From contig JAIQFI010000024.1 in the NCBI GenBank assembly GCA_020073345.1, positions 1 to 64,000 on the forward strand: DNA of 64,000 bases. The letters run 5' to 3'. Positions 1 through 64,000 of this stretch are shown one piece after another. A program made the translations under genes and the position numbers. Position 1 is the stretch's first letter. Each line of letters starts with the position of its first letter. The notes under the pieces are model-generated. The model was given only the letters and a program-made list of their open reading frames with translations, was not told the DNA's origin and did no database searches. The stretch is from Terriglobia bacterium. Its GTDB lineage: Bacteria > Acidobacteriota > Terriglobia > Bryobacterales > Bryobacteraceae.

Positions 1-2
1 CC

Positions 3-995
3 CTGCCGATGGTGTTCTCTCGCAACCTCGATACCGGCAAGCGCAACTGTGGCTGCTACCGGCTCCAGGTTTTCGACGGCTCGACGACCGGGATGCACTG
101 GCAGACGCACAAACAAGGCGCGGAGCACTATCGCCGTCTGCGCGCGTCCGGCGGAAACAAACGCATGGACATCGCCGTCGCGATCGGCTCCGATCCGGCC
201 GCCATGTACTCGGCCATTCTCCCGCTGCCTCCGGATCTGGACGAAATGATGATCGCCGGATTCCTCCGCGGCAAGCCTGTCGAGATGGTCAAGTGCGAAA
301 CCTCCGATCTGGAAGTCCCCGCCAACAGCGAGATCGTACTCGAGGGTTTTGTCGAGTTGGGCGAGCTCCGCCGCGAGGGGCCCTTCGGCGACCACACCGG
401 GTTTTACTCGCTCGACGACGACTACCCTGTGTTCCACGTCACCTGCATCACGCATCGCAAAAATCCGATCTACGCGACCACCATCGTCGGCCCGCCGCCC
501 ATGGAAGATTTCTACATGGGCAAAGCCATCGAGCGCATCTTTCTGCCCTTGATGCGGCTGCAGCTCCCCGAGATCCGCGACATCTCCATGCCCGCCGAAG
601 GGATCTTTCACAACCTGATCCTGGTGGCGATCCGCAAGTCGTACCCCGGTCACGCGCGCAAAGTGATGCACGCGATCTGGGGGCTGGGTCAGGCAATGTT
701 TTCGAAATGCATCGTGGTGGTGGATGAGGACGTGGACGTGCAGAACGTCCGCGAGGTCGCCTGGAAAGCTCTGAACAACATCGACCCCGAGCGCGACATC
801 CAGTTCGTCCTGGGTCCCGTCGATTCGCTGGACCACTCCAGCCGCCTTCCCAACTACGGATCGAAGATGGGCGTCGACGCGACCAGGAAGTGGCCCGAGG
901 AAGGCTTCACACGTCCGTGGCCCGACGTGATCCGCATGCCGGACGATGTTCGCGCGCGCGTCGATGCACTGTGGAAGAAAGCCGGGTTACACTAA
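3..995 (+). CDS. UbiD-family (prFMN-dependent) decarboxylase, 5'-truncated by window edge
   Basis: This is the C-terminal two thirds of a UbiD-type decarboxylase; the open frame runs in from the left edge, so the true start is outside the window. UbiD enzymes use prenylated FMN to remove or add carboxyl groups on aromatic or alpha,beta-unsaturated acids, 3-octaprenyl-4-hydroxybenzoate in ubiquinone synthesis being the classic substrate. The stretch EGPFGDHTGFYS matches the conserved UbiD region carrying acidic catalytic residues, and the segment around IVGPPPMEDFYMGKA is also typical. About 330 residues are visible against roughly 490 for full-length homologues. UbiD homologues act on many substrates, so the ubiquinone role is not assured. 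It ends just before a tRNA-His gene. Confidence 0.85.
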   Translation: MPMVFSRNLDTGKRNCGCYRLQVFDGSTTGMHWQTHKQGAEHYRRLRASGGNKRMDIAVAIGSDPAAMYSAILPLPPDLDEMMIAGFLRGKPVEMVKCETSDLEVPANSEIVLEGFVELGELRREGPFGDHTGFYSLDDDYPVFHVTCITHRKNPIYATTIVGPPPMEDFYMGKAIERIFLPLMRLQLPEIRDISMPAEGIFHNLILVAIRKSYPGHARKVMHAIWGLGQAMFSKCIVVVDEDVDVQNVREVAWKALNNIDPERDIQFVLGPVDSLDHSSRLPNYGSKMGVDATRKWPEEGFTRPWPDVIRMPDDVRARVDALWKKAGLH

Positions 996-1003
996 GAATA
1001 TAC

Positions 1004-1081
1004 GGCGGCTGTAGCTCAGCTGGTAGTAGCGCCAGATTGTGGTTCTGGATGTCGTGGGTTCAAATCCCACCAGCCGCCCCA
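1004..1081 (+). tRNA. tRNA-His (GTG anticodon), CCA encoded
   Basis: A cloverleaf can be folded by eye. The acceptor arm GGCGGCTG (1004-1011) pairs with CAGCCGCC (1071-1078), giving the eight-pair acceptor with the extra G-1:C73 pair that identifies histidine tRNAs. The anticodon stem CCAGA/TCTGG encloses the loop TTGTGGT with anticodon GTG at 1039-1041. The T-arm is GTGGG TTCAAAT CCCAC (1054-1070), and CCA is encoded at 1079-1081. The D-stem is slightly irregular, with C1017 facing T1027, or one extra base in the D-loop. Confidence 0.96.
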
Positions 1082-1257
1082 AAAGTAAAGCCTGCCGAAA
1101 CTGGTCACTCGGGAACAACTGCAAGAAGCGTGTCCGCACCTTTCGCGTTGAAGCTGTTCTGACGCCTTTCGTTACTCCGGCGCTGTCGTTTCCGCCGTAC
1201 CTGTTGTACCCTACGCAACGGATGCATTGTGTTCGTACTTCCGTTAGGAGATAGAAA

Positions 1258-3429
1258 TTGAAGACCCGACTAACGCTGGGAGCGGCGGTCATCGCCGCTT
1301 GTGGTGTGATGATTGTCGCGCAACAAGGTGGAGCCCAGCAGCGTCCGGCGGGGCCGTACACCGCCGACCAGGCCTTGGCCGGACGCTCCGCGTATCAAGT
1401 CAACTGCGCCGCCTGCCACGCGCCGGATCTCTCCGGACGCGAAGGGCCGCAACTGGCTGGCGCGAACTTCATGGGTCAGTGGGGCGACCGGACTGCTGGT
1501 GCGCTCATCAACTTCATGCAATCCACCATGCCTCCAGGAGGCGCCCCTCTCTCTGTCGATACCTACATCAATCTTGCAGCTTTCATCCTGGATGCCAACA
1601 GCGCACGGCCGGGCGATCGAACGCTCACCACAGAATCGAGCGCTTCTATTGGTAGCGTCGCGTCCGGTCAGCGTGCGGCATTCTTGCAACCGGGTGCGGC
1701 CGCGCCTCCGTCCCCTCAGCTCGCCCCTCAACAAGGCAAGCAGGACCAGGGCAAGCAAGCCCCGCGCGGAATCACGGTCGCGGGTGAAGTCAAGAACTAC
1801 GCTTCGGTCACCGACGCCATGCTGCGCAGTCCCGATCCCGGCGACTGGCTCATGCTTCGCCGCGACTATAAAGCCACCTATTACAGTCCCCTGAATCAGA
1901 TCACCGCGCAGAACGTCAACGATCTGCGCCTGGTGTGGAGTTGGGCCATGCAGGAGGGCGCGAGCAACGGGAACCAACCCGCGCCGATCGTGCACAACGG
2001 CGTGCTGTATGTGAACAACGCCGGCATGGTGCTGCAGGCTCTCGACGCGAAGACTGGTGAATTGATCTGGGAGAATCGTTACGGCTCCGATCCCAACGCC
2101 CCCGCCATGCGCGGCATCGCGATTTACGATGACAAGATTTTCGTGAGCACCAGCGCGGCGCATCTGATGGCCTTCGACGCCCGCAACGGCAAGGTGGTTT
2201 GGGACACCACTGTTGGCGACCGCTCCAAAGGCGAGTACAGCAATAGCAGCGGTCCCATCGCCGTGAAAGGCCGGCTGATCGTAGGACTCGGCCGCGACTC
2301 CTGTGCGACCTATCGAGAAGAGAAATGCTTTATCAGCGCCTATGACGCCAAGACCGGCAAAGAAGCGTGGCGATTTCGAACAGTGGCTCTCGAAGGCGAA
2401 CCCGGAGGCGACACCTGGGGAGGGCTTTCGAACACCTTTCGGGCGGGCGTCGAAACCTGGATCACCGGAAGCTACGATCCCGACTTGAACCTGACCTACT
2501 GGGGCACCGCGCAAGCCAAGCCGTGGATGCGCGTGAGCCGCGGCTCCGGCAATGGCGCCACGCTGTATGCCAACTCCACCGTGGCGCTCAATGCCGATAC
2601 CGGGAAGCTCGCCTGGTATCACAGCTACGCGCCGGGTGAGACGCTGGACCTCGACGAGGTTTTCGAACGGGTGCTGGTGGATGACCAGGGTCAGAACTAC
2701 GTCTTCAACGCGGGCAAGGCGGGAATTCTATGGAAGTCGGATCGCAAAACTGGGAAATATCTTGGTCACAAGGAAATGGTGTTCCAGAACGTTTACGATT
2801 CCATCGACCCGCGCACGGGGAAACCGCATTATCGCAACGATATCGTCGAGCAGCGCGTTGGAGAGTGGGTGTCGGCGTGTCCATCGACAGAGGGCGGCAA
2901 AAATTGGCCGTCGATGACCTACTACCAACCCGGCAACCGGCTCATCGTTCCGTTGAGCCAGAGTTGCCTGGATATGAACGGGCAGGCGATCGAAAAAGTC
3001 GCGGGCGGCGGTAGCGGCAACGGCGCTCTTCGGCGCTTCTTTGAAATGCCCGGGACCAACGGGAATGTCGGCAAGCTGGCGGCCTACGATGTGCGGACCA
3101 TGCGCGAGCTCTGGAAATACGAACAGCGCGCTCCGTTCCTCACAGGCGTGGTTTCGACGGCCGGAGGCGTGGCTTTCGCGGGCGACCTGGACCGCATGTT
3201 CCGCGCTTTCGACGCCGGCACCGGCCGTATTCTGTGGGAGACGCGGCTTCCGGCGGCGGTGCAAGGGTTTCCGCTGACGTTCACCGCGGGCGGCAAACAG
3301 TACCTGGCTGTAACCACGAGCAATGGTGGAGGCAGCCCTCGCGGCGTACCGGCCGTTGTCGCGGCGGAACTGCACTATCCGGCGACAGGCAACGCCCTAT
3401 ACGTGTTCGCGCTTCCCGACCGAAGATAG
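1258..3429 (+). CDS. Secreted cytochrome c-PQQ dehydrogenase (quinoprotein alcohol dehydrogenase-like)
   Basis: A 723-residue exported quinohemoprotein. It has an N-terminal signal peptide (about 1-27), a cytochrome c domain with the haem-binding CAACH at residues 50-54 and a candidate Met ligand in TMPPGG, then a linker rich in Pro and Gln. An eight-bladed PQQ propeller follows from about residue 195 ([16 protein letters not shown] is a first-blade signature). The segment around [16 protein letters not shown] resembles the PQQ-binding region of methanol/ethanol dehydrogenases. The haem domain is N-terminal, whereas classical quinohemoprotein alcohol dehydrogenases carry it at the C-terminus. 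The TTG start is chosen because AGGAG lies at 1246-1250, seven bases upstream. It would oxidise an alcohol or sugar in the periplasm and pass electrons to its own haem; the substrate is unknown. Confidence 0.85.
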
Positions 3430-3514
3430 CCTCTCTGATTCCTCTCCGGGCGATCGCGCGGCTCTGGCATTGATTTGTGCGCTAACCGCGCAGCGGTAAA
3501 CAATAGAGGTTCCT

Positions 3515-4915
3515 ATGATTCTGAAACAGTACTACCTGGGCTGCCTGGCCCACGCTTCGTATCTGCTCGGAGACGAGGCCAGCTCGACCGCCATCATCGT
3601 CGACCCCCAACGCGACATCCAGCAGTACCTGGCCGATGCCGCGAAATTTGGCTTGCAAATTCGCCACGTCTTCCTCACCCACTTTCACGCCGACTTCGTA
3701 GCCGGCCATCTGGAACTACGCGACCGTTGTGGCGCGACCATCCATCTCGGCGCCCGCGCCCAGGCCGAATACGCTTTCGTGGCCATGAAGGACGGCGATA
3801 CGCTGGACTTTCCGGGACTGCGCCTCCAAGTCCTCGAAACTCCCGGCCATACCATCGAGTCCATTTCGATTCTGGTCTTCGATCTCCAGAAGGATCCTGC
3901 AAAACCGTACGCTGTCCTCACGGGAGACACTCTGTTTATCGGAGACGTCGGCCGCCCCGACCTGCGCGCTTCGATCGGGTGGACAGCCGACGACCTCGGC
4001 GCACGCCTCTATGACTCACTCCACAACAAGCTCCTGCCGCTTCCCGACGAGACGCTGGTCTACCCGGCCCACGGCGCCGGCTCCCTGTGCGGCAAGCAGC
4101 TTTCTTCCGATACGGTCTCATCTCTTGGAGATCAACGGCGTTTGAATTATGCCTTGCAGCCCATGTCCAAGGAGCAATTCATTGGTCTGGTGACGGCCGA
4201 CCAGCCTGACGCTCCGGCATATTTCACCTACGATGCGATCCTCAATACTCGCGAGCGCGCCACGCTGGATGAGAATCTGGAACAAGTTCTTCATCCCATC
4301 GAGCTTGACGAGGTCCTTCGGATGGGGGACGCGGGGGCCCAGATCCTCGATGTGCGTGATCCCGCCGAGTACGCCAAGGGTCACTTGGCCGGCGGCATCA
4401 ACATCGGACTGGGCGGGCAATACGCCACGTGGGCGGGCACCATACTTGACCGCGCCAAGCCGATCGTGATCATTGCCGAGCCGGGACGCGAACAGGAAGC
4501 CGCCTTACGGCTGGGCCGTATCGGTTTCGACCACGTCAAAGGATACCTGCGGGGAGGAATGGAAGCCCTTGCCGGCCGCCCGGACCTGGTGTGGCCGACC
4601 GAGCGCATCAGCGCCCCCATGGTGGCGGAGGAGTTGGCGGGCGCGGATCCACCCCTGCTGCTGGATATCAGGACTCCGCGCGAGTGGGCGACCAAGCACA
4701 TTGGCGGCAGCGTGAATATTCCGCTGAACCATTTGCAAGAGCGCATTGGCGAAATCCCTCGCGACCGGCGCATTGCCGTGCATTGCGCGGGCGGCTACCG
4801 CTCTTCAATTGCCGCCAGCATCCTGCATCAATATGGGATGACGCATTTGATCGAGATGGCCGGCGGCCTTGCGGCCTGGGAGGCCGCACACTTGCCGGTG
4901 GTTTCACAAGCGTAA
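3515..4915 (+). CDS. MBL-fold hydrolase with two rhodanese domains (persulfide dioxygenase-like)
   Basis: 466 residues, cytoplasmic. The N-terminal metallo-beta-lactamase domain (about 1-250) has the metal motif THFHADFVAGH at residues 55-65, ETPGH further on, and TGDTLFIGDVGRPDL. This is the iron-binding pattern of ETHE1/CstB-like persulfide dioxygenases. Two rhodanese domains follow (about 265-360 and 370-466). The second carries the catalytic cysteine in HCAGGYRSS; in the first the equivalent loop reads AEPGREQE, so the cysteine is replaced by glutamate and that domain is probably non-catalytic. The likely role is oxidation or transfer of persulfide sulfur during sulfide detoxification. 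It is a single gene with its own site AGAGG just before the ATG, convergent with the M1 peptidase gene. Confidence 0.85.
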   Translation: MILKQYYLGCLAHASYLLGDEASSTAIIVDPQRDIQQYLADAAKFGLQIRHVFLTHFHADFVAGHLELRDRCGATIHLGARAQAEYAFVAMKDGDTLDFPGLRLQVLETPGHTIESISILVFDLQKDPAKPYAVLTGDTLFIGDVGRPDLRASIGWTADDLGARLYDSLHNKLLPLPDETLVYPAHGAGSLCGKQLSSDTVSSLGDQRRLNYALQPMSKEQFIGLVTADQPDAPAYFTYDAILNTRERATLDENLEQVLHPIELDEVLRMGDAGAQILDVRDPAEYAKGHLAGGINIGLGGQYATWAGTILDRAKPIVIIAEPGREQEAALRLGRIGFDHVKGYLRGGMEALAGRPDLVWPTERISAPMVAEELAGADPPLLLDIRTPREWATKHIGGSVNIPLNHLQERIGEIPRDRRIAVHCAGGYRSSIAASILHQYGMTHLIEMAGGLAAWEAAHLPVVSQA

Positions 4916-4932
4916 CCGTGGTGGGGTGCCAG

Positions 4933-7341
4933 TTACTTCTTGGCTGCCAGCACTCTCACGCCGGCTGGAATCTCCACTCGCACGGGAGGCTGCTTCAGCG
5001 CCGCGGAGAACGACGCCGGATCGCTCGAGGTCCGCACCCAGACGGTCTGCGTCGTGCCTTTGGCGAACTGAATCTCCACTGGGATATCAACGGAGAAATT
5101 CTTGTCGACGGCGCTTTGTTCCACCGTCCCAGAGATTCTTAATGACGGCGCTGTGCCTTTGACGGAATAGCGCACACGCAACGTCGGGATGCCGGTGGAG
5201 TAGACCCAGTTGTCGAAGAAGGCGTCTATCGATTCGGGGGTGACGCCCGGTGGAACCGATTTCTTGACCAGTTCGAGAAGGTCCGCGGTGCCGGCGGCAC
5301 GAAATTCGAATTGCCGGCGCAGTTCCGCCAAAACCTTGAGAAACCGGTCATTTCCCAGCCGCTTCCGCAGCATGTGCAGAATCCAGGCGCCCTTTTCATA
5401 GGTGATGACGCGGTAGGCTTCAGGCGCTTTCGCCCCTTCCAGGCGGTAACCCCAAGTGAGCGGTCCGGCCGATTCCACGGTCTGGCTGTCATCCCCGGTT
5501 TTGAGCAGATCGGCCTGGAAGTCCGCCATGACGTCTTCCAGAGCCTTGGAGCCTTTCTTCTTTTCCAGCCACAGCAGCGCCGAATAGTGAGCGAGCCCTT
5601 CCATCAGCCAATCGTCCTGATAGCTCTTCCCGGTGACTACGTTGCCCCACCACTGGTGCGCCACTTCGTGGGCCTGCATTAAGTCGGAAAAGAACGTCTG
5701 CAAGGTCGCGCTGCGCGCACCGGGAGGCCTCTCCTTGGGATCCAGATACGACAGCGTCGACAAATACACCAGGCCCGGAAATCCCTGTCCGAATGTCCCC
5801 GGGATGGGCGAAACGGTCAGCGCCTTCAGCGGCGGCGGGCCGAACAGCGCGGAAAAATACTGGAAACACGCCGATACGTCCGTCGCTACCAGTTTCAGCC
5901 GGGCCAACGGATCGGGCGGCGGGACGTTCTGAACGACGGTGGTGATTTCTTCCCGCCGCGGGGCGCGCGGATTCGGCTGTATGACATGAGTAATGGTGGT
6001 GGTCTGGGGCGGCGGCTGCAGCGCCGGATCGAGGCGCCGGTTTCCGTAAACGTCCACGGTGAGTCCGGCCACGGCGATGGAACTCTTTTCGTAATCGCCG
6101 AGGTTGAATCCGGCGACGCGGATGGGTACGGGAGTGCGGCGCTCCGTGACGCGCCATTCGCCCTCGATGCGATCCGCGACGATGTCGCCCGGAGTGACCA
6201 GAGTGAGACGCTTGGGATAGCGAAACACCAGATCGTAGCCGGCGAATACCGAGCCGCTGCGGGGATACCAATTGGAGCGAGCGCCGACGGAATAGACGCC
6301 GTTGCCGGGGCTGGTGATGAGATCTCCCTCGTGCCCGAACTCCACCTGGTGAACGCTTCCGGGCGCCAGGAGATCCGGCGCGGTGAGGAGAAACACGTCG
6401 TTTTCGTCGGCGCGCAGCGCGCGGCTGCGGGCAGATTCGCGGATCAGCAATTCGGCGGGTGCGCCATCGATCCGCGCCGCCGTCACCTGTTCAGCGCGCG
6501 AAACTTCAAAAAAGAATGCCCGCTGCGGTTTCGCGCCGATCTTCAGAGTGGTGCGGGTGACCGCACGAAGCCGTAGATTTTCATCCAGCGATGCGTCAAT
6601 GTGGAATTGGTCCAGAGAAAACGGCGGCTCGGGAGGCGGCGTGGAGCCATTGCGGAAACGCCGCGCGGAAAAACTGGTCCACACGTCATACACGACGCGC
6701 TGATTGCGCTCCATCAGCTGGCCCGCCAGAATTTGCTCGGGTGCGCCGGGATCGTAGACCACGTCGAAGTTCCCCAGTGTTTTCCCGCCCAGGGCGGCTA
6801 ACAGCAGCCCGTCCGCCCGGTCCGGCGTGAGCAGGTCGCCCGCGAGTCGCGGCGCGAAGCTGTCCAAAATGTTCGCGACCACCGGCGACCATTGTTCGCC
6901 CAGCAGCGGAGCCATCTCCGGAGCCTTGCGCCCGGCCCCCTTGGCGATGCTGTCCAGCAGCGCGCGCCCGGAGTCGTCGGTGAACATCAACACGGCCGTA
7001 TGAAAATGCTCGTTGAGATTGGGGGATCCGGTAAAACGCGCCAGCGACTGCCGTTCGCCGCGCTGGGGCGGCAACAGCAGGATCTCGCCGTCGCCTCCCT
7101 CGACATCCGAGGTGAAAATGGCCGCGATGCGTTCTCCAGCCACGGGCTTGGAAAAAATGAGATACCCCTCGTTAAAGTACAGCCGGATATCTTCTTTGTA
7201 GAGGCCCAGGTCCCGGACGCGATAGCATTGATCCAGGTCGAGGCCGGCATCCCGGACGGCGCGCGCGATTTCCGCGGCCGTCGGACCCGCGGCCCAGCCC
7301 GCCAGCGGCAGCGCCAAAAGAAATACAACTCTCCGAACCAC
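4933..7341 (-). CDS. Exported M1-family metallopeptidase
   Basis: 802 residues with a signal peptide at 1-23. The zinc site is intact: HEVAH at 558-562 and the third ligand Glu581, in the HExxH-x18-E arrangement of M1 aminopeptidases. The usual GAMEN exopeptidase motif is not obvious; a segment GTFGQGFPGLVYL takes its place, as in several bacterial M1 subgroups, so aminopeptidase specificity is uncertain. It is the last gene of a leftward set after a YtxH-like protein and a membrane-anchored coiled-coil protein, with gaps of 33-48 bases, which suggests a shared transcript. It probably degrades peptides in the periplasm or outside the cell. Confidence 0.85.
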   Translation of the reverse strand: MVRRVVFLLALPLAGWAAGPTAAEIARAVRDAGLDLDQCYRVRDLGLYKEDIRLYFNEGYLIFSKPVAGERIAAIFTSDVEGGDGEILLLPPQRGERQSLARFTGSPNLNEHFHTAVLMFTDDSGRALLDSIAKGAGRKAPEMAPLLGEQWSPVVANILDSFAPRLAGDLLTPDRADGLLLAALGGKTLGNFDVVYDPGAPEQILAGQLMERNQRVVYDVWTSFSARRFRNGSTPPPEPPFSLDQFHIDASLDENLRLRAVTRTTLKIGAKPQRAFFFEVSRAEQVTAARIDGAPAELLIRESARSRALRADENDVFLLTAPDLLAPGSVHQVEFGHEGDLITSPGNGVYSVGARSNWYPRSGSVFAGYDLVFRYPKRLTLVTPGDIVADRIEGEWRVTERRTPVPIRVAGFNLGDYEKSSIAVAGLTVDVYGNRRLDPALQPPPQTTTITHVIQPNPRAPRREEITTVVQNVPPPDPLARLKLVATDVSACFQYFSALFGPPPLKALTVSPIPGTFGQGFPGLVYLSTLSYLDPKERPPGARSATLQTFFSDLMQAHEVAHQWWGNVVTGKSYQDDWLMEGLAHYSALLWLEKKKGSKALEDVMADFQADLLKTGDDSQTVESAGPLTWGYRLEGAKAPEAYRVITYEKGAWILHMLRKRLGNDRFLKVLAELRRQFEFRAAGTADLLELVKKSVPPGVTPESIDAFFDNWVYSTGIPTLRVRYSVKGTAPSLRISGTVEQSAVDKNFSVDIPVEIQFAKGTTQTVWVRTSSDPASFSAALKQPPVRVEIPAGVRVLAAKK

Positions 7342-7374
7342 TCGTGCGCGCCCTCCGGCTTCTGACTCCTGAGT

Positions 7375-7884
7375 CTAAATGAACATTTCTTCGTCGACGG
7401 TGACCTGGTCCGGGCTGGGCCGCGTCCCGCGCAGCAGGAAGTGCAGCGCCGCGCGCACGCCCGCAGCCACACCGTTGATTCCGCGGATCGGCGTCAGAAT
7501 CCCCTTGTGCACCAGCTCGACGGTTTGCTGGGCGCGTTCCAGGGCGTCTTCCACCACGATTTCGGCGTTCTTTAGTTGCCGGCGGGTCCGCAGGGATGCG
7601 TCTTCCAGCAACTCCTCCACGGTCTCCATCTGCTGCTTGGCGATGTCCAGGATCTGGTTGGTCCTGGTGGTGATCTCGGCGATCCTGATCCGCGCCTCAT
7701 CCACGGCGGAACGCGAAGTCTCCACCAGCGCTTCCACTTTCGCCGTCAGCGGCACGATCCGGTCCCGCATTTCCCTCGATGCTTTATACGTTCCGTACAG
7801 CATGGCCGCCTGAAAGATCATGGCGGCCGCGGATATCGCGACGAACACCGCAATCAGTGCAAGAAATATTGTCTGGTTATCCAT
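7375..7884 (-). CDS. Membrane-anchored coiled-coil protein (DUF948-like)
   Basis: 169 residues. One hydrophobic segment at about 6-30 is followed by a long charged helix (about 35-130) with heptad-like spacing, and a short amphipathic tail ends in acidic residues. This is the architecture of DUF948-type proteins; a specific function is not known. It lies between a YtxH-like gene upstream and the M1 peptidase downstream, all leftward, so a role in envelope stress or cell-envelope organisation is only an inference from the company it keeps. Confidence 0.65.
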   Translation of the reverse strand: MDNQTIFLALIAVFVAISAAAMIFQAAMLYGTYKASREMRDRIVPLTAKVEALVETSRSAVDEARIRIAEITTRTNQILDIAKQQMETVEELLEDASLRTRRQLKNAEIVVEDALERAQQTVELVHKGILTPIRGINGVAAGVRAALHFLLRGTRPSPDQVTVDEEMFI

Positions 7885-7932
7885 AGGACTCGCGCGCGAG
7901 CCCTCCTTTCCGCGCGCCGGCCACCCCGGTCT

Positions 7933-8226
7933 CTACTCGGCCTGCGGCGTCTTGACTGCTTCGCGATAGGCCTGTTTTCCGGCGTCCACGGCCGCTGACA
8001 AGTTGTCCTTGTGGCGGCGAATCGTGTCTTTGCTGCGGTCGATGGCATCCGCGGCCGAGTCACGCAAATCCTCCGCGCGGCGCTTCACGTAATCCGTACC
8101 TTCTTCCGCCCTGGAACGCAGATATTCGCGCGTCTCGACGCCAGACTTAGGCGCGAACAGCACTCCCGCGGCCACGCCCAACCCCAGGCCGAGGAAAAAG
8201 TAAGACAGTTTGCTATCGTCTTCCAT
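7933..8226 (-). CDS. YtxH-like small envelope protein
   Basis: 97 residues. A glycine-rich hydrophobic segment near the N-terminus (LGLGLGVAAGVLFAPKSG) followed by a long charged helix is the hallmark of the YtxH family, small membrane-associated proteins often linked to general stress in Firmicutes. AAAGGAG-like bases stand upstream of the ATG. It is the first gene of the leftward set ending in the M1 peptidase and is divergent from the phosphatase gene. Function in this lineage is unknown. Confidence 0.75.
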   Translation of the reverse strand: MEDDSKLSYFFLGLGLGVAAGVLFAPKSGVETREYLRSRAEEGTDYVKRRAEDLRDSAADAIDRSKDTIRRHKDNLSAAVDAGKQAYREAVKTPQAE

Positions 8227-8361
8227 CTCCGTTACTCCTTTTCAAAACATTCGCTCATGTCACTCACAGAATAGCAGTGTGGGACACGCTCTGCTGATGC
8301 GGCGGTCTTCGCGTCGTTTCCCGAACGGCCGTACCGAATCGCCATGATAGACTGGTGCCGC

Positions 8362-9474
8362 ATGACACGTCGCGTCGCGTGGCTGATGGTCCTGGCGGGA
8401 GCCGGTCCAGCATTCGCCCAGGCGCCTCCGGATGCGTCCCCCGATACGTTCAAGGATGTCCGCCGCATCGTGGCGATCGGCGATATTCATGGCGATTATC
8501 AGCGTCTTCTGGAGGTGTTGCGCACCGCCGCGCTGGTGGACTCCAGAAATGCCTGGGTCGGCGGCGCCACCCACCTGGTGCTGGACGGCGATTTCGTCGA
8601 CCGCGGCGACCATTCCCGCCAGGTGCTGGACTTGCTGATGGATCTGGAGCCGCAGGCTCAAAAGGCCGGAGGACGGCTGCACGCCCTGATCGGAAATCAC
8701 GAGGCCATGGATATCTATGGCGATCTGCGATACGTGACCAAGGACGACTTCGCCGGGTTCCAAGGGCCCAATTCCAAGGACGCGCAGGAACGGCAGATGC
8801 GCGCTTCGCTGGACGACCTCAAACGCCGCGGCATGCCTCCCCCCGACGAGACCGCATGGCGCCGGAAATTCCAGGACGAGCACCCGTTGGGTTGGGTGGA
8901 GCACCGCCTGGCGTTCCAGCCCGATGGCAAATACGGAAAGTGGCTGCGTCAACGGAACGCCATCATCAAAATCAACGATGCGGTTTTCCTTCACGGAGGA
9001 ATCAGCCAGAAGTACGCCGCGGCAACCCGGCGCGAAATCAACACCAAGGTCCGGGAAGAGCTGGCCGATTTCACAAGGCTCGCGGAGGGCATAGTTACCG
9101 ACGACGATGGTCCCCTGTGGTATCGCGGCCTGGCTCAACAGCCGGAGGACAACCAGGAAATGGCCGCGCTGCTTGCGCGTGTCCTGGCGATGCACGAAGC
9201 ACGGCATATTGTCATCGGACACACTCCCCAGATCGCGGTGCTGCCGCGTTTCGATGGAAAAGTGATCGCGATCGACGTAGGGTTATCCCAACCCTTTAAC
9301 GGACCACCAGCGTTTCTCCTGATCGAGGACGGGAAGTATTTCGCTGTTCACCGTGGGCAGCGCCTGGAATTGCCGGTCGATGGGGGGAACGTGCTGCAAT
9401 ACCTCAGATCCGCGGCCGCCCTGGAGCCGGATAATTCGCGCCTGCGGCGGCAGGTCCAGAAGGGGCGGCCCTAG
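8362..9474 (+). CDS. Exported Shewanella-like metallophosphatase (PPP family)
   Basis: About 370 residues. The metallophosphoesterase motifs are complete and in order: GDIHGDY, DGDFVDRGDHS, GNHEAM and a late GHTPQ. The spacing and the Asp-rich second motif fit the PPP-type, Shewanella-like phosphatases, which act on phosphoproteins or small phosphoesters. Start choice: an ATG at 8344 is possible, but the one at 8362 gives a cleaner signal peptide (MTRRVAWLMVLAGAGPAFAQ), so I use it; no convincing ribosome site decides. It stands alone, divergent from the YtxH-like operon and convergent with the LPS-core operon. Confidence 0.85.
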   Translation: MTRRVAWLMVLAGAGPAFAQAPPDASPDTFKDVRRIVAIGDIHGDYQRLLEVLRTAALVDSRNAWVGGATHLVLDGDFVDRGDHSRQVLDLLMDLEPQAQKAGGRLHALIGNHEAMDIYGDLRYVTKDDFAGFQGPNSKDAQERQMRASLDDLKRRGMPPPDETAWRRKFQDEHPLGWVEHRLAFQPDGKYGKWLRQRNAIIKINDAVFLHGGISQKYAAATRREINTKVREELADFTRLAEGIVTDDDGPLWYRGLAQQPEDNQEMAALLARVLAMHEARHIVIGHTPQIAVLPRFDGKVIAIDVGLSQPFNGPPAFLLIEDGKYFAVHRGQRLELPVDGGNVLQYLRSAAALEPDNSRLRRQVQKGRP

Positions 9475-9497
9475 CAGGGCGCTTCACAAGCATCCAT

Positions 9498-10034
9498 TCA
9501 CCAGGCCTTCCAGATGAGCACGGCCACACCGGCCAGGAAACCCGCCAGCGCCTGATACTCCTGGTTGCGCCGATAGAGCGGCCACTGGAATCGCTTGGTT
9601 CCGGGGGCGCCGATACGCGGCCACAATCGAGGGACGCGCTGGGCATAATCCACGTATTGCGGAAACAGCGACCGCAAATGCTGTTCCTCGAGTTCCACCA
9701 CGGGAAGGTAGATCAACAGGAACACTGCGGCGAAGAGCACTCCCAGAACCCATTGACGTGATGCGAGGACAAATCCAGCGGCCACCGCCAGCGTCCCGAT
9801 GTACAGCGGATTGCGCACGTAAGCGTAGGGACCGCTCACCGCCAACGAGCGGTTCTTTTCCAGATGCCCGGCCGCCCACGCGCGCAAAGCCAGGCCTAAC
9901 GCCGATACAGGGAGACCCCAGGCCAGCGAGGTCCAAGTGGGCGCCGATAGCCACAAGAACGCGGCCACCATCACAAATCCGCCCGGCACGCGGAGCTTCG
10001 CGACCGCATCGGCGTACGGCTTCGGAAAACTCAC
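9498..10034 (-). CDS. Membrane methyltransferase of the ICMT/PEMT type
   Basis: 178 residues with four or so membrane segments. The signature GPYAYVRNPLYIGTL and the later EEQHLRSLFPQYVDYAQRVPRL are typical of isoprenylcysteine carboxyl methyltransferase and phospholipid methyltransferase families, which use S-adenosylmethionine in the membrane. The start is a GTG at 10034-10032 that overlaps the waaC stop in a GTGA arrangement, so the two are translationally coupled. Many bacterial members methylate unknown lipids; being third in an LPS-core operon suggests an envelope lipid or sugar acceptor, but this is inference. Confidence 0.75.
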   Translation of the reverse strand: MSFPKPYADAVAKLRVPGGFVMVAAFLWLSAPTWTSLAWGLPVSALGLALRAWAAGHLEKNRSLAVSGPYAYVRNPLYIGTLAVAAGFVLASRQWVLGVLFAAVFLLIYLPVVELEEQHLRSLFPQYVDYAQRVPRLWPRIGAPGTKRFQWPLYRRNQEYQALAGFLAGVAVLIWKAW

Positions 10035-10960
10035 GCGTGACACATTTCCAGCGCATCGATCACCTCGGCCGGGCTGATCGCGCGCATGCTTCCGGGGTCG
10101 GATGCGCGGCGCTTGTAGCTGGTGATCGCGGTCGAACTCCGCAAGACTTGAAGAGTCCCGCCGTAGGGCCCGTGCGAGGCCGGGTCGGTGGGTCCATAGA
10201 TCGCGACGCCGGGCTTCCCGAGCGCGGCCGCCAGATGCACGGGTCCGCTGTCCACGCCCACGATCGCCTGGGCGCGCCGCGTGGCGTCTATCAAACCCTG
10301 GATGCCGGACAGATGGACGTGCGCTCCTTCGATTCGCCCCAGGATTTCCGCGGCGTCGGGCGGGCCGTTGACCACCAGTGGCAGGTTCAAGCGCTTTGCG
10401 AGCTCGGTGTAGTGGTCCAGAGGCCACTGTTTGGACCCCCAGCCCGCGAGGGGACAGGCCAGGACGAACGGCCCCTCGGGCAGCGTTCCTTCGGGCTTCC
10501 CCGGCGGGAGCGGAAAGGTCCGCAACAGGCTGGATGCGCCCGCGGCGGCCACCAGCTCCAGGTACCGGTCGACGCGATGTACCGCGCTGGTTCGCACCGC
10601 GGATGAGTAAAACATGGCGGCGAAGCTTTCACGTGCCTGGCTGCGGGCGAGTCCGACGATCTTGTCAGCCTTCGCGGAAGCCGCGACCAGCGCGGATTGG
10701 ATCAGCCCTTGCAGATCCACGGCGAGCTCGAAGCGTTCGCGCCGCAGGAGCCGCCGGGTGGCAAGAATCTCGCGGGCCGTGCGAGTGAACGGAATGATCT
10801 CGTCGACGAACGGATTGCCTTCCAGCAACGGCGCCCAGCGCGGCTTGATGACCCAGCTCAGGCGGCTATGCGGAAAGCTATGCTTGAGGCTCGCGACCGC
10901 GGGCAGGGCATGAATCACATCGCCCATGGAGCCGAGCCGTACGACTAGGATGCGGAACAT
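10031..10960 (-). CDS. waaC: LPS heptosyltransferase I (WaaC-like, GT9)
   Basis: 309 residues, cytoplasmic face of the inner membrane. The N-terminal VVRLGSMGDVIHALPAV and the C-terminal GVDSGPVHLAAALGKPGVAIYGPTDP are characteristic of glycosyltransferase family 9 heptosyltransferases. The first motif, with MGDVIH, is that of WaaC, which adds the first heptose to Kdo of the LPS inner core. It follows waaF at 13 bases and overlaps the downstream methyltransferase by four, so the three form one operon. GT9 members can be hard to tell apart; the WaaC/WaaF assignment rests on the N-terminal motif. Confidence 0.85.
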   Translation of the reverse strand: MFRILVVRLGSMGDVIHALPAVASLKHSFPHSRLSWVIKPRWAPLLEGNPFVDEIIPFTRTAREILATRRLLRRERFELAVDLQGLIQSALVAASAKADKIVGLARSQARESFAAMFYSSAVRTSAVHRVDRYLELVAAAGASSLLRTFPLPPGKPEGTLPEGPFVLACPLAGWGSKQWPLDHYTELAKRLNLPLVVNGPPDAAEILGRIEGAHVHLSGIQGLIDATRRAQAIVGVDSGPVHLAAALGKPGVAIYGPTDPASHGPYGGTLQVLRSSTAITSYKRRASDPGSMRAISPAEVIDALEMCHA

Positions 10961-10973
10961 CGTATGCGAATCC

Positions 10974-11993
10974 CTATTTCAGCAATTCCAGCGCCGCTTC
11001 CGCTACTCGCGCCGCGCCCACGCGGGTCATGCAGCGGTGATCGATGGGGCATTCGCGCTTCAGGCAGGGGCTGCACTCGACAGTCTCGCGGACCACTTTC
11101 GCCAGGGCGCCCGTCGGGCCAGTGGCCTGATCGTCGGTCGCGCCGAAGACAGCGACGGTCGGCACTCCCAGCGCGGAGGCAATGTGCATGGCGCCGGAAT
11201 CGTTGGTCAGGTAGACGCGGCAGGCTGCGGCCAGGTCGATGAATTCGGCCAGCGACGTTTCTCCTGCGAAGTTCTTCGCCCGACCCGCGATCATCGCGGC
11301 CACGGACTCGCACAGCGGACGCTCATCCTTCGAGCCGAAAATGGCGACGCCGGCGCCGAGCTCGCCCGCCACGCGGTTGGCCGACTCCGCGAACCGCTCG
11401 GGCAGCCAGCGCTTGGCGGTGCCATAGGCCGCTCCGGGACTTACTCCAATGACGATTTCGCCCAGTCCGAACTGGCGGAACCGGTCGAGTCCCGCGGCGC
11501 GAGCGGCGGGAGCGCCTTCCAGGCGAATGAAATCGGTGGCAGGCATCTCGGCCAGTATTCCAGCCCGGCGCAGCAGTTCCAGGTAATAGAAACGTTCGTG
11601 CCTCGGGATCTCACCGGACTTCGGTACCGGAATCGCGCGCGTCAGCAGGAACCCGCGGCCGTCGCGGGCATAGCCGATCCGCTCGGGGATGCCTGCCAGG
11701 GAAGCGATCGCGGCCGCCTCGAAGGCGTTCTGCAGCAGGACTGCGGAATCGAACTGGCGCCGGCGAAGAGCGCGGGCGGCGGCCCATTTTTCACCCCAGG
11801 TGCGAGCTGTATACGGGATCAGGCTGTTACAAACGTTTTCGCGGCGATAGAGATCGGCCACCCAGGGCCTGGCGAGAATCGAGATGTGGGCCTGAGGGAA
11901 CCTCTGGCGAAGCGCCCGCAAGGCGGGGAGCGACATGACGGCGTCGCCCACCCAGTTGGTCGCGCGAACCAGTATTTTGTCAGGCACTACCAT
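10974..11993 (-). CDS. waaF: LPS heptosyltransferase II (WaaF-like, GT9)
   Basis: 339 residues. The N-terminal ILVRATNWVGDAVMSLPAL is the WaaF signature, and GVSPGAAYGTAKRWLPERFA, later YLTNDSGAMHIASALGVPTVAVFGATD, complete the GT9 nucleotide-sugar site. WaaF transfers the second L-glycero-D-manno-heptose onto the LPS core. It is the first gene of the three-gene leftward operon. About 160 bases without a gene separate it from the next leftward gene; I see no clear promoter there. The presence of both heptosyltransferases indicates a heptose-containing LPS core and therefore a true outer membrane. Confidence 0.88.
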   Translation of the reverse strand: MVVPDKILVRATNWVGDAVMSLPALRALRQRFPQAHISILARPWVADLYRRENVCNSLIPYTARTWGEKWAAARALRRRQFDSAVLLQNAFEAAAIASLAGIPERIGYARDGRGFLLTRAIPVPKSGEIPRHERFYYLELLRRAGILAEMPATDFIRLEGAPAARAAGLDRFRQFGLGEIVIGVSPGAAYGTAKRWLPERFAESANRVAGELGAGVAIFGSKDERPLCESVAAMIAGRAKNFAGETSLAEFIDLAAACRVYLTNDSGAMHIASALGVPTVAVFGATDDQATGPTGALAKVVRETVECSPCLKRECPIDHRCMTRVGAARVAEAALELLK

Positions 11994-12156
11994 CTAGTCT
12001 AGTTTGGCTCCCCCGCGAAAAGCGCAGCGACAAAACGAACCCAAGAAATCCGTGAATCCCAAAGGGAACGGGCTTCAATTCAGAGTGTAGGGTCACGTGG
12101 GATTGAACGCGGGCCGATGAAGCGCGCAAGTGGCTGAAAGAATTTCGGAAACGATT

Positions 12157-12474
12157 CTACCTTTTCAGCGAAAGCTCGAATTGGACGCCCTCTGATTTCT
12201 GCAGGGCGGAAAGGATGCTGGTGAGGTTTGTTGCCGACGGGCTGCCGTTCGGGCCGAGCATACGCATGAGACTCTTGGCCGGAATATGCGTGTGCCTTTC
12301 GAGGTTCTGAAATCCAACGGTTGCATTGACATAGTCGCGAAGTACGGCCATTCCGGTTTCAAGATCGCCGTTCATGATGCATTCGACGGCTTCGCGCAGG
12401 AGCGCCTGGCGGAAGGCGGAGTCGCGCTGCGCCCGCGCTCGGATGGGTTCCTTGAAGTCGTGAGTCAGGGGCAT
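12157..12474 (-). CDS. Orphan HigA-like helix-turn-helix regulator
   Basis: 105 residues from the preferred ATG at 12474-12472, which has CAGGAG a few bases upstream; an upstream ATG adding 11 residues is less likely. The C-terminal part (IPAKSLMRMLGPNGSPSATNLTSILSAL) matches the HTH of addiction-module antidote proteins of the HigA/HI1420 type, with the typical RMLGPNG turn. The N-terminal helices resemble relatives that read AFRQALLREAVECIMNGD. No toxin gene lies next to it on either side, so it is either an orphan antitoxin or a solitary transcription factor. It sits in a stretch of lower GC than its surroundings. Confidence 0.7.
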   Translation of the reverse strand: MPLTHDFKEPIRARAQRDSAFRQALLREAVECIMNGDLETGMAVLRDYVNATVGFQNLERHTHIPAKSLMRMLGPNGSPSATNLTSILSALQKSEGVQFELSLKR

Positions 12475-12582
12475 TACTGAGTCTCCTGTTTCTTTCGCTG
12501 TTTGCAATCAGCCCAGCACGCCTGCGCGGTCGCGGCATCGGCGGCGCTTTCTCCTTAACGCGGAATCGTGGCAAAGCCTGCG

Positions 12583-13104
12583 CTACTCGCTCTTTGGCGG
12601 GAGCGAGATTACGGATGTGCGCCACTGTCCCACTGCAGGACTTAGAAACATAGTGCCGATAACGACAACATCTACCGTACACGGCTCGTCGCTCGCCACT
12701 GAACACCAAGTACTGAAGCGGGCTGATTCACCTGGCGCTAGATTGAGAGTGGGGGCCGAATCTGACAACTTTGCAACGTTCACAGATCGACGCTTACTAG
12801 CCGTCGTGAAGCTGAACCGACCGATGCCGAGCTTCAACTCTTGGATTGTCTGGCCTTGAGTTACGGAAACCACCGCGTCATGCATTCGTAGCGTCCCTCT
12901 GGCACCTCGTTTCAGGTCGACCGCAACCGAAAGATAGTCGACACCAATCTCCGGGGACGCGGTACGCTCGAGACTGGTGCTTAGAGACACGTCGATAACG
13001 AAGAATCCTTGCATCGCCTTTACTAGGAAATATATGCCGGCTGCCATCCAGGCTCCAATTTGTGCATAATTCTTGACGATTTCGGAAATCTCCTTTGGGT
13101 CCAT
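12583..13104 (-). CDS. Unrecognised single-pass membrane protein
   Basis: 173 residues I do not recognise. A hydrophobic segment at about 17-35 is followed by a probable beta-rich domain with alternating hydrophobic residues and few charges, perhaps facing the periplasm. Codon use is visibly less GC-biased than in the flanking nfeD and waaF genes. It reads in the same direction as the HigA-like gene with a 108-base gap. Low composition and lack of a recognisable family suggest recent acquisition. Confidence 0.5.
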   Translation of the reverse strand: MDPKEISEIVKNYAQIGAWMAAGIYFLVKAMQGFFVIDVSLSTSLERTASPEIGVDYLSVAVDLKRGARGTLRMHDAVVSVTQGQTIQELKLGIGRFSFTTASKRRSVNVAKLSDSAPTLNLAPGESARFSTWCSVASDEPCTVDVVVIGTMFLSPAVGQWRTSVISLPPKSE

Positions 13105-13306
13105 ATAAGATCGCAGTCACCGGGAAGTCACTTGTGAGTATAGCGAACCGTGCTGCGTGTCTTGACCGGTGGGAACGTGTTCGCGCCTGGGCACGCCTGG
13201 ATTGCGGTGCCTCCAGAGTGATCCGAGACGAAACACGTAAGCTACCATCCGCGCGGGTCATGAACGTGGTTGACGGCGGCGGTACTGTAGTAGTGGGGTA
13301 TCCCAC

Positions 13307-14584
13307 ATGTTCAAGCGACTGTGTCTAGCCGCGATGGCCGCGAGTTCGGTGCTGGCCGCGCCGCCCAAGGTGATCGCTGTCGACATCGACGGCATGATCC
13401 ATCCCATCACGGTCGACCTGCTGGCGCACGCCCTGGACCAGGCCGCCAACCAGAACGCGGCCGCCGTTTTGCTGCGGCTGAACACACCTGGCGGTCTGCT
13501 GGACGCTACCCGCGAGATCAACGAGAAGATTGTGGCTTCGCGCGTGCCGGTGATTGCCTACGTCACTCCTAGCGGGGGGCGCGCGGCGTCCGCCGGGTTC
13601 TTCATTCTCGAAGCCTCGGACATAGCCGCGATGGCTCCGGGCACCAATACGGGAGCCTCTTCACCGGTGGCGCTTACCGGACAGATGGACGAAACCATGC
13701 GCCACAAAGTGGAAAACGACGCATCCGCGTGGCTGCGCAGCACCGTGGAAAAGCGCGGGCGCAACGTGACACTGGCCGAGACCACGATTCGCGAAGCCAG
13801 TTCGTTCACCGAAAAGGAAGCGCTCGATAAGCACCTGATCGATTTGATCGCGCCCAGCGAGCAGAAACTGTTCGAAGCCTTGGAAGGTCGCGAAATCACA
13901 CGTTTCGATGGCCGCAAGGAAGTGTTGCATTTCAGCGGCGCGGAAGTGGTCCCGTACGACCTGACGATGCGCGAGCGGATCATCAGCGCCATCGCCGATC
14001 CGAACATCGGTTTCATTCTTCTGGTGGTGGGCGCGCTCGGGCTGTATGTGGAATTCAACTCGCCGGGGCTCATCTTCGCGGGCGTCGGCGGAGGCATTTC
14101 CTTGCTGTTGGGGGCGTCCTCGCTGGCGGTGCTTCCGCTCAACTGGGTGGGAGTCTCGCTGCTGCTGCTGGGCGGAGTGCTGTTTATCTTAGAGGCGCAT
14201 TTTACGTCGCACGGAGTTCTGGGAACGGGGGCAACCGTGGCGATGGTTCTGGGCGCGCTGATGCTGGTCGACGGTCCGCCGGAGATGCGGATCCGTCTGG
14301 TGACGGCGCTGTCTGTGTCGATCCCGTTCGCGCTGATCACGATGTTCCTGCTTTCGCTGGCAGTGCGCGCACGCCGGAACAAATCCCTGATGGGCGGCGA
14401 GGGACTGCTGAACGAAATCGGCGAGGCGAGGACCACGCTCGCTCCCGCCGGGAAAGTATTTGTTCACGGCGAATACTGGGACGCCGTATCGTCGGCGCCA
14501 GTGGAACTGGGCGGGGAAGTCCGGGTAACGGCAGTTGAGGGCCTGAAGCTGCGCGTTGAGCCTCGACCGTCCCAACCGCGCTAG
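13307..14584 (+). CDS. NfeD-family membrane serine protease
   Basis: 425 residues. The signal peptide (1-18) is followed by a ClpP-like serine protease domain with Ser95 in GGRAASAGF and Lys134 in MDETMRHKVEND, the Ser-Lys dyad spacing of the Pyrococcus 1510-N/NfeD proteases. Four membrane segments come next (about 225-345) and then a C-terminal OB-fold domain (about 370-425). This is the long NfeD form, thought to work with a stomatin-like (SPFH) partner in membrane protein quality control. No stomatin gene is next to it here. The start at ATG 13307 follows a gap of about 200 bases without another gene. Confidence 0.88.
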   Translation: MFKRLCLAAMAASSVLAAPPKVIAVDIDGMIHPITVDLLAHALDQAANQNAAAVLLRLNTPGGLLDATREINEKIVASRVPVIAYVTPSGGRAASAGFFILEASDIAAMAPGTNTGASSPVALTGQMDETMRHKVENDASAWLRSTVEKRGRNVTLAETTIREASSFTEKEALDKHLIDLIAPSEQKLFEALEGREITRFDGRKEVLHFSGAEVVPYDLTMRERIISAIADPNIGFILLVVGALGLYVEFNSPGLIFAGVGGGISLLLGASSLAVLPLNWVGVSLLLLGGVLFILEAHFTSHGVLGTGATVAMVLGALMLVDGPPEMRIRLVTALSVSIPFALITMFLLSLAVRARRNKSLMGGEGLLNEIGEARTTLAPAGKVFVHGEYWDAVSSAPVELGGEVRVTAVEGLKLRVEPRPSQPR

Positions 14585-14622
14585 CTCTGTTCCTGAAGGA
14601 CATCCCAGCCGATCTGCCGAAT

Positions 14623-16029
14623 ATGGCAGTCCGTTCCGAGAACCGTCCGAAGCGGGTTCTCCAGTACCGTTTCGTGCTTTTGGCGCTGGCTATTCTCCTG
14701 GTCCTGCAGACAACCTACCTTCTAAGCCGGCTGACGAATCCGAAGGCCGGCTGGATCGTGCTGGCGATTCTTGCACTCTTGGTCACGCTGGAGTTTTCGA
14801 GGGGCCGGCAAGCACGGAAAGTTTGCTCATCCCTGGTCGGTACCGCCGAAAAAATGCTCGGCCAGGCGCCGGATGTCGAAGTACTTCAGATTTGCGACAA
14901 GGCGATTGCGATTGCCCTGAGAAGGAGAGTCTTAGCGACCGATTCCGGGGTCAGGGCGCTGCTGCTCCGCTCGGAAGCCTTGCGAAAGCTGGGCAGGCGC
15001 GACGAAGCACTTCAGTCCGCCGTCGAAGGGCTGGCGTACTTTCGCAGGCTTCGAAACGGGGGGACACAGTTGGCGACCCTCGATCAGACCGGCGTAATCT
15101 TGCTGGAAATGAACTTGGAGCGGCGTGCGATCCCGGTGCTCGAAGCGGCTGCGGCGCTGGGGCAGAGGGGCGAAAGGAATCCCCTTAAGACCGCCTTGAG
15201 GCTCGAACGGGTCGGCATAGCCTATCTGCGTGTGGGCCTGCATGCGAACTCGGTGACCGCATTCGGTCAGACCGTCGACATCCTGACCAAGGAGAAGGGT
15301 CCCGATGCGGTGATACTCGCGAGCCCGTATATCAATCTCGGCAATGGCTACAAGCGGATGCAGAAGATGGAGGACGCGGAGCGATGTTACCGCGAGGCAC
15401 TACGGCTTTACCACGCTAAGGGCAACGAGGATCCCGAGCGGGTATCGATCGCGCTGCTGAACTTGGGAGTGGTGTGCGCCGAATCGGGGCGCGAGGAAGA
15501 AGCGGAGAAATACTATCAGCAGGTGCTCCAACTGCGGATACGCGCGCTGGGCCGAAACCACTGGCGGGTTGGGAACACGTACAACAATTTGGCAGGTTGC
15601 AGACGTCGGTTGCGCGATTTCAGCGGCGCTGGGCAGTACCTTCAGCAGGCGATCGAAATCCTCGAGTCACGCCCCGAATCCTTGTGCAACGCGATCGAGT
15701 CGCTCTCGCGGCTCCGCGAAGATGAAGGCTGCTTTGAAGAGGCGCTGGCCGCGACGGCGCGGGCCCGAGAGATCCAGCAGAATCTTCCCACACCCGACTT
15801 GAGTCAAATGGCCACGCTCTACGAGCGCGAGGCGCAGCTTGCATCCCGCTGCGGAGATGAGGAGCGGTCGGAGGATTGCCGGTCAAGGGCCGCCCAGATC
15901 CGGCAAGCATTGGCGGCGGCCCGGCCTTCGGATGGGGATCTTACAAACCTACCCGAATCGCTCAAGGCCCTGGATCAGCATCTGGCGGCGTCGGTGGAGC
16001 GGGTGCGGGCGCTGCAGTCCGCGATGTGA
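14623..16029 (+). CDS. Membrane-anchored TPR-repeat protein
   Basis: 468 residues. Two hydrophobic segments near the N-terminus (about 16-36 and 43-60) anchor a long helical region built of tetratricopeptide repeats; units of the form AxxxLGxxxxA recur from about residue 100 to 400 (for example VSIALLNLGVVCAESGREEEA and VGNTYNNLAGCRRRL). The repeat type resembles Kinesin-light-chain-like TPRs. It is a scaffold for protein contacts; the partner is not apparent. It lies 38 bases after nfeD, perhaps co-transcribed, and is convergent with ndk. Confidence 0.75.
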   Translation: MAVRSENRPKRVLQYRFVLLALAILLVLQTTYLLSRLTNPKAGWIVLAILALLVTLEFSRGRQARKVCSSLVGTAEKMLGQAPDVEVLQICDKAIAIALRRRVLATDSGVRALLLRSEALRKLGRRDEALQSAVEGLAYFRRLRNGGTQLATLDQTGVILLEMNLERRAIPVLEAAAALGQRGERNPLKTALRLERVGIAYLRVGLHANSVTAFGQTVDILTKEKGPDAVILASPYINLGNGYKRMQKMEDAERCYREALRLYHAKGNEDPERVSIALLNLGVVCAESGREEEAEKYYQQVLQLRIRALGRNHWRVGNTYNNLAGCRRRLRDFSGAGQYLQQAIEILESRPESLCNAIESLSRLREDEGCFEEALAATARAREIQQNLPTPDLSQMATLYEREAQLASRCGDEERSEDCRSRAAQIRQALAAARPSDGDLTNLPESLKALDQHLAASVERVRALQSAM

Positions 16030-16030
16030 C

Positions 16031-16444
16031 TTAAAGCAGTTCCGCGGCGCTAAAGAAGAACGGAATTTCCACAGCGGCGGTTTCCGGCGCGTCCGATCCA
16101 TGCACGCAGTTGCGTTCGATGCTGGTGGCGAAACGCTTGCGAACTGTCCCCTCGGCGGCGTTAGCCGGATTGGTGGCGCCCATCGTATCCCGCCACTTCT
16201 TGATGGCGTCGGGCGCTTCCAGAACCATGACGACGACAGGACCTTCGGTCATGAACTTCACCAGTGAACCGTAGAAGGGACGCTCGCGATGGACGGCGTA
16301 GAAGTTCTCCGCCTCCAGCTGGCTCAGGCGCTTCATTTTCATTCCGGCCACGCGGAATCCGGCTTTCTGCGCGATGGCGATAATGTCGCCGGCCTGGTTC
16401 GCCGCGACGGCGTCGGGTTTGATGATTGCAAACGTGCGTTCCAT
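16031..16444 (-). CDS. ndk: Nucleoside diphosphate kinase
   Basis: 137 residues, the normal size. The N-terminal [13 protein letters not shown] and the active-site RNCVHGSD with phosphoacceptor His115 are diagnostic. It moves the gamma phosphate from ATP to other NDPs through a phosphohistidine. It is the third gene of the leftward sucC-sucD-ndk set, six bases after sucD; since bacterial succinyl-CoA synthetase forms ATP or GTP, the pairing fits nucleotide balancing. Confidence 0.97.
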
Positions 16445-16450
16445 ATTCTC

Positions 16451-17320
16451 CTAAAGATGTTTCTTGATCCTTTCGCCGATCTCCGCCGGCGACGCGCACA
16501 CATCAATGCCGGCGGCCTTCATGGCCGCGATTTTGTCGGCGGCCTTTCCACTGCCGCCTGAGATGATCGCGCCGGCGTGTCCCATGCGGCGTCCCGGCGG
16601 AGCGGTCTGCCCGGCGATGAAACCGACTACCGGCTTCTTGACGTTCTTCTGGATGTAATCCGCGGCCGACTCTTCGGCGCTGCCGCCGATCTCGCCAATC
16701 ATCACGATGGCGTGGGTATCGGGATCTTCGTTGAAGAGCTTGATCGAGTCGATAAACGTGGTGCCGATGATCGGGTCGCCGCCGATGCCGATGCAAGTGG
16801 ATTGTCCGATTCCCAAGCCGGAGAGCTGGCCAACAGCTTCGTAAGTCAAGGTTCCTGATCGGGAGACGACGCCGACGTGCCCGGGTTTGTGGATATACGC
16901 CGGCATGATGCCGATCTTGCATTTGCCGGGCGAGATGACGCCGGGGCAGTTGGGGCCCACCAGCCGCGTGCTCGGGTGCTCTTTGAGATAGGACCAAGCC
17001 CGGAGCATATCCGCTTGCGGAATTCCCTCGGTGATACAGACGACCAAGGCGAGGTCCGCGTCGGCGGCTTCCATAATCGCGTCCGCGGCGAAGGCCGGCG
17101 GCACGAAAATTACGGTCGCGTTCGCACCGGTGGTCTGGACCGCTGTCGCCACGGTGTCAAACACGGGCAGATCAAGATGTTTTTGGCCGCCCTTGCCCGG
17201 GGTGACTCCTCCTACGACTTTGGTGCCGTAAGCGATGGCCTGCTGGGCATGGAACGTGCCTTCCTTACCGGTGAAGCCCTGCACCAGCAATCGCGTGTTT
17301 TCGTTGACCAGGACGCTCAT
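16451..17320 (-). CDS. sucD: Succinyl-CoA synthetase alpha subunit
   Basis: 289 residues. The CoA-binding start [15 protein letters not shown], the GGVTPGKGG loop and the phosphohistidine segment [13 protein letters not shown] identify the alpha subunit, which carries the phosphorylated histidine in the TCA-cycle conversion of succinyl-CoA to succinate. The ATG overlaps the sucC stop as ATGA, so the two subunits are translationally coupled as is usual. Confidence 0.97.
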
Positions 17321-18474
17321 TTGGCGGCTGCTACTACTTTCTCGGCTGCGTCGCGCATCCCGTCGGCGACGATTATTTTGAGTCCCGATTCGTTCAGGAT
17401 CCTTCGCCCCTGCTCGGCGTTGGTGCCTTCCATGCGGACCACGATGGGGATACTTTGCGTCATGGCGCTGGTTGCTTCCACCACGCCCTGCGCCACGATG
17501 TCGCCCCGCAGGATTCCGCAGAAGACATTGATCAGCACGGCCTTCACGGACTTGTCCGATAGCAGGATGCGGAACGCGTTGCGGATCTGCTCGACATTGG
17601 CGCCACCGCCGGCGTCCAGAAAATTCGCCGGACTGCCGCCCGCGAACTTCACGATATCCATGGTGGCCATGGCCAATCCAGCGCCGTTCACCAGGCAGGC
17701 GACGTTGCCGTCGAGCTTAATGTAGGTCAACCCGAAGCGCGAGGCTTCCACTTCCAGAGGATCTTCCTCGTTCAGATCGCGCAACTCCTGCAAATCCTTG
17801 TGGCGGAATAGAGCGTTGTCGTCTAGATTCATCTTGGCGTCGAGCGCGTAGACCTTTCCGTCCTTGGTCAGAATGAATGGATTGATCTCTGCGAGCGAAG
17901 CATCCAGCGCGTCATACGCACGAGAGAGCGCCAGCATCGCCTGCGCCGCCAGATTGGATGAAGATCCCGTAATACCGATGCCGAAGGCCAGCTTGCGAGC
18001 CTGAAACGGCGTCAGGCCGAGTCCCGGTTCCATCGATTCTTTGAGAATCCGCTCAGGCGTCTTGGCGGCGACCTCCTCGATCTCGACGCCGCCGTCGGCC
18101 GACGCCATGAAGACGTTCTTGCCGCGCGCGCGGTCGAGCACGATACCCAGGTACAGCTCGCGCTCGATCGGCAGTGTCTCTTCGATCAGCACGCGATGGA
18201 CCACCCGGCCTTCCGGACCCGTCTGATGGGTCACCAGCGTCATGCCCAGGATCTTGTTCGCGATTTCGGCAGCTTCCTCGGCGTTCTTCGCGACTTTGAC
18301 GCCGCCGCCCTTGCCGCGTCCGCCCGCGTGAATCTGCGCCTTCACCACCACGCTGCCGCCGATGCGGGACGCCGCCGCCGCGGCCTCCTTCACCGAAAGC
18401 GCGACTTCACCTCTCGGCACAGGGACTCCGTATCGTGCCAAGAGGGCCTTGGCCTGATATTCATGGATTTTCAT
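17317..18474 (-). CDS. sucC: Succinyl-CoA synthetase beta subunit (ADP-forming)
   Basis: About 385 residues. The start [20 protein letters not shown] is the standard N-terminus; I use the ATG at 18474-18472 for that reason, although the frame is open further upstream. The ATP-grasp domain ([16 protein letters not shown]) and the C-terminal ligase domain ([19 protein letters not shown]) are present. It begins the sucC-sucD-ndk operon and is divergent from trpD with only 40 bases between start codons. Confidence 0.96.
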
Positions 18475-18489
18475 TGCGATGTTACAGTG

Positions 18490-18499
18490 GAGAATTCTC
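18490..18499. promoter_or_regulatory. 10-bp palindrome in the sucC/trpD divergent gap
   Basis: GAGAATTCTC, a perfect 10-base palindrome, lies in the middle of the 40 bases that separate the sucC and trpD start codons. A TATA-like stretch, CTATAG, follows directly at 18501-18506 and could serve as -10 for either strand. A regulator or two overlapping promoters could use it, but nothing shows this directly; 10-bp palindromes also arise by chance. Confidence 0.3.
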
Positions 18500-18514
18500 A
18501 CTATAGCGCACGTC

Positions 18515-19534
18515 ATGTCCCTCCTGCCTTATTTGCATCGCGTTGCGGCGGGCTCCGACCTTTCCGCGGAGGAAGCCCATCAGGCCATGGGCGTGCTGCT
18601 GGAAGGCCGGGCGGGAGAGGCGGAGATCGCCGGGTTCTTAATCGCCTTAAAGATGAAGGGCGAGACCGCGGCTGAGCTGGCCGGATTTGCGCGCGCGATG
18701 CGCGACCGCATGATCGTAGTGGATGCCGGGCGTCTCAATGTGATCGACACCTGTGGAACCGGCGGCGACGGCTTGGGGACATTCAACATTTCAACCGCCG
18801 TGGCCATCGTGATGGCAGGAGCCGGCGCGCACGTCGCCAAGCACGGCAACCGGTCCATATCGAGCAGCAGCGGGAGTGCGGACGTACTGGAGGCGCTGGG
18901 TGTGCGCGTGACCGATGTGACTCCTGAGGAAACCGCGCGATCGATTCGCGAGATCGGAATCGGGTTTCTGTTCGCTCCGGCGATGCATCCGGCGATGAAG
19001 CACGCACAGGCGGTGCGACGGGCGCTCAAAACTCGAACGGTGTTCAATCTTCTGGGGCCGCTGGTGAATCCTGCTCGCGCGCAGGCTCAGCTCATCGGTG
19101 CGCCGTCGCCGGAAGCGGCCAAGCTGATGGCGGACGCCCTGGCGATGTTAGGAACCAGACGGGCTTTCGTGGTCCATGGGCGCGACGGCCTGGACGAGAT
19201 CACCACTACGGCGGCTACCGACGTTTACGAAGTCACGGCGGAAGGCGTGCAGAAGCACGTCTGGAAGCCGTCGGAATTTGGGGTTGAGACCGCCCAGCCA
19301 GATTCACTTAAAGGTGGAGATTCTTCCTGCAACGCGCAGATTATACAAGAGATTCTTCTTGGATCAGGTGGGCCTCGCCGGGATGTTGTCCTGGTAAACG
19401 CGGCTGCGGGTTTGCTCGTGGCGGGGTTGGCGGCCGATCTGCGATCCGGCATGGAATTAGCCGCCCGATCGATCGATTCCGGGGCCGCCATCGCGAAGCT
19501 GGAGCTGCTCAAAAAGAATTTTCCTGCGGCCTGA
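18515..19534 (+). CDS. trpD: Anthranilate phosphoribosyltransferase
   Basis: 339 residues from the ATG at 18515; an earlier in-frame ATG at 18479 would add 12 residues overlapping the presumed promoter region and does not match the family start. The PRPP-binding CGTGGDGLGTFNIST (from residue 80) and KHGNRSISSSSGSADVLEALG are diagnostic. It joins anthranilate to PRPP in tryptophan synthesis. No other trp gene is nearby, so the pathway is dispersed in this genome, and trpD is instead divergent from the succinyl-CoA synthetase operon. Confidence 0.95.
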   Translation: MSLLPYLHRVAAGSDLSAEEAHQAMGVLLEGRAGEAEIAGFLIALKMKGETAAELAGFARAMRDRMIVVDAGRLNVIDTCGTGGDGLGTFNISTAVAIVMAGAGAHVAKHGNRSISSSSGSADVLEALGVRVTDVTPEETARSIREIGIGFLFAPAMHPAMKHAQAVRRALKTRTVFNLLGPLVNPARAQAQLIGAPSPEAAKLMADALAMLGTRRAFVVHGRDGLDEITTTAATDVYEVTAEGVQKHVWKPSEFGVETAQPDSLKGGDSSCNAQIIQEILLGSGGPRRDVVLVNAAAGLLVAGLAADLRSGMELAARSIDSGAAIAKLELLKKNFPAA

Positions 19535-19578
19535 TCCAATTTCTTCTCGCACCGCGCGTATCTTAACGTCGGAGGAAC

Positions 19579-19662
19579 CTGTCGGAGGGACGGACGACTC
19601 AACGTAAGTCGCCCGACGGATGCCGGCCGGGTAGCCAAACTGCCCGGCCGGGTCTGATTTTT
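19579..19662 (+). other. Candidate structured leader RNA before the DUF3052 gene
   Basis: The 143 bases between trpD and the next start are rich in pairing. CTGTCGG (19579-19585) can pair with CCGACGG (19613-19619), enclosing a small hairpin CGACT/AGTCG (19595-19599 with 19607-19611). A strong 12-pair stem follows, 19623-19634 with 19640-19651, closed by the 5-base loop CCAAA and containing one G-T pair. Five T residues come at 19658-19662, fifteen bases before the start codon. It could be the trpD terminator, an attenuator or a cis-regulatory RNA. It matches no riboswitch consensus that I can recall. Confidence 0.4.
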
Positions 19663-19677
19663 GGCACGATATTCGTA

Positions 19678-20439
19678 ATGCCCCGGGTGCGGCTTTTTCA
19701 TTGGCGAGCCGAGGAGGCCAGGCCGCTGATTGCCGCCTTGCGCGCGGCCGGCTACACGGTCGATTATCCGGGCGATAAGGCCAACGGAAACTGGCGCTCG
19801 CTGCGCGAGACTCCGCCGTTGGCGGCGGTGATCGATCTGACGCGGCTTCCGTCGCACGGCCGCTACGTGGCCGCCGAGATTCGCGCGACCAAGTCCATTC
19901 GCCACATCCCGATCGTTTTTGTGGACGGCGATGCGGAGAAAGTCGAGCGGATTCGGAAGGAACTTCCCGACGCGGTTTATACATCGCGTTCGCGACTGGT
20001 ATCGGCGCTGAAGCGGGTGAAGCCGCTGGCTGACCCGGTGGTTCCTGCGCGCATGATGAATCGCACGGACCGCACCGCGGCGGAGAAACTCGGCATCAAA
20101 GCGGGCGCGCGCGTGGCGTTGATCGATGCGCCGCCGGATTACGTGCGCGTGCTGGGCAAGCTTCCGGAGGATGTCGCGATCGAGGAAGACCCGGAGGAGA
20201 CGCTGCCGTTAACGCTTTGGTTCGTCCGCGAAGCGGATGGGTATCTGGCCGGGCTGGGTCGGATGCGCAAACACGCCCTTACCAGCCGGATCTGGATTGT
20301 CTATCCCAAGGGTCGGAAGGCATCGGGACTTACGCAAAGTCTGATTCGGGAAGCGGCGCTGGCGGTGGGTTTGGTGGACTACAAGGTTTGTTCGGTGAAC
20401 GAAGTTTGGACGGGGTTACTGTTCACGCGCAAGAAGTGA
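19678..20439 (+). CDS. Receiver-like domain fused to a DUF3052-like domain
   Basis: 253 residues. The N-terminal 120 residues have the alternating strand/helix pattern of a response-regulator receiver (VRLFHWRAEEARPLIAALRAAG, then AVIDLTRLPSHGR, then IPIVFVDGD), but the phospho-acceptor aspartate region reads VIDLTRLPS, and the fold is only inferred. The C-terminal 120 residues (EKLGIKAGARVALIDAPPDY to VNEVWTGLLFTRKK) match the DUF3052 family, whose function is unknown. The combination is unusual. The ATG at 19678 follows the hairpin-rich leader directly, which is the main hint of regulation. Confidence 0.65.
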   Translation: MPRVRLFHWRAEEARPLIAALRAAGYTVDYPGDKANGNWRSLRETPPLAAVIDLTRLPSHGRYVAAEIRATKSIRHIPIVFVDGDAEKVERIRKELPDAVYTSRSRLVSALKRVKPLADPVVPARMMNRTDRTAAEKLGIKAGARVALIDAPPDYVRVLGKLPEDVAIEEDPEETLPLTLWFVREADGYLAGLGRMRKHALTSRIWIVYPKGRKASGLTQSLIREAALAVGLVDYKVCSVNEVWTGLLFTRKK

Positions 20440-20448
20440 ACGGCGGGG

Positions 20449-20664
20449 CTATTGCGTTCTCTTGAAGTAGCCGCCCATGAAACCGATCAAGCCGTCAAGC
20501 TTATCCGTGATCTCTGCCAGCCGCATATCGATATGTTCCATGCGCTGTTCATGCAATTGCATGCCCTCAGCCTGTAGTTTCTGCACCTCAGCTTGGCGTC
20601 GCTGGATTTCCGCCATCACCACGGCGGTGTCCTGAAGTCGTCGGATCTCTTGCTCGAAGTTCAC
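20449..20664 (-). CDS. Small coiled-coil protein, unrecognised
   Basis: 71 residues, nearly all predicted as one charged helix with heptad-like spacing (EIRRLQDTAVVMAEIQRRQAEV) and a hydrophobic C-terminal turn GLIGFMGGYF. The frame is open with a sensible ATG, and its size and composition fit a small oligomerising protein. It overlaps no other gene and stands between convergent neighbours. Function is unknown; a spurious frame is possible. Confidence 0.45.
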   Translation of the reverse strand: MNFEQEIRRLQDTAVVMAEIQRRQAEVQKLQAEGMQLHEQRMEHIDMRLAEITDKLDGLIGFMGGYFKRTQ

Positions 20665-20696
20665 TTGAATCTAGTGTAACTGACTCTACAAAACTC

Positions 20697-23177
20697 TCAC
20701 TCGCGCGACATCACGCCTTTCCATTTGCGCAGTACCAACTCTGCCAGGCTCAGCAACACGGCGAAACCCAGCAATCCTGGCCAGAGCTGCAGGGAAGACG
20801 CGATGGAGCGGCCTCCGCCGGAAAAGACTGCGGCTGGATCGGGCTGGAAACGGCCGCCGGTGAACGCGGCCACCTGCTTCAGCAGCGCTTCGTTCGATCC
20901 GTAATCGGCCAGCTCGGCTTCGGGACGATACAATCCGGCTTCCGGGAACGCGCGCGATTCGTCGGCGGTGCGCACGCGGAACAGTCCCTGCCGCTGGCCG
21001 ATCGGAAGCCGCCCGCGGAAGGTGCCTGCCGCGATCTTCTTCACGGGGATCGGCTGGTGGAATCCATCGGGGCCGAAGGCGTAGACGTCGGGAATCTTGT
21101 CCGGCTCGGGAACGCCGCGGCCCAGCCGATACTCCACCACCAGGTCGCCATTGGCGCTGTCATACTGCACGGACGCCTCGCCCCCCTGCGCGCGCGGGAG
21201 TAAGTCGCGGCACAGATTCGTCCAGAATTTGTCGTAGCCTTTCCAGGACACCCAGTCCGCCGCCCAACGGGTTTTGGCATCGGAAGTAAACACTGCGGAG
21301 CGTCCTAATCCGTACTGCCAGCGGGCAAGCAGGGGATCGTGGCGATCGAGCTGCAATATGGTCTCGGCGCTCGGCTTGGATATAAATCGCACATAGCCTT
21401 TGAGTGCCGGGGCGCTCTCCATGCCGACGTCGTTGAGAATTTCAGCGTGCTTTAGAATTTCCGGAGCCAGCGGGCGCTCTACCGTCGTCGATCCGGTATG
21501 CTCCAGAACATCGCGCAGGAGCAGTTGCTCCAAGCCTTGAGGCTCGGTCAGGAAGTACGATTTCCCGCCGGCGGCCAAGGCCACGCGCTCCAGATAACTG
21601 CGATTCACGTCCTGTCCTAATCCGACCGTGGAAATGGTGATCTTCTGCGCCTCGGCCTCTTTGGCCAGCGACAGGCTGTCGCCCTCCTCTGAAATACCGT
21701 CGGTCAAGAGAACAACGTGTTTGTAAGTGGCGTTCACGGGACGGATCCGCCGTACTGCTTCGGTCAGAGCCGGAGCGATCTGCGTGCCGCCGTCAGGCGT
21801 GATTCCAGAAATCAAGCGCTTGATCAGCGCCTTCTCCTCGGCACGCCGGATCGGCACGGCCCACTCGAAGGAATTGTCGAAGATCAGCACGCCAACTTGA
21901 TCGATCGGACGGAGGTTTTCGACCACTCCGATGGCCGCGACACGCGCTAGCTCCATCTTGCGTCCTTCCATCGACGAAGATTTATCGATGATCAGCACCA
22001 CGGCGGTGCCTTCGGGCGAACGCGGGGGAGCCAACTTAGCGGGTAAGGCTCGCTCCAGAGGATCTTCTACCTTCTTGTCCTCCTTATACATGTTCCGCTC
22101 GCCGCCGATCACCAGCAATCCGCCGCCCTGCTTGACGTACTGCTCCAGGGCCTGCTTGCCGCTGGCGGGAATCGCCTCCAGATCCCAGTTGTTGAAGATC
22201 ACCAACTGGTACTCGTTGAGGTGTACCTCTCCCAAATCGCCGGCGCGATTTACGTCAAATTGCGCGCTGGCAAGAGTGGCCGGGAAATGCGAATCCTGCG
22301 CGGCAGGGTCCTGCGATATGTACAGAACCTTGGGCTGACGCAAAACCACGGCCTGATCGAAGCGAACCTCGCCCAGTGCGCCGGCGCGAATCGCCACCGC
22401 TATGTCGAGTGCACCCGGAATATTCAGGCTGGCGTGCAGGCGCAGCGGATTTTCGCCGCGGTCCAAGTTCACCTGCGTTTGGCCCAGCGGCTTGCCTTCG
22501 GCCGAGAGCTCCACTTGGGCCGGGCCAGCCGAGGGGGACGAGACCACTACGTCGATGGGAAATTGTTCGCCGGTGAACGCAAGGGAGGGCAGACTCACGG
22601 ACTCCAGGCGCAAAGCCGGTTTCGCGCGACCGGCGAGTGCGAATGTATCGATGGGAATGCCCAATTGCTGAGCCTGCCACGCCGCCCGCGCGATGCTGCC
22701 CTTATTCTCCTTGCCGTCCGAGATGAGGGCGACGCGCGGAACCATGCCCGCGGGCAGCGACGCGATGGCCTCGCGAACGGCGGCTTCAAGATCGGTGGCG
22801 CGGCCGGCTTCGCCCGAAGTCGACGTGAGCCGGATGTTGTTTTGTTGCTCGCCGGCAGTCAGATCGCGCGTGGACCGCGCAAAGGGCACCACGCGCATCC
22901 AGTGACGGCCGCGTGCTCCTGACATTGTTTTGGCCAATTGCGAGGCTCGTTCGAGATCGGCGGATGAGGAGCTGGCGGAAGTGTCTACCAGTACGGCCAG
23001 AGCGACTTTGGTTTCCTGCAGAATCATGCGCGGCTCGGCCAGAGCCAGCAGGATCGCAATGAAACATGCGGCTTTGAGGACCAGGCCCAGTTTACGCGCC
23101 GTGCGGCGCCATTCGAACAGAATCCAGGCCAGCGGGAGCCAGGCGATCGCCAACAGCCAGGCCCGGTCGAAAGTCAT
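20697..23177 (-). CDS. Large membrane protein with two VWA domains
   Basis: 826 residues from the ATG that overlaps the preceding gene's stop as ATGA. Two N-terminal membrane segments lead to a first von Willebrand A domain (LVDTSAS at about 60-66) and, after a glutamine-amidotransferase-like stretch, a second with the metal site DKSSS at 398-402 and GGTQIAPAL later. A C-terminal membrane segment precedes a charged tail. It is the last gene of the MoxR/DUF58/BatA-type set, whose members are thought to assemble or test envelope or metal-bound complexes. The aerotolerance name of the family is historical; no substrate is implied here. Confidence 0.8.
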   Translation of the reverse strand: MTFDRAWLLAIAWLPLAWILFEWRRTARKLGLVLKAACFIAILLALAEPRMILQETKVALAVLVDTSASSSSADLERASQLAKTMSGARGRHWMRVVPFARSTRDLTAGEQQNNIRLTSTSGEAGRATDLEAAVREAIASLPAGMVPRVALISDGKENKGSIARAAWQAQQLGIPIDTFALAGRAKPALRLESVSLPSLAFTGEQFPIDVVVSSPSAGPAQVELSAEGKPLGQTQVNLDRGENPLRLHASLNIPGALDIAVAIRAGALGEVRFDQAVVLRQPKVLYISQDPAAQDSHFPATLASAQFDVNRAGDLGEVHLNEYQLVIFNNWDLEAIPASGKQALEQYVKQGGGLLVIGGERNMYKEDKKVEDPLERALPAKLAPPRSPEGTAVVLIIDKSSSMEGRKMELARVAAIGVVENLRPIDQVGVLIFDNSFEWAVPIRRAEEKALIKRLISGITPDGGTQIAPALTEAVRRIRPVNATYKHVVLLTDGISEEGDSLSLAKEAEAQKITISTVGLGQDVNRSYLERVALAAGGKSYFLTEPQGLEQLLLRDVLEHTGSTTVERPLAPEILKHAEILNDVGMESAPALKGYVRFISKPSAETILQLDRHDPLLARWQYGLGRSAVFTSDAKTRWAADWVSWKGYDKFWTNLCRDLLPRAQGGEASVQYDSANGDLVVEYRLGRGVPEPDKIPDVYAFGPDGFHQPIPVKKIAAGTFRGRLPIGQRQGLFRVRTADESRAFPEAGLYRPEAELADYGSNEALLKQVAAFTGGRFQPDPAAVFSGGGRSIASSLQLWPGLLGFAVLLSLAELVLRKWKGVMSRE

Positions 23178-25099
23178 GATGCTTTTCTCCACTGCGCCAT
23201 TTTCTTAAAGTGTGGGGCCATGGCCCCCGAGGCTCGTAAGCGGAACGCGCGGCTGCGTCCGTAGAGCAGCCAGTCCGCCAGCAGCCCGATTCCGCCCAGC
23301 AGGGCCAGCCATGGCCACAGATCCCGGGGCGCGGCTTCTGACAATATTGCTTTGGGGACACCCTTGTGAACGCCGGCAGGAACGCGCCACACCTCTTCGC
23401 CGACATCCGGGAGTGTAAGGGAATACACCGTCTCGCGATCGCCCACCTGTACGCGCACCGTGCCTGGTGCGCCGGAGAAGAACCGCAGATTCTCGCCGTC
23501 GATAGTGAAGGGCAGAGAACGATTCGCGTCATCCAACACGCGGATCTGTTCCGGCTTCGCGTCTTTGTCCACCGCCGCATTCACGGTGCCGACGGTTCCC
23601 GCCTGAAACTCCCATTGGCGGAAAGCTCCGGGTATCATCCAACGCAGAATGTTGGCCATCAACAACGGCGTCGCCAACTCGTATTTCATCGGGCCGCGGC
23701 CCGGATGGAACCCGATGACGACTCGTTTGGATTCGCCAGGTTTGGAGCCTTCGGTAGCGACAATGACCGGACCTTCGGTAGTTTCCGCGACCACAATGTC
23801 TCCCACTGCGGGCGAAAACACCTCGGCGGATTCCAATGTGACATCGCGGGTGCGGAGTCCCGCTCCCAGCGGCGTTTCCGGGTGCCACTTGTCCAAGCGG
23901 AGTCCCGTTCGCGTGGCGCTCACTCTTACCGGGGATGCCGACGCAGGCGGCTGGATCCAAATCGATGCAGCGTTCGACTTAAGAGGATAAGAAAATCGGT
24001 CGAGCACCACGACGTCGGCCTTCACCGCCGGGTCGAACTTCTCGGGCGATTCAAATAACGCGTTCACTTGCGGATTCGCGGCAAACAGCGGGCGCAGCAA
24101 CTGCGGCTCGTCGGAATAAACCACCACGCGGGCGGAAGCTTCCGGCGGCAGCTCCATCACGGCCCGATCATCCTGCGGGAAAGCGTCGCGGACGTTCAGC
24201 CGGGCCTCGAGAAAACCGCCGGTCTTGGCGGGGTAGGTAAAGGCAGCCTGCTCCTCGGAGCCGGGACGCAGGGTCAACCGGCGCGAACCCGCGGGCGACT
24301 TGGAGAACTGCAACCCGAGATCCACACTTTGCGGACGCGCGCCATAATTGCGAACCACCACGAAAATATCCCAGCTATCGGGCGCGGTTGGCGATCGACG
24401 CAGCCCTATCTTGCGGAGGCCGACGTTCTCCTGCGCCGAACTTGTTGTCACTACTCGGAGGTTACCGGGCACCGAGGACAGGGCGGCTTCTTCCTCGGAC
24501 ACGCGTCCGGCGCCCACGAAGACGATTTCTCCGGCTCGCTGGGATTGCAGCTTCTGCGCCCGATCCGCGAACTCCAGCGCCTGCGACAGGTTCAGCGCCG
24601 AAGCCCCGGGTTGCGATTGTTGAATGGCGCTCTCGAGAACGCCGCGGCTGGATTCAAACGCGGTGGCTGGAGTGGCCAGCGCATCGGCGCGCACCAGCAT
24701 CACGCGGTCGCGGCGGGGGATGCTGCGCAAGTAAGCTCGCGCATTGGCTTTGGCCTGATCCATCAAAATCCCTTGACCCACACGCGAGCCCATCCAGGCG
24801 GAAGTATCGAGCACGATCACGTGATCGCGTCCCGCCACGTCGAAAATCCCCAATTGCGGGCCGGCGATGGCGGTCAGCAGCAGCGCCAGACTGAGCAGCT
24901 GCAGGAGCAGGCTCCAGGGTTGCTGGATACGGCGGCGATGCTTCAGCTCGGTACGCACATCGGCGGCCGACCAGAAGCGCAGCGTCGCCACGAGCTGGCG
25001 GCGTTTGGAGCGATCAAGGAGGTACAGCGCCACCACTCCGGCTGAGATTGCGCCCACCAATCCGAGCAACTCGCCGAGGCCGAGGTTGAGAAAATTCAT
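23174..25099 (-). CDS. BatA-like membrane protein with degenerate VWA domain
   Basis: 641 residues. The N-terminal two membrane segments with PWSLLLQLLSLALLLTAIAG match the BatA (aerotolerance N-terminal) domain. A VWA domain follows with the metal-site motif DTSAW at 98-102 instead of DxSxS, so the third serine is a tryptophan and metal binding may be weak. The rest is beta-rich, with a last membrane segment near the C-terminus. It starts 29 bases after the DUF58 stop and its stop overlaps the next start, so it is coupled to both neighbours. Confidence 0.78.
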   Translation of the reverse strand: MNFLNLGLGELLGLVGAISAGVVALYLLDRSKRRQLVATLRFWSAADVRTELKHRRRIQQPWSLLLQLLSLALLLTAIAGPQLGIFDVAGRDHVIVLDTSAWMGSRVGQGILMDQAKANARAYLRSIPRRDRVMLVRADALATPATAFESSRGVLESAIQQSQPGASALNLSQALEFADRAQKLQSQRAGEIVFVGAGRVSEEEAALSSVPGNLRVVTTSSAQENVGLRKIGLRRSPTAPDSWDIFVVVRNYGARPQSVDLGLQFSKSPAGSRRLTLRPGSEEQAAFTYPAKTGGFLEARLNVRDAFPQDDRAVMELPPEASARVVVYSDEPQLLRPLFAANPQVNALFESPEKFDPAVKADVVVLDRFSYPLKSNAASIWIQPPASASPVRVSATRTGLRLDKWHPETPLGAGLRTRDVTLESAEVFSPAVGDIVVAETTEGPVIVATEGSKPGESKRVVIGFHPGRGPMKYELATPLLMANILRWMIPGAFRQWEFQAGTVGTVNAAVDKDAKPEQIRVLDDANRSLPFTIDGENLRFFSGAPGTVRVQVGDRETVYSLTLPDVGEEVWRVPAGVHKGVPKAILSEAAPRDLWPWLALLGGIGLLADWLLYGRSRAFRLRASGAMAPHFKKMAQWRKAS

Positions 25100-25127
25100 T
25101 TACGTACTTAACTTTGCTGCCGACAGA

Positions 25128-26009
25128 TCATGCTACCGCACCGCTCCTCACCAACGGGCCGAAGATGGCCTGCTCGATGGGCACCGAGGTCGGCACGCCC
25201 AGGTACCGTCCGCTATTACGCTCGGCCACTTTGCGTATCAGATCGGCGTGGGCGTCGAAGGCAGCGGTGTACTGGGCGCGGGCGTCGTTGTCGAAAGCCA
25301 GTTCCACTTTCTGCCCGGTCTCGGCGTCCTCCAGCTCCAGCTCGCCCTCCCAGGGCGGTTCGCGATCTTCGTCCGCCCAGACCTGCAGCAGAATCAGTTC
25401 ATGCCCGAAGTCGGCCAGATACTGGATTGGTTTTTCGCAGTCGCGGTCGTCCAGGAAGTCCGAGATCACCATGGTTAAGCCACGCTGCGGGTACTTTGAG
25501 CAGAACTGCCGCGAACACTCCAGGAAATTCGTCTGTCCAGTCGTCTCCAAACCGGAGAGAAACGTCATGGCCGGCGTGAACCGGTGCCGCCCGCCACTGG
25601 CTGTAAAGGCGTCATGCAGCTTCCCGCTGAAGGGTTGCAGGCAGATGGAATCCAGCCGGACTAAACCCACGTAGCACAATGCGGCCGCGAGCTTTTGCGC
25701 GTAATGGAACTTGTCGAGCTGGCCAGTCTCCATGGACTTGCTGATGTCGATCAGCAGCCGCACGGGAATGCGCGGCTCCAGCTGGAACATCTTGAGAAAC
25801 AGTTTTTCCAGGCGCAGGAACGCCCTCCAATTGACGGCCCGCAGATCGTCGCCGTGATGGAACTGACGATGATCCAGAAATTCCTGCCCCGAGCCGGCGA
25901 AGCGCGAGGTGTTATGTCCACCGACCAGCCCGGGCAGCGAGTTCTGCCACTGGATAGTCAGCCGTTCGAGACGTTCGAGAAAGCCGCGGTCAAGAAGTGG
26001 TTCAGGCAC
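25128..26009 (-). CDS. DUF58-family VWA-like protein
   Basis: 293 residues. The core RFAGSGQEFLDHRQFHHGDDLRAVNWRAFLR is close to the DUF58 signature with its D-x-R-x-I/V-x-W-x element, and a VWA metal site, DISKS, follows. DUF58 proteins almost always sit directly after a MoxR ATPase, as here: the GTG start lies eight bases inside the moxR end. The pair is thought to act as an AAA+ chaperone with a VWA adaptor. Cytoplasmic, no membrane segment seen. Confidence 0.85.
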   Translation of the reverse strand: MPEPLLDRGFLERLERLTIQWQNSLPGLVGGHNTSRFAGSGQEFLDHRQFHHGDDLRAVNWRAFLRLEKLFLKMFQLEPRIPVRLLIDISKSMETGQLDKFHYAQKLAAALCYVGLVRLDSICLQPFSGKLHDAFTASGGRHRFTPAMTFLSGLETTGQTNFLECSRQFCSKYPQRGLTMVISDFLDDRDCEKPIQYLADFGHELILLQVWADEDREPPWEGELELEDAETGQKVELAFDNDARAQYTAAFDAHADLIRKVAERNSGRYLGVPTSVPIEQAIFGPLVRSGAVA

Positions 26010-26997
26010 GAGACGAAACCGCTGTGGCCACGCTCGGAATGATCTTGCTCAGGATGGTTTCCGGAGTCTGCCCTTCCGCGTGGGCGTCGAAGTTCAAAAT
26101 GATGCGGTGGCGCAAAACCGCCGGCGCGATGGTGTCGATGTCCTCGATGGAAAGATGCAGGCGGCCCTTCATCAAGGCGAACACGCGTCCGCACTCCACC
26201 AGCGCCTGAGCCCCGCGCGGCGAGCTTCCGTAGCGAATGAACTTGTTGGACAACTCGTGCGCTTCCGCGGCGCCCGGCTGCGTGGCCATCACCAGGCTGA
26301 TGGCATGATCCTGCACGTGCGGGGCAACTAAAACCTGGTGGCACACATCGCGCAAGCCCAGGATTTCCTCGCGCGTGAGGACCGGTTGGATCGTGATCTC
26401 GTCTTTTTCGATGGTGCGCTCGACGATCGTGCCCAGGTCGGCGCGTGACGGATACCGCACCAGGATCTTCATCAGGAAGCGGTCGAGCTGCGCTTCGGGG
26501 AGCGGATAGGTCCCCTCCATCTCGATGGGGTTTTGGGTCGCCATCACCAGGAAGGGAGGCTCCAGCTCCAGGGTCTGCGTTCCACTGGTAACAGTGTGCT
26601 CCTGCATGGCTTCGAGCAGCGCGGACTGCGTTTTGGGCGTCGCGCGATTGATCTCGTCGGCCAGCACCAGATGGGCGAAGATCGGGCCGGGAGAAAAGCG
26701 CAGAGCTTTCGATCCGCTGTCACTGTCGATGATCATGCTGCCGACGATGTCGGCGGGCATCAGGTCGGGCGTGAACTGGATGCGCGAATACTTCAGGTGC
26801 ATCACCTTGGAAAGCGTCCGCAGGAGCGTGGTCTTGCCCAGGCCCGGAACGCCTTCCAGCAGCACGTGGCCGCCCGCCAGCAGGCAGATGAGCACGCCGT
26901 CGACGACGTCCTGCTGCCCTACTATGATCTTTCCAATTTCTGCGCGGACGCGCGTGAGCTGCGACGTGGCAAGCTGAAGAGCGGTATCTGGCTGCAT
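26002..26997 (-). CDS. MoxR-type AAA+ ATPase
   Basis: 331 residues. The Walker A motif GVPGLGKT is at residues 49-56, Walker B is in LVLADEINRATPKTQSALLEAM, and sensor/arginine segments follow (VMATQNPIEMEGTYPLPEAQLDRF). MoxR ATPases remodel protein complexes together with VWA-domain partners; the three VWA-type genes downstream fit that. It starts 33 bases after the motB stop in the same direction, so it may share a transcript with motA and motB. Confidence 0.93.
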   Translation of the reverse strand: MQPDTALQLATSQLTRVRAEIGKIIVGQQDVVDGVLICLLAGGHVLLEGVPGLGKTTLLRTLSKVMHLKYSRIQFTPDLMPADIVGSMIIDSDSGSKALRFSPGPIFAHLVLADEINRATPKTQSALLEAMQEHTVTSGTQTLELEPPFLVMATQNPIEMEGTYPLPEAQLDRFLMKILVRYPSRADLGTIVERTIEKDEITIQPVLTREEILGLRDVCHQVLVAPHVQDHAISLVMATQPGAAEAHELSNKFIRYGSSPRGAQALVECGRVFALMKGRLHLSIEDIDTIAPAVLRHRIILNFDAHAEGQTPETILSKIIPSVATAVSSRA

Positions 26998-27029
26998 CCA
27001 GACTATATTATCTCAGGCCGCCCGAGGGT

Positions 27030-27887
27030 CTAGTGCTTTGCCTCCGCAGGCTGGGCGTCGGGCTTGGCCCCGACGTCGCCGGATTTCGCCGGTGCGCCGC
27101 CGGTGGACGTAGGAGCACCCGCTACCGGCGCTTCGGCAAACTTCTCTTCCTGCAGGTCCAAGCCCTCATTCCGGACAATGATGGAAATTCGACGATTGGA
27201 CGGGTTGGCCGGGTCGGTCTTGACGAGCAGACGTTGGTCGGCAAACCCGCGAACCTGGCTGATCCGGTCTTCGCTCAATCCGTTCTGGACCAGAATCCTG
27301 CGCGCTGCGTTGGCCCGATCGGACGACAGCTCCCAGTTCGAATAGTCCGGGCGTCCGTACGGAGTCGAGTCGGTATGTCCTTCGATGGCCACTTTGTTGG
27401 GAAGTTTCACCAGCTCGGTTGCGAGAACCTTTACCAGCTCCGCACCCGCGTCGGTCGGCCTGGGATTCCCTTTTTCAAAGAAGAGGCCGCGCTCGGTTTC
27501 GAGCAGATCGATGCGGAGCCCTTCCGCCGTGATGGTCATTCGGACCTGGTTTTCCAAGTGCTGGAGTTCGGGAATTTGCTTCATTGCCTGTTCCAGCTTG
27601 TCTTTCAGGCTCTGCAAATCCTGGCGATTCACCGTGAGCGTTTCTCCGATGCCGGCGTTGGTGGTGCCAGTCTGGCGGCCCTGTCCGGTAGGATCCTGAA
27701 AATAGCCGCCCACCGCCTTTTGGACTTTTTCACTGGCGCTGAGCAACCACAGAACGATGAACAGCGCCATCATCGCCGTCACAAAATCGGCATAGGCGAC
27801 TTTCCATGCGCCACCGTGCTCGTCGTCGTGATCTCCGTGGCGCTTCTTGACGATAATGATGGGCCGCGCGGACGGTTTGGCGCTCAT
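27030..27887 (-). CDS. motB: Flagellar stator protein MotB (OmpA-like)
   Basis: 285 residues. The start is the ATG overlapping the motA stop (ATGA). The single membrane segment contains WKVAYADFVTAMMALFIVLW with the proton-carrying Asp34, the equivalent of E. coli Asp32. The C-terminal peptidoglycan-binding OmpA domain has GHTDSTPYGRPDYSNWELSS. MotA and MotB form the ion channel that drives flagellar rotation. No other flagellar gene is in the window, so it could also power another motor; canonical residues are nevertheless intact. Confidence 0.93.
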   Translation of the reverse strand: MSAKPSARPIIIVKKRHGDHDDEHGGAWKVAYADFVTAMMALFIVLWLLSASEKVQKAVGGYFQDPTGQGRQTGTTNAGIGETLTVNRQDLQSLKDKLEQAMKQIPELQHLENQVRMTITAEGLRIDLLETERGLFFEKGNPRPTDAGAELVKVLATELVKLPNKVAIEGHTDSTPYGRPDYSNWELSSDRANAARRILVQNGLSEDRISQVRGFADQRLLVKTDPANPSNRRISIIVRNEGLDLQEEKFAEAPVAGAPTSTGGAPAKSGDVGAKPDAQPAEAKH

Positions 27888-28765
27888 GCAGCCACCTCGG
27901 CTGCCGGAGCATTGGCGGGCTTGCGGCAAGCATCATCCATCTGCTTGAAGGTGGGCCGCACATGGGGAGGAATTGCGCGCCGGGCCGCTTCCAGAGCAAG
28001 GATCGGAGACATTCCCTTCATGTACGCCAGAAGACCCATGCGCAGACTCGAGAGGTATTCACTTTCAGCGTCGCTCTGTTTCTTAAGGTTGGCCGCGATC
28101 GGCCCCAGGAATCCATAACAGAGCAGGATGCCCAGAAACGTTCCCACCAGAGCGGCGGCCACTTTGTGGCCGATCTCTTCAGGCGGGCCACCCAAAGCGC
28201 TCATGGTGATCACGACACCGAGTACAGCGGCGACAATTCCCAATCCGGGAAGGCTGTCGGCCATGGTGGACAAAGCGCTGACCGGAAGACGGCTCTGTTT
28301 GTGCAGGATTTCCAGATCGAGTTCCATGATGCTGTCCAGATCGTGAACCTCAACGCCCCCCGCGACCAGGGTTCGCATGGTATCGCAGAAGAACAGCATG
28401 GCCTCATGGTCCTTGCTGAAGGTGGGGTGTCTTTTGAACAGTTCGCTCTTCTCCGGCGCGTCCAGATCTTCCTCCAGGGACGTCAAGCTGTTCTTCCGGG
28501 CGGTATTGAAGAAGTCGTTCAAGAAACGCAGCGTATCCAGATAGATGCCGGCCGTATAACGGCTTCCCTTGAATACGCCCAGGATGCCCGTGGTGATGGC
28601 CTTCAAGACATGCGGGGGATTCCCGATCAGCACGGTCCCAATGGCCGCCCCGCCGATGATCAGCAGCTCGGCGGGTTGCATGAGAACCAGGAGGTTGCCC
28701 TTTTCCATGAGGTAGCCGCCGGCAATGCAACCCAGCACCACCACAATGCCTATGATTGGAAACAT
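27884..28765 (-). CDS. motA: Flagellar stator protein MotA
   Basis: 293 residues with four membrane segments: two at the N-terminus (about 3-20 and 30-50) and two after residue 170 around PGLGIVAAVLGVVITMSALGGPPEEIGHKVAAALVGTFLG, the conserved proline-rich region. The cytoplasmic loop with charged residues (RHPTFSKDHEAM) faces the rotor. It precedes and overlaps motB. Whether the cell is flagellated cannot be told from the window. A gap of about 110 bases, with no clear terminator, separates it from fbp. Confidence 0.92.
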   Translation of the reverse strand: MFPIIGIVVVLGCIAGGYLMEKGNLLVLMQPAELLIIGGAAIGTVLIGNPPHVLKAITTGILGVFKGSRYTAGIYLDTLRFLNDFFNTARKNSLTSLEEDLDAPEKSELFKRHPTFSKDHEAMLFFCDTMRTLVAGGVEVHDLDSIMELDLEILHKQSRLPVSALSTMADSLPGLGIVAAVLGVVITMSALGGPPEEIGHKVAAALVGTFLGILLCYGFLGPIAANLKKQSDAESEYLSSLRMGLLAYMKGMSPILALEAARRAIPPHVRPTFKQMDDACRKPANAPAAEVAA

Positions 28766-28875
28766 CCCCGCCGATTCCTCTTATGTCCGCCCTGGATCAG
28801 TACTTAAGGCTGAACCCTATAAATCGGCAATTGGGTGCAAGTTCTGTAACCGGGCCAGATAGCGCGCTTTTGTGG

Positions 28876-29859
28876 TCAAATTCGGCCGGTCGCGTCCCGG
28901 GTATCGATCTGGTGGAATTCGGCGACTTCCGAGCGGCTGCCAATGATGAGGGGTGTGCGCTCATGAATTGCCTTGGGCTCGATATCCATAATTCTGGCGT
29001 CGCCGGAGATGGCCTGGCCTCCGGCCTGTTCGGCGATGAAAGCGAGCGGATTGGCTTCGTAGAGTAGGCGCAGCTTGCCGTGGGGATTCTTCTTGGTCGG
29101 AGGATACAGGAACACCCCGCCCTTGAGGAGCGTGCGGTGGAAGTCCGCCACCAGCGAGCCAATGTAGCGCGAACCGTAGCCTCGCGAACGCAGGCGGCCC
29201 AAGTAGGTTCGGTAGGATTCCGGAAAGCTGTCTGCGTTGGCTTCGTTCACCGAGTAGGTATTCCCCTGCGCCGGCATTTTCATATCGGCGAAGCTGAGCA
29301 CAAAGGCGCCGATTTCGGGCTCCAGCGTAAAGCCGTAGACGCCTTTCCCGGCGGTGTAGACAAAGATCGTGGAGGAGCCGTAGACGACGTAGCCGGCAGC
29401 TACCTGTTTCCAGCCGGGTTGAAGTACGGCGGCTACTCCGTGCGCCCCGTCGGGACGCCGCAATATGGAAAAGATCGTGCCGACGCTGACGTTGACATCG
29501 ATGTTGGACGAGCCGTCGAGCGGGTCGAAGACGACGATGTACTTGCCGCCCTCGGAGCGGTCGATGGTGACAGGTTGTTCGTTTTCTTCCGAGACCAGGA
29601 AAGCGACGCTTTCGCGCGCGCCCAGACAATGGAGGACGGCCTGGTTGGCGTAGACGTCGAGTTTCTGTTGCGTCTCGCCCTGGACGTTGGTAACGCCGGC
29701 GGAGCCGAGAATGTCCGCCAACCCGGCTCGGCGGATCTTGGCCTGGATCATCTTGGTGGCAAGGGTCATGCCGGAGAGCAGCGAAGAAAAGTTGCCGCGG
29801 GCAGCCGGGAACTGATCTTCCTGCTGCTGCAAGATGTGTTGCTGAACCGTGACGAGCAT
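28876..29859 (-). CDS. fbp: Fructose-1,6-bisphosphatase, class I
   Basis: 327 residues from the ATG at 29859; the frame is open further upstream but the alignment with Fbp begins MLVTVQQHILQQQ, so I reject the long start. The metal-binding VVFDPLDGSSNIDVNVSVGT and the fructose site YVGSLVADFHR-like stretch (RYIGSLVADFHRTLLKGG) are intact. It removes the 1-phosphate in gluconeogenesis. It lies in a leftward run with a nucleoside hydrolase 77 bases upstream and motA 110 bases downstream; co-transcription is uncertain. Confidence 0.95.
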   Translation of the reverse strand: MLVTVQQHILQQQEDQFPAARGNFSSLLSGMTLATKMIQAKIRRAGLADILGSAGVTNVQGETQQKLDVYANQAVLHCLGARESVAFLVSEENEQPVTIDRSEGGKYIVVFDPLDGSSNIDVNVSVGTIFSILRRPDGAHGVAAVLQPGWKQVAAGYVVYGSSTIFVYTAGKGVYGFTLEPEIGAFVLSFADMKMPAQGNTYSVNEANADSFPESYRTYLGRLRSRGYGSRYIGSLVADFHRTLLKGGVFLYPPTKKNPHGKLRLLYEANPLAFIAEQAGGQAISGDARIMDIEPKAIHERTPLIIGSRSEVAEFHQIDTRDATGRI

Positions 29860-29936
29860 GCGCTGGGGAAAGGATAGCAAGGAATCCGATCCGAACTTGA
29901 CGGTCAATTCCAAACGGCTCGGATCGCGGGACTCGA

Positions 29937-30881
29937 TTACCTCAGGCCGCCCAATCCTCTCGTCACACGGCCCACGAAGAGGTCCAGGAAAGCCGGAGCA
30001 TTCACCTTGACCCCTACTTGAGTCTTGGATCCAGCGGCTGGCTTGAACACTGTCTGCCCGGGACCGGATAGCGGGACGTCGACTGTCCCGGCTTGCCACT
30101 CGAGAAGATCCGGCCGGAAAACCGCAGCGATGGCCAAGGGATCGTACAGGGTGGGATTCGGCTCGTGGGTCTGCTCCTCGGCCAGTTCCAGCAGCCGGAC
30201 CAAGAAAATGGACGCGGGATCGAGGGCCATACGCAGGCGGTCCAGATCTTTTTCGCGAAGCTTGCACTGCGACGTCACGTCCAGGCCGACGGCGGTGACC
30301 GGCACTCCGGAGTGGAAAACGATCTCCGCGGCAGCGCGGTCGCGCTTGACGTTGTACTCGGCTTCGGAACTGAGATACGCCCCACCCATGATCACGATCC
30401 GCTCAATGTTGTTCTTGATGCGGGGATCGGTCTTGATCGCGAGAGCGATGTTGGTCAGCGGGCCGATGGCAACGATCGTAATCTTGGCGCGCGATTGTAA
30501 GACGATGTCTACAATGAGTTCCGCAGCCCGCTTGCGCGCGGTATCCGGGATGGTGTCGTTGCGGGTCAGGACTGCGAACTCCTTGGAGGCGGCGGACATG
30601 GTCGGGTCGAGCAGAGGCTCGGGCGCGCCCATGGCCAGGGCGATATCGCGGCGGTTGTAGATGCCCAGCATCTTCCACGCCAGCCGCGTCTTGCTTTCGA
30701 CGTCATCGATCACCGTGGTCACCGCACGCACGTCCAGTTCGGGCGAGTGCAGGGCGAAGGCCAGGGCCAGGGCGTCGTCAATCGAGTCGCCGATGTCGGT
30801 GTCGAGAATGATGGGGATGCGCGCCTGGGCTGAGACGGACAGGCAGATCGAGATAAGCAGTGCCAGCCGCTTCCAGGTCAT
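29937..30881 (-). CDS. Exported inosine/uridine-type nucleoside hydrolase
   Basis: 314 residues. A signal peptide (1-20) precedes the calcium-binding DTDIGDSIDDALAL, residues 27-40, the hallmark of the nucleoside-hydrolase fold that breaks the N-glycosidic bond of ribonucleosides. A second motif, IVIMGGAYLSSEAEYNV, is also present. Export is unusual for classical enzymes and would mean salvage of nucleosides in the periplasm. It starts 15 bases after phhA and probably shares its promoter. Confidence 0.85.
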   Translation of the reverse strand: MTWKRLALLISICLSVSAQARIPIILDTDIGDSIDDALALAFALHSPELDVRAVTTVIDDVESKTRLAWKMLGIYNRRDIALAMGAPEPLLDPTMSAASKEFAVLTRNDTIPDTARKRAAELIVDIVLQSRAKITIVAIGPLTNIALAIKTDPRIKNNIERIVIMGGAYLSSEAEYNVKRDRAAAEIVFHSGVPVTAVGLDVTSQCKLREKDLDRLRMALDPASIFLVRLLELAEEQTHEPNPTLYDPLAIAAVFRPDLLEWQAGTVDVPLSGPGQTVFKPAAGSKTQVGVKVNAPAFLDLFVGRVTRGLGGLR

Positions 30882-30896
30882 GCCCGGATTATAGCG

Positions 30897-31757
30897 TTAG
30901 GATCCAGCTTCCAGGAAGCTTCGCAGGTCGACGTCGTTGACCTCCGGCTCGCCCGGTGCCACGTGGTTCAACCTGCCAGCGTTCATCCAGCGCTCCAACT
31001 CGTCGACCAGGCTGTAGAGGTGATCGAAGGAATCCACGATGAATAGCAGCGGCTGGTAGCGGTCGATTTCGAATGTTTCATTGACGGCCTGCTCAATTTG
31101 CAGCGGGAGTCGCTGCACATTCGGGGAAGCTACAGCGTGATTAATCTCACCGAAGGAACTGAGCAGCCCGCTGCCGTAGACTCGCAAACCGTTTCGAGAT
31201 CGCATGAGTCCGAACTCGATGGTGAACCAGAAAAACCGGGCCATCGCGCGAAAAATGCTGGTGAGCGTGTGCGTGCGTTCCAGCGGATCGCGGATTTCCG
31301 ACACCAGCGCGGCGGCGGTACGCGCACACTCGCCGAATCGCACCAACGTTTCCGCGAAGCGCGGGTCTGTGTGCATCGGGACGTGCCCCGCGATGTCGTG
31401 GAAGATGTCCGGCTCCGGCAGGTAATCCAGCCTGTCCGCCGGGCGGATCGTGACTGTGGTTGGGAATTCGCGATTGCGCAGGCAATCGAAGAACAAGAAC
31501 GCCGGCACGTATCCGGAGACTGCGCGGGCGCGAAAACCGGTCAGGGGCGACAGGAATCGGTTGACGTCCTCAAGACGCGGAATATGATCCTGGGGCAGAC
31601 ACAAAGACTGAATCCCGGCTTGAAAGCGTTCATTGGCGCACACTTCCCAACGAGGAAGCAGCCGTTGGCAGAGCGTTCGCCAAGTTTTGTGATTCTCGTC
31701 GGAATACAAGTCATAGGGTTGCTGGATGTACAGGTCGGGAATGGTAATCGCTCCCAT
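30897..31757 (-). CDS. phhA: Phenylalanine 4-monooxygenase
   Basis: 286 residues. The iron ligands are visible: His120 and His125 in DIFHDIAGHVPMH, and Glu181 in FFWFTIEFGLM. This is the bacterial aromatic amino acid hydroxylase that makes tyrosine from phenylalanine with tetrahydropterin. It is the first gene of a leftward run; a promoter-like TTAACA and TATGGT lie upstream with a palindrome between them. Start at the ATG 31757; no good ribosome site is seen, which fits a short leader. Confidence 0.93.
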   Translation of the reverse strand: MGAITIPDLYIQQPYDLYSDENHKTWRTLCQRLLPRWEVCANERFQAGIQSLCLPQDHIPRLEDVNRFLSPLTGFRARAVSGYVPAFLFFDCLRNREFPTTVTIRPADRLDYLPEPDIFHDIAGHVPMHTDPRFAETLVRFGECARTAAALVSEIRDPLERTHTLTSIFRAMARFFWFTIEFGLMRSRNGLRVYGSGLLSSFGEINHAVASPNVQRLPLQIEQAVNETFEIDRYQPLLFIVDSFDHLYSLVDELERWMNAGRLNHVAPGEPEVNDVDLRSFLEAGS

Positions 31758-31772
31758 CCACCCATAGCATAT

Positions 31773-31802
31773 ACCATAAGCCCCACTGTCCAGTGGTGTT
31801 AA
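31773..31802 (-). promoter_or_regulatory. Candidate phhA promoter with palindrome in the spacer
   Basis: On the minus strand TTAACA (31802-31797) and TATGGT (31778-31773) stand 18 bases apart, as a sigma-70-like -35 and -10. The spacer holds the palindromic arms CCACTG and CAGTGG (31783-31788 and 31791-31796), placed where a repressor would block RNA polymerase. The predicted transcript start is about 9 bases before phhA. The -35 and -10 fit only moderately. Confidence 0.4.
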
Positions 31803-31888
31803 TGATCTTGTCGCTGAAAACTAAGGGGAAAGCCGCGTAGTGGTAGTGGCTCAGGCCGGATAGCATCATAAAGGGAGGCCGTTTTGGT

Positions 31889-32470
31889 ATGCGGTGCGTC
31901 TTGATCCTGTTTGCGATTGCCGGGTTGGCATGTTCCCAGGCGCTCACGGAGGTTGCGGGTGCAATCGCCGGGGGTTCCGTGGGAGGCGTCGCGGGGAAGA
32001 AGGTCAGCGACGGCATCACAACGGTTTTTGGCAAAGTGGACAGGACGACCGCTAAGGCGGCCAAGAATGAGCAGCCTACGACCGCCGAAAAGATCAAGGA
32101 ACAGGCCAGAACAGTGCTCCAGGTAAAGCCGGGAGGCGTGGTGAAGGATCACTCCCTGGTGCCGCCGCCCCCGCCACGCAGAGTTGCCGTAGTTCCCCCG
32201 CCACCTCCACCTCCGCTGCCCCCGCCAGCTGCAGTCCGGCAGCCCCTGCCAACGCTCCCACCGCCGAGGCAGGCGACGCCGGACGATCTGAATGCTCTAG
32301 CCGGGGGAACTCCGAGAGCGGACGTCCTGAAGCTGGGTGCGCCGTCCTCGCGGATCACCATGTTCGACAATGGTCACCTGGTGGAGATCTACCATTACCA
32401 AACGCGGGAGACGTCCATCGGGGTGGTGCGCCTTAGCGACGGTTCCGTGTCCAGCGTGCAGGTGCGTTAA
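31889..32470 (+). CDS. Proline-rich exported protein with SmpA/BamE-like C-terminus
   Basis: 193 residues. A lipoprotein-like signal (MRCVLILFAIAGLACS) with a cysteine at residue 15, a glycine-rich patch resembling a glycine-zipper (GAIAGGSVGGVAGKKV), a proline-rich middle with runs of up to seven prolines, and a C-terminal 60 residues with TPRADVLKLGAPSSRITMFD, reminiscent of the SmpA/BamE fold. A perfect GGGAGG at 31873-31878 stands 10 bases before the ATG, supporting this start. An outer-membrane or periplasmic role is inferred; the function is not known. Confidence 0.6.
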   Translation: MRCVLILFAIAGLACSQALTEVAGAIAGGSVGGVAGKKVSDGITTVFGKVDRTTAKAAKNEQPTTAEKIKEQARTVLQVKPGGVVKDHSLVPPPPPRRVAVVPPPPPPPLPPPAAVRQPLPTLPPPRQATPDDLNALAGGTPRADVLKLGAPSSRITMFDNGHLVEIYHYQTRETSIGVVRLSDGSVSSVQVR

Positions 32471-32515
32471 CCCCACACAGGCTGAAAGGCCGCGCCGCAT
32501 TGTATTCTGTCGTTA

Positions 32516-33934
32516 GTGTTTCGCGGGCAGCGCCACAGGGTCAGAATCCTATTCGGGACGGCGGACGTCGTCCTGATCCTGCTCGCCTTTGCCCTGGCGT
32601 ATGCGATTCGTTCGCGCCTGAATCTTGAACACGAGTTCTCCATCCCGCGGGGTGTCGGTGCATCCCTGCTGATCTGGTCCATGGTGGTCTGGGTGGCGAC
32701 GGGAGCCTGGTGGGAAACCTACGACCGCATCGACGCCACTCACCCCCGCGTCATTCTGCGCCATGCGTTCCGTCAGTGCCTGTTGGGCGCGCTGTCGGTC
32801 ATTCTGTTCCAGTACTTCTGGCGCCTGGATCTTAGCCGTTTGTTTGTCGGGCTCTTTGCTGGTTGCACGTGGTTCTTACTGTGCCTGTTCCGCCTGAACG
32901 CCGGGCTTCTGCTGCGCGTGGTGCGCCGCGAATTTTCGGTGCCGCATTATGTAATGGTGGTGGGTTTGGGTGACGCAGCACTCCGGATCGGCCGGCAATT
33001 GGAAGACGCGGGCGCATCCCACGGCATCCGGTTGCGGGGTTTTTTCGCAGATTCTCCAGAAACGCGATCTGCGCCTGTCGAACTTGGACAAAGCTACCCC
33101 GTCCATGCCATTCGTGAGCTTCCGGAATTGTTGCGCAGCCACGTGATCGACGAAATCATCTTCGCCACGGACAGTCGCCGCCTGGCGGAATTAGAAGACG
33201 TGATGCTGCTGTGCGAGGAAGAGGGCGTGCGCACGCGCATTGCAGTAGGTTTTCTGCCCCACGTGAACAGCCGCGTATATTTGGACCGGTTGGGAACGTC
33301 TCCGCTGCTGACCTTTTCGTCGACCCCGCACGATGAGATCCGTCTATTGGTGAAACGCGTGACCGACATCGTTCTGGCGGGCGCGGCTCTGCTCTTGCTG
33401 TTTCCCGTCATGCTCCTGATTGTGATTCTGGTCCGGTTGACATCGCCCGGACCCGCGATCTTCCGCCAGGAACGCTGCGGACTGAACGGGCGACGCTTCG
33501 TGTTTTACAAGTTCCGCTCCATGTGCCTGGATGCGGAGGCCCGGCGTGAATCGGTAGAACACATGAATCAGCGGGATGTGGTGATGAAGATTCCCAACGA
33601 TCCGCGGCTCACGGGAGTCGGCCGGTGGCTGCGGAAATTCTCGGCTGACGAGTTGCCGCAACTGTGGAACGTGCTCAAGGGTGACATGTCCCTGGTGGGT
33701 CCCCGGCCCGCGATTCCCTCCGAGGTGGAACAATATAAGCGGTGGCAGCGACGGAGGCTGCGAATGCGGCCGGGTTTGACCTGCCTGTGGGCGATCAGCG
33801 GGCGCGACGAGGTCGACTTCGAGACCTGGATGAAGCTCGACATGGAGTACATCGACAACTGGTCTCTCGGGCTGGACTGGAAAATTATTTTTAAGACGAT
33901 TCCCTCCGTGCTCATCGGCCGGGGCGCGCACTAG
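32516..33934 (+). CDS. Polyprenyl-phosphate sugar-1-phosphate transferase (WbaP/WcaJ-like)
   Basis: 472 residues. Four N-terminal membrane segments (about 15-125), a CoA-binding-like Rossmann region (VMVVGLGDAALRIGRQLE, about 145-270), a fifth membrane segment near 290 and the C-terminal sugar transferase domain with KFRSMCLDAEAR, KFSADELPQLWNVLKGDMSLVGPRPA and the late GITG-like region. This family loads the first sugar onto undecaprenyl phosphate for exopolysaccharide or O-antigen synthesis. GTG start at 32516. It leads a three-gene set with the phosphoribosyltransferase 9 bases on and a sulfatase-like gene. Confidence 0.9.
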   Translation: MFRGQRHRVRILFGTADVVLILLAFALAYAIRSRLNLEHEFSIPRGVGASLLIWSMVVWVATGAWWETYDRIDATHPRVILRHAFRQCLLGALSVILFQYFWRLDLSRLFVGLFAGCTWFLLCLFRLNAGLLLRVVRREFSVPHYVMVVGLGDAALRIGRQLEDAGASHGIRLRGFFADSPETRSAPVELGQSYPVHAIRELPELLRSHVIDEIIFATDSRRLAELEDVMLLCEEEGVRTRIAVGFLPHVNSRVYLDRLGTSPLLTFSSTPHDEIRLLVKRVTDIVLAGAALLLLFPVMLLIVILVRLTSPGPAIFRQERCGLNGRRFVFYKFRSMCLDAEARRESVEHMNQRDVVMKIPNDPRLTGVGRWLRKFSADELPQLWNVLKGDMSLVGPRPAIPSEVEQYKRWQRRRLRMRPGLTCLWAISGRDEVDFETWMKLDMEYIDNWSLGLDWKIIFKTIPSVLIGRGAH

Positions 33935-33943
33935 GCCTATTCT

Positions 33944-34558
33944 ATGGAACTGGTTCCGACACAAGAGGACGTAAAGGCACTTCTGCGCCAAACCGGCGGG
34001 TTGCGCGACGGACATTTCGAGTATCCCGGCGGCCAGCACATCACCGAATACCTGCAGGTGGCGCTCACCATGCGCGATTACCAGGCCGCCAAGGTCCTGA
34101 GCGTGGGATTGAGCCGCAAGGTGCGCGCGAACACCGAGATTCGCGCCATGATCCCGGAGCTTTCCGTGGTAGCGCCGGCGACGGGCGGCCTCCCGGTGGC
34201 CTACGGCGTATGTGAAGCCCTGCGGGCTCGTCAAGTTTATTGGGCCGAGCGCGAGAACGATAGCGAGCCTCTCCATTTCCGCCAATATTTGGAAGTGCGC
34301 CCGGGCGAAAAAGTGCTCCTGGTGGACGATATCCTGCGCACCGGCCAGAAGCTCGCCGAGGTCAAGAAATTGGTCGAGGAGCGCGGCGGGGAAGTGGTCG
34401 GATTGGCGGTGGTGGTCTATCAACCCAATCCAAGCCGCGCGGACTTCGGTCCGCTGCCGCTTTATTATCTGGCGCAGCTGGACGGCCAATACTACTCGAA
34501 CGCGGCGGCTTGCGAGCTGTGCAAGCGCCGCGTGCCGTTCGACAAAGTTCGTTTATAG
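33944..34558 (+). CDS. Type I phosphoribosyltransferase, PyrE-like
   Basis: 204 residues. The PRPP-binding motif LLVDDILRTGQKLAE at about 125-140 and the N-terminal hood GHFEYPGGQHITEYL are those of orotate phosphoribosyltransferases (OMP synthesis in the pyrimidine pathway). The C-terminal CELCKRR is a pair of cysteines that may bind metal. It is tightly linked (9 bases) to the sugar transferase. Whether it uses orotate or another base is not settled; an additional PyrE may exist elsewhere. Confidence 0.8.
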   Translation: MELVPTQEDVKALLRQTGGLRDGHFEYPGGQHITEYLQVALTMRDYQAAKVLSVGLSRKVRANTEIRAMIPELSVVAPATGGLPVAYGVCEALRARQVYWAERENDSEPLHFRQYLEVRPGEKVLLVDDILRTGQKLAEVKKLVEERGGEVVGLAVVVYQPNPSRADFGPLPLYYLAQLDGQYYSNAAACELCKRRVPFDKVRL

Positions 34559-34570
34559 AAAGGTTCGTTT

Positions 34571-35329
34571 GTGACTCGTCGAACGATCCTTCTGGCTCCG
34601 CTCGCGCTGGCGGCACAATCGGTCCGGCCTCGAGTTCAGATCCTATGGATCGACGGATCTGCCGTACCAGAGGAGTTCGGGCGCGACAGCGTGGTCTTTC
34701 CAAGAGCTTATACGTGTTGTCCCGCGGCGGGTCTCGCGCGACGCGCACTCGAAACGGGACGATTTCCGCACGCGGCGCGTCCGGCGAATCCTTCGGTTAC
34801 GAGCCTGGTGGGATCCGGCTCCGACACGATCACCGTGCTGACCGCGGAATCGGGGAATGGCGAAGACTCGCCGTTTCAGCGATCTGTGTTGGTGCCGCTG
34901 GCGATTCGCTGGCCGGGAAAGCTGAAGCCGCGCGTCGCGAACGATCTGCTCATTTCGCACGCCGACCTGCTGCCGACCTTGCTCGCGTTTTTGGGACTTA
35001 CGCCGCCGGAAGGATTGCAGGGCCGCGATCTCTCAAAGTTGATTGAAGGCGGCCAGGGCGAGTTGCCAGATTCGGTCTACGCCGAGGGCAGGCTGGGCCT
35101 ACCGGGCGAATGGCGCTTGGTGGTTCGCGGGTATGACAAGCTGGTGATTCGTCCACAAGAAGAAGCGACGCGCCTCTACAATCTGGCCGACGATCCCAAG
35201 GAAGAGAACGACTTGGGGCACGACCGCGAGCACGAGCTGACACGCGATTCCATGGTGGCGCTGGCAAGGCAGTGGATGCGCAAGCTGGGGGACGGCGTGG
35301 ATCCCTCAGGATTGCGATTAAGGAATTAG
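34571..35329 (+). CDS. Degenerate (inactive?) sulfatase-like protein
   Basis: 252 residues, about half the normal sulfatase length. Familiar sulfatase pieces are recognisable: the CxPxR region reads CCPAAG (Cys49-Pro51-Ala53), the following ETGRFPHAARP, a mid-segment TVLTAESGNGE that stands where DHG normally occurs, VPLAIRWPGKLKPRV, HADLLPTLLAFLGL and the late RLYNLADDPKEENDLG. The arginine of CxPxR is alanine and the metal ligands of the DD and DHG motifs are absent, so formylglycine formation and catalysis are doubtful. The frame is unbroken. The GTG start has GAAAGG seven bases upstream, and the gene follows the sugar transferase and phosphoribosyltransferase by 12 bases. Confidence 0.75.
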   Translation: MTRRTILLAPLALAAQSVRPRVQILWIDGSAVPEEFGRDSVVFPRAYTCCPAAGLARRALETGRFPHAARPANPSVTSLVGSGSDTITVLTAESGNGEDSPFQRSVLVPLAIRWPGKLKPRVANDLLISHADLLPTLLAFLGLTPPEGLQGRDLSKLIEGGQGELPDSVYAEGRLGLPGEWRLVVRGYDKLVIRPQEEATRLYNLADDPKEENDLGHDREHELTRDSMVALARQWMRKLGDGVDPSGLRLRN

Positions 35330-35356
35330 CGGCGTCGGGCTAAGCTTTCCTCGCTC

Positions 35357-35980
35357 CTACTGTTTTGGAGGTGGATCGGTGGGACGCCGAAGCGTGGGAG
35401 CTTTCTTCGGAGTATTCTTCTTCTCCTGCTCCTTTTTCTCCTTCGCCTCGTCGGAGGTAAGGGCGGCGGTGCGCGCGGCCTTTTCCTTCGAGTCCTTCGC
35501 GGCCACCTCAGCGGCGCGGCCGCCCAGGTCGGCTTGCGAGAGCTCCAGGCTGTCCGAGGTCGTGTCGATGGCGTCCTTCAACACGAAGTCGTAGCGCGCC
35601 AGATCGGACGGCTCGGATTTCTGGATCTTCTGCAAGCGCGCCAGCATGGTGCGCTCGCTCTCGACCGTGGCGGCCATCCCGAGGTTGATAGCGACCTTGC
35701 GGCGCAGCGCGTCATCGGCAACCGTATCGATGGCGTCGATGATTTTGGTGTAATCCTCGAGCAGGTCGTGAATCAGGACGGAGCGGCCGGGTTTGTTCTG
35801 CGCCACCAGCTGATCCACCTGTTCCACACGCTGCTTGGCGAAGACCAGATAGAGCTTGAGCCGTTCGTTGGGCTCCTGAACCAGGCGGACCTGATCGGCT
35901 TCGTCGTTCGTGAGAAAGTCGCGCCCCACTTGCGCCGTTAGAGGAAGGCCGACCAAAAGCGACACCAGCAGAGTCTTCAT
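35357..35980 (-). CDS. Exported helical protein, unrecognised
   Basis: 207 residues. Signal peptide (1-16), long helical middle (about 25-160) and a Lys/Glu/Pro-rich tail (KKEQEKKNTPKKAPTLRRP). I do not recognise a family. Its start overlaps the stop of the upstream gene in an ATGA arrangement, so it is coupled to it. It is the last gene of the leftward run starting with priA. Confidence 0.6.
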   Translation of the reverse strand: MKTLLVSLLVGLPLTAQVGRDFLTNDEADQVRLVQEPNERLKLYLVFAKQRVEQVDQLVAQNKPGRSVLIHDLLEDYTKIIDAIDTVADDALRRKVAINLGMAATVESERTMLARLQKIQKSEPSDLARYDFVLKDAIDTTSDSLELSQADLGGRAAEVAAKDSKEKAARTAALTSDEAKEKKEQEKKNTPKKAPTLRRPTDPPPKQ

Positions 35981-36402
35981 TTTTTCTTCCCCATGATCCC
36001 GGTGATCAGCTTATCGTGAATCTCGGAAACCGTGTGTTGCGCCGATTCCACCACGCTGCGGTCCAAGGCACTCATCAAGTCACTCAGGTTATCCAGACGG
36101 CGCAGAATCTGGCGCGTGGACTTCTCAGCGTCCTTGAACGGTTTGGAGTTGCGCCGTGGGTCTTTCCCGGTCGCCATCAGCGACTCGTAGGAAAGCTGCA
36201 CACCTGCCTCCACTTCGCCCAGTGCGGCGCGGCTGGCCTCCAGATCGCCTTTTTTATATGCGTCACGGGCGGCGTCCAGGGAGGAATCGGCGTATCGCAG
36301 CGCCAATTCACTGCGCTTTTCCAATTTTGGCTCGGACTTGATTCCGGCCAGATCCATCGCCAATAAGTCCAGCACGAGCATGAGGGTAAGTAGCAGATGC
36401 AT
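35977..36402 (-). CDS. Exported helical protein, unrecognised
   Basis: 141 residues. A signal-like N-terminus (MHLLLTLMLVLDLLAMDLAG) is followed by helices with an alanine-rich, TPR-like segment (DAARDAYKKGDLEASRAALGEVEAG). No family recognised. It lies 4 bases after the TPR gene and overlaps the next; the three exported proteins probably form a unit at the envelope. Confidence 0.55.
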   Translation of the reverse strand: MHLLLTLMLVLDLLAMDLAGIKSEPKLEKRSELALRYADSSLDAARDAYKKGDLEASRAALGEVEAGVQLSYESLMATGKDPRRNSKPFKDAEKSTRQILRRLDNLSDLMSALDRSVVESAQHTVSEIHDKLITGIMGKKK

Positions 36403-36406
36403 CGCT

Positions 36407-37618
36407 TTACCTCTTGCCTAACACTTTTTCGAGAGCCTTGACGCGCTGCCGGGCGATGAATTCCTGATCGGGATTCACGTTCTGACTTGCCGCGAGGAAT
36501 TTAGTGTATGCCTCGAGAGCTTCTTTCGACCGCTGTAAGCGGTCTAAGGTAATAGCCCGCAGGTAGAAATGCCCGCTGGTTTCCGCGCCGAGATCGCGCA
36601 CGTGATCGAGCGCGGCCAGCCCATCCAAAGGCTGCTCGGCCATGATCAGCACACCCGCCAACTCGGTCCAGGCTTCGGTGGCATCGGGCTTGATCTTCGC
36701 GGCCGTGGAAAACTCTTCCGCGGCCGAAGGGAATCTGCGCTCGTCTCGGAGGATGCGAGCATGGAACATGCGCAGATCGAAATCTTCTGGTGCGGCCGCG
36801 ACGCCTTTGGCCGCCAGCGGCTCTGCTTTCGCGAGCTGCTTCTCTTTGACGTAGGCTTGCGCCAGCGCGATTTGATTCGCGGGCGTGGGGGATTTCGCAA
36901 CGACGGGCTCGAGCGTCGTGATGGCCGCGGCGCTCTGCCCGGTCTGGAGCAGCAGCACCCCGGCGCGCTCCTGAGCGCCTGGATTATCCGGAAATTCGCG
37001 GTAGATGTCGAGAGCCTGCGGCAGCTCGTGATGATCCTCATACTGCGTCGCGAGCTCTAGCAGAAAATTGTGATATTCGTGCTCGAGGTTCGCCGCTTTG
37101 CGATAGTGCGGTTCGGCTTCATTGCGCTGACCCTGCTGCGCCAACGCCTGACCCAGCCCCAGCTCGGCTCCGGCCGAAGCCGCGTCCATCTCGACCGCCT
37201 TCTGGTATGCCGCTTGGGCTTCCGCGAACTGCTTGGTCGCGAGAAGCGCGTCACCCAGATAATAGACCGGCCGGAACTCCCTGGGCTTCTGCTCCGCGGC
37301 TTCCTTCAAGAGGGGAATCGCCGCCGCGGGATCGTTCACATTGAGGAGCGAGATGGAGAGGTTGAGCAGCGCTTCATACAGGCCCGGATGCAGGTCCAGA
37401 GTCTTCCTATACTCGGGGATCGCTTGCGCGTCCTTATTCGAGGTGCTGTAGGCCAGCGCGAGGTTGAAGTGCGCGCTGTAATCGGCCGGCTCGGCGGCGA
37501 CGGCCTTGGTGAACAACTCCACCGCGGCGTCGGAATTTCCGGCGTCCAACGCCTTCAGCCCTTCGGCAACGTAGTCGGGGGCCTGGGCGAGCAGAGCGAC
37601 AAACAGGATCGGCCACAT
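36407..37618 (-). CDS. Exported TPR-repeat protein
   Basis: 403 residues from the ATG at 37618, chosen because it starts a signal peptide (MWPILFVALLAQAP); the frame is open further upstream but lacks gene-like composition. Repeats of the type AAVELFTKAVAAEPADYSAHFNLALAYS recur along the whole length, at least eight TPR units. Such proteins scaffold complexes in the periplasm. It follows the GNAT gene by 29 bases and precedes two small exported helical proteins. Confidence 0.78.
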   Translation of the reverse strand: MWPILFVALLAQAPDYVAEGLKALDAGNSDAAVELFTKAVAAEPADYSAHFNLALAYSTSNKDAQAIPEYRKTLDLHPGLYEALLNLSISLLNVNDPAAAIPLLKEAAEQKPREFRPVYYLGDALLATKQFAEAQAAYQKAVEMDAASAGAELGLGQALAQQGQRNEAEPHYRKAANLEHEYHNFLLELATQYEDHHELPQALDIYREFPDNPGAQERAGVLLLQTGQSAAAITTLEPVVAKSPTPANQIALAQAYVKEKQLAKAEPLAAKGVAAAPEDFDLRMFHARILRDERRFPSAAEEFSTAAKIKPDATEAWTELAGVLIMAEQPLDGLAALDHVRDLGAETSGHFYLRAITLDRLQRSKEALEAYTKFLAASQNVNPDQEFIARQRVKALEKVLGKR

Positions 37619-37647
37619 ACTTCTGCTTAAATTGTAGTCCGCGCGGG

Positions 37648-38436
37648 CTATCTCGTCAGATATACAGAGAACTTCGCGACTTCGTTGAACCCCAGCCGCC
37701 GGTAGAGTGAATATCCTGCATCGGTCGACTGGAGCACGACGCGCTGGGTCCCGGTGCGCTGCTGTTCTGAGGCGACAGCAGCACGCAGCAGCGCTTCGCC
37801 GTAACCCAGGCGGCGGCATTCGGGGAGCGTCGAAAGGGAATAGACGCCCAGAGCTTGCGGAGTCGCGACGATGGCGACAATAGCCACCGGTTTTCCAGCC
37901 GCGAAACCGACAAATCCGCGATATTCTCCGAACCAGGCTCGTTCGGGCTCGTACACGGCTTTCGCGATTTTCATGGGTATGTCGAAGCTCACCGCGGTAA
38001 GGGCGCCGAAAGCCTGGCGCGTCGCGCGATCCGCAACCGGCAGGCACTCGATTTTTGGCAGCGGCCGCACGGGCGGCGCCAGCGATTCGGCCAGCATGCC
38101 GGGAGCTTGCGAGATGGGGCGCAGGTCGCGATCCATCAACAGCGCGCGCGCCTGGCGGCGCGTGGGGGTGTCCAGGGCGTCCTCACACAGCCAAAACGAC
38201 CAGCGCATGGTGCGAGGCGCAAAGTAGCGGGCGCACCGGGAGAGACGTTCCGTGAATCCGGCGATGCCTTCCGGCGGATGGCCCTCCAGCAAAGCGATAT
38301 TGAATACGCCGTAATCGAGGCCGGAATAGATGGCCATTGCGCCGTCCAGGGAGTGAATCTCCCCCGCGCCGGTGGCATCGCCGAAGAAACGCATGGCGGC
38401 GCGCAGGTTGGAGTCGACAATCTGAAAATCGCGCAT
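37648..38436 (-). CDS. GNAT-family N-acetyltransferase
   Basis: 262 residues with two-domain architecture. The C-terminal GNAT core carries FVGFAAGKPVAIVAIVATPQALGVYSLSTLPECRRLGYGEALLRAA, containing the acetyl-CoA pyrophosphate loop (RRLGYGEALL) and the strand before it, and the end STDAGYSLYRRLGFNEV is typical. The N-terminal half is a degenerate GNAT copy. Substrate unknown. It starts four bases after the priA stop. Confidence 0.85.
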   Translation of the reverse strand: MRDFQIVDSNLRAAMRFFGDATGAGEIHSLDGAMAIYSGLDYGVFNIALLEGHPPEGIAGFTERLSRCARYFAPRTMRWSFWLCEDALDTPTRRQARALLMDRDLRPISQAPGMLAESLAPPVRPLPKIECLPVADRATRQAFGALTAVSFDIPMKIAKAVYEPERAWFGEYRGFVGFAAGKPVAIVAIVATPQALGVYSLSTLPECRRLGYGEALLRAAVASEQQRTGTQRVVLQSTDAGYSLYRRLGFNEVAKFSVYLTR

Positions 38437-38440
38437 CGCG

Positions 38441-40882
38441 TTAAAGCAGCGTCATGGGATCCACGTCGATCGCCAAATTCGCCGGACCCCATTTCTGGGC
38501 GGCCGCGAACCTGCGCACTTCGCCCAGTAGTTCGCCGAGCCGTTTGCGGCTGGAGGTTTTCAGCAGCATCTGATAACGATACTCAGTCTTCACGCGCAAC
38601 ACCGGAGCAGGGGCTGGGCCCATCACACGGACACCTTCGGGCGCGGGGTTCAGCAACCGGCCGAGAGCCGCACTGCGCGTCAATGCATCTTCTTCGTTGG
38701 TGGAGCGGATGATCACGTTGGCCAGGGCTCCGAACGGTGGGTAGTACATCAACCGCCGGAACTCGATTTCCTTACGATAGAACTTCTCGTAATCCTGCTC
38801 CGCGGCGCACTGGATCGCGTAATGATCGGGCTGGATGGTCTGAATGAGAACAATGCCGGGCGTTTCTCCGCGTCCGGCGCGCCCGGCGGCCTGTGTGAGC
38901 AGCTGAAACGTTCGCTCGGCCGCCCGGAAGTCGGGGAGTCCCAGGCCCAGGTCGGCATTGACGATCCCCACCAGCGTCACGTTGGGGATGTCGTGACCCT
39001 TGGCGATCATCTGCGTGCCCACCAGAATGTCGTAGTGATGTTCGCGGAAGCCCGCCAGGATCGTTTCGTAATCGCGCTTGCCGCCAACCGTGTCGCGATC
39101 CAGGCGCGCGATGCGAGCCTTTGGAAAAAAAGCGCCCAGTTCCTGTTCCAGGCGTTCGCTGCCGACGCCGATGAACTGCAGATAGTCGCTCGCGCACTTC
39201 GGACATTTTCCCGGAACCGGGGTCGCGTAATTGCAGTAATGGCACAGCATGCGCCGGTCGCGCTTGTGGTAGGTCAGCGTGACCGAGCAGTTCACGCACT
39301 GCAGCCGCTCGCCGCAAGCCCGGCACGCGACGAAGCTCGAAAAGCCGCGGCGGTTCAACAGCAGCATGGTTTGCTCGCCGTTCTCTAAACGTTCCGTCAC
39401 CGCATCGATCAACGCGCGCGAAAAGGTCGCCTGCTTGCGGGTTTCGAGGAACTCACGGCGCATGTCGATCACGGAAACCGTCGGCATGGGACGGCGCTCG
39501 ATACGTCCGGGCAGAGCCAGGCGAGTGTATTTGCCGCGCTCGGCGTTGTAGCGGGTTTCCAGACTCGGCGTGGCCGAGCCCAATACAATGACCGCGTTTC
39601 CATTTCGAGCCCGGACTACGGCCACATCGCGGCCATGATAGCGCGGCGTTTCCTGCTGCTTGTAGCTCTGGTCGTGTTCTTCGTCGACAATGATCAGGCC
39701 CAGGTTCTGAACCGGCGCGAAGACTCCGGATCGGGTGGCGACCACCACCGACGCTTCCCCGGCGCGGATCCTGCGCCATTCCTGGGCGCGTTCGGAATCG
39801 TGGAACGCGGAGTGCAAAATGGCGACGCGCTCACCGAACCGATGGTGAAACTGTCCGGCCACGGCGGGTGTCAGCCCGATCTCGGGGACCAGCAGCAGCG
39901 CGCCCCGGCCCAGCGCCAGCGCCGCTTCGATGGCACTCAGATACACTTCGGTTTTGCCCGATCCAGTGACGCCTTCGAGCAGAAACGCCTGAAACTGGCG
40001 CGAGCCCAGCGCGGAACCGATGGCCTCGAATGCGTCCTGCTGGTGCGGATTCAGCGTGTGCGGCGCGCGGGGCGGGGCAGCGAGGCTCGAAACCGGCTCC
40101 AGAGCGAGCCTGGCGAGTTGACGGCGAGCCAACGCGCGGGCAGCAGTGCTGGCCTTCGGCAGGGTGTCTTCGAGGGTGGCAAGATTGTGCTGGCCCGGAT
40201 GAAGTTCGAGGTAGGCGAGCAGCTCGCGCTCTGGCTTCGGGATTTTCTCAGATGCGCGCGCGACGAACTCCACTCGCAGCCGTGCGGCGGATGCCCGCAG
40301 AGGATCGCGCTCGGCGGCGATGTCCTCCGATTCGACGAATCCCTTCTTCTCGAGCGACCGCAATACGTTGGCGGCTTGGGTGACCTTTTTCGTCAGGTAC
40401 GACGCCGAGAGCGCGCGGCCGTCGAGCATGCGCAGAATCGCTGCGGCGGGATCTTCCTGCTCGGTGCCGGTCAGGTGCAACTGGCGAGCCGCGTCGCGTC
40501 CGGAGGGCGTGAGGGAGTACACACGACCGCGCCGGATGTCGGCTGCCAGCGGCGTCATCGCGCGCAAGGTTTCCCCGAGCGGTGCGCAATAGTATGTGGA
40601 AATCCAGCGGCCGAGGTCGAGGAGACTCTCGTCGAGAGCCGGATCTTCCTCGAGCAGGTGCAGCGCTTCCTTCGCGGGGGCAGACGGCGGCTGGCTGTGG
40701 GTCGCCAGGACCACGCCGGTTAGCTTGCGCGATCCGAACGGAACCAGGATCCGGCAGCCGGGCTGGACACGACGGCGCAGGGTTTCGGGGAGCCTATAGG
40801 TGAAGGCGGTGTCGATCGGGACCGGCAGGCTGACATCGCAGTAGACCGGTGCCTCGGAGGGAAAAGGTGCAGCGGACGTCAC
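38441..40882 (-). CDS. priA: Primosomal replication-restart helicase PriA
   Basis: 813 residues. N-terminal DNA-binding domain (VYCDVSLPVPIDTAFTYR), helicase core with Walker A GVTGSGKT at 304-311 and DEEHDQSYK, and the eight-cysteine zinc region CRACGERLQCVNC followed by CHYCNYATPVPGKCPKC. PriA reloads DnaB at stalled forks. The start is a GTG at 40882-40880. A perfect TATAAT lies only eight bases upstream of it, so the transcript may be almost leaderless. First gene of a leftward run with GNAT, TPR and two exported proteins. Confidence 0.96.
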   Translation of the reverse strand: MTSAAPFPSEAPVYCDVSLPVPIDTAFTYRLPETLRRRVQPGCRILVPFGSRKLTGVVLATHSQPPSAPAKEALHLLEEDPALDESLLDLGRWISTYYCAPLGETLRAMTPLAADIRRGRVYSLTPSGRDAARQLHLTGTEQEDPAAAILRMLDGRALSASYLTKKVTQAANVLRSLEKKGFVESEDIAAERDPLRASAARLRVEFVARASEKIPKPERELLAYLELHPGQHNLATLEDTLPKASTAARALARRQLARLALEPVSSLAAPPRAPHTLNPHQQDAFEAIGSALGSRQFQAFLLEGVTGSGKTEVYLSAIEAALALGRGALLLVPEIGLTPAVAGQFHHRFGERVAILHSAFHDSERAQEWRRIRAGEASVVVATRSGVFAPVQNLGLIIVDEEHDQSYKQQETPRYHGRDVAVVRARNGNAVIVLGSATPSLETRYNAERGKYTRLALPGRIERRPMPTVSVIDMRREFLETRKQATFSRALIDAVTERLENGEQTMLLLNRRGFSSFVACRACGERLQCVNCSVTLTYHKRDRRMLCHYCNYATPVPGKCPKCASDYLQFIGVGSERLEQELGAFFPKARIARLDRDTVGGKRDYETILAGFREHHYDILVGTQMIAKGHDIPNVTLVGIVNADLGLGLPDFRAAERTFQLLTQAAGRAGRGETPGIVLIQTIQPDHYAIQCAAEQDYEKFYRKEIEFRRLMYYPPFGALANVIIRSTNEEDALTRSAALGRLLNPAPEGVRVMGPAPAPVLRVKTEYRYQMLLKTSSRKRLGELLGEVRRFAAAQKWGPANLAIDVDPMTLL

Positions 40883-40890
40883 CTGATCGG

Positions 40891-40896
40891 ATTATA
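40891..40896 (-). promoter_or_regulatory. Perfect -10 box close to the priA start
   Basis: TATAAT on the minus strand, eight bases before the GTG of priA, with only a weak -35 (AATAAT, 17 bases upstream). If used, transcription would start at or next to the start codon, predicting a leaderless priA message. There is no ribosome site between it and the GTG. Start-site mapping is needed to distinguish it from chance. Confidence 0.35.
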
Positions 40897-40917
40897 CTGC
40901 GCGGAACCGTTCGATTA

Positions 40918-40945
40918 TTGTCGCGGCTCTGGCGGTTGGTATAAT
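40918..40945 (+). promoter_or_regulatory. Sigma-70-like promoter for the 308-residue TPR gene
   Basis: TTGTCG (40918-40923), 16-base spacer, TATAAT (40940-40945), ending 19 bases before the GTG at 40965. GAGGGAG at 40951-40957 serves as ribosome site, so the leader would be only about 13 bases. It is back to back with the priA -10 box in the 82-base divergent gap. Confidence 0.45.
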
Positions 40946-40964
40946 TCTGCGAGGGAGACCACCT

Positions 40965-41891
40965 GTGAAAACCGCCATCCTTGCGCTCGGAACTCTGTCC
41001 CTTTTCCTGGCAGCTTCAGCAACTGCCAACGATCTCGATGACGCCTATCAGAGACTCAAGGACGCCCAGACCGCCAAGGATCCCGATGCCATAAAGAAAG
41101 CGGCCACCGAAACGGCGAAGCTGGCCAAGGCCGAAGTGACAGGGCCGAAGCTCGAAGGATTCTCCGACGAAGACTGGCCCAAACGGGTCGAGTTCGCCAA
41201 GGGGGTCGGCGCGACGAGCGAGTACGCGCTGTCTACGGCCGCCGCCCAGCCGGGTCTGGCTCCGGAGAAGGTGGTGGAGCTGATGGACGCCTTACTGGCG
41301 GTGAATCCCAAGAGCAGCTACATCGGCGTAGCCACCAGCGCTTATCTGGCGGCCCTGGGGAAAATGGGCGGCGCTGATAAACAGATCGAGGGTGCGACCA
41401 AGATCGTCAACGGAAGCCCCAACGAGGAAGAAGCCTTAGTCGTCCTGGCGGACAATCTGATGGCCAAGAACCGGGCGGATCAGGCCTACACCTACGCGTC
41501 GCGGCTGGTGACGGTGATGAAGTCCAAGGCCAAGCCCGAAGGCTACTCCGACGAGGATTGGAACCGGAGAAAATCAACCCTTCTTTCGCGCGGCTACTAC
41601 ACCGCTGGTGTAACCGGCTGCATGCGCCAGGTGTGGAAGGATTGCGACACGAACCTGAGGGCGGCTCTACCGCTGGTGGGCAATCAGCCTGGGTTCACCG
41701 GACCCGCGTATTTCTACCTGGGCGTCGCGAACTACCAGATTTCCAAGATCACCACCGACCGCACCAAGCTCCAGGAAGCGTTGAAATTCGAGCAACAGTC
41801 CGCCGCCATCGCCGGTCCCATGCAGGCCCAGGCACAGCAGTACGTGACGGTCATGCAAGGCGAGTTGAGAGCGCCCGTAGTCCGACGTTAG
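40965..41891 (+). CDS. Exported TPR-like protein
   Basis: 308 residues with a signal peptide (MKTAILALGTLSLFLAASATA). The rest is alpha-helical with several TPR-like units (EEALVVLADNLMAKNRADQAYTYASRLV, GPAYFYLGVANYQISK). It resembles the many exported TPR proteins of Acidobacteriota of unknown function. The start is the GTG 40965, with GAGGGAG seven bases upstream. Divergent from priA and followed by a porin-like gene. Confidence 0.75.
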   Translation: MKTAILALGTLSLFLAASATANDLDDAYQRLKDAQTAKDPDAIKKAATETAKLAKAEVTGPKLEGFSDEDWPKRVEFAKGVGATSEYALSTAAAQPGLAPEKVVELMDALLAVNPKSSYIGVATSAYLAALGKMGGADKQIEGATKIVNGSPNEEEALVVLADNLMAKNRADQAYTYASRLVTVMKSKAKPEGYSDEDWNRRKSTLLSRGYYTAGVTGCMRQVWKDCDTNLRAALPLVGNQPGFTGPAYFYLGVANYQISKITTDRTKLQEALKFEQQSAAIAGPMQAQAQQYVTVMQGELRAPVVRR

Positions 41892-41970
41892 TCGCTTCCT
41901 GACATCCACCATAATCGAGCGGCCTGGCGACATGCCAGACCTGTGCCGACCCGTGTAGCCTCGCCTGGTT

Positions 41971-41987
41971 TTTACAAACAATTTACA
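41971..41987 (+). promoter_or_regulatory. Pho-box-like direct repeat upstream of porin gene
   Basis: TTTACA at 41971-41976 is repeated at 41982-41987, exactly 11 bases apart, i.e. on the same face of the helix, followed by a poor third copy. This spacing and sequence resemble the TT(A/T)ACA repeats bound by PhoP/PhoB-type regulators in phosphate starvation. It lies about 100 bases before the porin start. The resemblance is by eye only. Confidence 0.3.
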
Positions 41988-42041
41988 GGTTGTGAACGAC
42001 TCTCGAAGGGCTGCCTCCGCATAATCGGGGCAGTGACTGGG

Positions 42042-42062
42042 GGAGCGTAGAAAAAGCGCTCC
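42042..42062 (+). other. Leader hairpin before the porin-like gene
   Basis: GGAGCG (42042-42047) and CGCTCC (42057-42062) pair across a 9-base A-rich loop, TAGAAAAAG. The stem lies 11 bases upstream of the ribosome site GGGAGGA (42074-42080). A position so close to the ribosome site could matter for message stability or initiation; nothing else supports a function. Confidence 0.3.
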
Positions 42063-42089
42063 GGAAAACCTTTGGGAGGATTTTTATAC

Positions 42090-43472
42090 ATGCTATCGAG
42101 ACGCGTCAGGAATTGTGTGTTTGCCGTGTGCTTACTGCCGGTGTTACTGCCAGCGGGACAGGCAAACCAGGCGAACACAGCCGAGGAGCACGCTCCACCG
42201 GACGGTCCGTTCTATCCAGGGGCTCCGAAATCGAGTTCGAGACTCCAAGCCCCCATCGGGGACTACATTCTCCGTTTGTATGGCACTTTGCTTCTGAATA
42301 TTTCGACCTCCGACACGGTCCAGGTGGGACAGGACGTTCCACTTTGGCCTCTGCCTGGCAACGCCAACGTTGCGTATCCGGATGGAACTACGCGCCGAGC
42401 TGGTTCAGTCGGCGACACGATTTTCACGGCACGCCAATCTATCTTGGGCGTTCAGGTGAGCCCAAAGACAGCCGGTACGGGATGGAGTCCCTCCGGGCTG
42501 GTCGAGATCGACTTTTTTGGCTCGCGTCCAGTGGATCCAGGTTTTCAGCCGCAGGACCGGGTCTTCAATCAACCGCGTCTGCGGCGGGCATATCTTCAAG
42601 TGGACAAGGGTGAGTGGAGGATCGTTGCCGGCCAGGACAAAGCGATTCTCGCGCCTCTCGATCCCATTTCGCTGTCGCACGTGGCCATACCCTTGGGCGG
42701 AACCGCCGGTGACCTGTGGGCCTGGCTGCCGCAAGTTCGGGTGGAGGACCGTCACAAGTTCGGCGGCTCGACCCTGCTGGTCCAAGCCGGTATCCTGCGC
42801 CCATCGTTCGGCGACTCCCGGCTGACGGATCAGGCGGGGGTAAACGGCTCGGCGGTTGACAGCACGTTCTCGGGCTTCGGCGAACGCGGGAGACAGCCAT
42901 TTTATGAGGCTCGCGTGGCCTTGTCTCATCCCTACGCCGGAAGGACGGCGACCGTCGGCGTGAGCGGGCACTATGGCCGCGAGGCGGTAGGCGCGAACAA
43001 AGGCATAGATTCCTCCGCGGTTGCCGTGGATCTGACTCTTCCCGTGTTCAAATACCTCATCTTCCGCGGCGAGGGCTTTAGAGGAGCCAACCTGGTTCCG
43101 TTCGGTGGCGGAATCGATCAGGGTGTGGCCTTTACACCCGCTGCGGGCGCGACGCCCGCTCAATTCCGTAAGATCGGCGACATGGGCGGATGGGCGGAAC
43201 TGATCTCGCCGGTGACCCCCAAGGACATTCTGTACGCGGGCGCCGGCACGGACGACCCATGCGATCGTGACCTGATGCCGCTCAGCACCCGTTCGAAGAA
43301 TTCCTTCGTCTGGGCCAGCTACTTCCGCAAACTTGGTCCGGATGTTACCGCGGCCTTCGAATGGAGTTTCTGGGACTTCCGCACCCGGACCTTCAATGGC
43401 GCGAATCTCGGACCACGCGCGGTTTCGGGGCGGGGCAATGTCTTCAACATTGCGCTGGCTTACCAGTTCTAG
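42090..43472 (+). CDS. Porin-like outer-membrane beta-barrel protein
   Basis: 460 residues from ATG 42090, preceded by GGGAGGA nine bases upstream. Signal peptide (MLSRRVRNCVFAVCLLPVLLPAGQA). The mature part alternates hydrophobic residues in strands (LRLYGTLLLNIST, FYEARVALSHPYAGRTATVGVSGHY, SFVWASYFRKLGPDVTAAFEWSFWDF) and ends in YQF, an aromatic terminus read by the BAM machinery. It is probably an outer-membrane channel, akin to DcaP-type or phosphate-selective porins, but I could not place it in a named family. Single gene. Confidence 0.68.
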   Translation: MLSRRVRNCVFAVCLLPVLLPAGQANQANTAEEHAPPDGPFYPGAPKSSSRLQAPIGDYILRLYGTLLLNISTSDTVQVGQDVPLWPLPGNANVAYPDGTTRRAGSVGDTIFTARQSILGVQVSPKTAGTGWSPSGLVEIDFFGSRPVDPGFQPQDRVFNQPRLRRAYLQVDKGEWRIVAGQDKAILAPLDPISLSHVAIPLGGTAGDLWAWLPQVRVEDRHKFGGSTLLVQAGILRPSFGDSRLTDQAGVNGSAVDSTFSGFGERGRQPFYEARVALSHPYAGRTATVGVSGHYGREAVGANKGIDSSAVAVDLTLPVFKYLIFRGEGFRGANLVPFGGGIDQGVAFTPAAGATPAQFRKIGDMGGWAELISPVTPKDILYAGAGTDDPCDRDLMPLSTRSKNSFVWASYFRKLGPDVTAAFEWSFWDFRTRTFNGANLGPRAVSGRGNVFNIALAYQF

Positions 43473-43490
43473 GAAGCAGGCTGCGCCAAA

Positions 43491-43520
43491 TTGTCCCGAA
43501 CGGCTGTGACAAGTTGTCCC
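43491..43520 (+). repeat. Short direct repeat, possible mobile-element remnant
   Basis: TTGTCCC occurs at 43491-43497 and again at 43514-43520 in the 200 bases downstream of the porin gene. Repeats of this kind occur at the ends of some insertion-sequence families, but there is no transposase sequence and no target duplication that I can see. The rest of the 200-base gap holds no gene. Confidence 0.2.
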
Positions 43521-43674
43521 CGATCCTGAAGCCAACGCCTGGTTTTTCAGCGGATCCCGTGGCGTCTTGTGTGGTCGCTGGTTTGCAAGACGCCCCGAGG
43601 GAAGGTCCAGACAGCCGCAGTCCGGACTCCGGATTGCTGTTATCGGTGGGGCACTGGATCTTCCCCATCTTTCC

Positions 43675-44508
43675 TCAGTGTGTAATCGCGTAGATGATGT
43701 AGTTCACGCCTAGCCGTATTCCCAGCGCGGAGTATTTTTCGGGATAATACGGATCGTCGGCAAATTCCCAGGAATCGCCGGTGTCGGAGTTGTACATCGC
43801 CTGCACCAGGATTCGCCCCTTGTCGTCATAGATCGCGCGCCAATGGGGCACGGTCCCGCCCTTCTTGGACCCTTCCCCCAGGTGTTCGGAGCCCACGATG
43901 ATGTAACGGTCGTCCAGGTCAAAGACGGAGTGAAAGATGGAATCCGCATTAGGGATATCTTGCACCGGGCGGTCGGGAAAGGCGTATCCGATGCGCTCGA
44001 CAAATTCACCCCACTCCTCGGTTCCATGGATATCGTCGGCCATGAAGAATCCGCCGCGGTCGAGAAAGTCGCGAAGGATCTTGCCCTGCTTCTCGGTCAA
44101 ACCCCATTCGCCGGCCTGGACCGCATAAATGAACGGATAGTTGTAAACGTCGTCGCCGTCTTCGAGATCGACGACCTGTTCCACGGAACGCGCATCCACG
44201 CGCGTCAGGCGTCTCACTGCTTCTAGAAAGTGCCGATCAGCCCGCGGATAGTCCTGGGTCCAAAGCGATCGCCCGCGATGATAGTCGGGATCTTCGCGGC
44301 CGCGGTACCCGTCCAGAGGGCCGCCCGGGAACATGATCCGGCCGAAAACAAAATCCGTCTCCTGATCCCACCCGGGGGGAAGCGGAATGGCGCCGACCCG
44401 ATATTCCATCCCGGGGTATTCACGAAACGGCTTGTGAAACGCAAGGAGATGAAACGCGAAGAGCGTTCCCAGTGCGATCGCGAAGACCAGCGGAACTATC
44501 CTCTTCAC
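43675..44508 (-). CDS. DUF4159-family protein
   Basis: 277 residues with an N-terminal membrane/signal segment. The core FGRIMFPGGPLDGYRGREDPDYHRG, then LRDFLDRGGFFMADDIHGTEEW and the ending LGVNYIIYAITH are recognisable DUF4159 sequence; the family is found beside MoxR/VWA genes in many genomes. Here it lies 28 bases downstream of the GAF-ANTAR gene, same direction, and away from the MoxR set at 21-27 kb. The GTG start has no good ribosome site. Function unknown. Confidence 0.75.
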   Translation of the reverse strand: MKRIVPLVFAIALGTLFAFHLLAFHKPFREYPGMEYRVGAIPLPPGWDQETDFVFGRIMFPGGPLDGYRGREDPDYHRGRSLWTQDYPRADRHFLEAVRRLTRVDARSVEQVVDLEDGDDVYNYPFIYAVQAGEWGLTEKQGKILRDFLDRGGFFMADDIHGTEEWGEFVERIGYAFPDRPVQDIPNADSIFHSVFDLDDRYIIVGSEHLGEGSKKGGTVPHWRAIYDDKGRILVQAMYNSDTGDSWEFADDPYYPEKYSALGIRLGVNYIIYAITH

Positions 44509-44536
44509 GTTTCGAGGATACCGCGCGCAGCAGGGT

Positions 44537-45295
44537 CTATTCTCGCGGGGCGGGTTCCTTGCGGCCGAGCTCTTCGGCCAGAATGATCGCCTCGGCCAGA
44601 TCCTTCATCGGACGACGGAGCCGGCGGCTTTCATTGCGCATCCGCAGATACGCTTCTTCCTCGGTGAGATTCTGACGGCGCTGCAAAATGCCCTTGGCTC
44701 GCTCCACTACCTTACGAGTCTCCAGCTGCCGCTTGACCTCCGCGGTCTCTTCGGTCAGGCGCGCGTTCTCTTCTTCCAGCAGGCTCTTGGCGATGGCGCT
44801 GCCCATCTGCTCGCCCATGAACTGGATGGTCGAAATCTCCTCGGCCGTGTGCGCGTGCCGCTCGCGGTGGTGCACATTGATCACACCGATGACCTGGCCC
44901 TTGTTGATCAGAGGCACCGAGAGGAAGGCCTCATAGGTATCCTCTACCAGCGCGGGAAAGAATTTGAACCTCGGATCGGCAGCTGCTTTCGAGGACAGTG
45001 CGACAGGCGACTGGTGCTCAGCCACCCAGCCGGTAACACCCTCGCCGACTTTCATACGTAGATTTCCCAGGTCCTTCGCGTGCGGCACCTGAGACGCGCG
45101 CAGCACGAATTCCTCGGTAGGCAATTCCACCAGGTATACCAGGCAGGCGTCGCATCCCGAGATCTGGGACGTAAGCCCCACGATCTCGCCCAGCATCTCA
45201 TCCAAAGACAGTTCGGAGCTGACAATCCGGCTTACGCGGTGCAAGACCGAGATTTCCTCCGGCTCCTCCCGTTCCCTTTGTTCTGTGGCCATCAT
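44537..45295 (-). CDS. GAF-ANTAR regulator
   Basis: 252 residues from ATG 45295, an alternative ATG being three bases further in. GAF domain (about 25-160: LVYLVELPTEEFVLRASQVP and KVGEGVTGWVAEHQSPV) followed by a coiled coil and a C-terminal ANTAR domain (KVVERAKGILQRRQNLTEEEAYLRM, then RRPMKDLAEAIIL). ANTAR domains bind paired hairpins in RNA and prevent termination; the GAF domain would sense a small molecule or redox state. It shares direction and close spacing with the DUF4159 gene. Confidence 0.85.
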   Translation of the reverse strand: MMATEQREREEPEEISVLHRVSRIVSSELSLDEMLGEIVGLTSQISGCDACLVYLVELPTEEFVLRASQVPHAKDLGNLRMKVGEGVTGWVAEHQSPVALSSKAAADPRFKFFPALVEDTYEAFLSVPLINKGQVIGVINVHHRERHAHTAEEISTIQFMGEQMGSAIAKSLLEEENARLTEETAEVKRQLETRKVVERAKGILQRRQNLTEEEAYLRMRNESRRLRRPMKDLAEAIILAEELGRKEPAPRE

Positions 45296-45395
45296 ACTAA
45301 TGAGCCTAAGACGGCAATCGCGCCCAGGTCCAATCAAAACTTTCTATGAAGTGAATCACCCGAGATGTTAGTGGTCGCATATGTTCAACGAATCG

Positions 45396-45425
45396 TTGCG
45401 TTTGTCTGAAAAGTACCGATATAAT
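45396..45425 (+). promoter_or_regulatory. Sigma-70-like promoter for the cytochrome c/PHM gene
   Basis: TTGCGT (45396-45401) and a perfect TATAAT (45420-45425) separated by 18 bases. A leader of about 30 bases follows, with an exceptionally good ribosome site GAAGGAGGT (45446-45454) nine bases before the GTG at 45464. One of the best promoter candidates in the window. Confidence 0.6.
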
Positions 45426-45463
45426 TAGGGTGCGGTATGACCTCTGAAGGAGGTACGATTCGC

Positions 45464-46828
45464 GTGAGCGCATTTCGACTGGTGGTCGCGGGTTGCCTGA
45501 CGGGCGTGGCGGTTCTAGCCGCGCCGGATCCCTCAAAAGTCACTTTCAACAAGGACGTTCTTCCGATTCTCGAGAAGAATTGTCAGAGTTGTCATCGTCC
45601 CGGTGAAGTGGCTCCCATGTCACTGTTGAGTTACAACGACGCCCGGCCCTGGGCCAAAGCGATCAAGGCCGCGGTGGTGGCCAGGAAGATGCCGCCATGG
45701 ATGGCCGATGCCGGCGTTGGTCATTTCAAGAATGACCGCACGCTGAGCGCGGAAGAGATCGCCACGCTGACCGCGTGGGCTGACAACGGCGCCCTCGAAG
45801 GCGACGCCAAGGACAAGCCTGCCGCGCTAACCTTCCAGGATGGTTGGAATATCAAGCCCGACATCATTGTCGAGATGCCCAAGCCGTTCCAGCTACCTGC
45901 CACGGGAACCATCAATTACAAGTTCGTTCTGGTGAAAACCAATTTCCCGCAGGACATGTGGATCTCGTCAGCGGAAATGCGTCCAGGTAATCCCAAGGTT
46001 CTGCATCACGGAAAAGTTTGGGTGCGGCCGCCGGGATCGCGCTGGCTCGAGAACGCCGAACCTGGCGAGGCTTACGAAAACGAAACCCAGCGGGAGATCA
46101 TCGGACGTAACGGCGCCGAAGAAGGCAATGATATCTTGGGCAAGTTCAATCCCGGACTGGGCGCTCAGAGCTTCGATGTGAACGGCTCGGCCAAATTCGT
46201 GCCCAAAGGATCGGACCTGGTGTTCGAGCTGCACTACACGACGATGGGGCAACCCACCCAGGATGTTTCTAAGATCGGGCTGGTGTTGGCAAAGAATCCG
46301 CCGCTGACCCGCTACTTTTTCCATGCAGGACCGACGGCGACGAATCTGGCAATCCCGGCCGGCGACGGAAATGCGGAGGTGGTCAGCGAACTGACGCTCG
46401 CGCAGGAAGCGAAGCTGGTGTACGCTCAGCCTCACATGCATCTACGCGGCAAGGATTTCGAGCTGCGTCTCATTTTCCCCACCGGCGAGACCCAGACGGT
46501 CCTCAAGGCCAAGTGGGATTTCGAGTGGCAGATGGGCTACGAATTGGCGAAACCGATCGATATGCCCAAGGGTACGCGGATGGTAGGGATCTCGCACTTC
46601 GACAACTCCGCTAACAACCGCTTCAATCCCGATCCGGCCAAGGAGATCGTGTGGGGTCCGCAAAATTGGGACGAGATGAGCAACTGCTTCATCGGCGTGA
46701 TCTTCGACGTCGCGACCAAGCCGGAGAGCGTGTTCGTTCGGTCGGGACCGAGCTTGCTGCCGCGCAGCCATTCCGGACCGACTCTGGCTGCTCTCGAAGC
46801 CGCGAAGACGATTCAAAGCCGCGAATAA
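45464..46828 (+). CDS. Exported cytochrome c with PHM-like copper domain
   Basis: 454 residues from the GTG at 45464, chosen because GAAGGAGGT is at the ideal distance; the ATG at 45437 would place that site inside the gene. A signal peptide and a cytochrome c motif CQSCH at residues 40-44 are followed by a domain with FELHYTTMG, then QPHMHLRGKDFELRL and WDEMSNCFIGV. This resembles the copper-binding fold of type II ascorbate-dependent monooxygenases (PHM), with candidate copper ligands in the HMH and late Met positions. A periplasmic copper oxidase or monooxygenase fed by its own haem is a reasonable inference; function is not established. Confidence 0.7.
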   Translation: MSAFRLVVAGCLTGVAVLAAPDPSKVTFNKDVLPILEKNCQSCHRPGEVAPMSLLSYNDARPWAKAIKAAVVARKMPPWMADAGVGHFKNDRTLSAEEIATLTAWADNGALEGDAKDKPAALTFQDGWNIKPDIIVEMPKPFQLPATGTINYKFVLVKTNFPQDMWISSAEMRPGNPKVLHHGKVWVRPPGSRWLENAEPGEAYENETQREIIGRNGAEEGNDILGKFNPGLGAQSFDVNGSAKFVPKGSDLVFELHYTTMGQPTQDVSKIGLVLAKNPPLTRYFFHAGPTATNLAIPAGDGNAEVVSELTLAQEAKLVYAQPHMHLRGKDFELRLIFPTGETQTVLKAKWDFEWQMGYELAKPIDMPKGTRMVGISHFDNSANNRFNPDPAKEIVWGPQNWDEMSNCFIGVIFDVATKPESVFVRSGPSLLPRSHSGPTLAALEAAKTIQSRE

Positions 46829-46834
46829 CAGTGG

Positions 46835-46911
46835 GCAGGATTGCATCCTGCGAGCGGGTTTGTAACCCGCGCACGGCGCCGATTAGAAATCGGCGCGCAG
46901 GTTAAAAACCT
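46835..46911. repeat. Array of four perfect short-loop hairpins between convergent genes
   Basis: Four inverted repeats stand in tandem, each with a 3-base loop: GCAGGAT/ATCCTGC (46835-46851), GCGGGTT/AACCCGC (46854-46870), GCGCCGATT/AATCGGCGC (46876-46896) and AGGTT/AACCT (46899-46911). The last overlaps the pgk stop codon. Its third hairpin recurs in part as an inverted 14-base copy at 46924-46937, inside the end of pgk. The array separates the cytochrome/PHM gene from pgk, which run towards each other. REP-like mobile repeat, transcription barrier or messenger stabiliser are all possible. Confidence 0.75.
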
Positions 46912-48104
46912 TCCCCACTATTTGCGCCGATTTCTAACGCCGCTACTCCCGGCAGTTCGATGCCGGCCAGAAACTCCAGTGACGCGCCGCCGCCGGTAGA
47001 GATGTGACTGATCTTGTCGGCCACACCCGCCGACTTGATCGCTTTTTCCGAATCGCCGCCGCCCACGACACTCACCGCTCCCGACGCCGCGACAGCTTTT
47101 GCCAGCGCCACGGTGCCCTTATCGAACGGAGGCGTCTCAAACACGCCCATCGGACCATTCCAGATGACGGTCTTCGCGCCGCTGATGACTTGCGTATAGG
47201 CGTCCACGGTCTTAGGGCCGATATCGAGACCCATCAGGCTACCTGGCACCGTGTTGACCACCTGGGTCTCCACACCCGCTTTCAGTTCCGCCGCGACCAC
47301 GTGATCCACCGGCAGCATGAGTTTCGGTCCAGCCTCGGCCATGAGGTCGCGCGCCAGGCCGATCTTGTCTTCCTCCACCAGAGACTTTCCGGTGCCCTCA
47401 CCGCGCGCCCGAAGGAAGGTATAAGCCATCGCCCCGCCGATCATCAGCCGGTCCACCACCTTCATCAGGTTTTGGATCACTTCGATTTTGTCCGAAACCT
47501 TCGCGCCGCCCAGGATCGCGACGCAGGGACGCGCCGGATTTTTGACGGCCTTGGTCAGGTACTCGATTTCCTTGTCCATCAGCAGTCCCGCGGCGGCCTG
47601 CTTGGCGTCCTGCTTTACGAACGCGATCATGCCCACGGTGGACGCATGCGCGCGGTGCGCCGAGCCGAACGCGTCATTCACGTACACGTCGCACAGCTTC
47701 GCGAGCTGCTTCGAGAATTCGGGGTCGTTCTTTTCTTCCTCCGCATGGAAGCGCAGATTCTCGAGCAGCAAAACTTCTCCCGGTTTAGGCAGCATCGCCT
47801 CGACCGACGGGCCGACGCAGTCCGGAGCCATCGCCACCGGCTGGCCTAACAACTCCGACAGTTTCGCGGCGATAGGCTTCAGGCTCATCTCCGGATTGGG
47901 CTTGCCCTTGGGCCGTCCGAGGTGGCTCGCGAGGATCAAGCCCGCACCTTTTTCGAGGGCATAGCGGATGGTCGGCAGCGACGCTCGAATTCTTTTGTCG
48001 CTGGTAATCTCCTGGCCGCCATTTGCGAGAGGAACATTAAAGTCCACGCGGATGAAGACGCGTTTTCCCGCCAGATCCAGATCGCGGATGGAGAGGGTGC
48101 TCAT
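46902..48104 (-). CDS. pgk: Phosphoglycerate kinase
   Basis: 400 residues from ATG 48104; earlier in-frame starts overlap the ybgC-like gene and do not match the family. N-terminal [13 protein letters not shown] and [15 protein letters not shown]-terminal GGGDSEKA and [15 protein letters not shown] are diagnostic. It makes ATP from 1,3-bisphosphoglycerate. The extreme C-terminus [10 protein letters not shown] is encoded by bases partly repeated in the hairpin array downstream. It overlaps the thioesterase stop as ATGA. Confidence 0.97.
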
Positions 48105-48514
48105 GTGTTCTTTTTTATCCCCAGCTTCTCGTGATATTTTTGCGGCAGCTTGGCCGGTCTGCGGTCGGCGCCGCAAAATACGTGCTTGGTATACCCTGTT
48201 GCCAGCTTGCGGCCGTCGTCCGCGGCCAGTAACTCATAGTCGAACCGGATCATACGTGGAGTGGCCTCAGCGACCGAGGTTCGGACGATGACTTCTTCAT
48301 CGTACACGGCGGCGGAGAGGTAGCGGCAATTGACCTCCGCGACCACCAGGAGTATTCCGTCCTCGCGCTCCATATCGCGATAGCGCAGCCCGGAGGCCCG
48401 CCAGTATTCGACGCGTCCCACTTCCATCCAAATGAGGTAGTTGGCGTGATAGACCACGCCCATCTGGTCGGTTTCGGCGTACCGGACGCGCAGGCGAGTC
48501 TCAACGGGTGCCAT
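48101..48514 (-). CDS. YbgC-like acyl-CoA thioesterase
   Basis: 137 residues, hot-dog fold. The N-terminal [22 protein letters not shown] contains the catalytic Asp16 and neighbouring His23 of 4-hydroxybenzoyl-CoA/YbgC-type thioesterases. YbgC hydrolyses short acyl-CoAs and acts with the Tol-Pal system in other bacteria; no tol genes are here. It is coupled by ATGA to pgk, and a TATAAT box lies 19 bases upstream of the start. Confidence 0.88.
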
Positions 48515-48533
48515 AAGCTGGTGATTATAACTG

Positions 48534-48561
48534 AGAAAATGCGAATTCCTGTAACCTGGAA
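48534..48561 (-). promoter_or_regulatory. Candidate promoter of the ybgC-like/pgk pair
   Basis: On the minus strand TTCCAG (48561-48556), 16-base spacer, perfect TATAAT (48539-48534). The -10 ends 19 bases upstream of the ATG at 48514, predicting a leader of only about a dozen bases. The -35 is weak. Confidence 0.4.
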
Positions 48562-48596
48562 CGCCGCGTCGCGTCTGTTACCATGACATCATAAAC

Positions 48597-49319
48597 GTGC
48601 GAATCCGCGTCTTGTTCTTCGGTGTGTTGCGTGACATTGTCGGTCTGCGTGAGGATCTGGTCGAGATCCCCGATGGTGGGTCCGTGGATTCCGTCTTCGA
48701 GTATTATGCCGGACGTTTCCCGCGCCTTCGCGAGATGTCCGCGAGTCTGGTGCTGGCCCTGAACCAGAGTTTTTCCGAACCCAGCGCTCCGTTATCGGAA
48801 GGTGACGAGGTCGCGTTTCTGCCGCCGGTCAGCGGCGGTTCCGCGGTCTTCACCCAACAAATAGAGGATGCCGCCGGGCATTTCTTTGCGATCACCCGCG
48901 ATCCGATCGACAGCTCCGCGCTGGTTCATCGGCTGCAGCGAGGCGAGGACGGCGCGGTGGTCACGTTCGAAGGAATCGCGCGCAACAACACCAAAGGCCG
49001 GCCCACGCGCTATCTCGAATACGAGTGCTATGAGGCCATGGCGATCAAGATGATGGCGCAGATTGGGTGCGAAATCGCCCACGCGCTTCCCATCGGGCGG
49101 ATCGGCATGATCCACCGCCTGGGACGGATCGAGATCGGGGAAGCGAGCGTAGTGGTGGTGGCCGCCGCGCCGCATCGCAAGCCGGCGTTTGAAGCGGCGC
49201 TCGAAGGCATCAACCGGCTGAAACGCCTGGTGCCCATCTGGAAGAAAGAATACTTCGCCGACGGCGAGGTGTGGGTGGACGGCGAATGGGACGATTCCGT
49301 CATAAAAGCGCGCTCTTAA
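48597..49319 (+). CDS. Molybdopterin synthase, MoaD-MoaE fusion
   Basis: 240 residues joining the two subunits of molybdopterin synthase. Residues 1-81 are MoaD (VRILFFGVLRDIVG-type ubiquitin fold) ending in VSGG at 78-81, the diglycine that must become a thiocarboxylate. Residues 85-230 are MoaE (GAVVTFEGIARNNTKGR, AAAPHRKPAFEA, LKRLVPIWKKEYF). Because the diglycine is internal, cleavage after Gly81 would be required for activity, as reported for the mycobacterial fused protein MoaX. GTG start 48597. First gene of a rightward set with VWA, Hfq and SuhB. Confidence 0.88.
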   Translation: MRIRVLFFGVLRDIVGLREDLVEIPDGGSVDSVFEYYAGRFPRLREMSASLVLALNQSFSEPSAPLSEGDEVAFLPPVSGGSAVFTQQIEDAAGHFFAITRDPIDSSALVHRLQRGEDGAVVTFEGIARNNTKGRPTRYLEYECYEAMAIKMMAQIGCEIAHALPIGRIGMIHRLGRIEIGEASVVVVAAAPHRKPAFEAALEGINRLKRLVPIWKKEYFADGEVWVDGEWDDSVIKARS

Positions 49320-50227
49320 TCCTGGTCATCGTCTTCATCGCTGTCGCGGCCGTGGTCGCGACCGCGCAGTCGACGTTTAAGGTCGACGTAAAGCTGGTCC
49401 GGCTTCTCGTAACCGTCAAGGACGCGCGAGGCGAATTGGTCGGGTCGCTGGAGAAGCCCGACTTTGCGGTCTACGACAGCGGAGTGAAGCAGGACGTCGC
49501 GGTATTCGAGCACCACACGGAAGTGCCCCTTTCGGTGTCGTTGATGATCGACACCAGCGGATCGACCTCGAAGGACCTGCGCTACGAGATAACTTCGATC
49601 GAAAAATTTCTGCGAGCGCTCCTGCGGGAGGGGAATCCCGCGGACGCGGCGGCTCTGTATTCTTTCAATGACGAAGTCACGCGGTTGAATTCGTTTACTC
49701 GCCGTGAGCAGCCGCTGATCGACTCGCTCAAGGAATTGAGAGGGAAGGCCGGGACCTCGCTTTACGACGCGGTGTACCTGGCGTCCCGCGAGCTGAACCG
49801 CCGGGAGGGGAGGCATGTGATTGTGGCCGTCACCGACGGCGGCGATACCACCAGCGATAAGAAATACGCCGACGCTTTCGAGTCCGCGCAGGATGCCGAT
49901 GCCATCATTTATCCCATCCTAGTCGTGCCCATCACCAACGATGCCGGACGGAACCTGGGGGGCGAGCGCGCACTGGAAACGCTCGCGACCGGCACGGGCG
50001 GCCGCGTCTTCCAGCCCATGGGAGCGGCTGAGCTGGACGACGCTTTCGCGCAGATTCTGCGGGACCTGCGAACGCAGTACCTGGTTGCGTATTATCCGCG
50101 CAACTTGCCTGCGGATACGCCGCGCTTCCATATGGTGCGGGTGGAGCTTTCCCGAAAAGATTTGCGGGCCACGACGCGCACCGGCTACTATGGGGATGCG
50201 CCGCTTACAGGAAAAGCGCCGCGCTGA
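49286..50227 (+). CDS. Exported VWFA-related protein (acidobacterial type)
   Basis: 313 residues from ATG 49286, overlapping the moaDE end by 34 bases. Signal or anchor segment (LLILVIVFIAVAAVVATA), a short N-terminal strand region with VDVKLVRLLVTVKDARGEL typical of the VWFA-related acidobacterial domain, then a VWA domain with intact metal site DTSGS, TSLYDAVY and TDGGDTTSD. These secreted adhesion-like proteins occur in many paralogues in Acidobacteriota. Role unknown. Confidence 0.85.
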   Translation: MGRFRHKSALLILVIVFIAVAAVVATAQSTFKVDVKLVRLLVTVKDARGELVGSLEKPDFAVYDSGVKQDVAVFEHHTEVPLSVSLMIDTSGSTSKDLRYEITSIEKFLRALLREGNPADAAALYSFNDEVTRLNSFTRREQPLIDSLKELRGKAGTSLYDAVYLASRELNRREGRHVIVAVTDGGDTTSDKKYADAFESAQDADAIIYPILVVPITNDAGRNLGGERALETLATGTGGRVFQPMGAAELDDAFAQILRDLRTQYLVAYYPRNLPADTPRFHMVRVELSRKDLRATTRTGYYGDAPLTGKAPR

Positions 50228-50241
50228 TCGTATCGTTCGCC

Positions 50242-50550
50242 GTGCCTGGAACCAGCAAAACCAAAGCTCCGGTACAAACCTTCGAAGAGGTCCGCTACCT
50301 GCGAACTCTCTCCGAGAACAAGGTCCGTGTGCGCGCCAGACTGACGGATAACTCCGAGGTCGAGGGCATCGTCGAATTCTATGACGTCGACTTCATCCGT
50401 TTGACACGCGACGGCGAGCCCAATCTGTTCCTGTACAAGCACGACATCAAATACCTCTACGAGGTCGGCTCTTCTGAAACGCGCACAACGGAACGCGGCG
50501 GCAGCTCATCTGAAAAGGAAGATAGGACGCCGCCGCGTCCTGTGCGCTGA
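50242..50550 (+). CDS. hfq: Hfq-like RNA chaperone, divergent
   Basis: 102 residues. The Sm fold is visible: RYLRTLSENKVRVRARLTDNSEVEGIVEFYD (Sm1) and LFLYKHDIKYL with YKHDI at 65-69 (Sm2), the conserved Lys-His pair of Hfq. The C-terminal tail is disordered and charged. Hfq hexamers pair small RNAs with mRNAs. The sequence is less similar to the E. coli protein than usual (for example EFYDVDFIRLT replaces the ESFDQFVILLK region). It lies between a VWA gene and suhB with gaps of 14 and 2 bases; the start is a GTG. Confidence 0.75.
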   Translation: MPGTSKTKAPVQTFEEVRYLRTLSENKVRVRARLTDNSEVEGIVEFYDVDFIRLTRDGEPNLFLYKHDIKYLYEVGSSETRTTERGGSSSEKEDRTPPRPVR

Positions 50551-50552
50551 GT

Positions 50553-51368
50553 TTGGCTTCGTACCTGGAAACGGCCATCGAGATTGCTCGCGAAGCGTCG
50601 GCCTTACTGCGTGACTTCTCCAAGCGGCACGTAGGGTTCGAGCTCAAGGGCGAGCACGATCTGGTCACAGCAGCGGATCGCGCCAGCGAGAAACTGATTG
50701 TGGAGCGACTGCGCGCTCACTTTCCTTCGCATTCGATCGTCGCGGAGGAGGGCGGGGGACACGCCGGGTCATCGGACTTCTGCTGGTTCGTGGATCCCCT
50801 GGACGGAACCACCAACTTTGCGCACGATTTTCCTGTATACAACGTCACGCTTGCCCTGGAACAGTCCGGTGAATTGATTGCGGGCGTGATCGCCGATCCC
50901 ACGCGCGACGAGCTCTTCACGGCGGAGCGCGGCTCCGGAGCATTTCTGAACGGCCAGCGGATTCACGTGTCCACCGTGAAGCGTGTGGAGGACGCTCTGG
51001 CCGCCACCGGTTTTCCGTCGCGCAGACGCCACCAGAACGTCAACGTTCACTTCTTCTATCAGCTCGCGATGCTATCGCACGGCGTGCGCCGGCCGGGAGC
51101 CGCCGCACTCGATCTGGCCTATGTCGCCTGCGGACGGCTGGATCTGTTCTGGGAATTCCATTTGAATCCCTGGGACATGGCCGCCGGCGTTTTGCTCATT
51201 CGCGAAGCCGGAGGCTGTTGCACCGATATGTTCGGCGCCCCGCTCGATCTGCGCGGCCCGCACGTGCTCGCCGATAACGGGCTCGTCCACGACGAGACGG
51301 TGGCATCATTCGCCGATATCTTCGCGGGAAAATATCGCCACGCTCTTCCCGAACTGCCGGGTTCCTAG
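50553..51368 (+). CDS. suhB: Inositol-1-monophosphatase family protein (SuhB-like)
   Basis: 271 residues. The lithium-sensitive phosphatase motifs are complete: the metal-binding EE at 65-66, DPLDGTTNFAHDFP (from residue 81), and NPWDMAAGVLLIREAGG. It removes phosphate from myo-inositol 1-phosphate or related sugars; SuhB also acts in rRNA antitermination in other bacteria. The TTG start lies two bases after the hfq stop. Its TAG stop overlaps the TAG stop of the convergent TonB-receptor gene in the palindrome CTAG. Confidence 0.88.
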   Translation: MASYLETAIEIAREASALLRDFSKRHVGFELKGEHDLVTAADRASEKLIVERLRAHFPSHSIVAEEGGGHAGSSDFCWFVDPLDGTTNFAHDFPVYNVTLALEQSGELIAGVIADPTRDELFTAERGSGAFLNGQRIHVSTVKRVEDALAATGFPSRRRHQNVNVHFFYQLAMLSHGVRRPGAAALDLAYVACGRLDLFWEFHLNPWDMAAGVLLIREAGGCCTDMFGAPLDLRGPHVLADNGLVHDETVASFADIFAGKYRHALPELPGS

Positions 51369-54300
51369 AAACTGAGTCTGGCTGCGAGCTGCACCGTCCG
51401 CGAGGGGCGCGCCGTCGATACTGTACCAAAGCCCGACGCCCCCAAAGTGAATCCGGGAATGTTGAAGTTGGTATGGTTCAGCAGATTGTACGCTTCGGCC
51501 CGCACGTCGAATTTCCACGTCTCCGTGATGAAGAAGCTCTTCTCCAGAGTCGCATCGGTCGTCAGAATCGAAGCTCCGCGCAATACCGATCGCGGTGAGT
51601 TGCCGAAGGTCAGCGGCGCCGGATTCACAAACGCCGACGTGTCGAACCAACGAGCCAACGTTTGCTGATCCGCCGGCAACGCGGGATCCCGCAACAGGTT
51701 CGGCCGCTGCAGGCCAGCCGGGAAGGCATTGGTCTGATTCGTAGCCGTAACCACAGTGAATGCCGGACCCGACTCAATCGTCTCCAGCGCGCCCACCTTC
51801 CATCCGCCCAAGGCTCCATTCACGATTCGATTGCCCTTGAACTTCGGGACTTCGTACAGCAGCGTGATCAGCAAGTGATGCGGCACATCGCTGCCGCTCA
51901 AGCCCTTATCGAGGTACCGGCGATACGAGTCCATGTAACTCCCGGTCGCTCCGAATTCCTGGGACGCCTCCACATCGTCGATGAATTTCGAGAACGTGTA
52001 GTGAGCCAGGAAGGACACGCCTCGTCCGAAGCGCTTCTCCGCGCGGATGAACCCGGCGTTATAGGTCGAGTTGCCGATCGAAGGGTTGATCCACGTGACG
52101 CTATTGAACTGCGGGAATGGACGGCGAGCTTGCCCCCCGCCCAATGCCATCTGCTGCGGCGATACCTGGTTGAGCTGGAAATCGTTGGCAGTCAAGTGAT
52201 GGCTGGTATTGCCGATGTATCCAGCTTCGAGGACCAGATCGCGAGCGATCTCGCGCTGGATGCCGAAGTTGTATTGGTACGAAGTCGGAGCCACCTGGTT
52301 CGGATTGAAGAACGCCACCGACGTGTTCGGCGTCTGGCCAAGCGCTACGGCGCCAAATCCGGGGGTCAGGGCCGGGCGCGAATAGGCTGGGAACCCGTTC
52401 TTGAGCTGGACCACCGTGTCGGTCTGCGGAACGGTATAGCTGGCGGACGTTGAGAAACCCAGCGAAGCCACGTCGCCGATGGTGTTGCTGACGGTCTGGC
52501 CATAGAAGATGCCGGCTCCGCCGCGGATCACGGTATCGTTCTTCCCCGGGAGCCGATACGCAAACCCCAGGCGCGGCCCGATGTTGTTCCAATCCGTGGC
52601 GAACGCCCTTTCTGGCGTACCATTCACGCCCGAGAAAGTGACCACGCCGGGAGTGCCCGACACAGGATTGATCGCCAGCGGATCGAACGAATTCTGCTTG
52701 TTGCCGACGACTCTCCTCGGCAGTTCCACGTCGTACCGGATACCGGCGTTAATCGTCAGGCGGTCGGTGATGCGCCAGTCGTCCTGAAGGTAAAGCGCCC
52801 AGTAGGCGGCGCGCGAAGGAATCTTATCGGAAACCTGAATGGCGGCCGAATATGCATCGCCCAGCAGGAAGGTCGCGAAGCCATTTCCGCCGGTGCTGCC
52901 TAATCCCGTTCCCTGCGGGGAGAAGGAGAAATTTCCGGCCGAGCCACGATCGCGAATCTCGTCATTCGCTCCGAAGCGAGCTTCGACGCCGAACTTGAAC
53001 GCGTGCTTGCCACGGAACCAGGACATCGAATCCAGGACCTGTTGATCGACGATGGGCGTCTGAAAGCGGTAAACCGCTGTGGGATTTCCGAACGTCGCGC
53101 CAGAGGTCGGCAGGACGACGTTACCGGACGTGAGTCCGGCGGGAGGCCCATAACCAGGGATCGTGAAGGCCGGAAACGCAGCGTCCGTCACTCCGTTCAG
53201 GCCGATCGCGCCTGCCAGATTCTCGCTGAAGCCTGGGCGCGTATCCAAGAACTTGCGGCGCAGATAGGTATAGCGCAGATCGTTGGAGAGTGTCGGACCA
53301 AACGTGTGTGTGTGCGCAACTAAAATACTTTGGATACGAACGTCGGTGATGTCGGCCAAGGGATCCGATGTAGGGATTCCATAAGTCCCGCCGTTGTTGG
53401 TGTTGGCGTCGTTGATGTAATACCTGGCTGTGACCGCATCGGACGAGCTGAAATAGTGATCCAGGCGTCCCACTACTATGTTTCGGCCCAGCGTATTCGC
53501 GCAGCTCCCAACAAAATTGTTCGCGAGGCCGGGAAGATTCGGCTTGGGAAAGTAGTTTAGCGAAGCTAGGGCAACCGGATCCAGGCGGGTCAGTGGAATG
53601 GTGTTCCCAACGAACGGGACCCGGGGGTTGGTCGTTGGATCGTAGATCTTGTTCGCGATATCCGAAAAGTCTCCACCGCGATTCAGGAGCGTCGGAACCG
53701 TCGAAGTGACGGTGTCGCTGCTCAACTGCTTCGTTTGTTCCCAGGTGACGAAAAAGTGCGTTTTGTCCTTCTGAATCGGGCTGCCGAAAGTTCCGCCGTA
53801 CTGATTCAGACGGCTGGCCGGCCGGGTCTGAGCGAAAAAGTTGCGGGCGTTCAGGACGTTGTTCTGGAGCGACTCAAAAATGCTGCCGTGGTATTGGTTG
53901 GTGCCCGAGCGCGTTGACATGGTCACGATCCCGCCGGTCGAGTGCCCGTATTCGGCCGAGTAGTTGTTCGCGATCACGCGAAATTCCTGCATCGCATCCA
54001 CCGGCAGGCTAGTGAGCTGCTGCGGCCGCGTCAGGCCAACCGCGTTCGATACATTGCCACCATCCAGTACGAAGTTCTGGTTGCGCGCACGGCCGCCCGC
54101 GACGCTAAACACTGGATAGTTTTCGGCGGTGCCGCTTCCGGCGTCAATCATGACCACGCCCGGGGCGAGGGCAGCCAGCGAAGAAGCCGTCCGGCTAGGA
54201 AGGGGCAGTCCGATCAGCATCTTCTGGTTCACCAGTTGAGATACGTTCGAGGATTGCGATTCCACCAGCGGAGCCGCCTCGGTCACAGTGACAGTCTGGT

Positions 54301-54631
54301 TGTTTTGCCCCACTTGGAGTGTCAGGTCCAACGCCAGGACCTGGCCGACCTCCAACACCACCGGACCGCGCACCAGGCGGTCGAATCCCTGCATGGTGAC
54401 TTCAACGCGATAGCTTCCAGGCACCAGGGACGCCGCCCGGTAGAGCCCCTGATCATTCGAGATGGAATCCACGGCAACTCCCGTGGCCTCGTTCACTACC
54501 TTGATCTTGGCGTCGGGGATCACAGCCCCGGTAGGATCCTTGATGTTGCCCGAGATGACACTTGAGCCGCTCTGCGCCAAAGCGGCGATAGAAAATAACA
54601 CTGCAAAAACAGCCGAACTGAGACCTTTCAT
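51365..54631 (-). CDS. Oar-like TonB-dependent receptor with carboxypeptidase-regulatory domain
   Basis: 1,088 residues from ATG 54631, which has AAGGAGAGG at the right distance. Signal peptide (1-21), an N-terminal Cna B-like/carboxypeptidase-regulatory domain (about 25-110: GNIKDPTGAVIPDAKIKVV), a plug-like region (NQNFVLDGGNVSNAVG, then SAEYGHSTGGIVTM) and a long beta-barrel ending in RLSF. These proteins are numerous in Acidobacteriota and Myxococcus and import or adhere to large substrates. The gene has a good promoter (TTGACA and GATAAT). Substrate not apparent. Confidence 0.9.
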   Translation of the reverse strand: MKGLSSAVFAVLFSIAALAQSGSSVISGNIKDPTGAVIPDAKIKVVNEATGVAVDSISNDQGLYRAASLVPGSYRVEVTMQGFDRLVRGPVVLEVGQVLALDLTLQVGQNNQTVTVTEAAPLVESQSSNVSQLVNQKMLIGLPLPSRTASSLAALAPGVVMIDAGSGTAENYPVFSVAGGRARNQNFVLDGGNVSNAVGLTRPQQLTSLPVDAMQEFRVIANNYSAEYGHSTGGIVTMSTRSGTNQYHGSIFESLQNNVLNARNFFAQTRPASRLNQYGGTFGSPIQKDKTHFFVTWEQTKQLSSDTVTSTVPTLLNRGGDFSDIANKIYDPTTNPRVPFVGNTIPLTRLDPVALASLNYFPKPNLPGLANNFVGSCANTLGRNIVVGRLDHYFSSSDAVTARYYINDANTNNGGTYGIPTSDPLADITDVRIQSILVAHTHTFGPTLSNDLRYTYLRRKFLDTRPGFSENLAGAIGLNGVTDAAFPAFTIPGYGPPAGLTSGNVVLPTSGATFGNPTAVYRFQTPIVDQQVLDSMSWFRGKHAFKFGVEARFGANDEIRDRGSAGNFSFSPQGTGLGSTGGNGFATFLLGDAYSAAIQVSDKIPSRAAYWALYLQDDWRITDRLTINAGIRYDVELPRRVVGNKQNSFDPLAINPVSGTPGVVTFSGVNGTPERAFATDWNNIGPRLGFAYRLPGKNDTVIRGGAGIFYGQTVSNTIGDVASLGFSTSASYTVPQTDTVVQLKNGFPAYSRPALTPGFGAVALGQTPNTSVAFFNPNQVAPTSYQYNFGIQREIARDLVLEAGYIGNTSHHLTANDFQLNQVSPQQMALGGGQARRPFPQFNSVTWINPSIGNSTYNAGFIRAEKRFGRGVSFLAHYTFSKFIDDVEASQEFGATGSYMDSYRRYLDKGLSGSDVPHHLLITLLYEVPKFKGNRIVNGALGGWKVGALETIESGPAFTVVTATNQTNAFPAGLQRPNLLRDPALPADQQTLARWFDTSAFVNPAPLTFGNSPRSVLRGASILTTDATLEKSFFITETWKFDVRAEAYNLLNHTNFNIPGFTLGASGFGTVSTARPSRTVQLAARLSF

Positions 54632-54740
54632 GTGAAACCTCTCCTTTTGTTGTTGAACCGCAGATACAGATGGGGTTAACGGACCGGAGAGGCCCAACAG
54701 AAGCACAGCTTCTCGGGTAAACTGTACATTCTTGATAGAG

Positions 54741-54768
54741 ATTATCATGATGTTCGGCCGAGTGTCAA
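54741..54768 (-). promoter_or_regulatory. Sigma-70 promoter of the Oar-like receptor
   Basis: On the minus strand a perfect TTGACA (54768-54763), a 16-base spacer and GATAAT (54746-54741). It predicts a 5' leader of about 100 bases before the ATG at 54631. The best -35 in the window. No hairpin or operator is obvious next to it. Confidence 0.65.
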
Positions 54769-54830
54769 GCGTTCTTGCCCGAGGCAACCCTTCGGGGTAA
54801 CTTCCGCGTCCATAATGTGTAGTAACGGCT

Positions 54831-56645
54831 ATGAAATTCTTCTTGACGGCCTCTACTCTCCTGGCAGCCGCGATCCTTTTGTGGGGTCAAGCCGGAAGAG
54901 GCGGCGGGCAAAATGCCAACGGGCGTGGCAATCAGAGCCAAGGCCAAGCCGGCCAAGGCGCCCCAGCCGTCACGCTGCCGCCGGGAAGCGTGGAAGGCCG
55001 CGTGACGAGCACCACCGGCGAGCCGCTGCGGAAAGTGGTGTTGACCTTGCGACCCAACGGACGGGGCGGTGGCAACTACTCGGCCACCAGCGCCAACGAC
55101 GGAAGTTTTCGCTTTGCCTCAGTCGATCAAGGCAATTACGCCCTTACGGGGGAACGAACCGGCTACGTCCGCGAGACACTCAGTTCGCCCGGAGGGCAAA
55201 CCCGCGTGATCGAAGTTGTTTCGGAAAAAACCACCGGCGGGATCGAGCTGAAGCTGACGCCCCAAAGCGTAATCGCGGGACACGTTTTCGATGAGGACGG
55301 GGATCCCATTCAGTCCGTCAACGTCGAAGTGTGGCGCTATACCTACCCGCGCGGACGGCGGCAGCTCACGCAGGCACAGAATGGCTCGACCAACGATCTG
55401 GGTGAATTCCGGATCGCCAATCTCGCGCCGGGCAGGTATTATGTGAGCGCCACGGCGCGGCGTACCCGTCCTCTTCAAGCGATCAACGAGGGTGGACGCG
55501 GCGGGCGGGGCGGACGCCTCCTGGCAGGCGGAGGCCGCGGAGGACCATCGGACGCGATCGAAGATTACGTGACCACCTATTACCCGAACTTGACGGAACC
55601 GAATGGCGCATCGCCGCTCGATTTGGTGGCCGGCAGCGACATGCGAGGCATCGATATCCGATTGCTGAAGGCGCGATTTCACCGGGTCGCCGGATCGGTG
55701 GCAGGTCTTCCTCCGGCTGCGGCTCCTCCGGCGGATTCAGCCAAAGGGAAAGCAAAAGGCAAAGCTGGGGACGGGTTCGCACCCGGCGTGCCGGGAGTCT
55801 TCCTGGTCCTGACGCCGCGCAATGGCCAAGGCGGCCGGCAGATCGCGAGTGCGGCCGTGAATGCCGACGGAACTTTCGAGTTCGCGGCCGTCCCTCCAGG
55901 GTCGTATAACATCGTCGCCCAAGCGCCCGGCCCGGCACAGCAACGCGTCACTGCCCGCGTTCCAGTGGACGTCGGCAGCGGCGATGTGAGCAACGTTGGG
56001 GTTCGTCTTCAGCCGCCCCTGGCTGTTTCAGGCAAGGTCACGGTCGATAGCACGCAACCTTCGGTGCGCATGTCCTCGCTGCGCTTAAATTTCGCACCGT
56101 CGGAACCTGGAATCGGGAATCAGGGCGGCAACGGCCAGACCCAACTCAATGACGACGGAACGTTTCAAGCCACGCTAGCCGCCGACGCCTACATCGTCGA
56201 GGCCGGTGGTCTGGCGGACGGATACTATCTGAAATCGGTGAAGCTGGCCGGGCGGGAAATGCCGGATGCGACGCTCGATCTTAACTACGGCGGAGGTCAA
56301 GTCGATGTGGTTCTAGCTCCGACAGCAGGTGATGTTACTGGAACCGTCCAAAACTCGCGCGGCGAGCCGGCCGCCAGCGTGCAAGTTACGGCGGTTCCGG
56401 CGTCGGGATCCTTACGTCGCGACATGAACAAACTGGTGACCACCGACGCCAGCGGAAATTTCACGTTGCACAATCTGCCTCCTGGTGATTACAAGATTTT
56501 CGCGTGGGAGGAAGTCGAGACCAATGCCTGGATGGATCGCGACTACCGCCAGCCATTCGAGAGCCAGTCCGCATCGGCCAAGGTGCAGGAGAGCACGACG
56601 CCGACGGTCACGCTCCGCTTGATCGAACGGGCCCGATCCCGCTAA
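54831..56645 (+). CDS. Exported carboxypeptidase-regulatory (Cna-like) repeat protein
   Basis: 604 residues. Signal peptide (MKFFLTASTLLAAAILLWGQA), then Gly/Asn/Gln-rich linker, and at least four Cna B-type domains that begin SVEGRVTSTTGEPLRKVV, VIAGHVFDEDGDPIQSVNV, VAGSVAGLPPAA and VTGTVQNSRGEPAASV. RGG-rich (GRGGRGGRLLAGGGRGG) and KGKAKGKAGDG patches break the domains. It is a probable surface or periplasmic protein, divergent from the Oar-like receptor and 31 bases upstream of a PQQ dehydrogenase, so a role in the same uptake/oxidation function is an inference. Confidence 0.78.
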   Translation: MKFFLTASTLLAAAILLWGQAGRGGGQNANGRGNQSQGQAGQGAPAVTLPPGSVEGRVTSTTGEPLRKVVLTLRPNGRGGGNYSATSANDGSFRFASVDQGNYALTGERTGYVRETLSSPGGQTRVIEVVSEKTTGGIELKLTPQSVIAGHVFDEDGDPIQSVNVEVWRYTYPRGRRQLTQAQNGSTNDLGEFRIANLAPGRYYVSATARRTRPLQAINEGGRGGRGGRLLAGGGRGGPSDAIEDYVTTYYPNLTEPNGASPLDLVAGSDMRGIDIRLLKARFHRVAGSVAGLPPAAAPPADSAKGKAKGKAGDGFAPGVPGVFLVLTPRNGQGGRQIASAAVNADGTFEFAAVPPGSYNIVAQAPGPAQQRVTARVPVDVGSGDVSNVGVRLQPPLAVSGKVTVDSTQPSVRMSSLRLNFAPSEPGIGNQGGNGQTQLNDDGTFQATLAADAYIVEAGGLADGYYLKSVKLAGREMPDATLDLNYGGGQVDVVLAPTAGDVTGTVQNSRGEPAASVQVTAVPASGSLRRDMNKLVTTDASGNFTLHNLPPGDYKIFAWEEVETNAWMDRDYRQPFESQSASAKVQESTTPTVTLRLIERARSR

Positions 56646-56676
56646 GCGCGCTAGAATTGCTCAGAGGATTCCGTTC

Positions 56677-58626
56677 ATGCGCAAATCGTGGATATTCGCG
56701 GTCGCCGGTTTCGCCTTGCTGTCGGCACTGCTGGTTCAAGTAGGCCCCGCGCAGCAAGGCAAAACCCAAAAGGGAAATAAAGCCGCAGCCAGGCAGACCA
56801 GCATCCCGCCGGGCGACTGGCCGCTCTACAGCCGCGACCTGATGAGCGACAAGTTTTCGCCTCTCACGCAAATCAATACCACCAACGTCGCGCAGCTTGC
56901 GCAGGCGTGGACGTACCGGCCCCCCGCTCCCCCGCCACCACCGGATAACGGAAAAGGCGGAGGTAAGGGTAAGGGCAAAGGAGGCGGCGGAGGCATCGGC
57001 GGCGAAGTAACGCCCATCGTTGTGAACGGGGTGATGTACGTTCCAGCAGGTCCTCGCGTGGTCGCACTCGAAGCCGACTCGGGCAAAGAAATCTGGACCT
57101 ACAACGCTCCCGGCGCGGTTGGGAATCGTGCTGTCGGGTATTGGCCCGGCGACGGAACGAATCCGCCGCGCGTTCTATTCACTACCGGACGGAACATGAT
57201 GGCGCTGAATGCCAACACCGGTGTGATCGATCCCGGCTTCGGCAAGGAAGGCACGGTCGAGATCGGGATTAACTGGGGCGGCGCGCCCTACATTTACAAA
57301 AACCTGGTGATCTTAGGAAACAACAACGGCGAGAGCACGGAAGGCCCTCCCGGCGATACGCGCGTCTACGATGCTCGCACCGGGTCGAAACTGTGGGATT
57401 TCCATTCGATCGCGCAGCCGGGAGATCCAGGCCACGATACCTGGCTGAATGACGGCTGGAAGAAGCGCGCCGGCGTAAACGTGTGGGGCTGGTATTTCAC
57501 CGTGGATGAAGCGCGCGATCTGGTCTACATGCCGTTCGGAAGTGCCGCAGGCAACTATTGGGGCGGCGATCGTCCCGGCGCGAATCTTTACGCCAACTCC
57601 ATCGTCGCGGTCGATGCGAACAGCGGAAAATACAAGTGGCATTTCCAAGTGGTCCATCACGATCTGTGGGATACCGACTTGCCCGCCGCGCCCAGCTTGT
57701 TCGACGTGGTCAAGGACGGCCGCAGAATACCAGCCATGGCGGTGATCAGCAAGAACGCGCTGATGTTTATTCTGAATCGCGAAACCGGCGAGCCGATTCA
57801 TGGCGTCGTGGAACGCCCGGTTCCCAAGGGCGACGCGCCGGGCGAGTGGTATTCGCCCACGCAGCCGTTCCCTGTGAAGCCTCCGCCGCTGACTCGCAAC
57901 AGCTTCGATAAGGCGAAGGACATGGTTACCGCCGCGGATACCACTCCCGAGCACGTCAAGGCCTGCGAAGAGATGTGGGAGAAGGCCGGCGGATATTACA
58001 ACGCGGGGCCGTTCACTCCGTTCCCTTATCATGAGGCGGGGACGCCGCCCAAGAGCGCCGTTCAGTTCCCCGGTGTTGGCGCGCCCAACTGGGGCGGCAC
58101 GGCGGCCGATCCCTCCATGGGCTACGTGTTCGTCGCGACCAACGACTCCGCACTCACGGGCTGGATCGAAAAGAAAGTGGAAGGCGGCAACTACGGAAGC
58201 GGCAACGGATCGCCACAGCCCTATGATCGCGGGAGCGTCTCGGGCCCGGGCCCGTACTCCGGCTTCACGGCCGGCGGCTTTCCGTGCAACAAACCGCCGT
58301 GGGGACACCTGTACGCGATCAACGCCAACACCGGCGATATCGCCTGGCAGGTGGTGCTGGGCATCAATGAACGCCTGCCCGAAGGCAAGCAAAACGTTGG
58401 GGCCGTCAACGGCGCCGGACCTGCAGCCACCGCGGGCGGCCTGCTGTTCACGCCTTCCAGTGATTCACGTTTCCGGGCGTTCGACACCAAGACAGGCAAG
58501 CAGCTCTGGGAAGTGAAGCTGGACTCCAACCTCGGCGCGAGTCCGATGACCTACCAGGGCAAGAACGGCAAGCAATACGTGGCAGGCGTAGTCGGCGGCG
58601 CGGTGGTTGCGTTCGCGTTACCGTAA
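56677..58626 (+). CDS. Exported PQQ-dependent dehydrogenase (Gcd-like), paralogue 1
   Basis: 649 residues. Signal peptide (1-26) and eight-bladed PQQ propeller of the glucose-dehydrogenase-like type; the motif HHDLWDTDLPAAPS at 327-340 is characteristic. A Lys/Gly/Pro-rich insertion (residues 82-109, PPAPPPPPDNGKGGGKGKG and on) interrupts blade one. No haem motif, so electrons must pass to another carrier. It is 31 bases after the Cna-like gene and converges with the DUF4824 gene, overlapping it by nine bases. Substrate unknown. Confidence 0.85.
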   Translation: MRKSWIFAVAGFALLSALLVQVGPAQQGKTQKGNKAAARQTSIPPGDWPLYSRDLMSDKFSPLTQINTTNVAQLAQAWTYRPPAPPPPPDNGKGGGKGKGKGGGGGIGGEVTPIVVNGVMYVPAGPRVVALEADSGKEIWTYNAPGAVGNRAVGYWPGDGTNPPRVLFTTGRNMMALNANTGVIDPGFGKEGTVEIGINWGGAPYIYKNLVILGNNNGESTEGPPGDTRVYDARTGSKLWDFHSIAQPGDPGHDTWLNDGWKKRAGVNVWGWYFTVDEARDLVYMPFGSAAGNYWGGDRPGANLYANSIVAVDANSGKYKWHFQVVHHDLWDTDLPAAPSLFDVVKDGRRIPAMAVISKNALMFILNRETGEPIHGVVERPVPKGDAPGEWYSPTQPFPVKPPPLTRNSFDKAKDMVTAADTTPEHVKACEEMWEKAGGYYNAGPFTPFPYHEAGTPPKSAVQFPGVGAPNWGGTAADPSMGYVFVATNDSALTGWIEKKVEGGNYGSGNGSPQPYDRGSVSGPGPYSGFTAGGFPCNKPPWGHLYAINANTGDIAWQVVLGINERLPEGKQNVGAVNGAGPAATAGGLLFTPSSDSRFRAFDTKTGKQLWEVKLDSNLGASPMTYQGKNGKQYVAGVVGGAVVAFALP

Positions 58627-59448
58627 TAGCTTCACATCGACCACCCACGGCTCGTATTTCGATCCGACCCGCAGCCTGACCGCGTACGGCGGCTGGTTGA
58701 TCTTAGTCCGATTGCCGTCATAGGTCCACGGTGCATAAGATTGCCCGTCGAGCCGGCGGCTGATCGGTTCCGGCACGCTGATCGATTCGATGGCGAGCCG
58801 CGTGATCGCTCCCCGCAGGTATGCCGCGCGCGGCGGCGCCTCCCTCGAGGCCGGAACACTCATGTTTAGCATCGCCCGCACCACCGCCGGGAGGATCATC
58901 ACTCGTTTGCGGTCGGGATATTTGCGCCGGAGAGCGGCGGCGTCGAGGCTCACATCGATCGCCACCAGCCGGGGCGTCGTCTGGCGCTCGATTTCGATAC
59001 GCTCCTCCAGAGAGACCTTGGGACCGTAGCTCGTCTCGGTTTCGAGCCGTGGTTCCCGATCCTTCAGCCATGCTTTCAATGCGGGTCCATCAAACTCCAG
59101 GGCGACGAAGGCCTCACGCGATCGCAAGCTTCCGTAGAATCGCGAGGCTTTCGGCGAATCCGCAGCAACACTCAGATCGAAACCAAGCTCCCCGAGTTTC
59201 TTTCGATCGAACCACCCTGGATCGTCCGACTGTGTGACAGGTGGATACTCGGGCGCTGTATTCGTCCAGCGCAGCATTAGGACCACGCTACTGTCGTCGC
59301 TGCGGTTTCCGTAGTATTGCAGTTCGCGCGCCGTCAGTTCCATTTCCGAATCCGGGTCGCCGGACCGGTTCATCGCCACGTGCACCAGTACAAAGGCGTT
59401 TGAGACCACCAGCAGTGCGATCGCCGCCAGCAACAGGGGACGCTTCAT
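58618..59448 (-). CDS. DUF4824-like exported protein
   Basis: 276 residues with a signal/anchor segment (LLLAAIALLVVSNAFVLVHV). The core ELTARELQYYGNRSDDSSVVLMLRW and FYGSLRSREAFVALEFDGPALKAWL match DUF4824, a family of unknown function. Its start overlaps the DUF2157-like stop in an ATGA arrangement, and the two genes are always leftward in this interval. Strand and position between PQQ genes suggest insertion of this pair into the paralogue array. Confidence 0.75.
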   Translation of the reverse strand: MKRPLLLAAIALLVVSNAFVLVHVAMNRSGDPDSEMELTARELQYYGNRSDDSSVVLMLRWTNTAPEYPPVTQSDDPGWFDRKKLGELGFDLSVAADSPKASRFYGSLRSREAFVALEFDGPALKAWLKDREPRLETETSYGPKVSLEERIEIERQTTPRLVAIDVSLDAAALRRKYPDRKRVMILPAVVRAMLNMSVPASREAPPRAAYLRGAITRLAIESISVPEPISRRLDGQSYAPWTYDGNRTKINQPPYAVRLRVGSKYEPWVVDVKLLR

Positions 59449-60494
59449 GCAGCCACGCTCCGCATCTTAACGCGCAGCCGCTTGAACACGGCCACTAGTC
59501 CGATCGCCACCAGCCCGATCATCAGAAAGAAGAGATACTTCGGCATCCAGTCCCACCACCAGTCAATCAGCCGGAAGAACAGGAAGATGGTGAAAAATGC
59601 GGTGCCGGTGTTGACCACACCGGTCCAGCTCTGGCGGATCCCGATCCATACTGCGGCCGCTGCCGTCACCACTCCGAACATCTGGTAGAAATGCTCAGCC
59701 GCCTTACTGTCCATCGGCAGGTAACTGCTCTGTCCCTGCGCGGAGAGAAACAGCATGGTGACGAAAAACGCGAGCATCCCCACCAGCCTGTAAACCGCCG
59801 GGAAGTCCGGCCGCCGGACATGTCTGATGAACAGCGGCAAAGCCGCGAGAACGAGACCAGCGAGCATCAGCTCTTCCGGGCGACGCTCGAATTCCACCCA
59901 CCACCAGCCGCGCCAGGAATTGGTGGTCGCCGTGATCCAGCCCAGCATCCCAACTAACCCAGCGGCCAGTACCAGCCGGATGCCGAAGTGATACGCCAGC
60001 GCCAGACCGAATAGTCCCCACACCGCCAGCGCGTTGGGCGTCGGAGCCAGGTTGAAGATCTCACCTAGCATCGAGAGATTCGCGACGAAAGCGGCGAACG
60101 CCACAATGCTGATGAGCGCCGCGTAATACAGCGTGTTCTCCCGGCGCGCAGCGAACTCGGCGCCCATCGTCAGCAGGATCGGGATTACCACCAGCACGCT
60201 AACTTGCAGCGGCGTGGACCAGTAGCCCATGTATCGAGCCAGAAAAAGAACCACGGCCGCGCACAGAGCGATCCCGCCCAGCGCCGAAGCGATCTTCATT
60301 CCCAGGGAGATTTGGCGCTGCGACTCTGTAGTGTCGACGTCGAATTGGGTGGCCAGCTCGGCCAACGTCTTTGCGACGTGGGCATCCAGCCGCTCCCGCT
60401 GCTCCGAAGTCAGCTCGAGGACCTTTTCGCGTTCCAGTCCCTCCAGCTCGCGCTGAAACGTCCGCAGCCTGTCCGCCCGCTGTTGCGGATTCAT
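59445..60494 (-). CDS. DUF2157-like multi-pass membrane protein
   Basis: 349 residues from ATG 60494; longer starts overlap the promoter region. A soluble N-terminal helix region (about 1-70) leads to nine or ten membrane segments (from LGGIALCAAVVLFLARYMGYW to YLFFLMIGLVAIGLVAVF). This is the layout of DUF2157 proteins, unknown function. Coupled to the DUF4824 gene. Confidence 0.75.
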   Translation of the reverse strand: MNPQQRADRLRTFQRELEGLEREKVLELTSEQRERLDAHVAKTLAELATQFDVDTTESQRQISLGMKIASALGGIALCAAVVLFLARYMGYWSTPLQVSVLVVIPILLTMGAEFAARRENTLYYAALISIVAFAAFVANLSMLGEIFNLAPTPNALAVWGLFGLALAYHFGIRLVLAAGLVGMLGWITATTNSWRGWWWVEFERRPEELMLAGLVLAALPLFIRHVRRPDFPAVYRLVGMLAFFVTMLFLSAQGQSSYLPMDSKAAEHFYQMFGVVTAAAAVWIGIRQSWTGVVNTGTAFFTIFLFFRLIDWWWDWMPKYLFFLMIGLVAIGLVAVFKRLRVKMRSVAA

Positions 60495-60514
60495 TTGAGT
60501 CCAGCATATAACGA

Positions 60515-60520
60515 TATACT
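60515..60520 (+). promoter_or_regulatory. -10-like box before PQQ paralogue 2
   Basis: TATACT, 29 bases before the ATG, without a clear -35 at proper spacing (TTGAGT is only 14 bases away). AGGAGG at 60538-60543 is six bases before the start codon. Confidence 0.3.
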
Positions 60521-60549
60521 GAGCAGATTCTTGGAATAGGAGGCGATTC

Positions 60550-62445
60550 ATGCGCTGCCTGCGGGTCATTATCTTCACTGGTCTGACCTTTTTGCTCGCT
60601 CAATCGAGCAGCGCGCAGCAAAAAGGCAAGCAGACCGCTAAAGCCGCCGCGAAAGATGCCGGAGCCGACTGGCCGATGTACCACCGCGATTTTGCGGGCA
60701 CCGGGTATTCTCCGCTAGGGCAGATCACCACGCAGAACGTCGCCGGCTTGATGCCCGCCTGGACGTATCGTCTCCAGAGCGACGCGCCGCCCGCCGCAGC
60801 TGCCAAAGGCAAGGGCAAAGGACCCGGTGGAGCCAACTCCGAAGCCACGCCCATCGTCGTGAACGGCGTAATGTATTTGCCGGGCGCCGGACGCGTGGTC
60901 GCGCTCGATCCGGAAACAGGCAAGGAGATCTGGGAGTATCCAGTCACGGGCGGAGCTCCTTCCCGTCGCGGCGTCGCGTATTGGCCGGGCGACAACAACA
61001 ATCCGCCGCGCATTGTCTTCACCATCGGCCGCCGCCTGGTCGCGCTCAACGCCAACACCGGCAAGATCGATCCCGGCTTCGGCAAAGAAGGCGAAGTGGA
61101 CATGGTGGTGCCGTACAACTCGGTACCTCTGGTCTACCGCAACGTGCTCGTGGTTGGAGCCAACTCGACTAATGGGCCGGTTTCGATCGGCAATGCACGG
61201 GCTTTCGATGCGCGCACCGGTGCGAAGCTGTGGGAATTCAACTCCGTGGCGCAGCCGGGCGAGGTCGGCCACGATACCTGGGAAGGCGATAGCTGGAAGG
61301 ACCGCTCCGGCGCCAATGCCTGGCCGTTCTATTTCACCGTCGACGAGCAGCGCGGTCTGGTGTATCTGCCGCTCGCCTCGCCCGTTCCCGGGTTTTACGG
61401 CGGCGATCGCAAGGGCGCGAATCTGTACGGAAACTCCGTGGTCGCGGTGGACGTTCAGACCGGGAAATACAAATGGCACTTCCAGACCATCCACCACGAC
61501 ATATGGGATCACGATCCGCCCGCGCCGCCCGGATTGTTCGATATCGCGCAGAATGGCAGGACCATTCCGGCGCTGGCGCTGACCACGAAATCCGGGTACA
61601 TGTATATTCTCAATCGCGAGACCGGCCAGCCGATTTTCGGCGTCCAGGAACGCGCAGTTCCCAAGAGCGACGTGCCCGGGGAACAAGCGTTCCCCACGCA
61701 GCCCTTTCCAGTGAAGCCGCCGCCGATCGCGCGCAATAGCTTCATCATGTCGGATCTGGTGACGGCTGCGGACACTACCGAGGAGCATGCCAAGGCCTGT
61801 CAGGAATTGATCGCCAAGAATGGCGGCGTCGCCAACGCGGGTCCGTTCACGACGTGGCCCTATCGCGCGGAAGGCGCTCCGGTGAAGAGCGCTGTAGTCT
61901 TTCCGGGCGGTCTGGGAGGAGCGAACTGGGGAGGAGTCGCCTGGGATCCCAACTCGAAATATGTGTTCGTCGTTTCGCAGGACGATGGCGCGCTCGGCTG
62001 GGTGGAAAAGACTCGGGATGGTTATGATCGCACCACGCTCGACGGCGCGGGTCCCGGCCGCGGGAACTTCGAGGTTCGCGTCGGAAACGTGGCGTGGCCC
62101 TGCCAGAAACCGCCGTGGGGCCGCCTGACCGCCGTCAATACGGCCACCGGCGATTTCGCCTGGCAGATCCCGCTCGGCATCACCGAAGGATTGCCCGCGG
62201 GCAAGCAGAACACCGGACGTCCGGCGCTGGCGGGTCCCATCGTGACCGCAACGGGCGTACTGTTTGTAGGATCGAGCGACGACAACTACTTCCGTGCATT
62301 CGAAGCCAAGACCGGCAAGCAACTGTGGGCGACCAAGCTCGAGCGCCGGGGCAACGCGAACCCGATGACATATCAGGGACGCAACGGGAAGCAATATGTC
62401 GCTATCGTCGCGACCGATACGCTGGCAGTGTTCGCCTTGCCATAG
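60550..62445 (+). CDS. Exported PQQ-dependent dehydrogenase (Gcd-like), paralogue 2
   Basis: 631 residues. Signal peptide (MRCLRVIIFTGLTFLLAQSSSAQQ), then the same fold as paralogues 1 and 3 with HHDIWDHDPPAPPG beginning at residue 315 and a Lys/Gly-rich insertion at about 75-98. The first-blade motif WPMYHRDFAGTGYSPLGQI is conserved. AGGAGG is six bases before the ATG. It is followed by paralogue 3 after only 30 bases, so these two are likely co-transcribed. Confidence 0.87.
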   Translation: MRCLRVIIFTGLTFLLAQSSSAQQKGKQTAKAAAKDAGADWPMYHRDFAGTGYSPLGQITTQNVAGLMPAWTYRLQSDAPPAAAAKGKGKGPGGANSEATPIVVNGVMYLPGAGRVVALDPETGKEIWEYPVTGGAPSRRGVAYWPGDNNNPPRIVFTIGRRLVALNANTGKIDPGFGKEGEVDMVVPYNSVPLVYRNVLVVGANSTNGPVSIGNARAFDARTGAKLWEFNSVAQPGEVGHDTWEGDSWKDRSGANAWPFYFTVDEQRGLVYLPLASPVPGFYGGDRKGANLYGNSVVAVDVQTGKYKWHFQTIHHDIWDHDPPAPPGLFDIAQNGRTIPALALTTKSGYMYILNRETGQPIFGVQERAVPKSDVPGEQAFPTQPFPVKPPPIARNSFIMSDLVTAADTTEEHAKACQELIAKNGGVANAGPFTTWPYRAEGAPVKSAVVFPGGLGGANWGGVAWDPNSKYVFVVSQDDGALGWVEKTRDGYDRTTLDGAGPGRGNFEVRVGNVAWPCQKPPWGRLTAVNTATGDFAWQIPLGITEGLPAGKQNTGRPALAGPIVTATGVLFVGSSDDNYFRAFEAKTGKQLWATKLERRGNANPMTYQGRNGKQYVAIVATDTLAVFALP

Positions 62446-62474
62446 ACTCTTGTCATAATTTAGGGATACAACTC

Positions 62475-64000
62475 ATGATGCGAATCCTGCTCGCCGCTGC
62501 CATCACCGTTCCCATCGCACTTGCGCAGTCTCAAGCCGACCGCGACTGGCCGATGTTCAACCGCGACCTGGCCGGCACGCGCTATTCGCCGCTGAAGCAG
62601 ATCGATACGACCAACGTCGCCAAGCTCACCAAGGCCTGGCAGTATCGCTTCAACCGGGAAGGGAAGACCATCAGCGGCCAAAGCCCCAGCGAACTGTATC
62701 AGGAGATCACGCCCATCGTGGTGAATGGGGTGATGTATACGCCGTCGGGCGATCGCGTGGTCGCGCTCGAGCCCGAAACCGGCAAGGAACTGTGGACCTA
62801 TGAGGTCAACGGCGGTCTCGCGTCGTTTCGCGGTGTGGCCTACTGGCCGGGCGACCGCAATAATCCGCCGCGCATCATCTTCACCACCAGCCGCAAAATG
62901 ATGGCGCTGAACGCGCGCACCGGGAAAGTGGATCCGGGCTTTGGGAAAGAAGGCTCGGTTGACCTGGAAGTCCCCTATGCGGGCACGCCAACCGTTTACA
63001 AGAACCTGCTGTTCGTCGGGACGAATTTCTACGGGCCGGGCGAGCGGCACATCGCTCCGCAGCTCGATCAGGCAGGCGGGCAGATTCCTGAGCAGCACGC
63101 CTACGACGTTCGCACCGGCAAAGAGCTGTGGACATTCCACACCATTCCTCGCGACGGCGAGCCCGGCAACGAAACCTGGGCTAAGGGCACCTGGCAGAAT
63201 CGCACGGGCAACAATGTCTGGGCCTTTGCGCTCACTGTCGACGAAGAGCGCGGCATCCTCTACATCCCCGTGAGCGGACCCGGCGCGAACATCTATGGTG
63301 GCGACCGTCCCGGCGCGAATTTGTTCGGCAACACTCTGGTCGCGCTCGACGCGAATACCGGCAAGATGAAGTGGTATTTTCAGACGGTTCATCACGAGCT
63401 GTGGGATTACAACCTGCCGCCAGCGCCCGGCCTGATCGACATCAAGAAAGACGGCAAGACGATTCCGGCGTTGGCGCAAGTGGGCAAGTCCGGCTACATG
63501 TTCATCCTGGATCGCGTCACCGGCAAGCCGGTGTACGGCGTCGAGGAGCGTCCCGTGCCGAAGTCGGATGTGCCGGGCGAAGCGTCCTATCCGACGCAGC
63601 CGTTTCCGTTGAAGCCACCCGCGATTTCGCGTACCAACATGACGAAAGACGATATCGTCACTGCGGCAGATACCACACCCGATCATGCGAAAGCGTGCCA
63701 GGAACTGTGGGAGCGCACGGGCCTCTTCAATAATGGTCCGTTCACTCCGTTCCCTTATCACGCGGAGGGTTCGAATTCCAAACCCGCGATCATCTTTCCG
63801 GGATTCACCGGCGGCGCGAACTGGGGCGGCACGGCCACCGACCCGAAGCTCGGATATATTTTCGTCAACACCAAGGACGCTCCGGCCGTCGGCTGGATGC
63901 AGGCGAATCCGAAATACGTTTCTGGCAATAAAGAAGGTATCGAGCCGTTCATACGCAGTGCGCCGCAGGGTCTGGGCGGATTCAACGCTCCCGCGCACGA
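62475..64000 (+). CDS. Exported PQQ-dependent dehydrogenase, paralogue 3 (3' end outside window)
   Basis: About 508 residues visible; the open frame runs to the right edge with no stop. MMRILLAAAITVPIALAQSQ is a signal peptide (an alternative ATG is three bases later). WPMFNRDLAGTRYSPLKQI and HHELWDYNLPPAPG (from residue 306) are the family motifs. The insertion that in paralogues 1 and 2 is Lys/Gly-rich is here a shorter, neutral REGKTISGQSPSELYQE. It lacks roughly 120 C-terminal residues compared with its paralogues. Thirty bases after paralogue 2. Confidence 0.85.
   Translation, partial: MMRILLAAAITVPIALAQSQADRDWPMFNRDLAGTRYSPLKQIDTTNVAKLTKAWQYRFNREGKTISGQSPSELYQEITPIVVNGVMYTPSGDRVVALEPETGKELWTYEVNGGLASFRGVAYWPGDRNNPPRIIFTTSRKMMALNARTGKVDPGFGKEGSVDLEVPYAGTPTVYKNLLFVGTNFYGPGERHIAPQLDQAGGQIPEQHAYDVRTGKELWTFHTIPRDGEPGNETWAKGTWQNRTGNNVWAFALTVDEERGILYIPVSGPGANIYGGDRPGANLFGNTLVALDANTGKMKWYFQTVHHELWDYNLPPAPGLIDIKKDGKTIPALAQVGKSGYMFILDRVTGKPVYGVEERPVPKSDVPGEASYPTQPFPLKPPAISRTNMTKDDIVTAADTTPDHAKACQELWERTGLFNNGPFTPFPYHAEGSNSKPAIIFPGFTGGANWGGTATDPKLGYIFVNTKDAPAVGWMQANPKYVSGNKEGIEPFIRSAPQGLGGFNAPAH

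Follow-up and report, generated by a model that had tools for sequence, protein, structure and literature searches.

The gene at positions 34571 to 35329 on the forward strand of the window (the whole 64,000 nt stretch of DNA that was analysed) encodes a 252 aa mini-sulfatase, the catalytic residues of which have been lost throughout its clade whilst the sequence has remained under purifying selection; by these criteria it is a pseudoenzyme. Taking together the open reading frame, Pfam matches, dN/dS, an AF2 model and structural alignment, it is very probably a pseudoenzyme that has been kept, as the initial annotation of this region had suggested. The fuller statement, that this is an exported pseudo-sulfatase, kept by selection, with a non-catalytic binding or scaffold role, is in our judgement evenly poised, and binding as the specific function is proposed tentatively.

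The coding sequence is a single uninterrupted frame of 252 codons with a GTG start and no internal stops. A GAAAGG motif (34558 to 34563, forward strand), 7 nt ahead of the GTG, is a likely ribosome-binding site on the basis of its sequence and the table of intergenic gaps; it begins on the final base of the upstream stop codon. The open frame, the good ribosome site and the sulfatase framework segments described in the initial annotation are thus all present, with RWPGKL, LPTLLAFLGL and RLYNLADDPKEENDL each found in the translated protein. Profile homology to S1 sulfatases is evident from the Pfam SGSH_C model, which matches residues 102-227 at 45 bits (cut-off 29.3); the Sulfatase model scores 25.6 bits (cut-off 25) over residues 99-142 only, corresponding to the last part of the model, and the NCBIfam arylsulfatase and choline-sulfatase models match approximately residues 101-233 with scores far under their cut-offs. 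The product was also thought to be of half length, with about 200 central residues missing. It is indeed short, having 252 aa compared with 438 aa in G115, an intact-looking family member, and 415-468 aa in the six Cys-bearing relatives aligned; the missing sequence, however, counting gaps of at least 4 residues, sums to 184 residues spread over five stretches of 4, 12, 9, 151 and 8 residues. The 151-residue block is where the GKWH and PPH segments sit.

Within a genus set of 23 genomes, which includes the window's own, 16 orthologues were aligned. All have open frames; seven are short, at 244-260 aa (G000, G018, G019, G020, G014, G008 and G004), and nine are longer, at 343-391 aa. Hence the complete breakage or absence of orthologues, which had been named as fatal to the idea of a kept gene, was not observed. 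Matches were obtained in 55 of the 61 genomes searched with the window protein because this query also reaches general sulfatases.

Alignments with Cys-bearing relatives, which have CSPSR, CGPSR or CTPSR at this point, place the CxPxR slot at A53-G54-L55-A56-R57 (34727 to 34741, forward strand). They exclude CCPAA (residues 49-53), the CxPxR equivalent put forward in the initial annotation, as its CCP lies two to four places ahead of the slot. This C49-C50-P51 motif (34715 to 34723, forward strand) is invariant in the alignment of the seven short genus forms. The two residues are the sole cysteines of the window protein, and could possibly form a vicinal disulfide if it is exported. At the end of the slot, G018 retains R57, whereas G019 and G020 have Lys, and G014, G008 and G004 have lost the residue. 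The metal site has fared similarly, as originally claimed: the first-strand Asp pair falls in an alignment gap (an ungapped reading by eye gives D28, then T, T and K in close orthologues), and the counterpart of DHG is E93-S94-G95. The latter ends the former calcium-binding strand and loop (residues 86-95, TITVLTAESG; 34826 to 34855, forward strand), identified by pattern search and alignment, which has lost its metal ligands: the positions of D317 and N318 of AtsA are E93 and S94 in the window protein, and H/S, A/S and A/Y in G014, G008 and G004. The positions of active-site His211 and Lys375 correspond to a gap and a Glu. Across the seven short genus forms, none of the ten catalytic positions retains its residue throughout; all ten are filled as expected in G115.

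Three S1 patterns were used as given in the available extract of PMC5066984: the updated PS00523 catalytic-site pattern, the updated PS00149 pattern (GY..GK.[W]H) and Ca-binding 2. The first was found in G031 and G035 but in none of the 16 genus orthologues, the window protein included; the second was likewise found in none of the 16, the segment being deleted in the window protein; and the third was found in three of the 16, every one a longer form, and not in the window protein. These patterns were missed by 12, 9 and 7, respectively, of 26 control proteins, and G031 misses Ca-binding 2; owing to this strictness, the residues at the slot were inspected directly. The looser [CS]x[PA]xR is found somewhere in 24 of the 26 controls and at the slot in none of the 16 genus orthologues, all of which lack the formylglycine Cys there.

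Structure prediction, recommended as a check in the initial annotation, returned a truncated sulfatase fold with a pLDDT of 88.6 and a pTM of 0.85, from an input alignment of 30 sequences (the window protein, three relatives and 26 sulfatase-like proteins) whose full-length family members may pull the short model towards the family fold. VIA-align placed 229 of the 252 residues onto BT1596 (5g2u; rmsd 2.2, Z 22.7), and the best 50 of 469 Foldseek matches were sulfatases or sulfamidase throughout. The retained part is confidently predicted to be a truncated sulfatase fold. A longer Cys-less form, L090, was modelled with a pLDDT of 90.1 and a pTM of 0.90, with 344 of 374 residues aligning to 8di0 (Z 41.8). 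The window protein is therefore like S1 sulfatases (Pfam Sulfatase and SGSH_C; BT1596) in the modelled fold of what it retains, including the C-terminal half, the first strand and the helix that formerly carried the formylglycine, but unlike them in having no formylglycine Cys, CxPxR, GKWH, PFF..PH segment or calcium ligands.

A Tat-like signal peptide, judged by eye from the alignment, occupies residues 1-17 (34571 to 34621, forward strand, as are all features in this paragraph). Its twin Arg is shared with the Cys-bearing relatives and is found in 38 of 38 aligned family members; the window's genome has two matches to TatC, and export through Tat is predicted. No membrane segment was apparent by eye past the signal, which is the sole long N-terminal hydrophobic stretch. 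The model assigns the first strand and the former formylglycine helix to an N-terminal fragment (residues 19-70; 34625 to 34780). This is followed by the joint of the large deletion, as located by alignment (residues 71-84; 34781 to 34822), where pLDDT is low (mean of 56 for block 71-80), and by the sulfatase C-terminal half (the SGSH_C region, residues 102-227; 34874 to 35251), in which the alignment shows EWR, RG.DK and LYNL.DDP.E. The C-terminal tail, D241-R251 (DGVDPSGLRLR; 35291 to 35323), is conserved, yet residues 241-252 are poorly modelled (block means of 63 and 47).

Upstream of the gene, and on the same strand, lie a polyprenyl glycosylphosphotransferase (EPS_sugtrans, 472 aa; 32516 to 33934) and, 9 bp after it, a coupled PyrE-like phosphoribosyltransferase (204 aa; 33944 to 34558), both identified from Pfam and NCBIfam matches; a further 12 bp separates the latter from the mini-sulfatase. 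Given these tight gaps, a single transcript is likely in the window. The 'surface-sugar operon' of the initial annotation can be upheld to the extent of a single sugar-phosphate transferase and a single PyrE-like gene, but a Pfam scan of the seven genes between 30897 and 36402 revealed no other EPS gene. The PyrE-like protein scores under the pyrE_Therm cut-off; an orthologue (59% or more) is present in 22 of the 23 genus genomes, and a second copy, of 30-35% identity, in 20 of the 23. On the reverse strand, 35357 to 36402 contains two convergent hypothetical genes of 207 and 141 aa, which are kept after the locus in G020, G018, G019, G002, G022, G003 and G011, and which in G012 follow a PyrE-like gene without a sulfatase.

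In 12 of the 15 genomes that have the pseudo-sulfatase and the PyrE-like gene on one stretch, the two are same-strand neighbours with a gap of -4 to +12 bp, and the sugar transferase is upstream in the same 12 (12 of 16 orthologues). The remaining three gaps are of 942, 944 and 1360 bp, and in G015 the two genes are on separate contigs. An opposite-strand cpaF-like gene lies between them in G005 and in G244, the latter from another genus, and in G010 and G013 another gene is inserted. Similar genes of around 280 aa are inserted between the PyrE-like gene and the pseudo-sulfatase at L046 (8112-9053) and L048 (8484-9427), the former having no Pfam matches. In L082 (G016) the transferase is broken into two frames, and in L045 (G005) only its first 85 or so residues match. 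Amongst the stretches fetched from outside the genus, the transferase and PyrE-like gene were found in G244 only.

The divergent cpaF-like gene (T2SSE) is next upstream in 11 of the 35 loci examined, counting G005 and G244, with midpoints 1.2-1.4 kb apart, and in other genera it adjoins Cys-bearing (G031, G035) and Cys-less members alike. As this ATPase is the commoner neighbour elsewhere, the contiguity with the sugar transferase in the window is probably a later, derived state; the conservation of gene order that the initial annotation proposed to examine is real, but is probably not ancestral. Divergent cpaF-like genes beside Cys-bearing or Cys-less sulfatases were noted at L045, L199, L050 and L051, and at the G114, G116, G117, G157, G161, G162 and G170 loci. 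The ATPase was considered as an obligate partner and rejected: a close copy (at least 75% identity) is absent from the window's genome, where the best match is 55%, and present in G012, which has no pseudo-sulfatase. A TrmO-like protein is encoded downstream in five of the 35 loci, one of which was Pfam-scanned.

No copy of the pseudo-sulfatase was found in seven of the 23 genus genomes. The contigs of G001 and G006 run out beyond the PyrE-like gene; G012 has a clean absence, the next conserved gene directly following the PyrE-like gene; G009 and G016 have other genes at the locus; G007 has no match whatever; and in G017 the PyrE-like orthologue was not found either. G007, G009, G012 and G016 seem truly to be without the gene, which would therefore be dispensable over evolution. 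In a tree of the transferase and PyrE-like proteins, the short-form species cluster with G001, G007 and G009 in a ten-member group (82/82, which is not strong), hence there may have been a single shortening in the genus, followed by loss. The locus is also carried by the MAG contig L089 (CALQCC020000029.1), the Bordetella parapertussis label of which looks wrong.

The same-strand arrangement of the transferase, PyrE-like gene and pseudo-sulfatase, which 12 genomes of the genus share with gaps of -4 to +12 bp, would suit a regulator of surface-polysaccharide synthesis, sensing or controlling the product of the co-transcribed sugar-phosphate transferase in the manner of YejM, which, according to the available extract of PMC7576196, shows that a sulfatase fold can serve envelope control. 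YejM/PbgA/LapC is like the mini-sulfatase in having a sulfatase-fold domain, which in YejM has an envelope role instead of acting as a sulfatase. According to the same extract, YejM has a 5TM membrane domain, and its metal site is reported to be intact, with phosphatase activity, although the authors note earlier work that saw no enzyme; the mini-sulfatase has neither the 5TM domain nor an intact metal site, and no membrane segment past its signal was evident by eye. Searches with phmmer gave E values of 0.14 or worse against YejM chains, and kinship past the fold superfamily is not claimed. Furthermore, the tight order is probably derived, is interrupted by intervening genes in G005, G244, G010 and G013, and has its transferase and PyrE-like components outside the genus in G244 only, among the fetched stretches. 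We therefore regard regulation as unlikely.

A profile search of 237 family genomes (E 1e-25) matched 173, with scoring limited to eight candidates per genome. Twenty regions were retrieved, and 38 proteins aligned; the rows from outside the genus comprise 19 of the 20 chosen regions, G184 having been left out as its N-terminal part is missing, plus G024, G031 and G035. As regions were chosen as top scorers or for short frames, Cys-less forms are over-sampled in the tree, which was built from 175 shared columns and has 16 of its 35 inner branches poorly supported. Members were classed as dead if they have no Cys at the slot, although G225 has a Ser (SSPSR) and may be active. Ser at the formylglycine slot is accepted by some maturases. 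Nor does a Cys prove activity, both first-strand Asp residues being lost in the Cys-bearing G176.

Other genera contain more Cys-less or shortened members alongside Cys-bearing kin. The 14 forms of 320 aa or less require five changes on the tree, at least three of which are forced by well supported branches; these three could in principle represent one shortening and two regains, but regain of a lost segment is taken to be unlikely. The six Cys-bearing members are scattered over the tree, again requiring five changes. Placing all short forms in one clade is rejected (p-AU 0.0007, from a biased sample), as, weakly, is a single clade of all Cys-less members (p 0.0255; 0.0246 when the Ser-type G225 is excluded), and the ends of the deletion vary by lineage. 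The SGL[KR] motif of the C-terminal tail is found in 20 of 32 Cys-less and three of six Cys-bearing members, and in none of the 26 controls. A Cys at position -3 relative to the lost formylglycine site (17 of 32 Cys-less members, none of the six Cys-bearing and three of 22 control sulfatases) was rejected as the mark of one dead lineage, as it requires eight changes, a single clade is rejected and it is present in controls too. We put at slightly less than an even chance the reading that a Tat-exported S1 subfamily has turned independently, at least three times, into pseudoenzymes of 244-311 aa through overlapping central deletions, each reduction keeping the signal, the former formylglycine helix and the C-terminal sheet (with the basic SGL[KR] tail in 11 of 14), and that a non-catalytic job of the glycan-binding or docking class predated the loss of catalysis. 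Recurrent loss of catalysis within one family, with dead forms retained, is also known from fungal Dis3/RNase II, where the available extract of PMC8097288 describes repeated pseudonuclease evolution and reports RNA binding. That system differs in fold and kingdom, and in the mini-sulfatase the loss comes with truncation and binding is only putative. A search by title and the start of the abstract, with most subscription journals lying outside it, found no paper on sulfatase pseudoenzymes in Acidobacteriota.

The strength of constraint, together with the invariance of C49-C50 and several Asp, Glu, Arg and Lys residues in the seven short genus forms, could instead signify an enzyme whose active site has migrated to other residues, the second outcome that the initial annotation had considered damaging. 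However, most of the residues shared by at least 85% of the 32 Cys-less members are kept in the six Cys-bearing ones too, and hence look structural; the short forms have a single invariant His, H67, the substrate-side segment is gone and no substitute site is evident among the conserved residues. A migrated site is accordingly improbable, and the sequence suggests that the protein lacks catalysis.

The pseudo-sulfatase might alternatively serve an active sulfatase of its own cell as a partner or decoy; in support, 18 of the 23 genus genomes have a Sulfatase-family hit with an E value of at most 2.2e-50. The window's genome, which is 97.5% complete, has three such family hits: a 561 aa sulfatase-fold protein, a 512 aa phosphodiesterase (PF01663, 154 bits) and another long protein, inspected by eye. 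All three lack both the strict catalytic pattern and any GKWH-type motif, although a chance [S]x[PA]xR occurs in each, and service to an active S1 enzyme is therefore unlikely in this genome, where the gene is kept. The search missed the pseudo-sulfatase itself, so weak members can escape it, but an intact sulfatase should not. The gene is also kept in G010 and G013, which have no strong hit, their top Sulfatase-family match being the dead gene itself. A partner or decoy role is thus very doubtful. The FGE family (PF03781) was discarded as a proxy for sulfatase maturation, being too broad, with hits in 21 of the 23 genus genomes.

Comparison of orthologues, also advocated in the initial annotation, gave a dN/dS of 0.111 (range 0.087-0.139; NG86, six pairs of G000, G018, G019 and G020), a rough estimate at a mean dS of 1.09; this lies inside the range of 0.041-0.155 for 12 of the 17 neighbouring genes used in the gene-order comparison. 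By region, the values are 0.077 for residues 19-70, 0.093 for 85-165, 0.080 for 166-252 and 0.18 for the signal, the most relaxed stretch being the deletion joint, residues 71-84, at 0.33. Further pairs within the genus gave 0.12 (G002/G003), 0.19 (G010/G013), 0.28 (G014/G008), 0.18 (G021/G022) and 0.33 (G010/G015), and others 0.26 (G157/G154), 0.18 (G005/G244), 0.27 (G116/G114) and 0.42 (G161/G162), some being near saturation. In neutral simulations of random mutation without indels, taken to the observed 23% divergence, the frame stayed open in 0.27% of 3000 runs. A relic gene in decay, as the loss of the catalytic motifs and 184 residues and the lack of a found copy in seven of 23 genus genomes (a clean gap in G012) might suggest, is scarcely credible and is contradicted by the dN/dS of 0.11 and the open frames of all 16 aligned copies, there being neither relaxed constraint nor broken frames, and the signal, tail and coupling being conserved.

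On this evidence, the formylglycine and metal sites of an S1-type sulfatase, along with the bulk of its central segment, would have been lost. Selection maintains what is left: a signal peptide, some of the core sheet, and the C-terminal sheet with a basic tail. This sheet and tail may bind a glycan or partner protein without cleaving it, a role that is favoured because these parts survive each reduction. The family forms a graded series, from Cys-bearing sulfatases through near-full-length Cys-less forms to those of half length, with the reduced forms under measurable selection, and so lends itself to the question of which sulfatase parts have a use once catalysis is gone. In these genomes a match to the Sulfatase or SGSH_C model does not by itself signify sulfate release; and, if the reading of recurrent reduction is true, the active site would have been dispensable for an older, non-catalytic job of the subfamily.
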